Assembly (NCBI GenBank): GCA_022539475.1
Contig: VCMS01000078.1
Coordinates: 1-64,000, forward strand
Direction of reading: 5' to 3'
From: Gracilaria domingensis
Taxonomy: Eukaryota; Rhodophyta; Florideophyceae; Gracilariales; Gracilariaceae
Length of the DNA stretch: 64,000 bases
Shown here: positions 1 to 64,000 of the stretch, piece by piece
Layout: each line of letters starts with the position of its first letter
Position numbering within the stretch: the stretch's first letter is position 1
Notes under the pieces: generated by a model
The model's input: the letters and a program-made list of their open reading frames with translations, nothing else
What the model was told of the DNA's origin: nothing
The model's database searches: none
Position numbers and translations under genes: made by a program

Positions 1-1030
1 AGCGACGCCAGACTCATATCCACGTCATCCGAAGGTAATTCATCACCTTCGTCGAATAGTTCATTGACGTTTCCAGCCAAGCTCTCCTTCACCAAGGCAA
101 CGTCATCATCATCCACTTCATCCACATCCACAACTTCCATTCTAGCTCCACTGCGACTCCCAGCCATTGCAATCGCTTCAGCAGGGCTATTTCTTGACGA
201 CCCAGACTGCACATTCATCGCTGGCTGCTTCCGTAATGCAGAGACCGCACTCTCTGGAGTTGTGGTCAATTGTGCAGTTCCTACTTTGTACCACCATGGT
301 CTTGCTTAGATGGAGCTTTAGGAACAGGCCTAGGCGCTGGGGGCGGTACTTCCTTCCCCCTTTGTTCTTCTGTTGTTGGCCTGGTGTTTTGGTCTGGGCT
401 ACCTGAGGTGGCAACCGCTTCCCACTCGGTGTACGCGGGTGTTTCGGTGTTTCCACCATACGCACTCGTTTCCCTCCTGTCGTGGATGCCGCATTGGTAT
501 GCCCTGATTTCTTACTGGGCACCTGCGGCGTGGTGTTCTGAACGGTCTCACCTGAAGCCATGAAGTTCAAGTCCCGCGCATAGAAACCCATCTTGTTTAA
601 GTCCGCATGGTCTTCGGAATGGAGTCTTCATCCGTACACTTAAAGGATACGGGTACGGTGTATGGAGCTCCTTCGATACATCAGCTCGCCATATACCGAC
701 TATATCCTCTCCCGGCTTCCCTTCCAGTGTGTGACCATGCATTTCTCTTCGATAGTCTTTGCCGTCGCCAGCACACTCGATGGCCACCACATCAGCCGTG
801 CCAATTGGGACCTTGTCCCCTCCATTCCCCGCGATAAGAAGCGTCACTTTGTCCCCCGGTGCGGGTTTCGCTTTCCCCGGGTTAGAGCTTATACTCTTCT
901 CCGGATTCTGTGCTTCCTCACTACTCTTCTTCCCTCCTTCTTTTGTCTTCTTCGCACTTCAAGATGCGGCGTCATGGGGGTTGCGAACTTTCCGCGGGTT
1001 TCGGGAGCGCCTCATCTGCCGGTCCCCAAT
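1..1030 (-). pseudogene. degenerate hypothetical coding region, open at left edge
   Basis: On the minus strand several protein-like stretches follow each other in different frames. A Gly/Asp-rich segment reads from about 1030 to 548. A Pro/Lys/Gln-rich stretch covers about 590-310. A further frame (about 295 to 1) begins PWWYKVGTAQ and turns into an acidic Asp/Glu/Val-rich tail that runs off the left edge without a stop. No single frame spans the region and stops separate the pieces, so this is either a decayed gene or one with unrecognised introns. No family was recognised. The basic and acidic low-complexity composition resembles a nuclear or transposon-associated protein, but that is only an impression. 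Confidence 0.25.
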
Positions 1031-1050
1031 CCTCTTGGCTCCATTATATA

Positions 1051-1345
1051 GCGTGTTCGATTTAGCTTCGTCAAACACCTATAAAGGTTGAATGCAGAAC
1101 AAAGCGGTAGTCGTATAATGCTCTGATCACGTCAGCAAACGGCGCACCCGCTCGGTTTGAACACGGTACACGCTTCGCTGTCGGTTGAAGTGTCGCACCC
1201 GTTCGTATCGCATATTTGTATTGCAGCACGCGGAAAGGCTCCCGTGAACATTCGCATCACTTTAAAAGAGTGGTATAGGCGGTTAGGGATGGTGTAGAAG
1301 GCTTAGATGCATACCAGGCAGCATGATCAACCCCCACGGTTCCCC
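1051..1345. other. intergenic, no feature seen
   Basis: No reading frame, repeat or RNA-like structure was recognised between the degenerate coding region and the inverted-repeat element to its right. Confidence 0.4.
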
Positions 1346-1367
1346 CCTGGTACTCTCCTGTGGTGGC

Positions 1368-1497
1368 CGGATGCGACGTGTTCAGGCCGCGGTCTGGACC
1401 GCAGTCAGCCGAATTCATAGCCTAGATCATGACCATGATCTCGGCTATGAACGCGGCTGACTGCGGTCCAGACCGCGGCCTGAACACGTCGCATCCG
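1368..1497. repeat. long palindrome with perfect 44-bp arms
   Basis: Positions 1368-1411 are the exact reverse complement of 1454-1497. The 42-base centre is itself partly symmetrical: TTCATAGCC pairs with GGCTATGAA, and GATCATGACCATGATC sits in the middle. Transcribed or extruded, it would form a very stable hairpin. It duplicates the terminal sequence of the surrounding inverted-repeat element in both orientations. Confidence 0.9.
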
Positions 1498-2535
1498 TCT
1501 ACCCCGCCACCCTACGGGGGGTGGGAAAGCAGGTTGTAGGGTACAACGTAGAGCTGAGTAGAGCTACGCAGAGCACATTTGTCGTTTCACATCGCAGTTT
1601 ATACGTATCTACATAGAGGCAAGAAACAATTTCGCGCGGATTTGGTTTAATCGATGTTCAGTTTGAATGCCGAAGAGCAGAGCCATTCGAGAATGAGGGT
1701 AGTGGTGGCAGCACCAATCGCAATTGTACGGGTATTATGGTCATGGCTGTTTGTCGTGAAAGCAGTCTCAGAGGGACCCTCATCACGTTCAGTGGCGGGC
1801 GGCGACTGTACAGATCGTGTCATTGACGTTTTATGCTCTTGGTGTGGGTGCGAAGATGTTTGTTGGCGCTGCATCATCAACACGGTGTGAGCCAGAAAGT
1901 GCAATTCACGCAATATGCGCTAGCTCGTATCAAACTGAGCCCCTGAGACAGAAATTCAGCCCGGCGGTGGGTGTGTAGCGCAGTCATTAGGCATACCGAG
2001 ATCAGCAGCTGCGGCCACGGCGGCTGCATTCGTCAAGGCAGCGCTATTATGGGTGTTTGCGCCTTGCGACGGTCGTCTTCATTACGTGAAAGGCGCGGCG
2101 GACGCCTGGCGAAAAGGAATGTGAGCACTGTAAAACGTCATGCTCGTTACTACATTGGAATTACCAGTACGGGGATAGGAAAGACCTAAGCTGCATGTTG
2201 TTCCGGACGCTCTTGTTGTTGAGTGCGACGGATGCGGTGGTCGAATATTGCGATGACGATGGCGTCTGGACGCCTTGCGCCTGCGCAATGCAACCGCTCT
2301 TTGGGTATGCGTCGGCGTTGGAGCGCAAGCGGCGAGGGTAGAGGCGGAGAGCGTACAGCAGATTTGTATGCAGCCGTATGATGGAGGCTATGATGATGAT
2401 GCAGATAATGATGTGGGGGGAGCGGGTCGGTGTCGGAGAACGGCGATTCTGAGTCGTATAGGACCATATCTCATCTGCCCCATGCGCGCTACAACCCTCT
2501 CTACACGTGGCCTGATACCTGGTTCCACAGTCTCT

Positions 2536-2580
2536 AGACCGCGGTCCAGACCGCGGTCTGAACACGTCGCATCCGGCCGC
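2536..2580. repeat. third copy of the CCGCGGTC/GTTCAG... terminal block
   Basis: This stretch repeats the right arm of the 1368-1497 palindrome (CCAGACCGCGG then CTGAACACGTCGCATCCG) with few differences and is followed by GGCCGCCAGGGGG. It lies about 260 bp upstream of the start of the methyltransferase/SET gene. Confidence 0.8.
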
Positions 2581-2840
2581 CAGGGGGTCACTACTAGGTG
2601 ATTCTACACAAGTCTGCGTACTACACCCGCTCTTGCAACCCTGTTCATACCCTCCTGCGTACGACTAACACCCGCTCAAATACGAATTTAGAATAACGTT
2701 TCATCACCGCCGTCTACTACTCTTTCGAGAACTCCTCCAGCGAGTTTCATCGCCACCGTCTATTCCGCTTTCGCGAGTTCTTGCGAGAGTTACATGGCGC
2801 CCGTCGAAACAGAACCCTCTATGGTCTTAACAGCAGAGCG

Positions 2841-5800
2841 ATGTCGACTACCGCATCTTCCGTGGCATCTACGGAGTCTAGCTCCGATGAGAAGGATATT
2901 ATGGCGACGCGGTTCCTTCGTTTGTTCAGCATACTTCTCGAGCTGAGAGACTCGTTTGCGGCGTCTCGAGGCTGCATTGGTTCCCCTCGTCAGGTTGGAT
3001 ACACGGCTCTCGTTGAGTACTTGTCGCAAACCGTGCCAGTCTGGCTTGTGCACGGGAATTTCTCACGGATGTTACGAAGAGCACGTACGCAAACTATACG
3101 CCGCAGGAGCTGGTGAAGATAAGTACCGATGTTAGGTTCATAAGTCGGTCTGGAAGTATGTCCGTATCATTGACGTGGTTGACTAGAGTGCGGATCGTCG
3201 GGTGAGGGATCTTTTCGAATGGAGTTTGGATAAGAATGTGGATGGCGGGAATTCTTCTATGGAGCGTGTGTTCTGGAATGACTTACTCAAAGAGCATGGT
3301 CCCGGATCCAAGCAGACGAAGAAAACTACCTTCCGGATTGAGCCTTCTACTCGTTTTCAGCAGTTGCTTTATCTATCCCTAGTGAAGCATATCACTATGG
3401 AGAGGCGACTCCCAGTTGCGAAGAAGGCGAGGACTGCAACTGGTTCTCGGAGACAGGTGCCGTTTGTTGATGGTTTCGTCATGTCAAACCAAGCGCACAT
3501 AAGGCGGATGGGTTATGCTGTGCAAATGGTATGTCTAGGATGGATTTCTTTGCTTCCAGTCTTGGATGTCGTGACGCCGAACAAATGCTGTTACCGTTTG
3601 TTGGCCGTGGAGAAAGCGACGCTTTCTTTCGGCGCAATTGAGTCCCGTTCTTCCGGATACAGCCCAGCATCGGTGTTCAAACATTGGGGAACGAAGTGAA
3701 GCCAACCACAGAGGTCAACGCTACTGTGCCTTGGTTCACACCCTTTCGGATGATATCGATACCAAACTAAGAGAATTGTCAAAAGAGTTCCTGTCCGATT
3801 TGAACAAGGTTGTCTTAACAGATTTCTGTACAAAATGTCCGCTACTACCAAGTGGGAACTGCTGGAAGGCTTTCGAAGGAAACTTCAAACACATTTTCTA
3901 TCTCGTTTTGATGCTTTCTCCGATGAGTATTTGGCTACTCTTCGTACCGCTATTGTCCAGCTGAACCTGAGACCTTCCCAGCAGCCATCCCGGGCCACTC
4001 TGTCAGGACGTCAGGAAGGGAGCAACACGGTCACAGTGAAGATTGAAGATACGGTTACGGCACAGAGAACCATTTCCTTGCGGCCAAGGGCTAGGGCGGT
4101 GGGTAAAACATCCGGTAAAAAATCCAGTGCAGACCCGGGTCCGGTAGATTTCATTGTCATAGACGACACGGATGAAGACGACGATGGAGCGCACCCCCTT
4201 TCTAATGTTCCTGATGATATTATTCCACCTCACGACTTTGGCGATGTAAGGACGACGAAGGCTCTCGGTGTGGTCAAAAGGAACATGGAGCAACAGTTCT
4301 CTATGCATTGCGTTGGTCATGAAGAGTTAGTGGAGGCTCATGGTACACTGTTCCCTTCCGATAATTCCCTAGAGGGCAATGTTCAACTCGTACTCACGGA
4401 CCCACCTTATGGTATACGTGACAGTGAGCATGATGAGCTTCTCGACGAAGATATGGTTAATACTGCAGAAATGATGGCCTCAATGCTTTGCCCTGGCGGT
4501 CATTTTATAATGTTCTGTACTATCGAACAGTTCGCGGACTGGGAGGAGATTCTACGTGAGCACAAATCGGAGAATGCACTGGGGAGGCAAAGTGCTTCGT
4601 TCTTAGTCGACCCCACACCGATGCAATTCATTCGCTCTCGTACGCATACTTTGAAGAACCCGGAAGGAACACAACACGGTTGTTCTCTGCAACCGAGTAT
4701 GCCGTGCACGGAGTCCGGAATGGAAACGCGTACGAAGAGCAGAAAGTGATGGTGAACTACAAAAATTTCAACTACGTTCCCACGCAGTACCCCGAGCGTT
4801 ACTCTATTATCAATCAGGTTCCGCATCTGGAGGCTGGTGAAGGACTCCGTTGGAGGGTAAAGAAGCGTTCCAAAATACACTCGGTTCAGGTTCGCCCCGA
4901 CCAGAAACCGAGGGCACTGCTAAAGGAAGTCATTGCCAGGTTCTCAAATCCTGGGGGCGTTGTGGTTGATCCCTATAGTGGAAAATTTTCCGGTGCCTTG
5001 GAGTGCATGAACATGGAAGAGCCCCGACGCTTCATTGGATTTGAGAGGGATGAGCAGTGCTTCGCTCATACTGAACACAATGCTGTAGTGATGTATGCGA
5101 GGAAGGTTTGGGGTAACGAGTTCAACGCAAGAATAACTGTCAGTAATGAGGTCGTTCAAGCCTCGTATTTAGTACAGACAAAGTTACTGGAAGGGAAGCA
5201 AAGAACCTCGCGTATATGGACCGCACCGAAAGGATTCCCGCCATACCAATGTTTTTCGTTTCATATCAATTCCCACATCGCAACTTTTTGCAGAGAACGG
5301 AGTCTCATCGCGCAGCACAAGGAGAAACCTGTGCACGAGTGGCCTCTGAATCTCCAAGGCACATTGGAGACGATGGATGTACAGAGTTTGCTCGCCGCTG
5401 AAGCAGCAGGTTTATGGTTTTACAGGAAGAAATCAAACATCAAACACCCCATAAGTGGAGATGGAGTGTTCAGTAGTAGATCGTTCTCGGAAGGAGAGGT
5501 TGTCGGGTACTTCCATGGGACATTGGTATATCATGACATAAGCCGACGCAAGGCAACACAGATGAAATACGGAAGCGGAGTGCTCGGTGCCACCGTTTCT
5601 CGTTTCAGGGGTATTGAATGGAAGTGAAGCTGTAAGGGCAGATGTACAGCACGCTTCCTGACTACGATTCCGAAATCAATACTGCGATTGCATGGGTAGT
5701 ACCAGCTCTTTTCTGTATAGCGGGCTACATCAATGATGCTTCGTACCGGGATGGGGACGAAGAGAAGGATTTGGCCGAGATGGAGCCTTACCAAGGCCGC

Positions 5801-5965
5801 TTACCAAACGTTATTATTCGACAGCCTTCCGAGCATCAAGCTACCACATTGGGTACACTCGCAAGCTATAGACTACTGTTGGTGACGGCTACAAGGGATA
5901 TTCATGAACACGACGAACTGTACGTAGACTATGGACCCAGCTATCCATGGGAGAGGTATTTGTAA
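2841..5965 (+). pseudogene. DNA methyltransferase (beta class) fused to SET domain, frameshifted
   Basis: The sequence shows an ATG at 2841 followed by protein-like segments in changing frames, then two recognisable domains. From 3835 one frame carries the amino-methyltransferase motif IV, DPPYG (4399-4413), followed by a PGGH segment (about 4490). Near 4660-4690 the frame changes to one with ATEYAVHG, and motif I appears as DPYSGKFSGALE (from 4968), a variant of the usual DPFxGxG. Motif IV before motif I is the beta-class order of CcrM/HinfI-type N6-adenine or N4-cytosine enzymes. From about 5455 a SET domain starts (GDGVFSSRSFSEGE). After another frame change it ends with the IND and ELYVDYG motifs (5735-5940). 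In-frame TAGs lie at 3133 and 3184. The encoded enzyme would be expected to methylate DNA and a histone lysine; this copy is probably inactive unless introns or recoding repair it. Its neighbours suggest a transposon gene. Confidence 0.65.
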
Positions 5966-6513
5966 CTCTCCCATGCTTTATAGTTTGACGTAGTACAAAC
6001 TGTTGTAGTGTATTTCATAACTACTGCGTCATTTATTGAATGCATTCATCATTCCAGTAAACCTATTGTTGCAGGAATCGACAACGTGGCACAAGGACAC
6101 ATTGTCGTGCTAAGCAAAGAGCTACTAAGAATACTCCACAGCGGTCAGAGCTACCACCTCAAAAGCAACCCTTCAGAACTAACACCTCACACCCGGGAGG
6201 TTGGACCAAGGAGCAGAGGACCTTCATCATGAAGGGACCCGACAGACGGACCTGGCACATAGAACATAGCCAGTGAAAAATACGGCCATGGGAAATGTGG
6301 AAAATTGGTATGAATGTCTGCCACAAGAATGGACCAGCTCACTCAGGGCTCAAGAACCACTGAAGGTCTCCATCACCTGCTGCAAGGTTTCACAAGCTTC
6401 CGCTCTTCCGCTTTTTCACCCCACACTACGAGCAGGACTCCAGAAGCTTCCGTTTCCGCACTCTATAATCCGAACATAATCCCTTCCTTTTCACACGATT
6501 TTGAAGCGCAATC

Positions 6514-9028
6514 ATGGCTCCACAAAAGCCCAGCAACGCGGACGACCGGGAGACGAAGGGATCCCAAACAATCCCGCGATATGGTATTGGCATCGCTAAG
6601 CGCAAGAACCCTCCGCCTGCCGCGACCCGGAGAAGTACTCGACGACGAGCTCCTCGTGTCGGGCTTACTGGAAAGGAGTCTGGTTCGAAGTCAGCACTCC
6701 GGGATTCGAAGGCAAAACCGAAACCGAAGCTGGGTGTTAGTACGACCACAACGGAAGTGACAGAGAGCGAAGTAGTTTTACCACATCACAGTTCAGTGGA
6801 GGGCGGGTTACACGACACATGGCTGCAGAGGAAGTGCCAAGAATAATCGATGATGCGAATTTGGAAGAGAATGGTGCCGAGAGACGTACGAGAGCGAAAG
6901 GAACACGGACAAGAAATTTGAGAAACAATGTCATCGAAGAAGAGTTGGACAGACATGAAAGAGCAATCTCACCTGGTAGGACGAGGGGCATTACCAACGA
7001 TTTCATTCAACCTCTACGTAGTAAGGACGAAGAAGAAGCCGATGATATACAGCCCAATGTACATGCGCTCGCAACATCGCGAAGGGAGATAAAAAATCGG
7101 AAGGATTCTCTTCATGCCGATCGTGCTGGTGACGAGGAAGAAGTCGATAACATACAGTCCTCTGTACGTGTGCCCGCACCGTCGAGGAAGAGTTTCCGGA
7201 ATGGAAACGATTCTATTCATCCTGAACGTCGTACGAACGAGGAAGAAGTCGACGAGATACAGCCTGCTCCTCGTACGGTCGTACCATCGCAGAATAGGTT
7301 CAACCAAATGAGAAGGAAGGGTTCGACCTCGATTTCCTTTGGCGAGATGCGTAGGGAACGGACAGAGGTGGGGTCAGAATTACCAAGAGAGACATGGAAC
7401 GAAAGGGGTCGTAATGTGGCAGGTCGCCGGAAAATTAACCGTACGCTTCTATCTCGTGCTCTTGCTGGTGTAGAAGAAGAAGGTGAAGAAGATGAAAGCC
7501 TAACGCCACGCTACGAGCTCTTGGACAAGATTGGAGACTTGAAAGCGGATCTCTTTCGAGTAACCGAGGATAATCAAAGTCTGAAGATGAGCGTAAGAAT
7601 AGCACGGAAAAGCGTGACGGAACTAGAGCTAAAGGTGAAGGAGCAAGATGTTCTAATACAATCACTTCGAGAGGCACTGAAGCGAGGAGCAACACGGAGG
7701 GAGCGTGATTCGCACACGGTAAGGAAAAGATACGAGATTGGTGTGAACGACGCGTATGTAGGGGTTGCGAAGACAGTATACGAGTCCATACTGCGATACG
7801 CGAAAGACGAGACGAGGGAATTGTGCTTCGAGATGATTTCACCCCGAGAAACTGAGGGAATCGAAGTGAGACACTCGGACCTGAGACTGAGTACAGTGTC
7901 CTGGTCGTTGATGGGAAAGAGATTGTTCCACGCTGTCCAATGGAGGTTGCGATGGAGATGAGAGCGTATACTCCATCGAGTCGTGGTACGGGTCATAGCT
8001 TGCTGATGCAAATCGTGGAGACGGAGGTAATGAAACCTCGTTGGGAATCCGTCCGGGAGATGAAGATGGAAGAAGACTGCATCAGACAGCTGACCAGCGA
8101 CATGTGCTTACGGAAGAGGTTGAAGCAGGCCTTGAGCGATGCGGTGGGGGTTCGAAAACGCCATGCGAAGGAGAAGTTGTTGATGAGGCTAGGGTATGAC
8201 ATGTTGGTGAAGACACCATCTCATGAGAGGGAGAGGAGCATGTACCTAAAACAAGCGGAGGAACTACGGGAGAAGCTTCTGCCGCTAGATGCAAAAGAGT
8301 GTGAGGTTCTCTCCAGATGGAGAACATCCAAAAGAGAGGACATATCATTTTCCGGGTTCAAAATCCGTGGCGAAGAGAACAAGCCGCAAGACTTGCTGTT
8401 TAGAAACGTTCTAAGCCTATAGGTATTACGGGAGTTTCTGGGTTACGATGTGAACCAAAAGGATTCGAGAAATGCGGGAAACAAGAACTCAGTGGATGGC
8501 ACAATAGTGCAGTTGGCGCGTCTAGACGCTTGGATCGCGTCAGTTGTTCGCGCTACAGAGTTTGAAGGAGGGAGGGGCGGTAAAAGGCAAGTGTTGTTCT
8601 CCAACCTTTTCGGAAAGTAAGTTGCACAGGCGTTGGAAGGTATACTGATGGCTGTACGAATGAAAATGGAGCAGAAGTTTGGAACGGAGTTCAGGAACGA
8701 CTCAATGGCTCAAGTTCCACCCCATGAAAATGATGACCGTGTGGGAACTGTGGCATACTGGATACCGTCTAAGAAGAAGCTATATCTAGCTGTTCGGGAA
8801 GATGTATTCATGGAAGAGATTACGGAACATCATGGAGCCGTATTGGATTGCTATATTGGATATTGTGACCCACGGGATCGCGTATACTTCCCTATAAGAG
8901 CAATCGATGAAATCCAAGATAATGATGTGATCGATTGTAATCCGAATGTCTGGGAACAAAGTAGGGAACGAGACGGGGGAGGCGTGGACGATGAGCACGA
9001 GATGGAAGACGAGGAGGAGAATATCTAA
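6514..9028 (+). pseudogene. coiled-coil, repeat-containing transposon-associated protein
   Basis: Protein-like sequence runs through 6514-6843, 6819-7961, 7940-8422 and on to 9028, with frame changes near 6820 and 7880 and in-frame stops at 8420 (TAG) and 8612 (TAA). The start is basic and Pro/Ser-rich. From 7018 to 7310 three copies of a unit of about 38 residues follow each other, each with an EEE-x-D-x-IQ core. A long charged helix with heptad spacing follows at about 7500-7700 (LLDKIGDLKADLFRV onward), then a folded-looking segment (EYSVLVVDGKEIVPR, about 7880). The C-terminal part (8633-9028) is acidic at its end. No family was recognised. It lies between the methyltransferase/SET gene and the convergent transposase, so it may be an accessory protein of the same element. 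The lesions suggest a dead copy. Confidence 0.45.
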
Positions 9029-9170
9029 AGTACATGAACAGTTTATGTTAAGATTGTTACGTAGTACGAGTATGATGAATGTGGGCTCGAGGGTTACGAT
9101 AGAATCTGTTAATGTAGAAACGATGGAATTGCCAGTGAAGGGGAGGGAAAAATGGACGGGCAGCGTAGTT

Positions 9171-12100
9171 TTAGCGAATGACCTGTATGGAGCCTTTGAT
9201 TGAGGAGAACGGGATAAGCACGAACCAAGGAGAGACCGTAGCAGAACGAGGTTTCATCCTTGACGTACTTGGATGCACGGTGTGATCATGCTCATCGTCG
9301 GTGGCCCAACGGAGTGATATACAGTTCAGAGTTTCATCAACGTTATCCAAGGGCTCCGTCACTTCAAAGAAACGAACGAAAGCGAGATCCAATTCAGAGT
9401 TGTTCCTGACGCGAAGCAATGCAAATACTTTGCATACCCACGCTGTGGAAAACGTACAGTTGGGAGGGAGTGTTCCGTGCACGAGAACCGTGGAGAACTT
9501 AGGCAACCTGGAAGGTCCGAAGGAGGTCGTAGCGAAGATGAGTTCACACAGTTGTACATCCAGCTTTCTCAATCTTATGCATCGAAGATCCCGATCGTAA
9601 TCATCGAGGGAGGGGCACAAGCCGCTAAGAACGTATGCAGAGTTAACAGCAGTGAATTTGATGTGTGAGGGTTCTTCAGCTGTTGAATGGTTTCTACACA
9701 AAGGGTGCGGAAGGAGGTGAGAGCGTCGAGAGATATTTGGTTGATGAACTGCAGTGTGGTTGCCGAGAAAAGTTCTGCCAGAGCCGAAGAAGATACATGT
9801 GGATGCGATCGTAGGTACTTGTCAGCTGTGATGATGTCAAAGAGTGAGAAGAAGTTACCATCGAGAACCATGGCCGGAAAGCGGTTGATGGAAGGGCTGC
9901 GAGAGTTGGGGGAGACAGAGAAATGACTTTCGACCGAAAGGGATTGCAAATAGTCCTGCGACTCTTGAATGGCGTTCACCGTTTCCTTATGAGCTGTAGT
10001 TCGCCTTCGAGAAGTTCGACGATAGTGGTTCTCGAAGAGAAGATGAGCATGTTCGTACACGCCTGCATTGCCGAAATGCAGGCCTCCGTATCGCCGTATG
10101 TCTGGAATGATGTGGTCAGGGAGGTGGAACTTAAGAGTACGAAAGTTGGAGGCTTGGTGCAGGCCGAGAATGGAGACTGTGTGAAACTTGAAGATTTTAT
10201 CATAGTTTCCAACGCATCTAAGCGATGCTCCGTCCATTCTGGAGTGGTATTGTAACGAAGGACGTTGTCGACGAGGTCAACGTAGGATGTGAACACGGTG
10301 GTAATAGAGGCGGAGGATTTCTCACCACAACAGCGGTCAAAGAAAGCGGCAATGAAAGGGAAGAACATATCAAGGGAATGGTAGTCCTTGGCTTCCAACA
10401 TACCCCTGATGCCGTCTGTCGTGAAGAAACCGTTGAGAGAATTTCCTGTTTCGGATGTGGAGAAGTCGATGTGAAGTCCGGATGCCAGATAGGAGCGCTC
10501 AATGTCGGCGAGAATTGCGTTGGCGTGGCTGAGAATAGAAGTTCGAACGGTCTTGAAAGACCTCGGGTTTCCCTGAGAACCAACAGAAGTGTGAAGCGAA
10601 TCGGACTTGAGGCGTTCAATCGAGGCGAGTTTGATGAGTTTTGACATTCCGAGATGAAAGTTATGAAGGGACTCGAAGGAGAAGATTGAGTAAGGAGTGA
10701 GCAGCTCGGAGACATTGAGCATAGGGAATCATTCGAGAAAGGACTTGTAAGTGGATAAGGAGGTGGTTTGGAGTAGTTCAACAGCTTCATTTCTCAGGGT
10801 CCTTGCCACTCGAAGTCTGCGGGAGAGCAGAGCCTGTTCAGCGCCGGTAAGTAGATCTTGTTGTTTCTTTCTCGTTGCAGAGGCGTGGGATACAGTTCGC
10901 TCATTGAGAATGGCTTGATAGACGTTGAGTTGTGAACGAGGGATAAGGCATCTGTGACAGGGCTTGTTTGGTTTCGTGCCGTGGAGGACAGCGAGAATGT
11001 CCTTTGCTTCGGGAATGTCAGCGCTAAAGTTAGCGATGATGGGATGGCACTGACGAAGGACTCCCTTGGCGTCTCTGAAGGGAAAGCCTTTTTTGCATAT
11101 GTCGTACAGAGGTTTGAGTATAGTTTCCAAGGACTTCTGGAAGAGCTCCATGCGCACAACGCGAGTTATGTTCGACGAAAAGGGGCCAATTTCCAAAGAA
11201 TCGGTGTCGGTGGAGGAAGAATCGGGGGAGAAGGATGTAAAGGAAGTACGAATGTAGCCGACGAGAGTGTGGTGGTGTGTGATACATTTTCTGCGGAAAG
11301 AGTCCTTGAAGTTGAGAAACGTAATATGGAGGGGGTATGATGTGACAGAGGAGCTTTTTAGCGTGGTGGAGGACTTATCGGAGTAGAGTTGAAGCATGCC
11401 GATGAAAACGTCTATACCAGTAGTGGTGGGATCATGCCAGATGACTCCTGGGTTTGGAAAATGTGCGATGTGCTTTTTCAGAGCGGGAACGACGTCATGT
11501 CCGAGTTTGGAGGCCATGGGATGCGCAAATGCGTCGGTTCCTGTGCGGGAGGCGTGGTGAATTGGGTGAAAGAAGGCGTTCTCATGGGATGCTAGCCGAA
11601 GTTGTTGTTGAAGGACTTGAATGGGGTCCTTGACGTAGAGGGTGGCAGAAAACTGACGGTCGTTATCGTGAATGGTGGTGGAGGTGAAGCCAATGGAGCT
11701 CACGGTCTCTCTTCAAAGATTTTGGAGTGTAGTTTGAGACACTCAGAAGCGGAGGTGATGGGGGTTTGGAGAAGAGAAGGGGGAAAGTTGGACTGCCTGA
11801 GAATGTTGATAACCTCGTCTGCGTTTCGTGGCGATGGAGGAAATGTATGTGACGAGATTTTGAATGTTATCAGTTGGAGCGGGTGGAGAGAGGGCATGAC
11901 CGGAACCTACGTAGAGGGACTGAGAATTGAATGGGTGTTGTGGTGTAGCGTCAGAAGAACGTATGGAGAGAGCGAGCTGCTGTTCTTCATACGGTTCGTC
12001 AGTGGCGAGTGCGACATTATCGGAGGGGCGGTTGGAGGGAGAAGAGAGAGGGGGTTTGGTACTGCTGAGTCGGCGACGTTTCGTTCGGGCGGGGGGAAGA

Positions 12101-12225
12101 GGGAACCGCGGAGGCCTGCAGGAGTGAGAAAAGGGTTTGGGCCATTCCAGTGCCTGCAACGTTTCTAATGTTGTGCGAGGGAGGCGATAGAGTCTGTGTG
12201 AAACGTACAGAAGGGGAAGCAACAT
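9171..12225 (-). pseudogene. Plavaka-like transposase (KDZ/CACTA-related), broken
   Basis: Reading from 12225 (ATG) toward 9171, the frames together give a protein with the landmarks of Plavaka transposases. An N-terminal Ser/Pro-rich part is followed by a frame change around 11740. A core segment (11703-10732) includes DKSSTTL, SYPLHITFLNFK, HTLVGYIRT and a zinc-binding stretch ending KPCHRCLIPR. After one in-frame TGA (10729), a second core segment has PYSIFSFESLHNFHLGMSK. A frame change near 10170-10230 leads to FHLPDHIIPDIRRYG and YEHAHLLFENHYRRTSRR, and another near 9600 leads to a C-terminal part with the VHGTLPPNCTF segment. The family would catalyse cut-and-paste transposition. The accumulated lesions point to an inactive copy. 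It converges on the plus-strand coiled-coil gene. Confidence 0.6.
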
Positions 12226-12600
12226 ATGTACATGATGCAGTAGGGCGGGGAGGGGGGGAGCGGAGGTCTAAGGTGCAGTGTTGCAACTTGTAGGAAATTG
12301 TTGCCGTACCGTGTGGGGGAGAATATAAGGAGAGTCGAATCGGCGCTATGCACGTGATGGTTTACGTACATCACGATAGGAGATGGGTACGTCGAGGAGG
12401 GACGGAATTGGGAAAAACTGAAAACATTCCTAAATTTTTGAGCCCATACTTTGCGGCCGGCGTGAACTCTACACTAGACGTAGTTAGTGCTGCACTAGAG
12501 AAGTCAAAAAAGTGCCATGGCACGGGCCTGACCAGTGCGATGCGAGCTCTGATCATGGCACTTCTCTGCGACACATTATCTTCCAGATCATGCGAGTTCC
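12226..12600. other. intergenic, small dyads only
   Basis: This is the upstream side of the transposase gene. A GTGCCATGG...GATCATGGCAC imperfect dyad lies around 12510-12560. No coding signal was recognised. Confidence 0.4.
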
Positions 12601-13750
12601 ATACAGGTACGTGAAACACGTAAGGGTTTCGACTTACTGCGATCTTATTTGTTGCTGACCTAGTTCGATGCGAGCGATGTACGAATAACGAGCGAAAGAC
12701 TATTATTCAGATCATGCGAGTGACATACTGGTACGGTTGACACTCTATCTACGGTTGTCATGGGATCTAGTTCTTGCTGATCCCGTTTGACGCCAGCGAT
12801 TTGCGGAGAGCGAGCAAAGGTTCTAGAAACGCATGTGCGCGCTCGTAAGGTACGTCGCTAATTACGCTCTAAGAAGCGATTCGAGTGAGAAATGTACTAC
12901 AATTCTCACTGGAGACGCTTGTAGAACTTAATTAGCGAGGTTCTAATGACTAACAGCTGGGTTTGGTTTTAGTTCTGGCTTAGTGAACTTTGTGTGGTCC
13001 ATTGAATTGGCTTGGAAACTGTGGCACAGGGGGGGCGTTGAGGGTAGATGGTGGAGTGGTAGACCGTGCAGGTGTCCCATTATCAGGACTGGAAGACATG
13101 GAGAGGTATGTAACAATAACTTACCGAGGAGAGTTTTACCTTTGTCGTATATGTACTAACTGTGTGTCCCATTACTGCTTGCATATTTTCGATCCATGTT
13201 GAATAGGAACGGGAACGTTCACTTTCCTATTCAACATGGGTCGAAACTCTAGAAAACATGGATCGTGAAGCAGTGGAGGGTGAATGTGCAGCATTAGGAG
13301 GCGTTGAGGGTCGATCGTGAAGCAGTGGAGGGTGAATGTGTCGCATTAGCGGACTGGAAGACATGGAGAGGTATGTAACACGAATGAATCGAGAAGAAGT
13401 TCGTGTGTATTATCTGATTGCTAACTGTGTGTTTCATTACTGCTTCTTGTGGGGTCTTGATTCTTGAATAGGGACGTGAAGGTGTGTTTGGATACGAAAA
13501 CTGGAGGATTTGAAAAGGTAGGGAGATATCGCATTGAAAGGTTTGTGTGTGCGCTATGGGTACTAACTGTGTTTCAGTGTGTGTTTCTGTGCGGTGCCGC
13601 GATGAAAGTGTGTGGACAGTGATTGGGACTGAAAGAGATGGAGAGGTAAGAGCTTCAGGTATCGAAGAGACGTTTCTTGGTTGTTTTGAGTATGGCCACT
13701 AACTTTGTGTTCGCTTACGGCTTTCTGTGGTGATGCGATTGAGGTATGTG
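12600..13750 (+). other. tandem exon/intron-like units (possible multi-intron transcript)
   Basis: Several stretches look like short spliceosomal introns on the plus strand. The clearest are 13106-13205, 13371-13471, 13518-13577 and 13646-13743. They begin GTATGT, GTATGT, GTAGGG and GTAAGA, contain TACTAAC, TGCTAAC, TACTAAC and CACTAAC, and end in AG. Two more candidates are 12607-12663 and 12849-12972 (GTACGT...GACTAAC...TTTTAG). The exon-like stretch GGACTGGAAGACATGGAGAG is identical before the first two, and a close version (GGACTGAAAGAGATGGAGAG) precedes the fourth, so the unit has been duplicated. No long protein is evident across the exons. It could be a non-coding transcript, a 5' leader, or a rapidly evolving gene. 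Confidence 0.4.
13190..13242. repeat. hairpin with 19-bp arms
   Basis: CGATCCATGTTGAATAGGA (13190-13208) and its near-perfect inverse, with one mismatch (13224-13242), surround a 15-base loop. The left arm overlaps the 3' end of the first intron-like unit. Confidence 0.8.
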
Positions 13751-14179
13751 GACTGTGCGAAGGAAGAGGTTACATGCAACAGCCGATGAAGAAGTTGTGA
13801 AGATGAGTTCTGGGTTTGATCATGGTGTTTTGAGGATATGCGGTTGCGGTGGTGGTGCTCAGGGGTACTGCAGGAAATGAATGTTCCAGCCGTAGTATTC
13901 TCGGAGGCTGGCTGCGCTCGGTCCAGGCTGGTACTTTCTCTGGGCTTCCCATGTGGTCCGTTGGTGGACCACCCGAATGGGCCCACTCACCTAGAGCACT
14001 AGCAAAAGTGGAGTACTGGAAGTACGGTTCTGCCATCTTTCATACTTGCTAGTTTTAGCTGTCTAGTATCAAAAACATAGCATACTTCAGCATACCTCCG
14101 AATCATTCATTAGTCGTAGTTTTCTCTAGTTCTTCCTCCGAATGGAAACTACAGAAGGTGCAATATAACATATGAAAAA

Positions 14180-17100
14180 CTAGCATTTCGGAACTAGCAT
14201 TTTTGGACTGCTAACTAGCAAAACGAGAACACAGACGTTAACCAAAAAGGGAACCTTCGGTCTGCAGTCCATAATTCTATTAGCCATTAAGGAAAGGTGA
14301 CGCTTAATCGTCTTCGGATGGTTCTGAGGCTTCAACAGACCAGCGGTTTTGCAGTGAGCCAGAGCGGTAATCTGCGTCATGGGCGAGATCGTTATCGCCC
14401 GTGACAACCGAACCTTAGTGGAAATGGTATTCTTCGCCGACGGAGGGCGACGTGGGTTGGCGTCGGGACCGGATTTGGATCCGATAATCGCCACTGGAGA
14501 GGTGCGGTGGAAGGAAACCTTCCGGAGCGCGAGGTAGATTGCCTTCACGTATCAGTCGATGAAAGACGTCCCAAGGAGACATTCGGCACCTAAAGTGGGA
14601 CAAACAAGGAACTAAGTACGGACCCGAAGGTCGCCAATCTGTAAGCAGAGAGGAATGATTCCTTTAATACCCATTGGTCGTTTTGATGCATCAGGTACCC
14701 TTGGAGTCCTTCTAACCTTCACCTCGTCCTCCCAGCCAGCCGATGAAACCTTTGGATGGACCAAGTTTGGCCCTTCTCTAGTGTCCAGGACGCTGGTAAC
14801 GACCCGTGACCTTGAGGCAGTTAAACCAATGGTGCGTCTTACTTTGTAATTCTCCTTCCGTATGATACATAATGGAGAATCCGCTTCACTGTCTAGTTCG
14901 TCACATTATTTTGCGAAACTTCTGTCTTCCTTTGGTGGCATCGACGGTTGAGTCCCCGAAGGCTTCTGAAATTCGCTTGGACAAATTTCTTCACCTTCGG
15001 CGATGAGGCTAAAATCCTGAGAGGGGCGCCGCGCCTCAAGCCCTCTACGAGTTTCCCGACTGAGTTTTTCCACCGGTGGTGTACGCGTGACCACTGGCCT
15101 GCACTTCTTCTGGAACAGCCGTCGGGTGTTCTGAGATTGCATCATCCCCTGGATTCGAAACTGGATAAACTTTTGGAGCCTTGACCGGCGTTTCCAATGG
15201 TGTGGCGTACCTCGACGTGCCAAGGGACGACGTATACTGCGGAGCCTGACGGGTGAACATTCCATCGGATCGCCGTGCCCGGTAGTTCTCGTTCCTTAAG
15301 GCCATGAGTTTGTCCTTCGTTTCCTTCGGTAAGAACTTCTTGCGATTGCATGGAGTAATCGTTGACAGGCAAATATAGCATGTCTGACGGGAGCTTTGGG
15401 AGACATCCCTTCGAGGTTGGATCGGAAAATACTTCGGTGTAGACTGTTCAGAAGAAGTTGTTATTCCAGTCGACGGTACGGAGGGCGCGACTGAGTGAGC
15501 TGAACTAAAGCAAACTGCAAGAACGTTTCCCTCGTTCTCGTAGAAACCTGAGGCACTGCTTTCCGAACTCTCAACCATATGGGCCTGGGAGATTTTCCGG
15601 ACAGGTGTCGCTCTTCCTCTGCCGTCATTATCAGGTGACCGGCGGGAATTTCTATAGGTTTTACCGTAACCTTCGGCATAATGTACCAACTGCCTATAGG
15701 AGAGGTTGGAACGGTCCATATCGTGATTTCGAACGTGCGTCCTAATGGCAGGCAGCAATCCAGCGATGAAATGCTGCTTCAGCCGGGTCTCGGAGAACAA
15801 ATTCCAAAACCTATAGGCCTTTCTCCAAAGCTGGTCGGCGTAATCTTTCTCGGCTACGTTCGAACCTTGCCTGTAGGATATGACTTCCTGATAGGCGTCC
15901 ATAATGACGTCATCCGTTGCATATGTTTCCAAACGGTAGTAAACAACCTCCTAATAGGACCTAAGATTTTCCTGATCGGTTGCATCGACGGGGTCCGTAG
16001 TTCCAGAGATTTTAGAGACCACATGGTCGTGCGCTTTCCCATGGAGGAAAAACTGAAAAAGATACAGAGCGGCACCCTCGTGGACGCCGTTCTGATCACA
16101 GGCCGTGCGGATCAGACTGAGAAACATAAGGATAGAAATGGGGTCGGATCCCGAAAATTTTTCCGTTATGGTTAGCTGCATCCGTTTGGCCCATCTAGAG
16201 ATCTTTTCGGCCACCGAGCTAAAGTGTCGCGCAGACCGGTCAGGCTGCCGATACGTGCGGTAATCGAGTACTCTCTTGATGAGTTCATTGGTTGTTACCC
16301 ACCGCTTGAGGCGTCGAACGACCGCCTCATCCGTCTTTGAGCCACTGAAACTAGACGAATCCGAATCGGACTCGCTACCGCTGGAGTTCCTCCGGCTTTT
16401 TCTCTGGTTCTTCGACTTCTTCCTTCTGCTACTTCTCTTCTTCCTACGCTCAGAACTTCTAGCTTCCAATGGCGGCTCTTCATCTTCAGCCTCTAAACCA
16501 ATGGATGCTCGGAGGCCCTGGGCCCCGGTGTATCTCGCGGGTGGCACGGCCATTAAGCCTTCTTGCCGAGGGACCACTCTATTGTCCCTTGGACGTGCGC
16601 TCGATTGGTCTGCCTGTGGTTGAACCTGGCGAGGGGCTGGCAAAAGCAGCTGCTCCCGGTGGCTCGGAACGGGGTTGCCATACAGATACCAATAGATTAC
16701 TTTGAATTCCACCCACGGAGGGCTGCAGGCCTACCCGGCGAGTCACCTCACGGCGGTTACCTAAGGCAAGCGAGTCGACGAAAGCGTCGGACTCGAGAAC
16801 CTTTGGAAGGACATGTTCAGCCAGTTGGTCGGCGTGCTCTGCGAGAGCGACAGAGACTCGGAGATCCACAAGGGTTTCGAGTCGAGCGTCAAGCATATCT
16901 CGAACCCTTGGCCATAAGACATCGGCAAGTCTATCAGTTGTTACGGAACCAATGGTTTCCTGCGGTGCTGCCTGTTGTGTGTTGAGTTACGAGCGGTCCT
17001 CGTCGAGCTGTTCTCGGAGTTTTCCGGCCAAAGAGAAGTCACAGTTAATCCGCTTGGGATTATCCACTGGTGTGAGCAGATTAACCTGTGGCTGCGAGCA

Positions 17101-17236
17101 GGTACTCCGACGGTCACTTTTGTTGTCATCGGAAGGTCGAATGACATCAGCCAACGGTGTAGGAATCCTGATGGCTTGAAACACGGGTATATGAAGGTCT
17201 TTTTGAATGGTTCGATTGTTATCTATGATGGCGGTT
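14180..17236 (-). pseudogene. decayed gag-protease of an LTR-type retroelement
   Basis: Minus-strand coding sequence begins near 17236 without an ATG and passes through an in-frame TAA (about 16980). It continues in a helical frame (16896-16580) and then changes frame to a segment with Arg/Ser-rich sequence and a capsid-like helical block (16712-15954). A TAG at 15951-15953 interrupts this frame, which reopens directly into more Gag-like sequence (from 15950, including ETRLKQHFIAGLLPAIRTHV) down to about 15045. Further on, in other frames, lie retropepsin-like pieces: LDTREGPN near 14785, where the usual active-site motif is DTG or DSG, and LLGTSFIDTYVKA near 14550. No reverse transcriptase is present in the window. 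With several stops, frameshifts and an altered protease motif, this is a dead, 3'-truncated copy of unassigned superfamily. Confidence 0.5.
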
Positions 17237-17640
17237 GCTTATGTTGCCAGTCCGTACGTAGTTCAGATCTAATGGTATAATTCCGGTATTTCGTCTTTCC
17301 TAGAGGTAGTTTTTCACTTCCGTGCAAAGTTTTAGGTCGGCATACCAGAAATGTGGTATAGGAGAACAAGCCACTAACCACTAGACGGACAATCCAAAGA
17401 ATGAGGGGCCAACGTAAAGACCACTCGCAAAAAGTGCAATGCTCAGGCGCCATCGGTCGTGCCTACAGGAGACGGCGAGCCACGTAGCGATGGCTTGAAC
17501 ACCTTAAGGTTCTTGTTATCTGCTAAACTATAGGGTCCAATAGCTGCCTAGGGGTCTCTTACTTTACCACAGGAGGGAATCGCAGCTCGAGCAGCCTAAA
17601 TATTGGCCGCGAGGCTCCTTGACCTCGGCAGTAGTGCACT
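17237..17640. other. possible leader of the decayed retroelement
   Basis: This stretch lies upstream of the Gag remnant on the minus strand. It contains TGGCGCC on the minus strand (about 17445), which resembles the start of many retroelement primer-binding sites. No second LTR copy was found, so the assignment is tentative. Confidence 0.2.
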
Positions 17641-19456
17641 ATAATGCAACGCACCACGTCTACTATTTACGCTAACTATGGTACAAAATCTACTAGATAC
17701 AAATTAGAAAACCAATGGAAGCCAACCAAAGAACACGTATTCTTTTTCTTGGACGTTCACACAGCACTAGGAAAAGACAGGCCATTAGAAGTCCATCCAA
17801 AGGCTAAATATACTACATTTTCAAACAATTGGTTTCGTAATCTTCGGCTAAAAATGAAATATTCCCGCTTTTATGTCCTTACTAACTTCCAAAAAAACAA
17901 CATAAAAGTGTCCAGACTTTGTTGTAATATAGAGCAGATACTATTGTTGTTGTTTCGAAAATGTAAAGACTCTCATCGAGAACCAGAAAGAAAATTTTGG
18001 ACAAATGAAATGCATATGCTCGCTTCAGCAATTTGATGAACAGAATATGTTCGGGAACATTGACTGGATCTTGTGCTTTACAATACTATAAAGCTGTCAA
18101 AGAAGCACATGTGTTTTTGATTGTGTAGATTTTCGACTCCCTGCAATCTGCATGTAACAACCATAACATATCTATGGAACAAGATGTAAAGTACAAAAGG
18201 CAAGAATCAAAATGATAAAAATAAAAAATGAATGTTTTTTACTTCTCTTGCTTTACACGATCATAAAACTAGGGTATATTCTCTCTCCAAACTTGTCTCT
18301 AAGTTGTCTTACGGTCAAGAAAAAGTCGAAATTGGAGATATTACCTTCTCGAAAGCGTTATGCTCTGAAACACTACTCAAAAAAGCAAAACCGTCTCTTT
18401 TCCAGCTCCTTTATTTGCTACAAAGGCTTCAAAATTAGCATTCACACAATATAAAGATGAATAATCCTCTCTGTGACTAAGATGAGAACCATCAAGTCGT
18501 CTCTTTTGTTTGTTCGCGTCTTTGTGTGGTCGTTTCAAAATCCTTTTCCCAACCCGGTTATTTTCTCAAAGAAACCCAAACGTAAGCGTCTCATTGCTAA
18601 CTCCAATGCCATCAAGCTTGTCAAAATGCAGTTGGAGAGTGTTGAACTCGATGACACTGAGACAGCGAAAAAAAGGTGGCCCTTCGAAGCTGTTTTTTTA
18701 AGAACACAAGCTGCACACCTTTCGGGGATGCGACAACAGGATCAAGAAAGATATAAATCTTCCTTTTAAAGATGAGTCAATTATTTACTATTTGTCTCAA
18801 TTATTTTTTTGATATAACAGTGTAGGAAGAGCGTGCTGTGCAGATTGCTCCTTGAAAAAGTATAGATTTGTGACGCGAAGATGATGCTATAGTAGTTGAA
18901 TCTGATCAATCAGAACAAGAGGAAAATTAATATGATAGACGTGGTTCCGTAGATGCAGATTGTAACAAATGGATGCTTGTTGATCAACTTGACTGGCGCC
19001 GTTTTTATTTAATTTCCGTATAGAAAGAACTCAAAGCAACAACTAAATGATTAGGTGTGATAGTTGTGATGTTATCAGGTTTACAGCCTGGAAATATTTT
19101 TGTTCAGATTGTCGACGAAAGCAAGTGTCTGCTGATCAAAGTGAATTGACCGCGACCAATGATGCATCGAAAACTTCTACATTCCAAATGGTCAATTCAA
19201 AGTGAGTAGCAATATACAGGTCATCACCCAGAGCTTATTGGGTTTAAATCAGCACTGAAGAATCTAAGAACATAGCAAAGATTGTATTTTACCAACGAAA
19301 AAATTCATTCTTTCCCTGCTGTAGAATCTAGACTTGTTTAAGATAACATGTGGTTCACTTGCAGAACAATTATTTATTACGTTTGGCTTAAAGCCTTTAA
19401 TGGGTCCTATGCTTATGCAGGCCAGAATACTGATGAGTTTGAGTTGGTGGAATAAC

Positions 19457-19496
19457 AATATTATATTGTGGCTTACATAAGCCACAATATAATATT
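19457..19496. repeat. perfect palindrome, 19-bp arms, 2-base spacer
   Basis: AATATTATATTGTGGCTTA is followed after CA by its exact reverse complement. It ends 13 bp before the start of a degenerate hAT-like repeat. Confidence 0.9.
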
Positions 19497-19509
19497 ATTA
19501 CATAATATG

Positions 19510-20062
19510 CAGGCCCGTATTCGTGACTGACTGATTTGAAAGAAAAACAAATGACTAATGACTAACTGACTACCAAATGCAATAAAACGGTAGTCACATT
19601 TAGTCATTTAGAGTACACGTGGCCATAAACACACGTGTCACATTCATAACCACTAATAGTGCTACACTTGTTCAGTATAGTAGCTTACATGGTTTTCAAA
19701 ATATGTCTCAAGTTTTAATTTTACTATAAATAGTATACATAGTTAATAATTTGATAAGATATCCCTTCGTTTGATTAATTTAGCCTCTGTTTTCAAATTT
19801 TTAGTAACTTTTCAAAACTTTCAAAAACTTTGAAGTTTGATATTAACATTCTTTAGAACGAATTTACGATGTTAGAAGCTGAACAAATTGACAAATACAC
19901 TTTTATATCTCAAAAAAGGGCAGTACAGTTTGTTTCTAAGCAAACACGCTTAGAAAAAGAACAAAGAAAAACTTGACTAAATATGACTGACCATGAATTT
20001 TTTTGAATGACTTTGACTTTCGGACTTGCTCAAAAATGTAGTCACAAATACGGCCCTCGGCT
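19510..20062. mobile_element. degenerate hAT-like MITE
   Basis: The left end CAGGCCCGTATTCGTGACTGA and the inverted right end (TAGTCACAAATACGGCCCTCG) match the termini of the better-preserved element at 33.4 kb. The interior also has runs of TGACTAATGACTAACTGACT near the ends. No ORF of note. Flanking octamers are only loosely similar, so a target duplication cannot be claimed. Confidence 0.5.
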
Positions 20063-21237
20063 TATGTGTTGTTAACAAAATTTTTTAGAGTTTGTATTTC
20101 TAACTCTTACTTGTAGAAATTTTTTTTGTGGAGTACAGGTTTAGATTCAAGAAGAACAAGAATTGAAATAATGCTATTTCTTAAATGCAGCCACAAAACG
20201 TTGGTCCAATTCTATAGCGTCGAGTGCGCACTATATAACAAATGACAACTTGACTTGAAATATACCAGCAAAGTGTCTTTTGTACGAATATACGTGAAAC
20301 CCAAACCCGTTTGTACGACATAGGTAAGGGATATGTGTCTGCTGCGATTAAAATTCTTTAAGCGCTTGCTTCTCAATAACTTTAATTTAAACTACTGTGC
20401 GATCTTTTTGTGACTCACTACAAAAAGAATGTTGCTTTGAAATGCGTTTTTAAAAGTCTTATTGAATTTGGAACGTATATAATCTTTAATAGGCATTTAA
20501 GCTAAGCATTGAACACAAGACCCAGTTTTTTGCATACGAAACGTAAATGTAACTTACGAGCTTTGCGCATATTTTCGCAGGCATCTGAAGCAATCTTAAT
20601 CAAATTTAGAGCTAGTCTCGAAAAAAAAGTTGTTTTAAAACATCTTATCATCCATTTCTGGGAACCGTAGTCTACAAATTGGAACACTGTCAAATTGCCC
20701 ATTCTATACAAAGCACGTCTTTTTTCCTTTCAAAAGCAGTAGCAATATTCGCAAAAAAACTGTTAAAACCGTACGCCGTGTCACACGGCGCATTAAAGTC
20801 ACTTTTTGGAGAGATAACCAAAAATAGATAACAACACATCCAACAAATTAAATTTAAGCAGATTAAAAATCCTTGCATGATGTGCATTGGGATTTGCCTG
20901 TAACATATGTCGAAAACTTTACCTATTTCTTACTAAGAGTCTACTCAAAAGATCCAAAGACAAAACCAAATTGTTGTCAGTGTTCATCAAAAGCATAATT
21001 ATCAAGACTTTGTCTGTCAATAAAAATTTCTAAATTTACTTAAAGTTTCAATTTTTACTTGACACATATCTTAAGTTTTCGCTATAAAAGCAATGCTAAG
21101 TTTTTTTGTCGATTTTATGTGCAAAGGCAAAAGAATCTTACGGCAGCATTCGAAAGAGGTAACCTTAACAGCAGAATTTCAAAGAATAACTTTATAGAAT
21201 ACAACAATCCTTATTTTTAGAACATCTTAAAGTGACC

Positions 21238-21288
21238 CAGCAAGATCTTGCTCCTTCAATATCAAGTTCTGGTGTTTCCCGCAAGCTC
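21238..21288 (-). repeat. 50-bp dispersed repeat (copy 1)
   Basis: Read on the minus strand, it matches 41865-41914 at most positions and includes GGAGCTTGCGGGAAACACC and TTGATATTGAA. Shorter relatives of the TTCCCGCAAGCTCC core occur near 42678 and 42860. Confidence 0.75.
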
Positions 21289-21405
21289 CAGCTGAAACTT
21301 TTGTTATTTTAATATTGACTCAATCGCCAACTGGGTTGTCTTTGCGCGTTTTCTTCTTTGAGAAGCTCGCTTCTCAAAGCACTGATGTCATGCCATCTAA
21401 GGAAC

Positions 21406-22518
21406 TCACCACGTGTCCCCGCTGGAAGCCTGAGCCCGTTCTTGTGACGTATCGCGAGCTCCTGACGTCAGGAATCGGGTCACGAACTCGCGCAACGCAA
21501 TCATCGCACTGGAGGCAAACACCAGCAACACGCCGAAAAGCGTCTCTGAAGAGAATCTCTCGCCCAGAAAGCTGAGCCCAAGCAAGTAAGAAAACGGGAT
21601 GCTTAGACTTCTAATCAGCAGGCCAGGCCCCCCTCGACAATACTGTAACCCCTTGTTCATAAAACCCTGACTACAAAAACCGGCCGTTGATCCGAGAGCA
21701 GCCAATAGAGTGCCGGCGATGTTGGTGTACAGGTGAACATAGTTTTCAGTTCTGTTGAAGGCAATGGCGATTAGAAGCGTGCAAATTGACAATGAGAATC
21801 CGTTGATCATGAAATGCATTCTCAGACCCATTCGACGTGTTACTGTGGCCGCCGATGCGTTCAGAAAGGCTCCTAGTAATGCTAGTAACACACCTGTCAT
21901 GGACACGGATGCCACGTTCTCTTTCGTAGCTGCTTTCCATGGGAGGTGGACAAAAGTAGGCTGTGAAACAAGAACAACGCCTAGAAAACACACCAACAGA
22001 CTCAGACAATCTAAACCTCCGATAGGCTCATGCAGAAAAATTGCGCACAGAGCCATTGTAATGGCAGGATTGCAAAAGAACAGTGTTACAGCATCTCCGA
22101 CGGGAATGAAATGCAGTGCAGCCACCAAACATATCACTCCCGTGCTACCAAACACGCCTCTAAACACCAGAGAAAGTGTCATAGGTGGTGTGATAACAGA
22201 AAGATATGAGCCAACATCAACATTATTGTACAGATACAGCGTTGACAGAATGACTTCCAAAAATCCGCGAACCAAAATTGCACTACCCGTGGGAAAACCG
22301 AAATGCGTCTCGCTGAGATGCACGAAAAACGACATTAGAGCGTGACACATTGCAGAGAATAGCATCATTGAATAGCCGAACAGATGCGGGTGAAAGACCG
22401 CTTGCCGTGGACCTTGGACATGCTCGGTAGGTCGTGACTTGTGTGGAGCCAAAAGTGGCTTGGTTTCTCGACTTTCATTGAATCGCAAAGGGAAGTCATC
22501 CGCGCGGAGCGGACTCAT
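21406..22518 (-). CDS. EamA/DMT-family multispan transporter (SLC35G-like)
   Basis: A 370-residue uninterrupted ORF starts at an ATG (22516-22518) and ends in TGA. After a polar N-terminal tail of about 45 residues it has roughly ten hydrophobic helices in two similar halves. The conserved loop GDAVTLFFCNPAITMALCAI, followed by FLHEPIG, in the first half and SFLGERFSSETLFG in the second are typical of the EamA repeat of the drug/metabolite transporter superfamily. Such proteins move metabolites across organelle, Golgi or plasma membranes; the substrate cannot be told from sequence. A TATAAATA box lies about 155 bp upstream. A Mutator element begins 274 bp upstream of the start codon, so upstream regulatory sequence may have been displaced. 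Confidence 0.8.
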   Translation of the reverse strand: MSPLRADDFPLRFNESRETKPLLAPHKSRPTEHVQGPRQAVFHPHLFGYSMMLFSAMCHALMSFFVHLSETHFGFPTGSAILVRGFLEVILSTLYLYNNVDVGSYLSVITPPMTLSLVFRGVFGSTGVICLVAALHFIPVGDAVTLFFCNPAITMALCAIFLHEPIGGLDCLSLLVCFLGVVLVSQPTFVHLPWKAATKENVASVSMTGVLLALLGAFLNASAATVTRRMGLRMHFMINGFSLSICTLLIAIAFNRTENYVHLYTNIAGTLLAALGSTAGFCSQGFMNKGLQYCRGGPGLLIRSLSIPFSYLLGLSFLGERFSSETLFGVLLVFASSAMIALREFVTRFLTSGARDTSQERAQASSGDTW

Positions 22519-22671
22519 ACTCAGCCGAGAAATCGCGACGTATGGCAGAGTGGAGCAGTTGCTCTAAGCGATCAAGAACGGGCGGCGGCGTGATTAGTGA
22601 AGGCAGGCTTTCAAAGGGGTTTGGCATGATATGGTGCGCAAAATTTCGAACGATCTTGTGAGGGTCACGTG

Positions 22672-22679
22672 TATTTATA
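22672..22679 (-). promoter_or_regulatory. TATA box of the transporter gene
   Basis: TATAAATA on the minus strand, about 155 bp upstream of the transporter ATG and 112 bp from the Mutator insertion. Confidence 0.5.
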
Positions 22680-22782
22680 CAGTTTAAGTAGTAGTACTGC
22701 ATGATAGACGCCAAATGCCGTTGCCAAAAAGTCTGAACGAGTTGTGAGCAGCCCCTAACTCTTGTCCACTGCATTACAAAGA

Positions 22783-22791
22783 GTTATCGTA
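22783..22791. repeat. 9-bp target-site duplication, left copy
   Basis: GTTATCGTA directly abuts the left terminal inverted repeat and is identical to 28785-28793. A 9-bp duplication is characteristic of Mutator-like elements. Confidence 0.9.
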
Positions 22792-23069
22792 GGCCCCCGG
22801 AGAACCTACGCACCGTACCGGTCGTATACGGAGGCCCCAGAACCTCCCCTGATATGAAAGAAATTACAGAGGATCCTCCCTAGAACATGGAGGCTCTTCC
22901 AGATCCTCTCTCACCATTGAGGGCGTGCCAAGTCAGTAGCAGTCGGTAGATCCTCTGTGGCTCACAACCTTATTGGTTCTACACAAAATCTCCCGCGGTG
23001 ACCAACAACACGGCTCCCACCGCGTGACATCTTCTACCTAGCCGCCAAGCCGTCACTGCGCGCGCTTTT
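22792..23069 (+). repeat. left terminal inverted repeat of MULE
   Basis: 278 bp that match, inverted, positions 28507-28784 with almost no differences; one is at the third base of the end. The outer tip is GGCCCCCGGAGAACC. Confidence 0.93.
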
Positions 23070-23277
23070 TGTAAACGATTGAAAGCAAATGCGCCGCGTA
23101 GTTTCTGCGTTTGAACGGCCCGTTCCTGCGTTGTAGAACGGTGAGATCTCTCCTGGTTATTGATACCAACAGCTCTGGCTTCATTGCATCTTCTTGAGAT
23201 ACAGCATACCAGTGCTACTATCAGTGCTACTATTCTACATCTCTGTAGCGTAAACCTTGCCATTAAAACGTTACAGG

Positions 23278-26200
23278 ATGGCTTCCATTCACAACGATGC
23301 CAATCCTGCCGTGAACTACCCACCCGAAGTTGCATTCGATTCCTTCGTAATTGGATTCATAGATCCTCGGAACGAAGACTCCGGTGATGAAATGAACTCT
23401 GATGGAGTCTTCGTGAAAGGGCCGGAAGATCCTTGTAATTCCCACCAAAACAGCGAACGTAATCTCACTCCGAAAGAAAAAGGTGATATAAGGAAATTGG
23501 TTCAGACTATCTCGACATTTTTACAGACTCTATTACAGACACGTCCGATTCAGTTCGATAGGAAGAGCCCTCGTGGATTTCGCGAACTAAAGCGTCTGTG
23601 GTTCTATCTGATTCTTGAATATCGCAATGCTACTAATAGGCGGGGGGAAGTTGGTCCAAATATTGTAACGTCGTCCGCTCGAAACGCCTGGTTCTGCAAC
23701 ATCCTGATGGATGCAGGTATTTTGGAGTTGGAACCGAAGAACGGAGTTGTTCTTATTCCTGCTGATACTGGTTGTAGGATCTCAAACCTTTCGAACGTTT
23801 TTGAGACCCAATCGAAGAACGAACAGTTAGAGGTTCTGGGGCGTTACGAAAGGCGTTTCAGTGAGAAGCTTTACTCTAGTCCGAATTCAATTACGACAAT
23901 TGTCGTTCCAGTCAACGTCGGACAGCTTCATTGGGGAGCGTTTTTGGCGCGTAGGATTGAAGGGAGAAAGTGGGAAATCTATTGGGGGGACAGTCTTCGC
24001 TTTGACTGTCCAGTGAAATGTAGATTTCTTGTGACTTCGATGATTGATCACGCACTGCGTGAGCAGAAGGACTGGGTCGTGAAGAAGGAGAACTACATTT
24101 TGGACGTACTGGGGTATCGAATGCAAAATGACTCACATAGCTGTGGCGCATATGTGATATCCATGATGAGTCACTTCGCACGAACACTAGGGGTGATGCC
24201 GAATGTGAAGTTCTTTCGACAACATCCCCCTAATCTAGCAGAAACCTATCGCTGGGCCTGCGTGGAAGCTCGCGTGCGTATGGTAATGGCAGTCAGTCAT
24301 ATGCTGCCGATATCGAATGAATTTGCAGTATCACAAATTCATATGCAGCGCCGGGAGGAGATATATGTCCGACGGCATAAGAGTAAAGATGATAATGTTT
24401 GTGTAGATACGGGTAGTAGGGCGAAGGGGTCTGGATCGAAGCCTGTAGGAGGTGGGAAGGGTGGCAGCGGGGACGTAGGAGCTGAGGATCAGGCCAACAA
24501 TTTGAAGAAAAGCATGGATTCTGAAGAAGTTCTGGATTCAGGTGGACAGAAGAAAGGAGTTTCTGTTGGGACGGGACGAAAAACGCGAGAAGCGCGTAAA
24601 GGACGTGTGCAAACTCGTAAAGCTCACAAGAACCCAGTTGTTAGTTGCAAAAAACGAACTGAGAGTCGTGAAGAGAAGGACTCCGATGACACATCGTGTG
24701 TAGAGTGGACTGTTTTGGATCTTCCAAAGTATGTGTTCGACCTCTGTGAGTCAGAAGGGTACGAGTACGGGGTTCAGTTTTGCAAACCTGTGACGAGGTC
24801 ACGACAGTATGGACTCAATGTGAGACTGCGGTGTCTCAGGTACAAAAAAAAGCACCCTGGTTGTGGCTGTAAGGCAGCCTTTATGGCGAAAGCGCTTTTG
24901 AACGAGAAGGGATGGATCCTCTCTGGCACGAATGTTCATAACCATGAACGTCTCCAGCTGGATAGGCGGGGCGGAAAGACGAAACGAAGGGACGCTATTC
25001 GTGCGACTATCAAGAAAAACGCACCTGCACGGTTGCGCATACCTTTCATCACCTTCACACCCAAGACCCCGGTTGATGCCGTGAGGACAACGACCGTCGC
25101 CGCGAGTGAAGGGGGTTCAGATGCGGACGACTTCATGGACACCCTTCCCCCTAGACCCTCTACCGCATTGATGGGCGTGACAAGGAGGCCTCCTGACGAT
25201 GGTGAGCATATGCGCACAAGGAGGCCTCCTGGCGATGGCGAGCATATGCGCTCACAGCCCCAAATGCGGGAATGCAGAACTGAGAGGGCCCCAGAGATCC
25301 TCTCGATACCCAGCGGATCATCGAGTTCGGTTCAAGTTATCGACATGGATGAGAAGAAGGACGGCTCCCTTTCTGAAGACAGTTCTGTTCGTGACGTTAC
25401 AGAACAAGTGAGGCAACAGCGACGTCGCACGGAGAACGAGGTAAGAATCAGATTACTTTCATTTCTGAACACTGACTTACTCACATTCTAACATGCTGTG
25501 TATCCCAGAATCTGTCCCCATCCATGGCTTTACAGCCAGATTCTAGCGAGGAAGAGGCCCCGGGTTTCCATTTCGGTGTCATGGGGTCAGTACTGGGAGG
25601 TTTTGCAGCTCCGTGCTTATCCAATTCAGATAACACGGACAGCTCAACCTCCAATGAGGAGTTCACGACGGAGGAGTGTGTCCGTCGAGGGTTTGTTGCG
25701 TACCTCGACCAAATGGATGGCAGTGAGCAACACGAGGTGTTGCAACATCTTCAGTACATCGCCGAATATTTCGGGTTCAACCTCTTTACCAGGGACTCTA
25801 AGTATAAAGAGGAGGACGGAAACAAGATACTACTGCGCGGCTATCTCAAATGTGTTATGGTGCATGATGAGCACTACAAATGCCCCTACAGTCTGAAAGT
25901 TCGAAGAGTGCGAGTGTCTGAAGGTGGGAAACGGAAGCATATATTCTGTGCTGATTTCGCTAAAGCTCATCATAATCACCCTCCGAAAATCAACGAGCTA
26001 CGACGTAAGCTCTCCCCAGCAATGGAGCGCGAAGCAAAGCATTTACGTAATACTCTACATCTCCAGTACAATGTAGTTTTCAAACTGATCGAAACGAAGT
26101 ATGGGGTTCTGGTGGACAGGGAGCTGTTCAGAAAACGTCTGAAGTATATGTACGATACTCAATACCCGAGGCATAATGAGTGCCTCAGGTTGTACCAAAA

Positions 26201-28145
26201 TCTGCTGGATCTACAATCTAACAACCCGAGGCACAGAATATACTGTCGTACGAACAGTGACAACGGCCTTCAGTATGTAGCCTGGTGCTTGGAGGACTGG
26301 GTGCGAGACTACGAACGATATGGCATAGTCCCGGGTGTATCTGTCGATTGTAAAGCGATCGCCAATCGCTTTAATCTTCCCCTCGTCAGCATAAACGGGC
26401 GTGACAATGACGGCAACCTTACGACATTTTTCATGGGTTATATGGGAGACGAAACCATGATAAGTTTCGTTTGGGTACTTGAGCGTTTTAGAGAGTGCAT
26501 GCGCATTTCTCCCTCCTCGTTTACTGTGGACCAGTGTGCATCACTTATTGGAGGCATAAGAGAGGTGTTTCCTATATCGTTCATCATGTTGGATGACTGG
26601 CACCTCAATAAGAATCAGGGTCCTAATATCGAACGGTGGTGCAAATCAATAGGGAGGACCGACTTGGCTACGCAAATGGGAACGGACCTGTTTTCCCTTC
26701 GCAAGAGCACAACTGTAGACAAGTTTGAAGCGCGTAGGGCACAGTTCGAACAAAGATACTTTTACAACTTTGGAGCGAGAGTACCGCAATGGTACAAATA
26801 TCTTTATCGCGACAATCCTTCAATGCTCATGCGATGTTTCAAGGATTTGAAGCTCCCGTAGAGGTTCCTTTTCCAGGGATCGGGGTACTGCGAATCATCT
26901 CATTCGAGGTACCGACACTTCATTTTGAACGACGAAGTCCCATTTTCGCAAGTACCGCACGTTATGGCCTCCCTCACGGATCGTTTGAAATTTGAACGCA
27001 GGAACAAGGCCACCATACGAGATACGGCACTGAGAAACCGTCTCCTCACATCAGGACTTCCGCTATCATTCGAAACTGCATCCACCCTTATCCAACACTT
27101 CACGATTTATAGTATAACCCACTTCCTGGAGAAGAGTGTGCAGTATTCATCACACTACAAAGTAACCGATGCTACGGTTCTCCCCGCACGTGACGCGCCG
27201 TTCAACTTTGACATTGACGTAGAAGATCTGCAGCTGTCTTCCGAACAACCCATTGTAGTGTTCTCTCTGTCAAAGTACCAGACCACAGAAGACACTGTTC
27301 CTCAAAACAATCACCAAAACAGGGTATACAATATATACCTGCAAAGGCGCCCCGACGCTTCAGAGAGGACCACTGGGAAATGCAGTTGCAGGAACATGAC
27401 GGCGTGGGGAATTCCATGCTCTCACATCACGCGTCTTTTCGTCGTCTTCAGTGATGTAGTGGACCGGTGGCCCCAAATTAGAGTGGCTCTTCCTCAACAT
27501 TTCCACATCTCGGACCATTGGCATCCATATTGGAACAGAGACCCAAATTATTGGACACTAGCGGACATACTGAAGCTGCGGGAGACCGCAACCCGCTCCA
27601 TTGCTGATCAAGAACAAACAGAGCCTCTCAACGACCCGGTCCATGGAGATCAACCTCGGAATTCTGCACCACACAGAAGCTCCGAGAGAGCAGAGCAGAG
27701 AGTCAACCAGGTCCTCGCAGAGCTCACAGAACAGCGAAGACGCGAGTTATCGTCCTATGCGACTTACGCCGACTGTAAGTCGCTCTGTGACCAGATGCAT
27801 CGCGTAGCTCAAAGCCATGGGGACATAGCGGTTCAGAGCCTCAAAGAATACTTAAATGCAGGACTGCAGGAGCTCAATAGGGGCCGCTATCCCCACAGAC
27901 CCCAAGATCCTCTACCAACTCGAGCCGTAGTACCCGATCTTCCTACAGCGGCGAGAAGTGGTACGGTTGTGGTAATTGAGAACCCGAACGCCGGCCTGGG
28001 AGCTCGCGCGAGGAAGAGAAAGAAGGGTTTCCTCGAACGAGGAAAATCAAAGCGTCAAAAGCTCAATCCTAACGAGGAATCTCGGTTGCTCTCACCTCAA
28101 ACCCGTAACACTAGAAATGCGGATACCTTCCCGTGTTCCGATTGA
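23278..28145 (+). CDS. Ulp1 protease - zinc finger - MULE transposase fusion (spliced)
   Basis: The start is taken as ATG 23278. Exon 1 carries a C48/Ulp1 protease: His in QLHWGAF (23929), Asp in WGDSLRF (23989), Gln (24124) and Cys in SHSCGAY (24142). An Arg/Lys-rich linker and a Cys/His domain resembling FAR1/GCM/FLYWCH DNA-binding folds follow (about 24710-24960). A 68-nt intron (25441-25508) leads in frame into exon 2, which has the MULE catalytic Asp residues in VSVDCKA (26346) and TVDQCAS (26529), then DDWHLNKN. A TAG at 26859-26861 interrupts the frame. Beyond it the same frame continues with the expected catalytic Glu (CESSHS, 26892) and a SWIM finger, CxC...CxH (27381-27425). The protein would bind element ends and catalyse transposition, while the protease may act on SUMO or ubiquitin-like conjugates. 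As it stands the product is truncated before the catalytic Glu. Confidence 0.85.
25441..25508 (+). other. 68-nt spliceosomal intron (phase 0)
   Basis: It begins GTAAGAATC, has TTCTAAC 16 nt before the 3' end, and finishes TATCCCAG. Removing it (68 is not a multiple of three) joins the protease/zinc-finger frame exactly to the transposase frame. Without removal the first frame stops at 25491. Confidence 0.8.
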
Positions 28146-28506
28146 AGCTCTGTATTGAACCCCCAACAAGCTATCAATAGAGCTTTTTCTGTTGTAGATC
28201 ATCCCAAAAATCAATATCGTGCGTACAAACGATAATCAGTACATGAAGAGAATATGTGGTGTGTTAGTTTGGTGTTGGGAGTACTTACCTAGTATGCTAA
28301 TGCCTCAATATCGAATAAGTAAAGCGATGGGGCGAGCTAGAGCGTATTCTCATTGCCGAACGCAGGGGGAGAGAGGGCTGTGTGAAGATCAGACGTATTG
28401 TTTTCTCATATTGGAAGAGCAAAGAAGGAGGAAGAGCTGAGATGTCTATACCAACGCTTTGAATGGCTTTGGCGTGGTCTGCCCGGCTACTTTTACTTGC
28501 AATTTG

Positions 28507-28784
28507 AAAAGCGCGCGCAGTGACGGCTTGGCGGCTAGGTAGAAGATGTCACGCGGTGGGAGCCGTGTTGTTGGTCACCGCGGGAGATTTTGTGTAGAAC
28601 CAATAAGGTTGTGAGCCACAGAGGATCTACCGACTGCTACTGACTTGGCACGCCCTCAATGGTGAGAGAGGATCTGGAAGAGCCTCCATGTTCTAGGGAG
28701 GATCCTCTGTAATTTCTTTCATATCAGGGGAGGTTCTGGGGCCTCCGTATACGACCGGTACGGTGCGTAGGTTCTCCGGGGCCC
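28507..28784 (-). repeat. right terminal inverted repeat of MULE
   Basis: Inverted partner of 22792-23069, the same length with no visible indel, followed at once by the second GTTATCGTA. Confidence 0.93.
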
Positions 28785-28793
28785 GTTATCGTA
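28785..28793. repeat. 9-bp target-site duplication, right copy
   Basis: GTTATCGTA, identical to 22783-22791. Confidence 0.9.
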
Positions 28794-29086
28794 CCACAAC
28801 ATGTAACGTCATTTGGATCAAGCCACGTAGCGTCGTAACGTGTATGCTGTTGATGAAAGCAACTTGATTCAAGCAAGTGTTTGAAACTCCTACCCTCCTA
28901 CATTGGTGGAGAACAATAATCGGGGATTATAAAGGTATTTATCGTACCACAACATAACGTCATTCGGATCAAGCCACGTAGCGTCGTACTGCGTATGCTC
29001 TTGATGGAAGCAACTTGCTTCAAGCAAGTGCTTGAAACTCCTACCCTCCTAAATTGGTGGAGAACAATAATTGGGGATTATAAAGG
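28786..29086. repeat. two tandem copies of a unit of about 150 bp
   Basis: Copy one (28786-28938) and copy two (28939-29086) both begin TTATCGTACCACAACAT and end GGGGATTATAAAGG, with scattered substitutions and a few small indels. The Mutator target site GTTATCGTA overlaps the first bases of copy one, so the element inserted at the edge of this repeat. Confidence 0.9.
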
Positions 29087-30770
29087 AAATGACCCCTCCC
29101 CCATACTGCGCTATTGTAGAGAGCAGGACTTTAGTTGCTGAGAAGAAGCTAGCGTTACGGTAACCTTCAAGGGGTATACCTTCTGTATCTACCAAGCTGG
29201 GGGTACCAAGGTACAGTAGTACAGAGTTTGTACGGTGTTACATTTTGCAAAATGCTGACGACAAACCTTGTTAACTACAAGAGTACTACAAGCGTACTAC
29301 GAGCGTAAGAGGACAGGATAGGCAAGACCTCTAAGCGTGTTCTACTGTCCGAACGTCTTCTGTATCTTCCTCTATCCATTAGCTTACCGGAGTGTCAATC
29401 GAATCGGACCCGAATGAGTTAGTTGCTCGGCCCGTCTTTAAGATGAACTGAAACCTGCAGGGGCACTCAAAGATAAACTGAGCGTCTAATTGCTTCTGCG
29501 CGTCGAACCAATGATGTGGGGTCTTTCGTCCACACTTTCTGCCCGCTGCTTCCATAAAGCCGGTTGTTCATGCTGCAACTTCGAAGAATAAGCTCGAGAG
29601 AGGAAAAACTTTTTTTTCCCCTTTCTATAATGCGCAACGCACATCACCTTCTGCGACGTTGCAAACGTTTCTATCCACAACTTCACAGTTTTGAAAGATG
29701 ACAAGTACCATGTCGCTTTGTAGATCGCTGTCTGCACAAGTAGAAGCACAATGAGAACATCGTGGTACAGAACCGCATGTCACAAAGCGACATATATGGG
29801 ATGGGAACATGACGAGCAACTGTCATGTGCGCATGGCGACTTGCGTAGGGCGTCCTTCTGGCGAAAGAGAGCATACATTGCGATCAGGAAGCTTACAGAG
29901 AACGAAAGAAACGATCCGCTCGAATGCGGACTTTGCCAAACATTGGAACTTAATAAAGTTCTGTGAGAAGCGCGACGCTTCTCTTGTTCTGGCTGTGCGT
30001 AGGTAGTGGAATAAAAACCTTTTTAGACATGTTGACAAAATCGATGTTCGGTCCCAACCCCCATGCGTGACAGGCTTGTCTCACCGAAGCTGTGGAAGCA
30101 GAGTCTGATTTCAAGACTCTCACACTCTGGAAAGAGAAGTCTTCAGTGGTTATCGATATGCACGGTTAGCACATCCGATATTAGTCCGACGCACTAGATA
30201 AGCATATTGACGCCCTTCCAGTTGCGTACGAATAGATCTTGCCTCAACTTTGAGGCCTGACTCTGGCGCAAGATTTCTTCTTCTTCATTGTAAACAGCAG
30301 TTTTCTATTTCTCAACTGCAGAAAAATCTCAAACGAAGCTTTCTTCTTTATAAAGCTCAAGAATTTCTGGGGCCCCTGTCGTACCCGAACCAATGATTTC
30401 ACAGCATATGGCAGACTTGCGAAAAGTTCGCGTCGCGACGCGTTCACAAGACAATATCGCAACACAGCATGATGACCGTCCTTCTTTGCGTTTGTACCGC
30501 AGTTGCAACGTTTTACTCTTTTCCCAGTGTAAGAGGCGCGAGGTTTATAGCTGATAGATGCAGAGTCACGAGTAGCTTGAGATCTAGATGTGTATGACAG
30601 TGGAGCAACTTTCACAAAACAGACTTCGTACACATCTCTGGAGAACGGTTCTACGCTTGTTTTCGCTGAATTTCTTCCTTCTTGGAGTGAACGCCAACGG
30701 TTTCAGATTTGCGACCCGTGACTACGTTTTCTTGAGGACGTATTATAGGTTATTGGGGGAAATAAGCACG
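29087..30770. other. no recognisable gene; one unassigned ORF
   Basis: Only short ORFs are present. One on the minus strand (30244-30633, 129 residues, basic, with RVKRCNCGTNAKKDG) has a protein-like look but no family was recognised. A GATTATAAAGG box ends just at the left border, but no gene follows at a plausible distance. Confidence 0.3.
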
Positions 30771-31022
30771 ACCCTCGTGTTACGAACCATCCACGTACGC
30801 GCTCACAATAAAGAGAAGAAAATTACACCCGGTGTACACCCGGTGTACTCTTCTTCTCTTTATTGTGAGCGCGTACGTGGATGGTTGTACGGGTGTACAC
30901 CGGGTGTACTTTTCTTCTCTTTATTGTGAGCGCGTACGTGGATGGTTGTACGGGTGTACACCGGGTGTACTTTTCTTCTCTTTATTGTGAGCGCGTACGT
31001 GGATGGTTCGTAACACGAGGGT
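30771..31022. mobile_element. fold-back repeat with three inverted tandem copies
   Basis: The left arm (30771-30825) begins ACCCTCGTGTTACGAACC and contains CGCTCACAATAAAGAGAAG. Its inverse follows three times in tandem with a 61-bp period (from about 30850, 30911 and 30972), and the last copy ends GGTTCGTAACACGAGGGT. Palindromic linkers built from CACCCGGTGTAC separate the copies. No ORF or clear target duplication. It has the architecture of a fold-back element or a MITE with an expanded arm. Confidence 0.85.
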
Positions 31023-31264
31023 GACAATCCCCAATCTGAAAAGCTTTTTCTAGATTATAACGCTTGCAGATTTGTGCATTAACAATGAGCTATTTGATAC
31101 GAAACGCAGTGCGTTTAGCCGCGATTTTGCTGGCGTGCTTGTGCCACCGCAACTCTTGTGATACGTTTAAGCAATGAAGGATATTGATCAATTCGCCCCT
31201 TGTCTCGTCATGCTTCCTTCTACAGACCAACTGATGAAGTTCACTTAGAAACTCCAAAGGGTGG

Positions 31265-31271
31265 TATATAA
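31265..31271 (+). promoter_or_regulatory. TATA box of the semialdehyde dehydrogenase gene
   Basis: TATATAA lies 114 bp upstream of the ATG. Confidence 0.55.
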
Positions 31272-31384
31272 GACGAGAGAGTCTGACACACCCTACACAT
31301 GGAACTTCCTCATCGATATTGACAACGGCTCTGAACCACAGCGCTCATCAATTATCCTTGGTGTAGTCGTAACGAGAACTCAGT

Positions 31385-32854
31385 ATGGTAATTGTCAACG
31401 CCAATGAACCAGATCTCGGCCTCAAAGATCCCACATTGCTTCCCCGGGCTTCATTTATCGATAACGCTGCCCACACGACCGAGCGTTCGGAGCCATTAGA
31501 AGTCCTCAATCCATCGGATGCCAGCCTTGTTGTCACAATTGCTCAAACGACACCGAAAGCAGTTCAACGGGCCATAGATTCGGCTACTTTAGCTCAGATC
31601 GAATGGCGTGACACTCACATAGACTATCGTATACAACTGCTACAGAAATGGGTCCAACTCATGCGCGAGGCACGGCAGGATCTGGCTCGAGTGATAACGC
31701 TTGAGAATGGAAAGCCGTACGTACAAGGGCTCGGTGAAGTAGATTATGCCGCCGGTTTCTTCGATTGGAATGCTCAGCATATTTTGCATGCCTCGAATAC
31801 GTCTACAGTAGACTTGTCCGCCACATCGCGTTCCATTGTCACCAAGTCGGCAATTGGAGTCGTTTTGGCGATCACGCCATGGAACTTCCCGCTTGCGATG
31901 TTGGCAAGAAAAGTATCGGCGGCAGTGGCAGCTGGTCGTTCAGTCATTGCCAAGCCCTCTGAATTCACTCCGCTCGCCGCGCTGATGCTCGCCGAGTTAG
32001 GGCGTCGAGCAGGAGCGCCGCGTGGACTCCTCAACGTGCTAGTTACGGAACAGGCAGAACAAACTGTAGATCAAATTTTATCTGCGCCTTCTGTGCAAAT
32101 GCTGTCATTCACGGGATCTACGCATATTGGTAAGATTGTTGGGAAAAGTGCCGCACAACGCGTTCTGCGTGTGGGTTTGGAACTCGGTGGTCACGCACCT
32201 TTCATAGTGTTCGAAGATGCTGATTTAGACAAAGCCGCGGCAGGACTCCTGAAAAACAAGCTTCGCAACAGTGGACAATCTTGCGTGTGCGCCAACCGCA
32301 TATTCGTTCACGAAGATGTACACGATCGCTTCACAGACTTGCTGCAAGAAAGGCTGCAAGGCGTCAAGGTTGGAGACGGATTCGGTGACGTAGATATTGG
32401 GCCATTGATCGGCAGCAAGTCGATTCAGAAGATTCGTGCTCAGCTTGAGGACGCTAAGCATGGCGGTGCAAAGTGCAGAATCGGAGGCACAATTAACGGC
32501 AACTTCTGCGAGGCCACGCTGTTGACAGAAGTTACAGATGATATGTTAATTGCCGGGGAAGAAACGTTCGGGCCTGTCATAGGCGTGCTCAAGTTCAGCA
32601 GCGAGTCGGAAGTATGGGATCGCGCAAACAAGACACAAGCAGGTTTAGCTGCTTACCTGTATACTCGGGATATGGGCAGGTTAATGCGAGGACTGCGCGA
32701 GCTACAGTATGGAATGGTCGGCTTAAACGATGTAACGCTCAGTGCGGCCTCCACCTCGTTTGGCGGGCTTAGGGAGAGTGGCTTAGGAAGGGAAGGTGGA
32801 CACGACAGTCTTGAGGACTACCTATCCACGAAGTTTGCTGTGCTTAGCTTTTAA
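31385..32854 (+). CDS. succinate-semialdehyde dehydrogenase-type aldehyde dehydrogenase
   Basis: A 489-residue ORF, ATG to TAA without interruption, has the full aldehyde dehydrogenase fold. Landmarks are PWNFPLAM with Asn167, the NAD(P)-binding Lys in AKPSE (Lys190), FTGST, the general base Glu266 in LELGGHAP, and catalytic Cys300 in NSGQSCVCANR. The second Cys two residues on and the GLGREGGHDSLEDYL ending are typical of the GabD/SSADH branch. The reaction would be oxidation of succinic semialdehyde to succinate with NAD(P)+, the last step of GABA breakdown. Related semialdehydes are possible substrates. No convincing transit peptide is visible in the first 30 residues, so cytosol or mitochondrion cannot be decided. 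The length is normal for the family. The gene stands alone, with a fold-back repeat upstream and a hAT MITE downstream. Confidence 0.88.
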   Translation: MVIVNANEPDLGLKDPTLLPRASFIDNAAHTTERSEPLEVLNPSDASLVVTIAQTTPKAVQRAIDSATLAQIEWRDTHIDYRIQLLQKWVQLMREARQDLARVITLENGKPYVQGLGEVDYAAGFFDWNAQHILHASNTSTVDLSATSRSIVTKSAIGVVLAITPWNFPLAMLARKVSAAVAAGRSVIAKPSEFTPLAALMLAELGRRAGAPRGLLNVLVTEQAEQTVDQILSAPSVQMLSFTGSTHIGKIVGKSAAQRVLRVGLELGGHAPFIVFEDADLDKAAAGLLKNKLRNSGQSCVCANRIFVHEDVHDRFTDLLQERLQGVKVGDGFGDVDIGPLIGSKSIQKIRAQLEDAKHGGAKCRIGGTINGNFCEATLLTEVTDDMLIAGEETFGPVIGVLKFSSESEVWDRANKTQAGLAAYLYTRDMGRLMRGLRELQYGMVGLNDVTLSAASTSFGGLRESGLGREGGHDSLEDYLSTKFAVLSF

Positions 32855-33417
32855 GTTGTTCTGGTCTAACGAGATTGTTATCACTATTGTTCTTCTCCAA
32901 GTTTGGACTAGATGATTAGGGTATGGGCTTTGATAGTCACGCGTGAACTATTATCTGACTTGTGGAATTTCTTGAGCCTTCACATCCTTCTTCCAGTGAG
33001 AAGGCGAGGAAGGTCTAAGAAATCTCTCTATTACTCGTATCGCGAAGCACCAATTTCATTAGACATTTTTACAGACACGAAAGGAAAGAGCAGAACCCGA
33101 ACAATCTTTTAACGAGAAGTTCTCCTCACCCCCCTGTGTGTTCCCTCTCTCCAAGGCAGACGGATTGTTCCTCAGCATACCGTATGTGGCTGTCTTTGTC
33201 TGACGTCGGGACTACCTACAGAGCTGACCTTGTCCTTAAGGATACTTGCACTTCTTTCGAATACAACACGAGATATGCAGTGCGCATTGTTACAATCTCT
33301 TTTGTATCTCATAGAAAGTTTTGACGGCCCGAAGTTGTGTCGAGACTTGTTCTTAAGCTGTCTCCACCCTTCTATGCAGGGCCGTAACTATGACTGACTA
33401 ACTACCTTAATTTTTGC
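32855..33417. other. 3' flank with a partial hAT-like end
   Basis: No gene was recognised. At 33376 the sequence CAGGGCCGTAACTATGACTG begins, a second, incomplete copy of the terminal repeat of the MITE that follows. Its opposite end was not found. Confidence 0.45.
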
Positions 33418-33891
33418 CAGGGCCGTATTTGTGACTGACTGACTAAGCGAAAAAATGGGTGACTAATGACTGACTGACTACGACGGTAAAAAATATTTAG
33501 TCATTTTAGTCATAGCAAATTTTAGGTTCTTCACGATGGCGTATTAAACGCGGAAGTCTACGTGATACCGAATTACAAGCATATTCACAAAAGTTAGAGG
33601 TTAGACATGTCCTGTTGCACGAAATTAAACTCAAAGGTTTTCAAAATATTGTTTGAAAACATCCAATTTATTTCGATTTTTTGTTACAAATAAGCATAAA
33701 GACGATTACGTAGCGCAGACTACTATTTTAAATCATGCTAAATGCACCGAAGGTTCTTTGGTGGACGCCATTGCGTAAGAGCAAAAAAATATTTGAAAGC
33801 TTTTAATGACTAACATGACTGACTAACTGATTTTTGGTTGTGACTAGTGACTAGGGGAAACTAAATTTAGTCAGTCACAAATACGCCCCTG
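33418..33891. mobile_element. 474-bp hAT-type MITE with 8-bp target duplication
   Basis: Terminal inverted repeats begin CAGGGCCGTATTTGTGACTG and end, inverted, AGTCACAAATACGCCCCTG. The flanking octamer ATTTTTGC occurs at 33410-33417 and again at 33892-33899. CAGGG-type ends and an 8-bp duplication are hAT hallmarks. There is no transposase; TGACTGACTGACTAA-type runs lie near both ends. Confidence 0.88.
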
Positions 33892-34232
33892 ATTTTTGCA
33901 GGTATTTTAGACCTACCTCAGCTTATATCAGTATTCCGTTATTCTCTTAGCACCTTACGAGAAAACTTAGTTTACAGCATTGAACTACTCTTTCCATAGA
34001 AACCTTACGTGTCAATATAATTGAATTGATCTATCATTTCAGTACTTTCGTATAGGTCCCAGAGAAAACAGTAGAAAACTCACTAAACTGTAGAAGACTC
34101 TGTAAACTGGAGAAAACTATCTCTACTATAGACGTCTGATTAAATTGTAGAAACGTGCTGGGCACAAACTGCTTTTTGTGCCCAAGACAGACATCGAAAC
34201 GTTTCCTCGTCTTGCACTCATTCTTTTCAAAC

Positions 34233-34451
34233 ATGAACGCCCAACAAGCTTCTAAAGCGCTAAACTTTATAACCGAGGCAAATAAGGCACGAAAAGCGAA
34301 AATTGCGTCTTTCTCCGCTGATAATTTCGAAGAATCTGACGAAGAAACCGGATCTGACCGTCCAGTTTCTGACGCTTTCTTTGAAGCTGAAGGTGAAAAG
34401 CCCATCGTTCAAATGACAAATTTTACGAAAACGGAGCTTGAGCATCTTTAA
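34233..34451 (+). pseudogene. N-terminal stub of a DDE-type transposase (tentative)
   Basis: An ATG opens a 72-codon frame with an acidic stretch (EESDEETGSD) and the segment VQMTNFTKTELEHL before a TAA. The next frame continues as FKRIKEFYYKGVVVRKRSK for a short distance. An FT-x-x-EL-x-x-L segment followed by a basic stretch resembles the start of oomycete and algal DDE endonuclease transposases, but no catalytic region follows. It is a truncated, frameshifted fragment if that reading is right. Confidence 0.3.
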
Positions 34452-35273
34452 AAAGGATCAAAGAATTCTATTACAAAGGCGTGGTCGTACGGAAGAGGTC
34501 AAAAGTGTTCTATTTTAGCCTTTCATATCTTATTCATTACACTGCCGGTCTGCAAAGTTGGTAGAACATGGGTACGCATACAGTAACCCGGGGTAAAATA
34601 AACTTTACAGTACCCAGAGGTGTTTTAAAGCTTAGGGTGCACGGCGGCACTTTAAGCCTTATTTTACCCCTCCGAAAAGTAAAATTTACGTTTATTTTCT
34701 GAAGGCAACAATAACCATAGGGCCTCCAAAAATTTGCAATGCATGCAAAGGTTCTTCGAGAAAGGCATCAAGTGGCTTTGGAAGGCGCTTTGGACGAAAA
34801 CCCTTTGGGCCACTCAGCAGGCGGATCGCAACTGCGTCACTGCAGCATGGTGCTTGCAAAACAAACTCCAATGCTGCCTGTCAGGAGATGAGCAAAAAAC
34901 GTGAAACTAAATCATCCCCATTGTCGTGCTGGCTGCCTCCGGCAGCGACAGATTGCATATGAGCGGTCTACTATTTGTAGTTCAGAGCACTCTCTCACAC
35001 TTGCAGGTGAGCGGGTAATGGGGTACAGTTGGTAATGAACCCACTAAGTACCACCTATGCAGTGGTAGAATGCTGATCTACTGTGACAAGCTATGCGCAA
35101 GCAATATCATACTAGCGACTGCAACTGTAGCACCGCCTTATTGTTTAAAATAGCTCACTGGCTGACGCACTAGAGCCTACTTTAAAAGCACAGACACATT
35201 CAAGTAGAGTAGACGACCGGGAAGCGTCTGGTAGAAGCCTACTGTGTTTCCCATCTCCATTCTGCTCCACACC
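34452..35273. other. no recognisable gene; upstream flank of copia element
   Basis: The expected 5' LTR of the copia element would lie here, but nothing here matches the sequence downstream of its pol. No ORF of note. Confidence 0.35.
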
Positions 35274-35359
35274 TGTGGACGCCATTTTTGGGCGGAATGA
35301 CGCGGGTGGTGACAAACCCGAGGAGAGCAACAAAGATTGTTCGAGAGTACCAGCCTAAA
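35274..35359 (+). repeat. retroelement leader box (copy 1)
   Basis: It starts GTGGACGCCATTTTTGGG, contains GGTGGTGACAAACCC and ends CGAGAGTACCAGCCTAAA. A similar sequence lies inverted at 59963-60047. Its position just upstream of Gag suggests the primer-binding-site and leader region of a retrotransposon. Confidence 0.6.
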
Positions 35360-35554
35360 CGGCGAAAGACGATAGTGTAGCTCAGCGATAGGGACAGCCC
35401 AGAACAACAGAAACAGAGCAACACACCCGGTAACCAACGTGTCTCGAAAGCCCACAGCCAGGTGGAGCGACAACAGGAAGGTACCACGGTAATGCAAGGC
35501 ACGGCCTGAGTTCGTGAAGGGAACGAGGGCGTTCGAATAATAAAGAAGGTCGCA

Positions 35555-36505
35555 ATGTGCGAACGAGCCCAACAAAGGGCGCCACACTGTATATATTTCA
35601 ATAATGCAAGGGATGATATGTCATTCGAGGACATGGCAAAGCTCATGACAATTGAGTACAACAGCAACGCTAGGCAGTTGCAGGTGTACAGCATGTTGAA
35701 CACGTTACGTATTGAAAAGTTGATGTCAGAAAACGAGATCAGCACCTTCTCTGATGGACTCACCAAAGTAGTGAGCGTGATTGAAGAGCTTGCGCCCCAA
35801 TGCCCTCCACATTTTCGCTCCGAATCTCACCGGATAGGGTACTTGCGAAAGGCCGTACTTGGAATCGCTTGGGCAAAACTCCCTATTGCCAACATTGTGA
35901 CGTCGAAATACACTTTCAATGGTTTCATAACTGCTCTACGAGAGAGCTTGCAGCTTGAGGAAGAGATTCAAGACACAATTCAGAAGTCTGAGACAATCCA
36001 GTTTACGGAAGATATTTTATATCAGAGGTACGGCCGTGATCCTAAACACGTTCGTAAGCACCCATTTCGTGATGAGCATAGGACTCCTAATCGCAATCCA
36101 GCAAGGAGCAGTCGAACTTTCGAAGAAAGTAGGCGGCTAAACGAGTGTCACAGATGCCATGCAAAATGGAAACCTGGACACAGATGTCAGCCTGGTGCAA
36201 TTCGAGATCAAGTTCGCGAGCGAATTAGACATGGCGAATCTCCAATTCACATTGTGTCCGATCTTGTTCTAACCATGGAAGGAGAAAACGCATCGCACGA
36301 TGAACATCACAGTACTGATGATGCAGACGCAAATAGCAATGCAGAAGAGGTTCTTCTATTCGACGAGCTCACCACAACACCTGGCATCACAGACCAAGCT
36401 GAGGTGGAGAACGCCGACCGGGAATGGTTCACAAACTACCTTTCTGCCACCATGAGCACCAACTACCACATCCCTGACTCTTCTTCGGTGCAGCATTTTC
36501 TCTAG
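35555..36505 (+). CDS. copia-type Gag (C-terminal part)
   Basis: A 316-codon frame starts at ATG 35555. It carries the later part of a copia Gag polyprotein: the helical segment SFEDMAKLMTIEYNSNARQ, DGLTKVVSVIEEL and LRKAVLGIAWAK, then a basic region and a Cys/His knuckle-like motif, ECHRCHAKWKPGHRC. The usual N-terminal capsid part seems to be missing, so the copy may be 5'-truncated or start upstream in another frame. It stops at TAG 36503. The pol frame, offset by -1, is open from 36478, giving a 28-base overlap in which a -1 frameshift could occur. Confidence 0.65.
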   Translation: MCERAQQRAPHCIYFNNARDDMSFEDMAKLMTIEYNSNARQLQVYSMLNTLRIEKLMSENEISTFSDGLTKVVSVIEELAPQCPPHFRSESHRIGYLRKAVLGIAWAKLPIANIVTSKYTFNGFITALRESLQLEEEIQDTIQKSETIQFTEDILYQRYGRDPKHVRKHPFRDEHRTPNRNPARSSRTFEESRRLNECHRCHAKWKPGHRCQPGAIRDQVRERIRHGESPIHIVSDLVLTMEGENASHDEHHSTDDADANSNAEEVLLFDELTTTPGITDQAEVENADREWFTNYLSATMSTNYHIPDSSSVQHFL

Positions 36506-39500
36506 GGCGACGAAGAACAGAGCCTCAACGTCGTCGCCCAGCGAAATGGGTTGCTTCTCACAGAACTACCCTGCCGAGGCGTAAATCGGTAACTCACGTT
36601 GTCGATGTCAACCTTACGAACGTAAGCGTTTCTCACCTCTCACGTGAACGCACTCACTACCGCATAAATGGATTTTGTTTGGATATTGGAGCTCCGAGAT
36701 CTGTCGTTGGGATCAAGGAACTACGACGAATCTTTGCTACCAAGAAGCTTCGGGTGCCCAAGCTTAAGAAGTCTCACTCACGCACTCGATTCAGATTTGC
36801 GGATTCCTGCTTTGAATCACTTGGACAAGTCGCATTAATGTTGGAAACCCCCGCCAAGGTACCTGCCATCGTAGTGATCATGGATGTAGTGCAGGCAGAT
36901 ATTCCAGCATTACTTGGTATGGACGTGTTAGATCGAGAGTCTTTAATTGCGGATACTGTTGCAAATCGACTCACGAAGCGTATGCTCATCACAATGGAAG
37001 ATGGGACTGTTGATTATGCAGATGAATGGTTTGTGCCAATTCACAGGAGCAAAAGTGGTCATGTGTTTGCGGATATTTGTTTCTCTCCCCAGATGTACTT
37101 TACTCGTACTCAGCTACACAAACTACACCGCCAGTTTTTCCATCCAGCGGTTGACCGACTTTTCAAACTCTTGAAAAAAGCAAGACCGGAGCAGGCAACA
37201 CCAGAAACGCTTGCTACCCTCAAAGATTTGACGAAGCGATGCGATCCATGCCAGCGAATCCAGACAGCACCAACGCGGTTTCGTGTATCTTTTGGGGCTG
37301 AGCATGTTCGATTCAATGAGAGGGTCCTCATCGATATAATGTATATTGGGAACAAACCAGTACTACATATCGTAGATGAGTCTACACACTTCTCAGCTGC
37401 TGCTTTTCTTCCCAGGGTGACAACTGCAGCTATATGGAACAGAATGTTGCTCTGCTGGGCATACATATACACTGGTTTGCCGAACCGTATGCTGGTAGAC
37501 CAAGGCAGTGCGTTTGGCCAGATGTTTATTGATATTGCTGCGACTTCTGACATTGGAGTCGACCGGACCGGAGTAGAAGCACACTCTAGCCTCGGTATCG
37601 GAGAGCGGTACCATCAACCTCTAAGGCAGACATACAGGAAGATAATGGTTGAGAACCCGGGTACAGAACGAACAGTGGCCCTTGCTGCAGCCGTTAAGGC
37701 TATGAATGACACTTTAGGGCCTGAAGGTTTGGTACCGTCGGCCCTTGTATTCGGAGAGTATCCTCCTGTGTTTACAAGATCAGAGGTTCCAAACTTGCGC
37801 GCGACTCTGGCCAGCCGGGCAAGGGTTGCCAACACTGCTAGAAGCGAGATGCATAAATGCATGTCTCAGCTTCGAGTGAACCGTGCTTTAAAGCACAACG
37901 TCCCCACCGCTGCTGACCGTTCTTATGAAATCGGGGACCGAGTTCTCGTATGGAGGGAGAAAATTGTAAACAACCGGATCGGGGAGTGGCTTGGACCCTT
38001 TACTGTCGAAAGTTTGGATGCTATGAAGAAGCTCGTTTACGTTCGCGATGTGAGCATTGGTCCAGCAAAACTCTTTGGCTGGGCACAGGTCAAACGGTAT
38101 CATGAACCAGAATCTCTGGCAAATTCCTTCTTTTATGACCTAAGAGAAGGTCTAAACTACTTCGGCAACCCTCAGGAGAATCACGTATACCTGACAGAAA
38201 TAATTGATAAGAACGACCCCAGGGCTAGTTCAAAAGCGATGGCCGAGGCGAAGAAGAAAGAAATTAAAGAGCTCTTGGACCGAGGTACATTCAAAATAAT
38301 TCTACGTGAAGAACTTCCACCCGATGGCAACATCCTTCCTGGAAGATTTATGTTGGCAATTAAGTCTACCGAAGACGGTCAACTGAAGTACAAAGCTCGA
38401 TACGTTATTGGTGGCCATCGAGATCGACTCAAGCACATGATGGTACATTCGAGCACCACCGTTCAACCATCTTCAATACGGTTATTACTGGCTCTTGCTA
38501 TGTTGTACGGATTCGACATATGGACTTCTGACGTCCGTAACGCTTACTTGCAATCTGCCGAACCACTTGGACGAGAACTATTTATTTCGAAGCCAGCCCC
38601 TGAGTTTGAATTGGATCCATCACAGTGCTTTAAATTGCTAAAGCCCCTTTATGGACTGTGTGAGTCCGGCGATCTCTGGCACAAGACTTTAGATGAACAT
38701 CATGTCAAGGATCTTGGTATGAAACCCCTGCGGTCCGACCCTGCTTTGTACTCTTTGATGCAGGATAATCTTCTCAGTGGTTTGTCAGGAGGATACGTCG
38801 ATGACCTACTTCGAGCTGGTGATACACATTTCAGAAATTTATCACGAAAAACGACGCAGCGATTCGACATGGCTGAAGATCAGCAACTACCTTGCCATTT
38901 CACTGGTTTCTCTTTGAAGCGTGACGAGAACGGTATCGTTTTGCAGGATCAGAATGATTACCTCCGAAAGTTAGAGGAACTGCACGTTGATGCATCTTAC
39001 TCATACTTTAGGTCTATGCGAATGAAACTGGCTTGGTTATCGAACACTAGACCTGACTGTCTTTTCGAAATATGCCAACTTGCACAGGTGACAGAAGATA
39101 TATTCGTTAAGTCTAAGGAAACAGTCATCAGACAGCTGAACAGGGCAGTGCGATACGCGAAATCCGAACATGTGTCCCTGCGTTTTCCTGTTCTTAACCT
39201 GGAGACGCTACGAGTAATTGGGTTTTCTGACTCGTCTTTTGCAAATAATGTTGATCACTCTTCGCAGTTAGGACACATATGCTTCCTTGGTGACGCAACT
39301 GGAACGGTTATACCGATACATTTCAAGTCTTACAAGTCGAGAAGAATCACCAGATCAGCGATGGCTGGAGAGGTGATTGCTTTCAGCGATTTGTTCGACT
39401 ACTGTACAGCTTTTGCAAAGGAACTTGGACTTCTTCTGCGCCGGGATATTCCAGTTCAGCTCCTAACCGACAGCAAATCTCTCTTTGATGTAATTTCAAA

Positions 39501-39714
39501 GGGATCTAGGACATCTGAGAAGCGAATGATGTTGGACATCGCCGCAGCGCGGGAGGGATTCAAGAATAACGTAATATCCGATATAGGATTTGTACGAAGT
39601 TCTCGTAACGTTGCAGACGGGCTCACAAAGTCTATGCAACAGGCAGTGCTTCGTAACATACTGCTTACAGGTCGTCTAGATATCATCGCAGAACAATGGA
39701 TAATTCGTGGATGA
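36478..39714 (+). CDS. copia-type Pol: protease, integrase, reverse transcriptase, RNase H
   Basis: One open frame of over 1,000 codons with no lesion. In order it has: protease with LDIGAPRSVVG (36676 onward); an integrase zinc domain H-x4-H...C-x2-C (about 37120-37255); the DD35E core with Asp in LIDIMYI (37333), Asp in VDQGSAFG and Glu in GERYHQP; reverse transcriptase with SDVRNAYL and the YVDDLL active site (38794-38811); and RNase H with IGFSDSSFA and LTDSKSLFDV. Integrase before reverse transcriptase defines Ty1/copia (Pseudoviridae-type) elements. It would copy its own RNA and integrate the cDNA. No ATG lies at the start of the frame, which fits expression by frameshift from Gag. The lack of stops implies recent activity, but the flanking LTRs were not found. 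Confidence 0.88.
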   Translation, partial: LFFGAAFSLGRRRTEPQRRRPAKWVASHRTTLPRRKSVTHVVDVNLTNVSVSHLSRERTHYRINGFCLDIGAPRSVVGIKELRRIFATKKLRVPKLKKSHSRTRFRFADSCFESLGQVALMLETPAKVPAIVVIMDVVQADIPALLGMDVLDRESLIADTVANRLTKRMLITMEDGTVDYADEWFVPIHRSKSGHVFADICFSPQMYFTRTQLHKLHRQFFHPAVDRLFKLLKKARPEQATPETLATLKDLTKRCDPCQRIQTAPTRFRVSFGAEHVRFNERVLIDIMYIGNKPVLHIVDESTHFSAAAFLPRVTTAAIWNRMLLCWAYIYTGLPNRMLVDQGSAFGQMFIDIAATSDIGVDRTGVEAHSSLGIGERYHQPLRQTYRKIMVENPGTERTVALAAAVKAMNDTLGPEGLVPSALVFGEYPPVFTRSEVPNLRATLASRARVANTARSEMHKCMSQLRVNRALKHNVPTAADRSYEIGDRVLVWREKIVNNRIGEWLGPFTVESLDAMKKLVYVRDVSIGPAKLFGWAQVKRYHEPESLANSFFYDLREGLNYFGNPQENHVYLTEIIDKNDPRASSKAMAEAKKKEIKELLDRGTFKIILREELPPDGNILPGRFMLAIKSTEDGQLKYKARYVIGGHRDRLKHMMVHSSTTVQPSSIRLLLALAMLYGFDIWTSDVRNAYLQSAEPLGRELFISKPAPEFELDPSQCFKLLKPLYGLCESGDLWHKTLDEHHVKDLGMKPLRSDPALYSLMQDNLLSGLSGGYVDDLLRAGDTHFRNLSRKTTQRFDMAEDQQLPCHFTGFSLKRDENGIVLQDQNDYLRKLEELHVDASYSYFRSMRMKLAWLSNTRPDCLFEICQLAQVTEDIFVKSKETVIRQLNRAVRYAKSEHVSLRFPVLNLETLRVIGFSDSSFANNVDHSSQLGHICFLGDATGTVIPIHFKSYKSRRITRSAMAGEVIAFSDLFDYCTAFAKELGLLLRRDIPVQLLTDSKSLFDVISKGSRTSEKRMMLDIAAAREGFKNNVISDIGFVRSSRNVADGLTKSMQQAVLRNILLTGRLDIIAEQWIIRG

Positions 39715-39853
39715 GAAGAAGCGGAGTTTTCATGCATTGTTCTATTGTTTGTTTTTATATGGGTTATTATTCATTGTAGCTTGCAGAGATGTCGACGTGC
39801 AAATGGAGGGAGTGTCGGTCTTTCTGAGCATTGAAGCCGAATCTTACGTGAGA

Positions 39854-39942
39854 TTGCAATCTCTTTGTTAAGAAGTTGCGCAGCTGCAATCAGTTGCAAT
39901 CTCTTTGTTAAGAAGTTGCGCAGCTGCAATCAGTTGCAATCT
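39854..39942. repeat. 40-bp tandem duplication
   Basis: Positions 39854-39893 and 39894-39933 are identical, beginning TTGCAATCTCTTTGTTAAG, followed by a partial third copy. It lies 140 bp after the pol stop, just beyond a purine run (AAATGGAGGGA), which could be the polypurine tract. It may therefore fall in the 3' LTR. Confidence 0.9.
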
Positions 39943-41240
39943 AATGCAAGTGTTGTCATTTTGGTGAGCCTTGCGTTAGGTAATCAATTAGTTGCCCTAC
40001 ACGCACCGGTACTGAATACCGGTGCGGTGCGCATCTCCGCAAGTAAAGCTTATCTACCACTGCGTGCTTTGCTCTCTTGTTGGGAGAGAGCAGAGCATAG
40101 CAGTTTTGGGTTTTGAAGTTCTTTCTCCTATCACGAGAAGACGCTTCAACGCGAGCGAAGAGACGCTTGCCCCCCAGTTCCGCTACACGATTAATCGTCA
40201 ACGTTGCACCTCTCACGCCTTTTCACACTCTGATTGTACAAAGTGGAGCTTGAGAGGGACACGCGTTTCGTTCATAACGACACTGACAACGTTTATGGTT
40301 TAATAGTGAAGATACATTCTCGCCCCTAAGGCCCCTAAACAGATGTTATTGTAATGTTAGGCTTGTTACTGACATGAGATACCAGGTGAAACAGGTCAGG
40401 CTCATCGAGCCGGCGATTTTCAAACAGAACTTACGATGCCCACTTCAGAGAAGCCCACTGGCTACGTGGCTCCTCGATCCGAGGGGAAACTCTTTGTCAC
40501 CCGCTGGGTGGCAACATGAGATATTCGTCTCATTTGCCAATGAAAACTTTCATGACAACAAATGTGTTTAGCAACAACTGACAACCTTTCTGGATATCAC
40601 TTTTGTTTTTTCTTTCTGGCGCCTCTTCCAAGGGCCTTCTCTAAGATCCTCCACACAACAAAGCACACTAAACTCACTCCTTCAACTTCAAGTCATCGTT
40701 TCAGAAGACCAGTTAAAGAAGTATGCCTCGTTGCTGGTCTTTTGAGTCACACAGCCTCCACAATTCTTTTCCTATCTCATACAGTTGGAGTCAGGTAGCA
40801 ATCTTATTCATCAAGTGCCTAGTTCTGCCAACTCGTTGCTCGAAGTGAGAAAAGGAATCATCACCTAGGCCGTTCTCAAGATATACGGCATCCTCAATGA
40901 TGACACTGCTGACGAGATTGGCTCCAGCCCGCATGTCCCAGGTCCCCGAGATCCGTAAATGAAAAGCGTCAGCCAGACTATCCTAATGAGTCTGATTGGT
41001 CATAATATGAAGTAGGAATCTTTGTTCCTTAAACCGAGGCCTAAACGTTCCAGTCAGGATCTGGAACACACCTTGCTGATCTAATAGTTTTGAAATATTT
41101 AGAGAATGAAGTGCTGGTAGCAGCAACGTTGAGGTTAAATCTCCTTACTCTGAAGAAGTATTCAATACCCACGTCGTTTTTGACTCAATTGCTTCATATC
41201 TACTTTGAAAGCCCGGGAGCCTGCGGTAATTTCCGTACGC
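39943..41240. other. no recognisable gene
   Basis: Only short ORFs on both strands; none has a recognisable motif. The part nearest the copia element may include its 3' LTR. Confidence 0.35.
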
Positions 41241-43000
41241 AGTTAGATTTTCGGATTACAGAAACGTGATAAACAGCGGTGGTATGCCGGTGTCAGACTG
41301 AACTTTAAGTGTAGGCCTTGCGCTCTAGTGATTGTCAGTCGCGTCACGCTACGCCAAAATTTAGTAAAAAATTTTTCTATTTGCTTCGAACATCGCGCGA
41401 ATGTTCGCGAATATTCGCGAACAATTAAGATGTTCGCGAATATTCGCGAACGCGAATGTTCGGAGACGAACAAACTTCCAAGGCCGAATTTTTGTATATG
41501 CTTTATGACATAAGATGTAATCTCTTGTGTACATATAGGCCTTTTAATAACCTTTCAAAGTAATTAAAAAGTTTGTCGATCCGGTTGCGCAGATAGGTAA
41601 ATTCGCGGGCAAAAGTTGCGAATATTCGCGAATTTAGCGGTTTTTAATGAAATGAGAACTGCGAATACTCTATTCGTAGAGGTTTTCATGGCAAATCAAA
41701 ATAGGGGTACAGAGAAGACCTAAAGTAGATTAGAATAACAGTACTATCTTCTAGACTGAAGGCTTCATTTGGTAAAATATGCTACTTCTTAGTCGATATG
41801 TTCGCGAACATTTGAATGTTCGTTGGAAGAAAATGTGAAGAATGAAGATGCGGTCAAGTTATCGGGAGCTTGCGGGAAACACCGGAAGTTGATATTGAAA
41901 GAGCAAAATCTTGCAGTGGTTTCAGAAAGTACAACAATGTTCGTCCAAAGGATTGGTCTTAATTTTTATTAAAAATGTGAACCTTTGTAAGTTGACAGAT
42001 TGTTCCTGTCACACTCTGGTATTCACCCAAACTTTTTGCTAAAGAAGCCTGAAACTTGACCGTATGTTCAAATTACTGTTTTCTTTCAACGAACATTTTT
42101 TTGTTCGCGAACATTTTGAGATAGAAAAAGCCTTATTAGACAAAGCAATTTGTCTTCATAGACATAAAGCATATAGTTTGAAAGCATGACGAGCACTGTC
42201 CATGCCTGGAACTCAGATACGGTTTTTGACTTCTGCGGAAGAAGTATTCGCCGCTTCAAATTCTTAAAAAACGCTCATGTTCGCGAATATTCGCCATGTT
42301 CGGCACGCAGACATTACGTTTCTTGTAAACTACTTTCTTACTCTTCACTACATCTCAATAGATCTATAGCTGGGCCTTACATAGAACAAAAATTGTAGGT
42401 TATACTGCACGCTTTCTAGTAAAATTTGGGAGCTCTATTTTGTTCGTTCTTAAACTTCTGCATTTTCGAACATTCGCGAATATTCGCATTGTTCGCGAAT
42501 ATTCGCGAACATTTCCAAGATCTTCTTGCCGAATAAAAATCATTTTTGGAAACCTACAATATCTAATGTGACACCTATCACGTGATTGTAACTTTATGTG
42601 ACATTCGTCCAAATAAATCTACAATGTCTTACATGCTGACGTCTGTAATAACTTGTTAGTTTATGTCAACAAACGGCGGTTCCCGCAAGCTCCGGGCATT
42701 TAGCGAAAACTTTTGGACGTATCTTGGCTGTGTGACCATGGTTGCCGAACAACATGTCATCTTACAAGTGTTCAAAATTTTAATTAAAATTGCTGAAAAC
42801 TGTTGAGAGGCTTGTGGCAAGTATTGCCATGTCGCAGAAGTAATTGCAAGAATTACAACTTGCTGCGTTTCCCGCAGGCTCCCGGCCCATTTCGTCTCCG
42901 ATGTCTTGTCCTCATACTTTACAAAATATGCACTATATGAGACACACATATCTCTTCCGACATTATCTGTAGTAAGGAACCGCGAAAACATCAAACTTCT
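41240..43000. repeat. AT-rich segment dense in ATTCGCGAA palindromes
   Basis: Variants of TGTTCGCGAATATTCGCGAA recur at about 41398, 41432, 41615, 41798, 42102, 42280, 42465 and 42492, singly or in pairs. Most are self-complementary around GCGAATATTCGC. TTCCCGCAAGCTCC-like sequences occur at 41868 (inverted), 42678 and 42860. No intact ORF was found. It may be an unclassified DNA transposon with repeated transposase-binding sites. Confidence 0.6.
41865..41914 (+). repeat. 50-bp dispersed repeat (copy 2)
   Basis: Same orientation as the minus-strand reading of 21238-21288, with only a few differences between the two copies. Confidence 0.75.
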
Positions 43001-43019
43001 TGACTCGTGTAGGAAATTT

Positions 43020-43450
43020 CAGTGTCGACATCTGTCGATGAGACTCGTTCTAGTCCCGAACTGGGACTTGACAAGCTGTGTCTGCGGCGTTCGGCGGCGG
43101 GCCTCGGCGTGAGGCTTGTGTCGCGATCGGTCGCGGACAAGCACAGTGGAAGCTCGCGGACGAGCTGCATGTGCAGGACGGACTTACGGCCCGCGCAGGG
43201 CAGCGTCGCGCTCGGTCAAGGACCGTCGTAAAGCTGTAGTTTACTGAATAGTTTAGATACGTAGTTTGATAGATTGGTTGATTACCATTAGACTAAAGGA
43301 CCAGAAGCTATCGCACTAGTCTAAGTACTCATGCGCCGGCGCCAGCGCCGGCGACGGCGGCGGGCGCGACGACGGCGGCATCGCCGTCCGGCGCATCCAG
43401 CTCATCAGCCGCCGTCGTCGAACACGGCGCAGGATGTGTGGAGTCCCCCG
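43020..43450. other. GC-rich patch with CGGCG dyads
   Basis: Sharp switch to CG-rich sequence with self-complementary stretches, such as GCGCCGGCGCCAGCGCCGGCG at 43331-43351, directly after the AT-rich palindrome segment. No gene was recognised. Confidence 0.4.
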
Positions 43451-43944
43451 CATCCTTCGCACTCAACAGGAAGATAACAGGCGAGCTGGCTCTGCTGGTC
43501 TTGATTACTGCAGAAAATGGAGCTGCAGGGTAAGTATGGAAGTGGCGGAGTTCTCATCCAGTTCTTGATCTCGATTAACATTTTACATCCCAGATTCTAT
43601 GGTTTTTTACTGTCCAACTTGCCTACCTCAGACAATCCCTGGCAACATGCCTACCTCTCACGTATGTGGATATTAAGGGTTATGGTGAATAATCTATCAT
43701 TTCTTATCTCTTGATGATCACTTGCATTATTCTATGAGTGGGGAGAGCTGCTTTAGCGAGCCAACGTTGACCAAAAGGAACATTCATCATCGTTGGCGCA
43801 CGATCTCATATATCCTCAGAGTTGTGGTTCTGGTTGCCACCTTCCTGTTGCATCCTGTTTTGAAGATGCATTGCCAGTGGTACACAATCAGCAATGAATC
43901 CACGGGGTGCGAAATATCACTGCTGCGATCTGCAAAGAACCGCT

Positions 43945-43951
43945 ATAAAAA
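43945..43951 (+). promoter_or_regulatory. TATA box of the secreted Cys-rich protein gene
   Basis: TATAAAA lies 102 bp upstream of the ATG. Confidence 0.55.
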
Positions 43952-44046
43952 AATAGTGCCGTCCACCTTGTTCTCCTCCCTTCAACGTCATCACCAGATT
44001 CTCAATTCATGACTTCTCCTGCACGCTCAGATTTGAGTCATCGATC

Positions 44047-44559
44047 ATGAAGTTCAGCCTCCTGAACGCCATCGCGGTGTTCAGCATTCTGATCTGGCTC
44101 TCCGCTGGAGCAAGCGTCGAGCTCGAGGAAGAGACGGAGAGGTATTCGGAAGACTGCGATATTCCCTCTGATGTGGCGTACTGTATGGATGTGATGCGCG
44201 TTGGAATGAGGTTCAATGATGACACTGCTGAGCACTTTGTGCGCCTTGAAACGCAACTGTCGCAGCATGCGTTAGAAGAATGCTCATGGGAGTCGTTTGA
44301 CGGAATGAAAAGTCCTGGGGAATGTATTTCGACGCTGTCCAGGTTTGCCGATGGAAAGGATGTGCTTGACGATGGGTCGAATGAAGTGGTTATTTCCCAG
44401 CGCAGCTCGGAAACCCTCAAGTTCTGCTACAGGGTCTGCAATGCAAAGTGCTTGACGTGTAAATTCAAAAAAAGGCCAGGTGTAAAGGGGTGCGTGAGGA
44501 AGTGCAAGAAGAAGTGTCGCAAGAAGTGTCGCAGGATGTTTAAAGGAAAGAAGAAGTAA
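44047..44559 (+). CDS. secreted cysteine-rich protein with basic C-terminal module
   Basis: A 170-residue ORF, ATG to TAA. The first 22 residues form a clear signal peptide (Lys then ILIWLSAGAS). The mature protein has an acidic, mixed N-terminal half with four cysteines (37, 46, 79, 93). Its C-terminal module has eight cysteines at 127, 131, 135, 138, 149, 153, 157 and 161, spaced mostly three apart within a strongly Lys/Arg-rich sequence. CxxxC pairs on two adjacent helices recall helical-hairpin antimicrobial or inhibitor peptides, and an acidic pro-part with a basic Cys-rich tail fits a precursor. No family was recognised, so a defence or cell-wall role is only a guess. TATA at -102. No introns. 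Confidence 0.7.
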   Translation: MKFSLLNAIAVFSILIWLSAGASVELEEETERYSEDCDIPSDVAYCMDVMRVGMRFNDDTAEHFVRLETQLSQHALEECSWESFDGMKSPGECISTLSRFADGKDVLDDGSNEVVISQRSSETLKFCYRVCNAKCLTCKFKKRPGVKGCVRKCKKKCRKKCRRMFKGKKK

Positions 44560-45394
44560 AGGGCTCCGAGATGTTTTGTTGCAATTGGTTTTTGTGAAAG
44601 ACATGCGCGTTGTTTTCAGCTTGCTCCATCTGCACTGAATAGGAACAGCAGTGGATCTAGAGGTTCAGTGATAAAGCCAATGTTGTTGATAAAGTTACTT
44701 ATTATATCGGATAGATCACAAGACAGTTGTAGCTTGTACAGTTTGTGCAAAGGCAAGGACCGCGTCCATTCTGCCAGGTGAGATCTCCACAAGATCAATC
44801 ATTCTGGGATATGGGTGGGTGGGTATGAAAAGCAAGAACCTGGAAAAGATTGCAGCGCGATTGGAAAGAGAGACCCCGCAAACTATGTCTTGAGACAGAC
44901 GTCTGCGGAACACGATAGACAAGACGTGTGGGTCTGTCGTCGTCGCCACGCGACGGCGGTGCACCAAACAAAAGCACAACTGTCGAGGATCAGAAACCTA
45001 TAAATAAATTATATTCTTCGCCCCTCGAAAAGCTCATAGAACTTCTAGGAACTGCAGAAGTAGATTCATTTGAGCAACAAGAAAAAAGCGGCCTTCGGCC
45101 GCACGCGGCACTTCGCGCCGCGGTCGAATGGTTTGTCTGTCACTGCAGCCATAACTTTGTATTGAAAAACAGCAAAACTGTGCGATACCTAAATTATTTG
45201 CGTTCTGAATACAGCAGTGAGACATACATTGCTTGTGCTGTCTTCGACGTACTAGACTTTCTCATCAATACACAAATGATACCTATGATTCGACGCATCA
45301 TCCAAATATAGCAAAATTTCATTCTTTGTTTGCTAATTGCAATCAGTATACTCGAGTGCGACGGTTAGGTGGGATTTAAAGTAATCGCAAATAC
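44560..45394. other. 3' flank and unassigned ORF
   Basis: A plus-strand frame at 44928-45311 (127 residues, containing SSPLEKLIELLGTAEVDSFE) has protein-like composition. Its start overlaps non-coding-looking sequence and no family was recognised. CTATAAATAAATTAT lies inside it at about 45000. Confidence 0.25.
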
Positions 45395-46275
45395 AGTTTG
45401 AGCCATGTTGAAGCAGTGACACACTGTAGACCATTTTATTCAATTTGTTCAATATACCGGCATATACGTAAGCATAATGTAATCCATATAAAAAATTGAC
45501 TCACTGTAGACCACTGCCTTGAGCTTCCATAGTTTATATAACAACGCACAATATAAGCGATGTTAACGAAGTGACTTAATTTAAAACTATCCATTAAATT
45601 TTTAACGTAGAATACGTAAGAAAAATGAGAGTCAGGGTGATGCAGTGACTCACGGTAGACCATTCCTTTGAATTTACAAAGTGTAATGCAGTTTAATTTA
45701 GAAGAATGTGAAGTATGTTGAAGACCTCACTGTAGACCACTTGGAATCAAAGTAGACTATGGCTTTAAATTTGCTTAGTGTAACGGCGTATCCGCACGCA
45801 CAATGTGTACCATATTGAAGACGTGACTCCCTCTAAATCATTTCGTTAAATTAACTCATTGCAGCGGCGTATACATAAGCACAATGTGAGCCATGTTGAA
45901 TATCCATCTAAGTGTAAACCACTGTTCTAAATTTGCTGAAGGCAACGGCTTGTACGTTCGCGCAATGAAAATCATGTTACATGAGAAATTCAGTGTAGAC
46001 CATTTTCTTGACTTTGCTTCGTGTAACGTTCTTTTAGTCAGCAAACGTTAGGCCTCGTTTAAAATAAAAATCAATATAGACCCTCTTTTTGAACCTTCTA
46101 ACGGGCACGTTGCGCATATAAGCACAATGTGAGCCACGTTGAATATGAGACTCACTGCATACCATTTCGTTGAATTCGATTAGGGCGAGGTCGTTTAAAT
46201 AACACACATTTGAGCCACGTTTAAGTGGACACTCTGTGTAGACAATTTTCTTGAATGTTCCTAGAGTAATTTTTA
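45395..46275. repeat. degenerate tandem array, period about 75-125 bp
   Basis: About ten diverged copies of a unit containing GTGACTCACTGTAGACCATT, a TTGAATTTGC-like stretch, and AACGGCGTATACGTAAGCACAATGTGAGCCATGTTGAA-type sequence. Anchors lie near 45418, 45500, 45648, 45725, 45830, 45907, 45993, 46075, 46152 and 46233. The copies are old and vary in length. Confidence 0.75.
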
Positions 46276-46635
46276 TCTACATTCTATATTGAGAACTGTC
46301 AAAGCTTTCGTGATACATGAATGTGTCTGCTGTGATGTCTAAAAGGGCAACGGATGGATTTAGTTCATGTAAAAGATGCTTGCAGTAATCTTCAGTTACA
46401 AAGTACAATAAAAACTTTCTGATTTCAAATCTATCGTGATATATGAAGATTTCTGCCGTTTCGCTTTGAGAAATTGAAACTGGTGGATTCCCCTAATGTC
46501 GGGGATGTTTGCTTGCAGTTAAAGCACATTGTACATGACGGCAATAATTATGGATCTAGCTCTTGATGACACATGTTGTGCTTGTGGACTGCGTTTTAAC
46601 CACCAACCACCAGCAGTTTCAAGCATTTTTTGCAC
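46276..46635. other. no feature seen
   Basis: AT-rich sequence between the tandem array and a TATA-like box; nothing was recognised. Confidence 0.35.
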
Positions 46636-46643
46636 TATAAAAA
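46636..46643 (+). promoter_or_regulatory. TATA-like box upstream of a decayed gene
   Basis: TATAAAAA is followed by a pyrimidine-rich stretch (46715-46830). By analogy with the other genes here a start codon would be expected near 46740, but none is present. Confidence 0.35.
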
Positions 46644-46804
46644 GAAGGCTAAGATTGATAACCACTAGATCGAATCTAAAACCTTCGGCACCTCAGCTCT
46701 TCGACAACTAAGAATTTTCTCCCTTCGGCTAGGCAGCCCTTCCGCTCTGCTGACTCTCTCCCTCCGCTCTCCTGTTGCATCCCTTTGCTTCCTAACCCAC
46801 TTCT

Positions 46805-47380
46805 TTGCCCACCGATTTACTCCCTTTCGTTACCCCTTCATTCCCTCGATCACCGAAGATTTTGCGAACGGATAACAACAACACCGGTGGCCGCCGTAAT
46901 ACGCTTGCTTTTGATAAAGTGTATCAGTTCTATGCTCGTCTCGAACTGGGGGGCCAGAGGATGTTGGTGTGGTTTGACGGCATAATCGACGATCTTACTG
47001 AGAAGTATCGTCTGGCTTGGGCGTCTTTTCACATCATTTTCGGATTCATGGAGCTCCGTGGGCCGTTCCTAACTGAGGAGCATGCCCTTCTTCTCAGGAA
47101 GCTTTTCATCGCACACTACAACGGAGTCATGGAGGACCTGCATGACGAGTTTCAACTATATCTGTAGGGTTGGATTTTTGCCCAGTTTGGTCATCTAAGT
47201 CCGAATAGTGAGGATGCGTTCATGGATGAGATCGAAGCCGCTCTTGTGCACATCGAGGAGTTTCCGGACGACACCGACTTTTCTGTGGAGTTTGACCCTC
47301 GTTCCCATATCAGCATCTTCTCGAATCCTCCTGGAGTGTTCGAGAATCATTTCGTGGCTAATGGAGTGCATACTAACTAA
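46805..47380 (+). pseudogene. unknown protein, no ATG and an in-frame TAG
   Basis: A single frame reads through 46805-47380 apart from one TAG at 47165-47167. It gives about 190 residues of well-mixed, protein-like sequence (LAFDKVYQFYARLELGG, MLVWFDGIIDDLTEKY, then after the TAG GWIFAQFGHLSPNSEDAF). The frame has no ATG near the position expected from the upstream TATA box; the first in-frame Met is at about 46961. Both lesions suggest a recently lost gene. No family was recognised. Confidence 0.4.
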
Positions 47381-49486
47381 GCTGTTTGTCATTACTTTTA
47401 TTATCGGTGATCTAATATGGCATGTGTTTTTGGAAGTTATTTATTTATTTTGTATTGTGTGGTTAGTATTCTGACCACAATAAAGGATGCTTTATTTTAT
47501 AATGGCTTTTAATGTGCCATAATATACGAATTGTTTGCTTATTTACTTTGCGTTTTCGCCAAATACAAATAAATGGAAGAGAAAACAGTGTAGTCACTTT
47601 ACTGTGTTGATGCGTTGTAAATATCTATGGCCTCTTGCGACACAAAATTTAGCATAGATTTAGACTTCAAATGCAGTACACTTGAACCTCGAACCTGGAA
47701 TACTGGTTTGAAGAGAATCATGATCTGATGCGGCTAAAGCACTTTCATCGCCCGGGTACAACAAACGAAATACTCCACGAGACGAGCTAGCAAATGATCT
47801 TATCGCTACTCTGTCTAGCTCACCCACAGAAGACTAAAAAGTAGATGTAGTTCCAGTTGAATTTGAAGTCGCTAGATAAGTCGGAGAAGGTAGATAGGTC
47901 TATGGCAGCAGCAGGGAAGGAGCGCATGGCCTTGGAATAGGCGGCAGCGGTGGGGAAATAAATGGCAGAAGAATAGTTTGTAGCGGTAAAATAGCGGGTA
48001 GTGCCGGAATAGATGTGTGCAGGTAACACCGCGTAGCAGCAACAGAAAGACAATAAGGGGCAAATCAGTGACGAGCTCTATTGTTGCTGCTGTTTTTGCC
48101 GCTGCTAAAACGATAGGAAATGTTGAAAAGGGCTAAAAGTAATTGGTAAGGAGTATTGCTGACGACCTAGTCAGCGCTGTTTCTTACGCGCCAGCAGCTA
48201 AAGACCGCGGAGCCCCGGACACTTGTTCGGAACCCAATCCTTGTATTGAACCCACACTAATTGCAGTGTTGACCTGTAATGTTATAGAATGCTACTTAGA
48301 AATTAAAAGATGCGCTTCTGGCTTATATAAATCAATTTATTTTAGGTAGTGCAGTGATGCAATTGTGCTATTGTTGAATTTCTATCTTACCAGAACACCT
48401 CGACGCGATGTTTTTGGATGTTCAAAACGTTTGATTATCATTGGCCAAACGTTTTGGAGGACCCAAATGCTCGGTGGCACTAAAATTTTCTTATTTTACT
48501 TTTGCGAGAGGTCTCCGCCAAAAGAGGACACCCCTTGATTTGCCTTTATTTTTTGAGGGGCTCGGGCTAATACCCATCGCAATTCTTAGTGCTGGTAGAT
48601 TGATTCAGCGATCAGGCGTGAGATGCTCTGCGATGGAAACCACCATCGATTTGCTCTAACACGATGTGAGCATTGCGGTGAGCCACATCAAGCTTCAACG
48701 TTGTGAGCCTGATCTCTGAGTTAAAACCGACGCACTCTCCCTAGGGAACAGTATATCTCTTCTAGAGTGTACTGGATGCATTGATTTCTGCTCAGGGGGA
48801 TGCTTAGACAACATTGTCTACACCACCCCGCTTTTCCTAACACTAAAGATCTCACGCTACATAGCGTGATCTACGCGTTCGAAGCAAAGAGTGTTGGAGT
48901 GTCTTAATGTAAGTCATATTGTAAGCCACATTCATGAAGTCTACGTGCCGCGAGTGACAAGAGTTCTCAAATATATTTCAGATATTTCAGAAAATAGAAG
49001 CCAGAAGCAATGGACTTTCGAGGAACGAAGAAGTGGATTTATTTGAGCGAATCTGCCGCGCGAGATCGAAAGAAGATGATCTTTGGATCGACGGCGGTGT
49101 CACCGGCGCACCGTCGTCGTACTCCTTTCAGCACTTCCACTGGCGCACCGCCGTCGTTTCCGATCCAGCGATCCTCCTCGTCTCTGGGATTCCGGATCCC
49201 TATGCGCGACGGTCTTCTTCGAAAACGCACCCCTCCCTCCCAAAGTGAACTAATGGAACTACGTTTCTTTGGAATAGTACTTTGTATATTTTACTACTCT
49301 TATTGATGCGAGACATGGCCGTCTGCATCTGGGAGCCGCACCTCTCCGGTCGAGGGTGCTGTGTGCGATGAATTGTGTTCATCAGCACGACGGAGATCCT
49401 GGTCGCATCCCGTCACTCGCCTCTCCAAACATAAATGATCTTGAGCGAAAGCTCGGCTAGCTAGCGGACAATACAAAGATAGGCCA
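47381..49486. other. no recognisable gene
   Basis: Only short overlapping ORFs. A tail with AATAAAG (about 47480) could be the 3' processing region of the decayed gene. The remainder shows no motif I recognise. Confidence 0.35.
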
Positions 49487-49760
49487 CGACCCGGGAGGTC
49501 GTTAAACTCGTCCCAGCGATTGGCGCACCAATCGCTGTTCCGGACTCGGGAAGTCGGTAAACTCGCATAGGCGCTCGGCACACCGACGCCTCTCCGGACT
49601 CGGGAAGTCGCTAAACTCGCCGCGGTAATCGGCGCACCGATCGCCGCTCCGGACTCGGGATGTCGTTAAACTCGCATGGGCGCTCGGCGCACCGGCGCGC
49701 CTCTCCAGACTCGGGAAGTCACTAAAATCGGCCGGACGGTTGGTCTGCTTACCGATCGCC
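49487..49760. repeat. five tandem units of 54-56 bp, each with a hairpin
   Basis: Each unit starts CGGACTCGGGAAGTCGYTAAACTCGC, with anchors at 49487, 49542, 49596, 49651 and 49707. Each then has a self-complementary piece, such as CGATTGGCGCACCAATCG or GGCGCTCGGCACACCGACGCC. The stems differ between units but stay paired. Confidence 0.85.
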
Positions 49761-50671
49761 ATTGTCGACCTGGGTGGTAAGTCGTGAAAAGGCCCCCGAC
49801 TAGCTGCACGCAAGCAGCAGGCCACGAGCTGATCACTGGGAACGATCCTACCGATGTTTTCCCTGGCTTTCCCTCCCCATGGTGTGATACATCCAACGGA
49901 GGCAACCATGTGGCGGTTTTGTACAGGGTTTTTCTTCGTAAAAGCTTTTACGCACATGCCTAGGGTCGAAGAACGATGTGAAGCGACTGGCTGCTCCTTT
50001 GCCTGGTGTCGCCAAGGAAATGAGGACTGAGTGAAGGAGAGCCGTCACAACCTCTTGTACGGCGCAATGAGGTACGTGCAGAGCGCCTTGCCGTGGTGTA
50101 CCCCTTAGCCGATGACCTCAAGAGGAAGAAGGAAGAGGTACTACAAAAAGAAGGAGAGATGAAGAGGCTGAATCATCGGTGACGAAATGCTCACGCAGAC
50201 GAGAGAACACTTTAGAGGTTAATGCTTTTGCTGACACAAAGCTCAGTGAGCGTAACACGGTACAAATCAGATTTGTAGTCAGCAGCTACGTTGATAGGGA
50301 AAACATTATAAGTGCTGGGGGTCCTTAGCAAAACCCCACGTGATACGAGCAATAAGCGTATCACGCTCATAATAAAGAAGAAGAAAGATAGGCCAAAGCT
50401 GGCGAAGATCAGAACTAGAGTGGACTCTTTGAACTGTGGCGTCACCGTCGAAATGATTACATATGCTTTGATAAAGTCCAAGAATGAAGCCGCACGATGC
50501 ACGAATACTGAAGATCCTCTCTGTTCTCAACTGTTGACCATCAATTGATGGCACATGTGCCCACTGTTACTTCTCTTTCTTTTTCCCCATTTCCCTTCTT
50601 TCGTTTCGTTCCAAAACGCACAAAAGCTACCTCCATGATGAAGCTTTGGTGCAGATGAACTGCTGTACGTC
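49761..50671. other. no recognisable gene
   Basis: A GTGATACGAG...CGTATCAC dyad and CGCTCATAATAAAGAAGAAG near 50340-50385 resemble the arm of the fold-back element at 30.8 kb, so a fragment of that family may lie here. Nothing else was recognised. Confidence 0.35.
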
Positions 50672-52056
50672 CTACTCGCAGGCAGATAAGTTCTCAACGG
50701 ATCCGTCAATGGCAAACTCTAAAAACAAGAGTTGGCCACACGGGTGTGAGCTAACAATATGATCCGCTCCTTTCACCACTGCGACATTCTTCTTAAACAC
50801 TGGATCAAGATCTACTACATCTTCCATGGGCGTAACGGGATCTGAATCGCCGACAAGCACTAAAGCAAAGATTTCGGTTTGCGGTCCCTTATCGAGCGGG
50901 AGACCTTCGCTCCTCAACTGGCTGAACGGCATACTGGGACAGAACTTGACCAGAGATTGAAATCCTTCGTTCAAGTAGAACGGCGAAAAGCCTTGCAGCC
51001 CCACTTTGTGCAGCACATCCAAAACAAGGTTTCCGAGCCTTTCTAAGAACCTGGCGTCAGCATCCCAAGGAACTAGGTCAATCATACTATTGCAAATGGT
51101 GGACACCGACATTGCAACGGAGAAATTACGAAGAGGTAGCACTGATAGCTCCATCTCCTCTGCGATTTCTTTCAAGCCTGTGTAGTTCCTTTCATTGGCA
51201 GCGGAGGCAATGGCGTCGGCGAAAGAATCTGACGTGAACCTGTACATATGGAAGAGAAGTCTTGGATCGATTTTCAAATCCTCTCTCAAGGCTCTGTTCC
51301 AACGCAAGCGGCGGAGAACCGACTTCAACTGGTTCTTGAACTTCTGGGGGAAAAGTCTGGATTGCCAGTGTTTTTTAAAGCATGAATTCGATCATATGCC
51401 GCATGACGACGAACTTCATACACATCTCGGTACCGCAGAGGCACAGGCGAATCTAGTATCATAGATCGGACGCTCTTCGGATAGAGTACGCCATAAGCTT
51501 GCGAAATGAGCGTACCGTAGGACACCCCAAACAGATCCAGCTGCTTGAAACCAAGGGTCTTTCGAAGCGCTTCCAAATCATTCACGATGGCATTCGTGGA
51601 ATAATGGAGCACCTCCTCCCCAATCTCCATAAGACACGAGCGAAGATCAAGAAGGTCAACATCATAAGAGTAGGGTTTGCCTTGTATCGAGCAATTCAAG
51701 CGAGACGCGTTTCCAGTTCCACGAGGATCGAACAGGATCAAGGGGCGTTTGAGTTCATTCACAAGCTTGAGCGATGTGAGATCTTCAATGGGATGTGGTA
51801 AGGCGGAGCTACTAGGCCCGCCAGGAACAAAAACAAAGGCACTTTCAAAGTCCGTTTGGATCGAAGGATAAGTTATAGCGTAAAGCATCGTAATATTGAC
51901 AGTGGCAGAAGGGTTTGCATGGTCGAGTGGTACAGTGAGCTTCCCACATGTCGAATTGGAGAGAAAGTGCGGGCAGGAAATGGGCTCTATTGAAGCATAG
52001 CCCAGCGGTACGAGAACGAAGAATGACAAGAGAACTAAGAACGAAGAGCTCAACAT
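50672..52056 (-). pseudogene. secreted S33-type alpha/beta hydrolase (tripeptidyl-aminopeptidase-like), frameshifted
   Basis: From ATG 52056 the first frame gives a signal peptide (hydrophobic residues 4-20, ending GYASIEP) and the catalytic core. Motifs are VPGGPSSS (oxyanion region), FDPRGTG, and the nucleophile elbow FGVSYG with Ser179. It then runs into a stop at 51325. A second frame, offset by one base, is open from just before this and continues with FKNQLKSVLRRLRWN, GDSDPVTP (acid Asp) and GADHIVSSHPCG (catalytic His, as in TAP-like C-terminal domains), to a TAG. The shift falls next to a TTTTCCCCC run. Family members release peptides or prolyl residues, or act as esterases, outside the cell. 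This may be a true pseudogene, or an intact gene with a sequencing error in the C run. TATA-like AATAAATA lies about 93 bp upstream. Confidence 0.7.
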
Positions 52057-52146
52057 TGCGAATGCTGATGGAGTGTAGTCGAGTTTGTCGGAAGCTGCTG
52101 GTGTTTGAAAGATGATGCGGGAAACCGATATGGAGTTGCGAGGCTC

Positions 52147-52154
52147 TATTTATT
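52147..52154 (-). promoter_or_regulatory. TATA-like box of the S33 hydrolase gene
   Basis: AATAAATA on the minus strand, about 93 bp upstream of the ATG. Confidence 0.4.
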
Positions 52155-52159
52155 ATGCA

Positions 52160-54302
52160 AGCGATTAAGCCCAGCAGTGTGAAAGCGGTTGTGATGGAAA
52201 ACCGCAGTGAAGGCATAAAGAGTAGAAGTGTTGTCGACACAATTCTTCACAGCTCAAAGAAACTCTTTATGTTGTAACACGAGGGATAGAGAGAACCAAT
52301 ATCCTGCAACAGAAGAAACAGTATTCCATCCATTGCAAACGCTTATCGTTTGTTCCTTTCTCAGCACAGAGTTTTAATCCCCCTTTGATTTTGGACATAT
52401 ATACATGTCTTGATCCTTTGTCAGAAGTTCGACAAGGGTACGTAGAGGAAACATTCAGGTTCTCTTGTGCTTCGAAGCAGTTCTCCTAAACACAAAGAGG
52501 CTGACCATTGCAGAAACTAATGGATGTTTCCATAGAGCATTGTCGAATTCGGCCAATGAGAACAACCAGTCACCAACAACTGAGCTTTATTGGAGAGTTG
52601 TTAATTACGTCGGAGAGCCAGAAGTGGTATCCCAACAGAAGTTTTGTCATGTCTAAAGGGGTGTGGCCTTCATTGTGGACATGGCTCCCACGTCTCCGAG
52701 CGTATAGAAAGATGCCAAAGAATATTTGGATGGGCTTCAAATTTCATTTCATTGACCTGAGAGTGTACAGTGAGCCTCTTCTAACTATAATATGAGGTGC
52801 ATTGTACGCACTCTGATTGGCAAGGTACGTCAACGCCGTTGCCGTTGGCAACTTGCCAAGTGCACGGCGTAGCGATGTCCAGCAAGGAAGCGTTGTAGGA
52901 CACTTCAATGTAAGTTGTTTTAACATTTTTCGAATCTTTTCAGAATTTTCATTTAGTTCAGAAATAGTTTGTAAATTCATACATGCCACGTGACGAATTT
53001 TCTGTGTGATTTACCTTCGAAGGTAGTCATGCCTGCACAAGGCGTCAGAGAGCCAATTTGATTGTGTTCGAAAATATCATACGTTGTGCTGGCGTTCGTG
53101 AACTATTGAGGCTTGCACGTAAGACGAAGAGAGTGAAAAGGGCGGGCTTCACGTGATGGAAGGCCATCTTACGTTCCATGGATGCTCCATTGTCAGGCGG
53201 AGCTGTGAGCTGGGTCTGGCTGGATCGGATTTGAGGAGCACAGAAGTCAGAAAAGTTGATGATTCGGGATGAAAGCATGAGCTAGGATCGCGAAGGCGAC
53301 GGAGCGTGGAGCGGAGCCGCCTTCGGTCCGGGCCGGCGTCGCGCTCTGAAGAGCAACTTGAGTGCGACGCGTGTCAATCGGCAAAATAAAACCACTTCTC
53401 CGTATCTCGAGAATCCGCAACGCAACGTGCGCTGTCTACGCTGACATTGCAGATCAGGTAATAAATATCTCGGTATTTATTATTACATGATTGATATGAT
53501 TGCTTGCGTAAGATATATCTCGATCACAAAAATACTTGTGGTGGAATCAAGGAGGCTAATTCTTACGTGTAGCACATTTGCGCCTTTGTTTGCGTTTCAG
53601 AGATTGCATGGAGATAGGAGCTCAAAAGTACGAAACTTAGGAGGGCCCCCATAAGAGTGTCACGCCGAGAGTTATAACGAGAGAGACGAAGACAGACAAG
53701 CACAACAGAACGAACAACTCCACCGACAATAAAGCTACTCCCCTCAAACTCGTCCCATTCCACTCCCAAGCCTCCTCGCCATTCTGACGATCTTCGTCGT
53801 CCAAGCCAAGTCTCCGATTACGTCGTCACTCACGAACAAATCGATAGTACCCTGGCTGTACTGCCAGCCAAATGGTCTCCACGCCCCCCCCTTGCGACAT
53901 CGTCGTCCTCATAGATGCGTGCAAGGTACTGACATGTCCGGATGAGGGTTGTGATTACCAGACTGTGCGTGTTTCTTCCCTGCACCGTCATCATTCGATC
54001 TCGGTATAGGAAAACAGGGGGACTATTTTTGAGTGTCCCGATTGTGCCAGGCGGTTTAATAGAAAGGACTCCGTGAAATATTACGGAGACTTCAGCTGTC
54101 GAATTGGACATGGAATCGAGAAAATATGTTTCCGAAATAGAAACTGAAGCTGATGTAACACAACACGGGATGTTTATTTACGGAAGTTGGAACAGCTTTG
54201 ATGAAAAGATAATAAGAGTAGGTAACACTACACTTTTCCCACGTACCAAGAAAATGCACAAGGCAGTCGCGACCTTTGCTCCGGTTGGAGGAAGAAATTG
54301 AA
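52160..54302. other. no recognisable gene
   Basis: Short ORFs only. GTTGCCGTTGGCAAC (52840-52854) is a small hairpin. The 53640-53840 stretch is rich in AACAACAGAACGA-type sequence, resembling the leader DNA beside the 59-60 kb retroelement box, and may be another leader fragment. Confidence 0.3.
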
Positions 54303-55892
54303 TCAATCGTTCTCCCAAAACCTTTCAATGTCATTGCCAAGCCACTCGATCCATTTCAGTACCGGTTTGCCACGAACCAAGTTCTCAATCGTATCCTGCG
54401 CCGCCCTTCCAATCCCTTTACAGAGTCTCTGTCCAGCTGACACAGATGGCTCAAAGTGAACACCTGCCCAAAGCCTTGACTCACCGCAAAGACGAGACCA
54501 TTCTGAAAGACGATTAATGGGGATAGTCACATTCTCGGCTGGAACGCGGCCAGGATAGAACTTGCTCGAACCCTTGGTGAACGTCACATTGTAAGGGAAT
54601 TCATCCCGCCCCTCACTGAAGATGAGCGCATGTTCAATCAAAGCCTCGCACACACAAGCGGAGCCGGACGGAAATTCGCTGTGAGGCATGGTCCGTATCA
54701 ATGGCTGCCAATCCCTAGGGCGAATGCGCGTGTTGTCACGACCAGGGCCTCCCCATACCTCGACCGAATCGTCCCCAAGCAGTAAATCCATCGTCTGGCC
54801 AGTTGGTCTGATTGCATCATGACGAATCTTTTCCTTCCATACAGCCACCGTAGCGTCAAAGGTGACGATGTTAGCTGCAAGTCCGTAAATAACATCCTCA
54901 TCGAACGAAAGGTCGAGAACCGGTCCAAAGATGAAAAACCGCACTGCGACTGCGATACTCGTAGAGCCAAACGGATTCTGGTTTTGGAAGGCGAACACCT
55001 TATTATCAAACAGTTCAGCTAACAATCTTTGCCTCTGCGTCAGCTCGGCAGATCGTTTGAGTACATCACGAGCATATTTACGCAGTTCTCGTAAATCCCT
55101 TCTGGTTGCTCGTTTAATCGAAGCATCAGGATGACGATAGGGCGACCTCACCTTACGACGTTGAATCTGCCTCGGCGTCTGACTGAATGCTATGGCTTGA
55201 CCCGCATATGGAGTGACATGCTCCTGGCGGAAGAAAAAGCCGACACCATTCGATTCGAGCACAGGCTGCCAGCGGAACGGAAAATCGATTCTCGACGGCG
55301 AGTTCACTGGTGTATATCCTGTGTAATCGGCAAACGGCATGGAATAAGCTGGATCAGAAGAACTGAGTGAACCATTGGCATTCCAACCATCCATCAACAG
55401 CAGACGGCCTGTATCCATACCCTCTCGGTTTCCGATACCGACTGGAGTGGTCATGTCAAGACTCATGTCATCCGGGTCCAGTCCTTGCTCGATCATTCGC
55501 TCACGGAAGTCTGGAAAGCCTGAATCGCCTCCAAAACTGGCGGGTGACGTCTGGTACAGACGAAACAAACAGTAGTAGATGGCGATGTTTTTGTTTTCGA
55601 TGGTGTGTTCCGAGGCAGGACGCTTAAAACGAGAGCGACCAAAAATATCCACAGCGGTGGGGTGATAGTTGCTCCAAGCATTGAAGACGGCGAGGTTGAG
55701 GTAAAAGAATGCACGGATTTGAATTGGGGTTTCTAATCCATCTGTGGTGATGGCGTTGAAGACGTTGGGAAAGAGGTCAAAGGTGTACGCCTGGCTTTGC
55801 CGTTCGAGAGTGTTCTGTGAGGGCTGGGCCAGAACGACCGAGGCCACAAGAGCCCAGAGAGTCGTAAGGGTGAAAGCGGAGGTGGTACGCAT
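54303..55892 (-). CDS. vanadium haloperoxidase-like protein (NapH1/DUF6851 type), catalytic His replaced
   Basis: A 529-residue uninterrupted ORF from ATG 55892 to TGA. A signal peptide (LTTLWALVASVVLAQ) indicates secretion. The C-terminal half has the vanadate-binding pattern of vanadium haloperoxidases and PAP2-type phosphatases: Lys355 and Arg362 in KEKIRHDAIRP, Ser409-Gly410 in EFPSGSAC, and Arg473 with His479 in ESRLWAGVHF. The Lys-Arg spacing of 7 and Arg-His spacing of 6 equal those of the Curvularia chloroperoxidase. The residue after Ser-Gly is Ser411, where the acid-base His of the PSGH motif is expected. Family members oxidise halides with hydrogen peroxide; red algae are rich in them. 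The substitution makes ordinary haloperoxidase turnover doubtful, and altered activity or a structural role is possible. TATA-like AATAAATAT at about -110. Confidence 0.82.
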   Translation of the reverse strand: MRTTSAFTLTTLWALVASVVLAQPSQNTLERQSQAYTFDLFPNVFNAITTDGLETPIQIRAFFYLNLAVFNAWSNYHPTAVDIFGRSRFKRPASEHTIENKNIAIYYCLFRLYQTSPASFGGDSGFPDFRERMIEQGLDPDDMSLDMTTPVGIGNREGMDTGRLLLMDGWNANGSLSSSDPAYSMPFADYTGYTPVNSPSRIDFPFRWQPVLESNGVGFFFRQEHVTPYAGQAIAFSQTPRQIQRRKVRSPYRHPDASIKRATRRDLRELRKYARDVLKRSAELTQRQRLLAELFDNKVFAFQNQNPFGSTSIAVAVRFFIFGPVLDLSFDEDVIYGLAANIVTFDATVAVWKEKIRHDAIRPTGQTMDLLLGDDSVEVWGGPGRDNTRIRPRDWQPLIRTMPHSEFPSGSACVCEALIEHALIFSEGRDEFPYNVTFTKGSSKFYPGRVPAENVTIPINRLSEWSRLCGESRLWAGVHFEPSVSAGQRLCKGIGRAAQDTIENLVRGKPVLKWIEWLGNDIERFWEND

Positions 55893-56000
55893 TTCTTCTG
55901 GGAGCGTAGATAGAAAGTGCGGGTGAGAGTAGCGGATGGTGCAGCAGTCGCCTGGTCAGAAAGGCAGCGAACAATCTCAGCGGTCTTCCACGGGATCTGG

Positions 56001-56009
56001 ATATTTATT
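56001..56009 (-). promoter_or_regulatory. TATA-like box of the haloperoxidase-like gene
   Basis: AATAAATAT on the minus strand, about 110 bp upstream of the ATG. Confidence 0.45.
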
Positions 56010-56741
56010 GTGCCTCGTTCGGGAATTACACGAAGAACAGTGGGGCTGCGTGGAGCTTGCTGTTAATTTGGTAGTGACTGTTTTGCGTGGCTCTGACAAG
56101 CTACGCACAGATTACGCAAGCGCTGTGGGGAGCGGGAGCTGTCTATCCAGCGGGATACCCTTGTACGGACCTTGCCCTTGTCCCGTGGGTGGACAACTTT
56201 TGAGATAGCTGCGCTTGCGTAATCTGTAGAGATTTCCTCAAGATGATGCGGGCACCTACGATATGCTTACGTTGGGCAACGTGCGAGATATGAGCTCAAA
56301 TTTGGCTTCTGAGAGATTCAAATCTACACTGTAAATGTTTTCTGCACGTGTCTTTCTTGTACTTGATGTCCACCAGTACACCTGTGCGGGTGTCCTTCGT
56401 CAGTGGCGCACATAGGCGTGCAACTGATCGCTTGCCTGATCTGCGGTAGCAGGCCATCGGCCGAATCCATTGCTCACACCTAAAAGCACTCATGAGCGAG
56501 CAAGGATGTCTAGCAGACAAATAGCGCTCGAACTGGTCTCCAAGTATCAAAGGCACAATAATGAGGTTCTCCAAAACGCGAACCGCGTGTCCACATTTGG
56601 CGCTCATGTAATTGCACTCAAGTAATTGCGTAAGCACGAGCCCCGCCGTTTGGGTGCGGAATCAGCACATGTTGACGGTTTACGGTAGTGTAGTCTACAC
56701 GTAGCTTATATAATTCCGTTACAGTCGGTACCTAAATGTTT
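56010..56741. other. no recognisable gene
   Basis: A minus-strand frame (56296-56637, 113 residues) has no recognisable motif and is probably fortuitous. Confidence 0.35.
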
Positions 56742-57701
56742 TCAGACTGTCTCTGGGCACGGTACACTTTTCACAAACGATCGTACATGGCTTCGCACGT
56801 AGCCTGTCTTGAACCAGTCAAGAAGGCAGTCTTTCGTGGCGTCATGTGCCGCCATAATCAAAGGTTTCAGAGGTGTGGTCCACTGTGCTACGCGTTTGAG
56901 CTCTCGCATGCTCAATGTTTCATTCTGCCAGGTTCTCATGTATGCTGTTATCAGATCGATAAAATGCGGCTGTTCGCGAGTATTCAAGTCCAGAAATGGA
57001 TGTCCTATGTATGAACATTCCCAGTCAAAAAACAAGAATGGTGACCCGTCTCCTCCAGATTGTGCAACATTAGCGGAATGCAAGTCGCCGTGAACAATTG
57101 TATTGGGCAACGGCGTTTCCTCCCATACTCTGAAAACGTGATCCAGATACGGTTCACACACTGCGAAATGTTCGAGTTCTACTCGGAAACTGGTTGCGTG
57201 TTGTTCCATATAGGTGGACACTATTTTGAACGCGTTGCGAATCCATTTGGAATCGTAGAGAAGTACTTGACTGGCTATGAGTTCGGGCACGAGCGTTGTG
57301 GATTTTTGATGCACATGTGCGAGCTGCTCCATAGCTGCATTAACAGACGCTTGTACTCGTTTCGTCTCGGAGATACTCATTAATGGCTTTCTCAGCGGAA
57401 CAAGAAATGAGCCCATGGCCGGTAGTCCAAAGTCCAGTGTAGCAAACGCATTTAGAGAATGATTGACGAAAATGGGCTCGGGCGTGAACTGGGGAAACGA
57501 ACGGTGTAATGCTAGCGTTTTGGCAATCTCGTTGTTTCCTTCAGGAACGAACTTCACGTACACGTCCGCCTCTGTAGTTGGGACGCGATTGATACAACTT
57601 AAACACCCGAAACGAAACTGCTCCGGATTACCTGTAGATGTGTATCCCGCCGCCTGCAGTTCTTGCTTTACAACGGGCTGAATTTTGTGATAAAAGCCCA
57701 A
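56742..57701 (-). CDS. APH-family small-molecule kinase (fructosamine-kinase-like fold)
   Basis: A 319-codon frame ending in TGA. The kinase motifs of the aminoglycoside phosphotransferase family are clear. They are Lys50 in VYVKFVP (ATP contact), the catalytic loop VHGDLHSANVA with Asp206 and Asn211, and FFDWECSYIGHPFLDL with the metal-binding Asp226. Such enzymes phosphorylate small substrates such as choline, homoserine, ketosamines or sugars; the substrate is not evident. Sequence starting GFYHKIQPVV looks like a normal N-terminus, but its first codon is TTG (57699-57701). A TAA lies nine codons upstream with no ATG between, and the next in-frame Met is at residue 96. The start may have mutated from ATG, or an upstream exon may exist. 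A GC-rich minisatellite lies just upstream. Confidence 0.7.
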   Translation of the reverse strand: MGFYHKIQPVVKQELQAAGYTSTGNPEQFRFGCLSCINRVPTTEADVYVKFVPEGNNEIAKTLALHRSFPQFTPEPIFVNHSLNAFATLDFGLPAMGSFLVPLRKPLMSISETKRVQASVNAAMEQLAHVHQKSTTLVPELIASQVLLYDSKWIRNAFKIVSTYMEQHATSFRVELEHFAVCEPYLDHVFRVWEETPLPNTIVHGDLHSANVAQSGGDGSPFLFFDWECSYIGHPFLDLNTREQPHFIDLITAYMRTWQNETLSMRELKRVAQWTTPLKPLIMAAHDATKDCLLDWFKTGYVRSHVRSFVKSVPCPETV

Positions 57702-57884
57702 CGAATATTGTGGTGGCGTTTCTTAGGGGGTGACCCGCCGTCCTTGGGACACCCCCAAAAGGATTTTTATTTTGTCCTGAAACTTCCCAGGACACCCCCG
57801 CCAGAACTTTTCCCATATCTCGCCAGAGAGAGAAGGAAAGTGCAGCGTGGAAGCTGCACTTCCCCCTCCTTCTCCCCAGCCTCA

Positions 57885-58470
57885 GGTTGCGCGCGTCGCA
57901 CCGCCGAGGTGCGACGACGCGAAAGCTGATTGTTGCACGCGTCGCGCCACCAAGACGCGACGGCGCGAAAGCTGGACGTTGAGCGCGTCGCGCCGCGCTG
58001 GTGCAACGGCACGAAAGCTGATTGTTGCACGCGTCGCTTTGCGCCAACGCGACAACAAAAAGCCAAAGAATGAGCGCCTCGCTCCACGCTGGGGCGACGG
58101 CGCGAAAGCTGAATGATGCGTGCGTTGCGCCAGCGAGATGCGACAACGATTAAGCTAAATGATGAACGGTTCAGGTCTCGCTGGCGCGACGGCGCGGAAG
58201 CTGAATAATGCGTACGTCGCGCCGCCGGAACGCGACGGCGCTAGGACAGAATGCTGCGCACGTCGCGCCTCGGCGAGGTGCGAGGGCGCAAGAACTGAAT
58301 GACGCACAAATCAGGCCGCGAGGAAGAGCGCCGGCGTAAAAACAGGATGTTGCGCGTCGCGCCGACGGGGCGTGACGACGTCCATGCAGCATGTTACGCG
58401 TCGCGCGGCCGTGGCGCGATAACGCAGGGAGAAGCGGACGTCATGCGTCGCGCCGTAAGAACCAGTACAA
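57885..58470. repeat. degenerate 46-bp minisatellite
   Basis: About a dozen copies of a unit like CGCGAAAGCTGATTGTTGCA followed by CGCGTCGCGCC and a variable part ending CGACGG. Several consecutive copies are exactly 46 bp (from about 57919, 57965, 58097, 58143 and 58189); later copies drift to 48 bp. Many CpG sites. The long ORFs across it on both strands are repeat artefacts. Confidence 0.85.
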
Positions 58471-58515
58471 TGCCAAACCCAGTTTAATGCAAGAGCAAGA
58501 AAGGGTGAGGGAGTA

Positions 58516-59085
58516 TCAATCAGTCGACAACATCGCTTTGACAACGGCATGAACGAGATGGAGCGCACGTGCGCGGGAGGAAGAGCGCAGCACCATCATC
58601 GAAAGCGTCAGCCCAACGCCAATCCCGCGCACGAATAGTTTGGGGAGCTCGCTAAGGTTTTCCTTCAGCTCATCCATCGACACTCCACGCTTGAAAAGAA
58701 AGTCATACAGGGCCTCCTCACACGCGAATAGCTGGGCTTCGGTACGTTCTTCGTCGTCGTCCTCGTCGGCGAGCGCGGCGTCCTCTTCACACTGGATTGT
58801 ATCTGCGGTTACCTCTTTAGCCTCATGTTCAATAACGCATGTCGATTTTGCAACCGGAATGTCAGAACGGTCCGTATCGTCGTCCGTAACAGTAGCTAGC
58901 ACTTCTTTCGTGGTCGAAATTGTAACAATGATGGGAAAAGAAGTCGAAGATGAATTTGGGAGGTCTGACGACGAGGTTAAGAAAGGTCTGTTTTGGCATG
59001 TGATATACGACAAGAGGTAACCGAAAAGACAGCAAGTTAACAAGTCCACATGGATAATACCAGAAGAACTGGCAGACGCCCCCAC
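58516..59085 (-). CDS. hypothetical acidic protein, start uncertain
   Basis: A 189-codon frame on the minus strand ends in TGA. The first part is Ser/Thr-rich, the middle is acidic (EDDDEERTEAQLFACEE), and the end is a helical segment (LYDFLFKRGVSMDELKENL) with a hydrophobic stretch (LFVRGIGVGLTLSMMVLR) that could be one membrane helix. The frame has no upstream ATG; its first codon is GTG and the first Met lies far inside. It is either an exon of a spliced gene or a remnant. No family was recognised. Confidence 0.3.
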   Translation of the reverse strand: MGASASSSGIIHVDLLTCCLFGYLLSYITCQNRPFLTSSSDLPNSSSTSFPIIVTISTTKEVLATVTDDDTDRSDIPVAKSTCVIEHEAKEVTADTIQCEEDAALADEDDDEERTEAQLFACEEALYDFLFKRGVSMDELKENLSELPKLFVRGIGVGLTLSMMVLRSSSRARALHLVHAVVKAMLSTD

Positions 59086-59962
59086 GCCAGATCAGCAATG
59101 ACCAGTTAGAAATGAACATAACGAAGCGAGTAGAACCAATACTAGGGTATCATGTGGAAGACGGGTATTACCCGAAGAACTAATTGAGAACCTAAATAGC
59201 CAGATGAAATCTGGCCAACCACCGACCTACATAATGAAGAACCGTAGAGTGACATCACTCCCTACTATGGATATGGTGAGAAGTGCTAGGGTATTTGTCA
59301 GGAGACGAAAATCAGACTACAACTTAGGGCACGCGCAGCATCATAATTGTAGATATAAACCCCCGAGTTCGAAGCTTCTCAGCCAACTCGGCGGGGATAG
59401 ACCACTTTTCCCTGTCGACAACCTCCCCCACCCGCTCCTTAACCGTTCCTCTTTTCCCTCTCTCTCTTTCTTTCTCCCACCATCTTCCCTTAGCGCGGTC
59501 TGCGCCTCCCTGCAACCAACCTTTCCCCCTACATTCCCTTGTTCGCGGCGGCCCGGTCTCCTGCCGTTCCCTACGCAGTCGCCTGTGTTGCCCTCCATTG
59601 AACTCATCCGCACATTGCGACCATCCCTACGTCTCCATTCTCCCGGGCGGACGTTGGCAGTGTTACGCATCGCACTGGTTCTCTTTCTGTCGCCACCTTG
59701 CCTGGTTGTTAGGTTTGTAGTGGCATCGACGACAGACTCCTCCGCTTCAGTCCTGTCAATCTATCTTCCCGCCGACACCTTTGTGTGTCTTGGTCTGTTG
59801 GTCCTGCATTCTGTTGTTGTGTTGACTCTCGGTATCGAACGGCGAGCCATATTCTTGTTGGAATCTTATCCCTGTTTTCAGTCTGCGGGGAAATTCCTAT
59901 CTATCTTGGGGTTGTACTGTCTGCTCCTGCAGACGTCTGAGATACGTTGATATCTGTTGCCT
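59086..59962 (-). other. retroelement leader-like DNA
   Basis: On the minus strand this continues the leader box at 59963-60047. It is rich in AACAACAGAA-, GGTGGCGACAGAAAG- and GGAGAG-type sequence, comparable to 35360-35480 beside the copia element. The plus-strand ORF 59204-59950 has no recognisable motif and is probably fortuitous. No Gag or Pol follows, so this would be a truncated insertion. Confidence 0.35.
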
Positions 59963-60047
59963 CTTTGGGCTGGTACTCTCGAGCATTTCTTGTGCCCTCC
60001 ATGGGTTTGTCACCACCGGCGTCGTTTCCCCCAAAAATGGCGTCCAC
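59963..60047 (-). repeat. retroelement leader box (copy 2)
   Basis: Read on the minus strand it starts GTGGACGCCATTTTTGGGGG, contains GGTGGTGACAAACCC and ends CGAGAGTACCAGCCCAAA, matching 35274-35359. Confidence 0.65.
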
Positions 60048-60052
60048 AAATA

Positions 60053-60610
60053 TCATTGCAGATTTTTTCGGAGCCTTTCTGGGCTGGAGGCGTCTGGGTG
60101 ACGTAGAAAAGCTTGAACGAAGCGTGCGGCGTGCTCATCCGCAGCCAGCTGCTGTCCGTTGTTCAGAAGAAGGTGCCAATCGACCAACTGAAACGGGGCA
60201 GGTGGTTGAAGATTGTCGTCATGCACTTCAATTATGACGACAGATTTGGTGTTTGGCGGGAAGCCATCATCGACTTCGAAATCGGTATCGTCAACCACGT
60301 GCACGCTTCCAGAAATTGCAAAGTGATCGCGTGTAGAGGAAAGATAGTAGGTGCGTTGCACGTCCAAATACTTTTCCGTGATTACTGGCAGGTCCAATGA
60401 TCCGTCTTTGTGTTTGTGCATCACGACAGACTTGCCATGGTTTGCGACCAAGGCGACATGGTGCCCCTCGCAGGCGCCATGCGATGAGGACGACGTCTCT
60501 CCGGTACTGGATGCTGTATATTGGGGCTGCTTCGGCTCCGAGGATCGTTCAGACGATGACGACGTTTGTTCACAACGGGCGGCTGTGTCGGGTTGGTGCG
60601 GTGGTTCCAT
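60053..60610 (-). CDS. hypothetical protein adjoining a retroelement box
   Basis: A 185-residue ORF from ATG 60610. The first 45 residues are Ser/Gln/Glu-rich. A folded-looking part follows (HVALVANHGKSVVMHKHKDG, EVDDGFPPNTKSVVIIEV, PAPFQLVDWHLLLNN). It ends only six bases before the leader box of a retroelement, so the C-terminus may have been cut or replaced by that insertion. CTATAATAATGG at the start gives a TATA-like sequence only a few bases upstream. No family was recognised. Confidence 0.35.
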   Translation of the reverse strand: MEPPHQPDTAARCEQTSSSSERSSEPKQPQYTASSTGETSSSSHGACEGHHVALVANHGKSVVMHKHKDGSLDLPVITEKYLDVQRTYYLSSTRDHFAISGSVHVVDDTDFEVDDGFPPNTKSVVIIEVHDDNLQPPAPFQLVDWHLLLNNGQQLAADEHAARFVQAFLRHPDASSPERLRKNLQ

Positions 60611-60619
60611 TATTATAGC

Positions 60620-62057
60620 TCGCTACTAAGAAGAATCGCAGCACTTGAGCAAATGGCAGCGGATGATGTTGAACTTCTATACATGTAGCACTTTGTCTTG
60701 AAACAAACAGTGCAGCCTTGGATTGCACGTGTACATGTCTGATTCATCCCAGTTGTCGCCAATTTAAACGAAATTTTTCTGGGAAAAAAGCTTGAAAAGT
60801 AAAATTTGTTGTCTATCTGACTCTTCGTCAACAAGCCTTGTTGAGAGGCTGTCATTTGGGTTCGCGCGCAGCTCATCGGAGGGCCGCCATTGCGAGTAGC
60901 TCGCCAGCCGTAGCACAGTTCCATTAACCTTGATGACAACGTTCTGGCGCTGTGTACGACGCAGAATATCCCATTTTCTAAGCAAAGGAGCTCCCTATAC
61001 GCGAATAGATCTATACATAGATACGCCGCAATTTATGCCAATAATGCAAAGAACAATGGTCTTGCTTGGTGGCTAATACTCAGAACTAGTTAAAACTTTG
61101 TCAAGTTTTCAAAAGACAGCACGCATTCGTTAACGATTTTGACGATGTATCATGAGTGATCACTCAGCCAGTCTTTGTTTATTCAAGCCTGTCTATGCTT
61201 TTTCATCTACAATCGATTAGCTAAGGGACGAGTAGAGCATCACTATAAGTCTGAACAACCTTCCAGTACTTCAGATTCGAATGTGCCGAAGGTACCAACG
61301 TTACCCACGAAACCATGCCCGAATCGATGACTGGCCGACTACGTCCATTTTTGTCATGACTCTGACTCCGTGACTTCTTAGCTCTGAGCTGTAGTCATAA
61401 AAGTAGTCAAGCTGTCTAGAACGCCCGGTAGAGTCCTCCCAACGGCTCTTCAGCGACCTAGGTCGCATTTAAGGTTATCAAAGTCAGTCTCTATTGTCTG
61501 GAACTTTGGAAATGACGGAGATTATAAGGTCTTTTGTTCATTCTGCGGTACAAACACCCTGTCAGACTCAAAGCTCTTTGCTCCATCCAAAGGCATCAGC
61601 GTTTCTTAGGACTGTTCTGAAGGTCGCAAACAAGATTTTGGAGCAGTGAGTTACATATACAAGCTAAACAATTCATGTGCTTGGCCATTGCTTGCCTGAT
61701 CACTACCACTGTAGAAATCATGTTTGATGTGTTACCGGGTACGTGAATGTGTTGCTGCAAGGTACAGTTGGCAATGACACTATCAAGGCTCGCGTTAGGA
61801 ACTGCGTGTACTCGTGCCTGTACGATTCTATGACGCATTTGCGTTCTACATAGACTAGCGCTAGACTTGCTGCTGCCCACGTCAGCCGTTGTTCAGCAAT
61901 CCCCGTTAGTCTTAGGTAGTGGATTTACTCCGCTATAAGAACCCCTACAGACTGGTTTCGTCCCAGATGGGAGGAGGCAAGGGACTCGACAACTACTGTC
62001 TAGTGGTAAAGATTTGTTTATCTGTTTTCGATCGTCTTCACGCCGATTTCTATTGTT
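60620..62057. other. no recognisable gene; probable 5' flank or LTR of copia element
   Basis: Short ORFs only. CTATAAGAACCCC at about 61932 lies about 120 bp upstream of the Gag frame and could be the promoter within a 5' LTR. The second LTR is outside the window, so this cannot be checked here. Confidence 0.3.
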
Positions 62058-64000
62058 ATGGGCCCAGAGAGTTCTTCAAGCGACCTGCCGACGCGCCCTC
62101 GCTTCTCTTGGGACATCCGTAACGTCCCTTGGACAGATGGCCGTGGCAACCAGGAACAGTATGCCAATGCCGTCTCGCTGTGGCAAGCCTTTCACGCTAC
62201 TTTGACTGACTCCAACGACAATAAGATTCGGAAAAACGTGCAAGGCATTATGTTGCAGTCGCAATTGTTTGGTCGCGCCCGCGACATCTGCAAGTCAATC
62301 CCCGCCAAGAAGATTCGTTCCGAAGAAGGAGCGCAGGCATAGTAGACGCTTTGTACAAGCGAGACCCACTTGCAGTTGTTTCTGATGTCTATCAGGATTT
62401 TCTGGCACTACTCAACACGAAGAGGAATGCCAATGAGAGCTTCAAAAATTTTGAATCACGCTTTCAAGCCCATGTTTCAAGAGTCAATGCTCACGGCTCT
62501 GAGGCAAAGCTATCAGAAGCCTTAGTTGCCTTCACGTTGTTGGCCAATTCGGATGTGGACAGCAACCAGCGAGTGTCCGTGCTCGCTAATTGTTCTCCGA
62601 AGGATCTCACAATCACCTCCACATCTACCACTGACGACATTCTCAAGGCAGTGTCATACGAATCCATTGCTTCCGTCCTTCGACAGTGTGACAAAGTCCG
62701 TGGTCAGACGTCTCCCTCTGCTACGACAACGCTGTCTACCAATGCGTCTTTTGCATCGTCGTCCCGCTCTGGAGGTCGCAAGGGCACACAACGTCAGCGT
62801 ATGACTCCAGAGCAGATCAACGATATGAAACAGAAGACGAAGTGCAATAGATGTGGAAAGTACGGACACTGGGCTAACGATCACCGCCGCGACGGTTCGT
62901 TGAAGCCTGGCTTCAAGGCGATGGATAACCCAGGTAGCACTGACAAGGAGAATAAGAACGTTTTGACATTCAATATGGCAAAGCTACGCGAGTTGGACAA
63001 TCCAGCACCTTCTATCCTTGGAGCAGACGGACCACTGCTGGACAACGCTGCGCCCTACAGCGGAATCGGTTTTAAAGAACTACATATGATCAGAGACCTA
63101 GTTCTACCAAACTGGAACGGCGCGCTTGAACCATTGCCAGAGGCCGTGGCGGATAAGACGCACTGGCAATATGGATCTGGAAATCACAGAAGTGAACCAA
63201 GGCCCCTACTTGGATCGGTTCTACTAACGGGACGCACAGATGAAGGTCACATTGTCAAGATCCGTCACCTTGTCATCGAGGGATCTTCCCAGTGGGTGAT
63301 AGGGCGCAACGTAACGACATATTGTGACATTCTACACATGGATCACAATTTGTTAAGATTGCCCAACGATCAGCAAAGAGGGCAAACAAGAACTATCACC
63401 CTCATCGACGAAGACATGCACACCTACATACCGTACTCAGTGTTTACAGATCACCACTCAGCACTCACGACGGAGAACAAGACAATCCTATTCTGCGCGA
63501 CAGCTCACCTAGACGAAGGACTCGCCGACAGGCCTTGGAAGGAACTGAAGAAAATTGTCGATAAGGTCCACCGTCACATCTGTGGCCATTCTACGTACTC
63601 GGATATCAAGTTGCTTTTGCAACGGAATGGTTTATGGAACGATCAGATAGGCACCTACCTTTGCAAGGTACTGGAAGAATGCACCTCATGCATAGCTACG
63701 TCCACGCCGAAGACTACGCGCAAAGTATCGCTCAGTAGCATGAGCAGGAGTTTCAATGAAGTAGTTTGCGTCGACCACATGTACCTTGACGAGTTTTGTG
63801 TCATGCACATTATGGACGCCACATCACGGTATTCCGTCGGCGCGGTAGTGGACAACACCTCGATGAAGAATGCGATTTATGTTTTCGACGCACATTGGAC
63901 TACTCCGTTTTGGACGCCTCAGACTGTCGCATATGACCCTGCGTTTAGAAACAGCATCTTTGAGAACTTTCTCATTCGAAACGCAATTGAACCCAGACCT
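62058..64000 (+). mobile_element. copia-type retrotransposon, 5' half, runs off right edge
   Basis: A first frame (62058-62342) encodes the N-terminal Gag (RFSWDIRNVPWTDG onward). A one-base offset near 62339 moves to a frame open from there to the last base. This second frame continues Gag (VDALYKRDPLAVVSDV) and has a zinc knuckle, Cys-x2-Cys-x4-His-x4-His (62843-62884), whose last ligand is His rather than the usual Cys. It continues with a protease-like region (NAAPYSGIGFKEL, 63045), an integrase zinc domain (HRHICGHS then CTSCIA), and integrase core Asp residues in VCVDHMY (63773) and AYDPAF (63935). Protease followed directly by integrase fits Ty1/copia. Reverse transcriptase would lie to the right of the window. 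The single frameshift is probably a mutation. Confidence 0.75.

Follow-up and report, generated by a model that had tools for sequence, protein, structure and literature searches.

A predicted DNA methyltransferase fused to a SET domain is encoded by a multi-gene Plavaka-type DNA transposon

Does one gene in this stretch of DNA encode a protein that joins a DNA methyltransferase to a SET histone-methyltransferase domain, and is that gene part of a mobile element? The window that we analyzed, a stretch of 64,000 nucleotides, is the start of contig C78 in an assembly of 77.9 Mb (680 contigs), and this genome was searched for relatives. The initial annotation had proposed such a fusion from a handful of motifs on one strand, all of which we found by reading the plus strand: DPPY at 4399, a variant motif I (DPYSGKFSG) at 4968, GDGVF at 5457 and ELYVDYG from 5915. 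They lie in a gene designated here ORF1 (2841..5965, plus strand), in which a beta-class amino-methyltransferase domain (N6_N4_Mtase, Pfam PF01555; 4381..5063, plus strand) is followed by a SET domain (Pfam PF00856; 5427..5935, plus strand) that also contains the sequence GYINDA. The description of ORF1 as one gene-sized stretch was right as to strand and order, but not as to a single open frame: in the assembly the gene is split over three frames (about 2841-4749, 4560-5627 and 5636-5965), and its uninterrupted relatives comprise 1,035-1,121 aa. In Pfam searches with the separate pieces, that from 4560 to 5624, which holds the second half of the methyltransferase domain, matched N6_N4_Mtase with an E value of 2.4e-10, the DPPY-bearing piece matched it weakly (E 0.095), and the last piece matched SET (E 0.015). 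Taken by itself, the window copy thus offers evidence for both domains that is suggestive, not proof. The predicted structure of the piece 4560-5624 has a mean pLDDT of 29.8, too low to be informative.

The interruptions of the reading frame might stem from decay of the gene or from the assembly. Positions 61-9946 of the window recur on contig C132 (160600-170500), and over these 9.9 kb the two sequences differ by 19 one-base indels and by no substitution at all; other copies of the same subfamily are about 6-9% divergent from the window. Nine of the 19 indels fall within 2841-5965, 16 are located at runs of at least three identical bases, and 17 consist of bases that are missing in the window. 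Because indels occur without any substitution, many of the window breaks look like errors of the consensus sequence; such errors, rather than decay, are likely to account for many of them, and the status of the window copy as a decayed pseudogene is correspondingly doubtful. The end of C132 and the start of C78 probably represent one locus that was assembled twice.

The middle piece of the window has 117 matches in the genome, and the copies fall into subfamilies that we distinguish by their identity to the window: A (about 70-97%), B (about 61-65%), C (about 35%) and D, a single copy on contig C6 (37%); some broken copies are 44-58% identical. Uninterrupted ORF1 frames of 1,035-1,170 aa are present in A, B, C and C382 copies, and D has one of 634 aa. 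Both domains reside in a single frame in a C copy (L027; 1,055 aa; N6_N4_Mtase 3.6e-15, SET 1.4e-7), an A copy (L010; 1,121 aa; 3.6e-14 and 1e-4) and the D copy (L024; 634 aa; 4.6e-20 and 8e-6). A B copy whose SET end is missing (L021) matches N6_N4_Mtase (2e-12) and not SET in Pfam; the full-length B copy L018 retains the SET motifs in the alignment. All four ORF1 proteins score 48-73 bits for N6_N4_Mtase against a cut-off of 26.7, and the SET scores are 23.1 (A, barely over), 32.3 (C) and 26.7 bits (D) against a cut-off of 22.4. In the two profile searches that had been suggested as a check, relatives from A, C and D thus exceed the Pfam cut-off for either domain. The initial annotation had named methyltransferase and SET parts that are always separate genes as the finding that would speak against a fusion; instead, both parts share a single frame in the uninterrupted relatives from this genome. 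Three further places on contig C382 show both profiles in the same phase within frames of 1,169-1,170 aa, as judged from profile coordinates only. When the C protein was used to search the genome, 46 matches were obtained, most of them 91-100% identical, and nine of the 46 extend over the full 1,055 residues with no stop. In the alignment of copies, the motifs of both domains are retained across identities of 32-45%, and DPP[YF] precedes motif I in the aligned ORF1 copies, the order of motif IV before motif I that had been read from the window. Comparison of these sequences shows that subfamilies A, B, C and D have all retained the predicted fusion, as have the C382 copies as far as profile coordinates tell.

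We also searched the genome for places that match the Pfam profiles of SET and N6_N4_Mtase, and counted pairs among 150 listed places for each. Seventy-six of the 150 listed SET places have a methyltransferase place immediately upstream on the same strand, and no pair in the wrong order or strand occurred among the 150 SET places listed. Among these matches, the gap between the two domains measures 385-396 nt in at least 68 of the 76 pairs; 49 pairs share one frame and 27 are out of frame. None of the eight strong SET matches, which presumably represent host genes, is paired with a methyltransferase among the matches listed. The remaining 74 listed SET places lack a listed methyltransferase upstream, in part because their methyltransferase is not among the 150 listed; the copy on C419, for example, counts as unpaired, yet has the full frame of 1,055 aa. 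Copy counts are inflated by loci that were assembled twice. Short SET frames (253, 252, 304 and 231 aa) raised the idea of an amplified SET-only derivative, which we rejected after reading two copies, both of the 253-aa kind: on C330 and C137 the methyltransferase sits just upstream, and between the two domains each copy has independently lost one base of a GGG run, which may be decay or error. Many copies of the gene are broken.

Comparisons between subfamilies indicate how the two domains have been maintained. Between copies A157 and B12, the SET domain has a dN of 0.168 and a dS of 1.50 (ratio 0.11), the methyltransferase domain has a dN of 0.170 with saturated dS, and the N-terminal part of the protein has a dN of 0.37 (ratio 0.17). 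Two further A-B pairs, which contain fewer SET codons, concur with ratios of 0.14 and 0.13. When whole genes are compared inside subfamily A or inside subfamily B, the four pairs give ratios of 0.69-1.06 (0.38-0.75 for the methyltransferase part alone), as expected of copies drifting after insertion, and C pairs (n = 4) give 0.28-0.51 on very few changes. The A-B comparisons show purifying selection on both predicted enzyme domains between A and B, by which these domains were preserved among the active elements of the lineage.

What, then, is the genetic unit to which ORF1 belongs? Its terminal repeats, its transposase and the gene order repeated around it bear out the transposon link that the initial annotation had drawn, and show the window to carry the right-hand 14.2 kb of a copy of a multi-gene DNA transposon of the Plavaka type, the left part of this copy being on C132. 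Homology between the window and the copy on C157 ends at window position 14237 with ...GAACACAGACG, which marks a right terminal inverted repeat of 27 bp (14211..14237, minus strand; from the outer end inward CGTCTGTGTTCTCGTTTTGCTAGTTAG) followed by TT; for two C copies, homology ends at ...GAGACAGACG. With up to three mismatches, the terminal 20 bases of the A end are found at 125 places, vs. 13 for the reversed control, and the terminal 20 bases of the C end at 581 places, vs. 3 for the reversed control. The right-end repeat sequence is also found at the left ends of other copies; the 27 bp are common to left and right A ends, and the sequences diverge further inward. We determined the spacing between ends and genes from 100 listed A ends, 46 hand-picked places out of 150 listed for the left-hand gene ORF4, and 24 ORF1 copies. 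Among these matches, ORF4 lies 5.60-5.72 kb from a left end in 18 of the 25 cases under 9 kb, and of the 11 ORF1 copies that have a right end no more than 12 kb away, nine lie 8.3-9.1 kb from it. By its coordinates, the window's own copy begins at C132:154433, ends at C78:14237 and measures about 20.3 kb; TT flanks it on either side. The target duplication taken as characteristic of Plavaka elements is 2 bp (2-3 bp for PlavakaB). Equal 2-bp flanks occur in four of seven two-ended stretches (GT on C37 and C184, CA on C21, TT for the window/C132), gene content being established for the window's copy alone; the flanks are unequal on C106, C122 and C128, and the C106 stretch, with two right-type ends, is not a proper pair.

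From left to right, the element contains ORF4 (minus strand), the methyltransferase-SET gene ORF1 (plus), a gene designated ORF2 (plus) and the transposase gene (minus). Among 146 merged ORF1 copies, a divergent ORF4 is present within 8 kb in at least 59, a convergent Plavaka transposase within 9 kb in at least 32, and both in at least 12; with the ORF1 strands flipped as a control, these numbers were 0, 1 and 0, respectively. The counts are lower bounds because the places listed for ORF4 and for the transposase favour different subfamilies. A near-perfect palindrome (1380..1500) separates ORF4 from ORF1, and self-matches reveal inverted repeats at the equivalent place in copies A157, B399 and C164.

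The convergent transposase gene (9072..12267, minus strand; PF18759; tblastn 11906-9072, with the N-terminal limit taken from the open reading frame list) is broken in the assembly. It matches PF18759 with an E value of 2.4e-20 (73.5 bits, Pfam cut-off 26.3), and with 78.8 bits when read through one TGA; the profile has 123 matches in this genome and none in 14 control genomes, a weak control in that those named are prokaryotes. Plavaka elements belong to the CMCT group of DNA transposons; their transposases are characterized by the ordered residues D, D, C(2)C, H(3-4)H and E, and the described ends are TGT..ACA for PlavakaA and CATCA..TGATG for PlavakaB, according to the available passages of PMC12730594. 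A pattern search found DKSS, ADIPEA, CHRC, HLLDH and YEH in this order in the transposases of copies B399 and C192, which fits D, D, C(2)C, H(3)H, E; which of these acidic residues are the putative catalytic ones is our interpretation. The element's ends, CGTCTGT..ACAGACG, are of neither the PlavakaA nor the PlavakaB type, and we therefore regard the element as Plavaka-related and as part of neither described lineage.

The other neighbours resemble no named family closely. ORF2 (6514..9028, plus strand; tblastn 6801-7859 and 7847-8860), also broken in the assembly, has open frames of 918-953 aa in its B relatives and 67 matches in the genome; it combines a coiled-coil-like part, suggested by weak Pfam hits below cut-off, with a conserved part without a named family, and has no Pfam family above cut-off and a best PDB match at E 0.74. 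ORF4 begins in the window (1..1030, minus strand; defined by tblastn with the C140 copy), its remainder lying beyond the contig start. Window positions 1030-3 match the C140 copy in four pieces at 41-72% identity, the family is genome-wide, and an uninterrupted relative (L035) has 1,326 aa. By eye, DGAHR or DGLHR in ORF4 looks ParB-like, and the series HTD ... GRGDV[FT]HAGA ... R looks like that of Fe/2-oxoglutarate dioxygenases, resemblances that we do not put forward as a result; Pfam, NCBIfam, PHROGs and the PDB gave no support for either identity, the nearest Pfam hint for the ParB-like stretch being GmrSD_N at E 0.19, below cut-off. A membrane-like open reading frame of 435 aa left of ORF4 in B copies has no Pfam match.

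Which reactions might the ORF1 protein catalyze? Motif IV of the methyltransferase reads DPPY (DPPF in C), the nearest solved structures are the N6-adenine enzymes DpnA, CcrM and MboIIA, the nearest named NCBI families are mostly adenine-specific at 20-41 bits, far under their cut-offs (for the named adenine families, 25-41 bits against 292 and 830), and among the PHROGs a phage DNA methyltransferase gave the best match (E 3e-25 to 4e-23). On the strength of the DPPY motif and of neighbours that are mostly N6-adenine enzymes, N6-methyladenine is the likelier predicted product than N4-methylcytosine. In the motif I loop, other residues take the place of the second glycine: most rows of A, B and C read GTF, D reads GTS, and the window shares GKF with its twin L009; the canonical FxGxG pattern was matched in 16 of 20 bacterial relatives. 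Since this canonical loop is absent, we file the methyltransferase as a divergent relative whose activity is predicted only. In the SET domain, the G.G and ELxxDY motifs are present in the aligned copies, the NHS motif reads NDA in those rows that reach this position, and Pfam returned neither a pre-SET nor a post-SET family for the ORF1 proteins. It is possible that the altered loop and NDA mean weakened or changed chemistry. The nearest solved SET relatives are weak and mixed (KMT2A, E 0.001; SETD8, also named KMT5A, E 0.034), and even the KMT2A match is too weak to name a substrate. Of 92 pattern matches in bacterial genomes, 20 proved to be methyltransferase relatives; all 20 frames continue for at most 65 residues past the matched stretch and contain no ELxxDY-type pattern, so that none of these 20 has a fused SET domain. 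None of 30 pattern matches in viral contigs was confirmed, and the 23 phage records all belong to Staphylococcus phages, with 25-27% identity among the 15 rows listed.

In the ORF1 protein, a bacterial-type amino-methyltransferase of the beta class thus stands between an N-terminal region without assigned function and the SET domain at the C terminus, and we lean towards the interpretation, which we hold to be rather probable, that the protein is a dual writer that manages the chromatin of the element encoding it. Its methyltransferase half would put N6-methyladenine, or less likely N4-methylcytosine, on element DNA, its SET half would methylate lysines of nearby histones or of element proteins, and both marks together would keep the copies expressed and competent for transposition. 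More weakly, the divergent ORF4 might be a partner that reads or removes these marks. An element that carries such a complete kit, with a writer of DNA and protein-lysine methylation and a divergent mark-removing dioxygenase with a ParB-like domain, would set its chromatin independently of the host; we put this extension forward tentatively, as one that may well not hold.

The same chemistry would also serve the opposite end, namely self-silencing or copy-number control, in which the protein puts repressive DNA and histone marks on the element's own copies or methylates its ends to confine transposition to certain times. This less probable alternative has a precedent in a bacterial-type rotifer enzyme, N4CMT, which works together with repressive chromatin according to the available text of PMC8885841; the purifying selection between subfamilies and the recent expansion, seen in the near-identical C matches, agree no less well with a benefit to the element. 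Somewhat unlikely, in our estimate, is a SET half that modifies a non-histone target, such as the transposase or the ORF2 protein, and a methyltransferase half that acts on DNA, so that the joint protein would assemble the transposition complex. SET enzymes with non-histone protein substrates are known, and the weak and mixed SET relatives would be compatible with such a role, but our data indicate no particular substrate. One or both domains might instead have lost catalysis and serve as modules for DNA binding or as scaffolds, as the altered glycine loop and the replacement of NHS by NDA could suggest. This we judge unlikely: DPP[YF], the G.GVF start and the ELY.[DN]YG-type end are retained in very divergent copies, and both domains have changed less at the protein level between A157 and B12 than the N-terminal part. 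Finally, an accidental fusion of neighbouring genes through decay, chance frames or assembly, as might be read from the three frames of the window copy and from the out-of-frame pairs, is rejected as highly improbable on the uninterrupted frames, the in-frame pairs and the selection between A and B.

Our favoured reading, a dual writer in the service of the element, can be set beside several systems, each characterized here from the available passages of the papers cited. Like the algal element, Plavaka and other DNA transposons of fungi combine a transposase, Plavaka-type in the former, with an enzyme acting on epigenetic marks, in their case of the TET/JBP type (PMC12730594); these fungal elements encode a 5mC dioxygenase in place of a methyltransferase-SET protein and have other ends, and their proposed role is escape from silencing (Kojima, 2025; PMC12730594). 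HarbingerS and MuDR elements with SET genes, from Phytophthora, are likewise DNA transposons carrying a SET methyltransferase; they belong to other transposase superfamilies, and a fusion with a DNA methyltransferase is not mentioned in those passages (PMC12730594). DIRS elements with Dam-type methyltransferases, and LINE, DIRS and Gypsy elements with DNMTs, also bring their own DNA methyltransferase, and Ka/Ks is below 0.2 for one group of such retroelements; these are, however, retrotransposons with Dam or C5 enzymes, for which the passages mention no SET fusion (PMC5890265). The bdelloid rotifer N4CMT, with which the initial annotation had compared the protein, is likewise a bacterial amino-methyltransferase that a eukaryote has acquired and fused with a chromatin domain, but it is a host gene, not presented there as part of a transposon, with a chromodomain (a reader) and 4mC as its product (PMC8885841). 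The comparison is apt in its idea only, the algal protein having DPPY with mostly N6-adenine neighbours and a SET domain, a writer, instead of the chromodomain reader. In the giant repeats of Amoebidium, a Plavaka transposase similarly flanks large intron-poor gene clusters; those clusters carry tyrosine recombinases, which have red-algal hits, and a methyltransferase-SET protein is not mentioned in the passages at hand (PMC11244446). We found no report of a methyltransferase-SET fusion in a transposon in the open-licence literature, Repbase Reports lying outside this search. As far as these partial sources reach, it is the fusion within a transposon that appears new, transposons with SET, Dam, DNMT or TET/JBP enzymes being already known.

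The host is probably a red alga, as the initial annotation had implied. Phycobilisome linkers are encoded at 14 places, on eight contigs besides C680; the latter holds four of the 14, three of them in one frame of 878 aa, and appears plastid-like. The linkers on the eight other contigs fit a red-algal host, and other phycobilisome-bearing eukaryotes would also fit. If our reading is true, a mobile element may write both DNA and chromatin marks, and one polypeptide chain would directly couple two epigenetic layers in the service of that element. It would also be a natural and separable tool for asking whether DNA amino-methylation carries information in eukaryotes, where 6mA is disputed, and this genome would offer recent, near-identical copies of the element for such tests.

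Subfamily C of the element has undergone a recent burst in this genome, as judged from the 581 places genome-wide that carry its type of terminal inverted repeat end and from the 21 uninterrupted 1,100-amino-acid C-type transposase frames in the genome-wide list of Plavaka matches.

ORF4, the left gene (window 1-1030; L035:104-4081 and L055 in relatives), is divergent from the MTase-SET gene, and inspection by eye revealed two motifs common to its B and C copies: DGAHR/DGLHR, which we take to be ParB-like, and a C-terminal HTD...GRGDV[FT]HAGA...R pattern, presumably resembling Fe/2-oxoglutarate dioxygenases; profile searches supported neither assignment. In the gap between the two divergent genes lies a near-perfect long palindrome (window 1380-1500), which may act as a promoter or have some other regulatory role; inverted repeats are present in the corresponding gap of B and C copies too. 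To the left of ORF4, B copies possibly carry a fifth gene of the element, a 435-amino-acid ORF (L034:1107-2411) with membrane-like stretches discerned by eye and no match in a Pfam search.

Elsewhere in the window, inverted repeats of about 275 bp (22795-23069 and 28507-28781; 100% identity after rounding) lie 5.4 kb apart and are perhaps the termini of another mobile element.

Sequence comparison showed that window 61-9946, at the start of contig C78, equals the end of contig C132 (160600-170500) except for one-base indels. On this evidence, the two contig ends probably represent a single locus that was assembled twice, and the indels are probably consensus errors. Such errors may disrupt many genes across this assembly.
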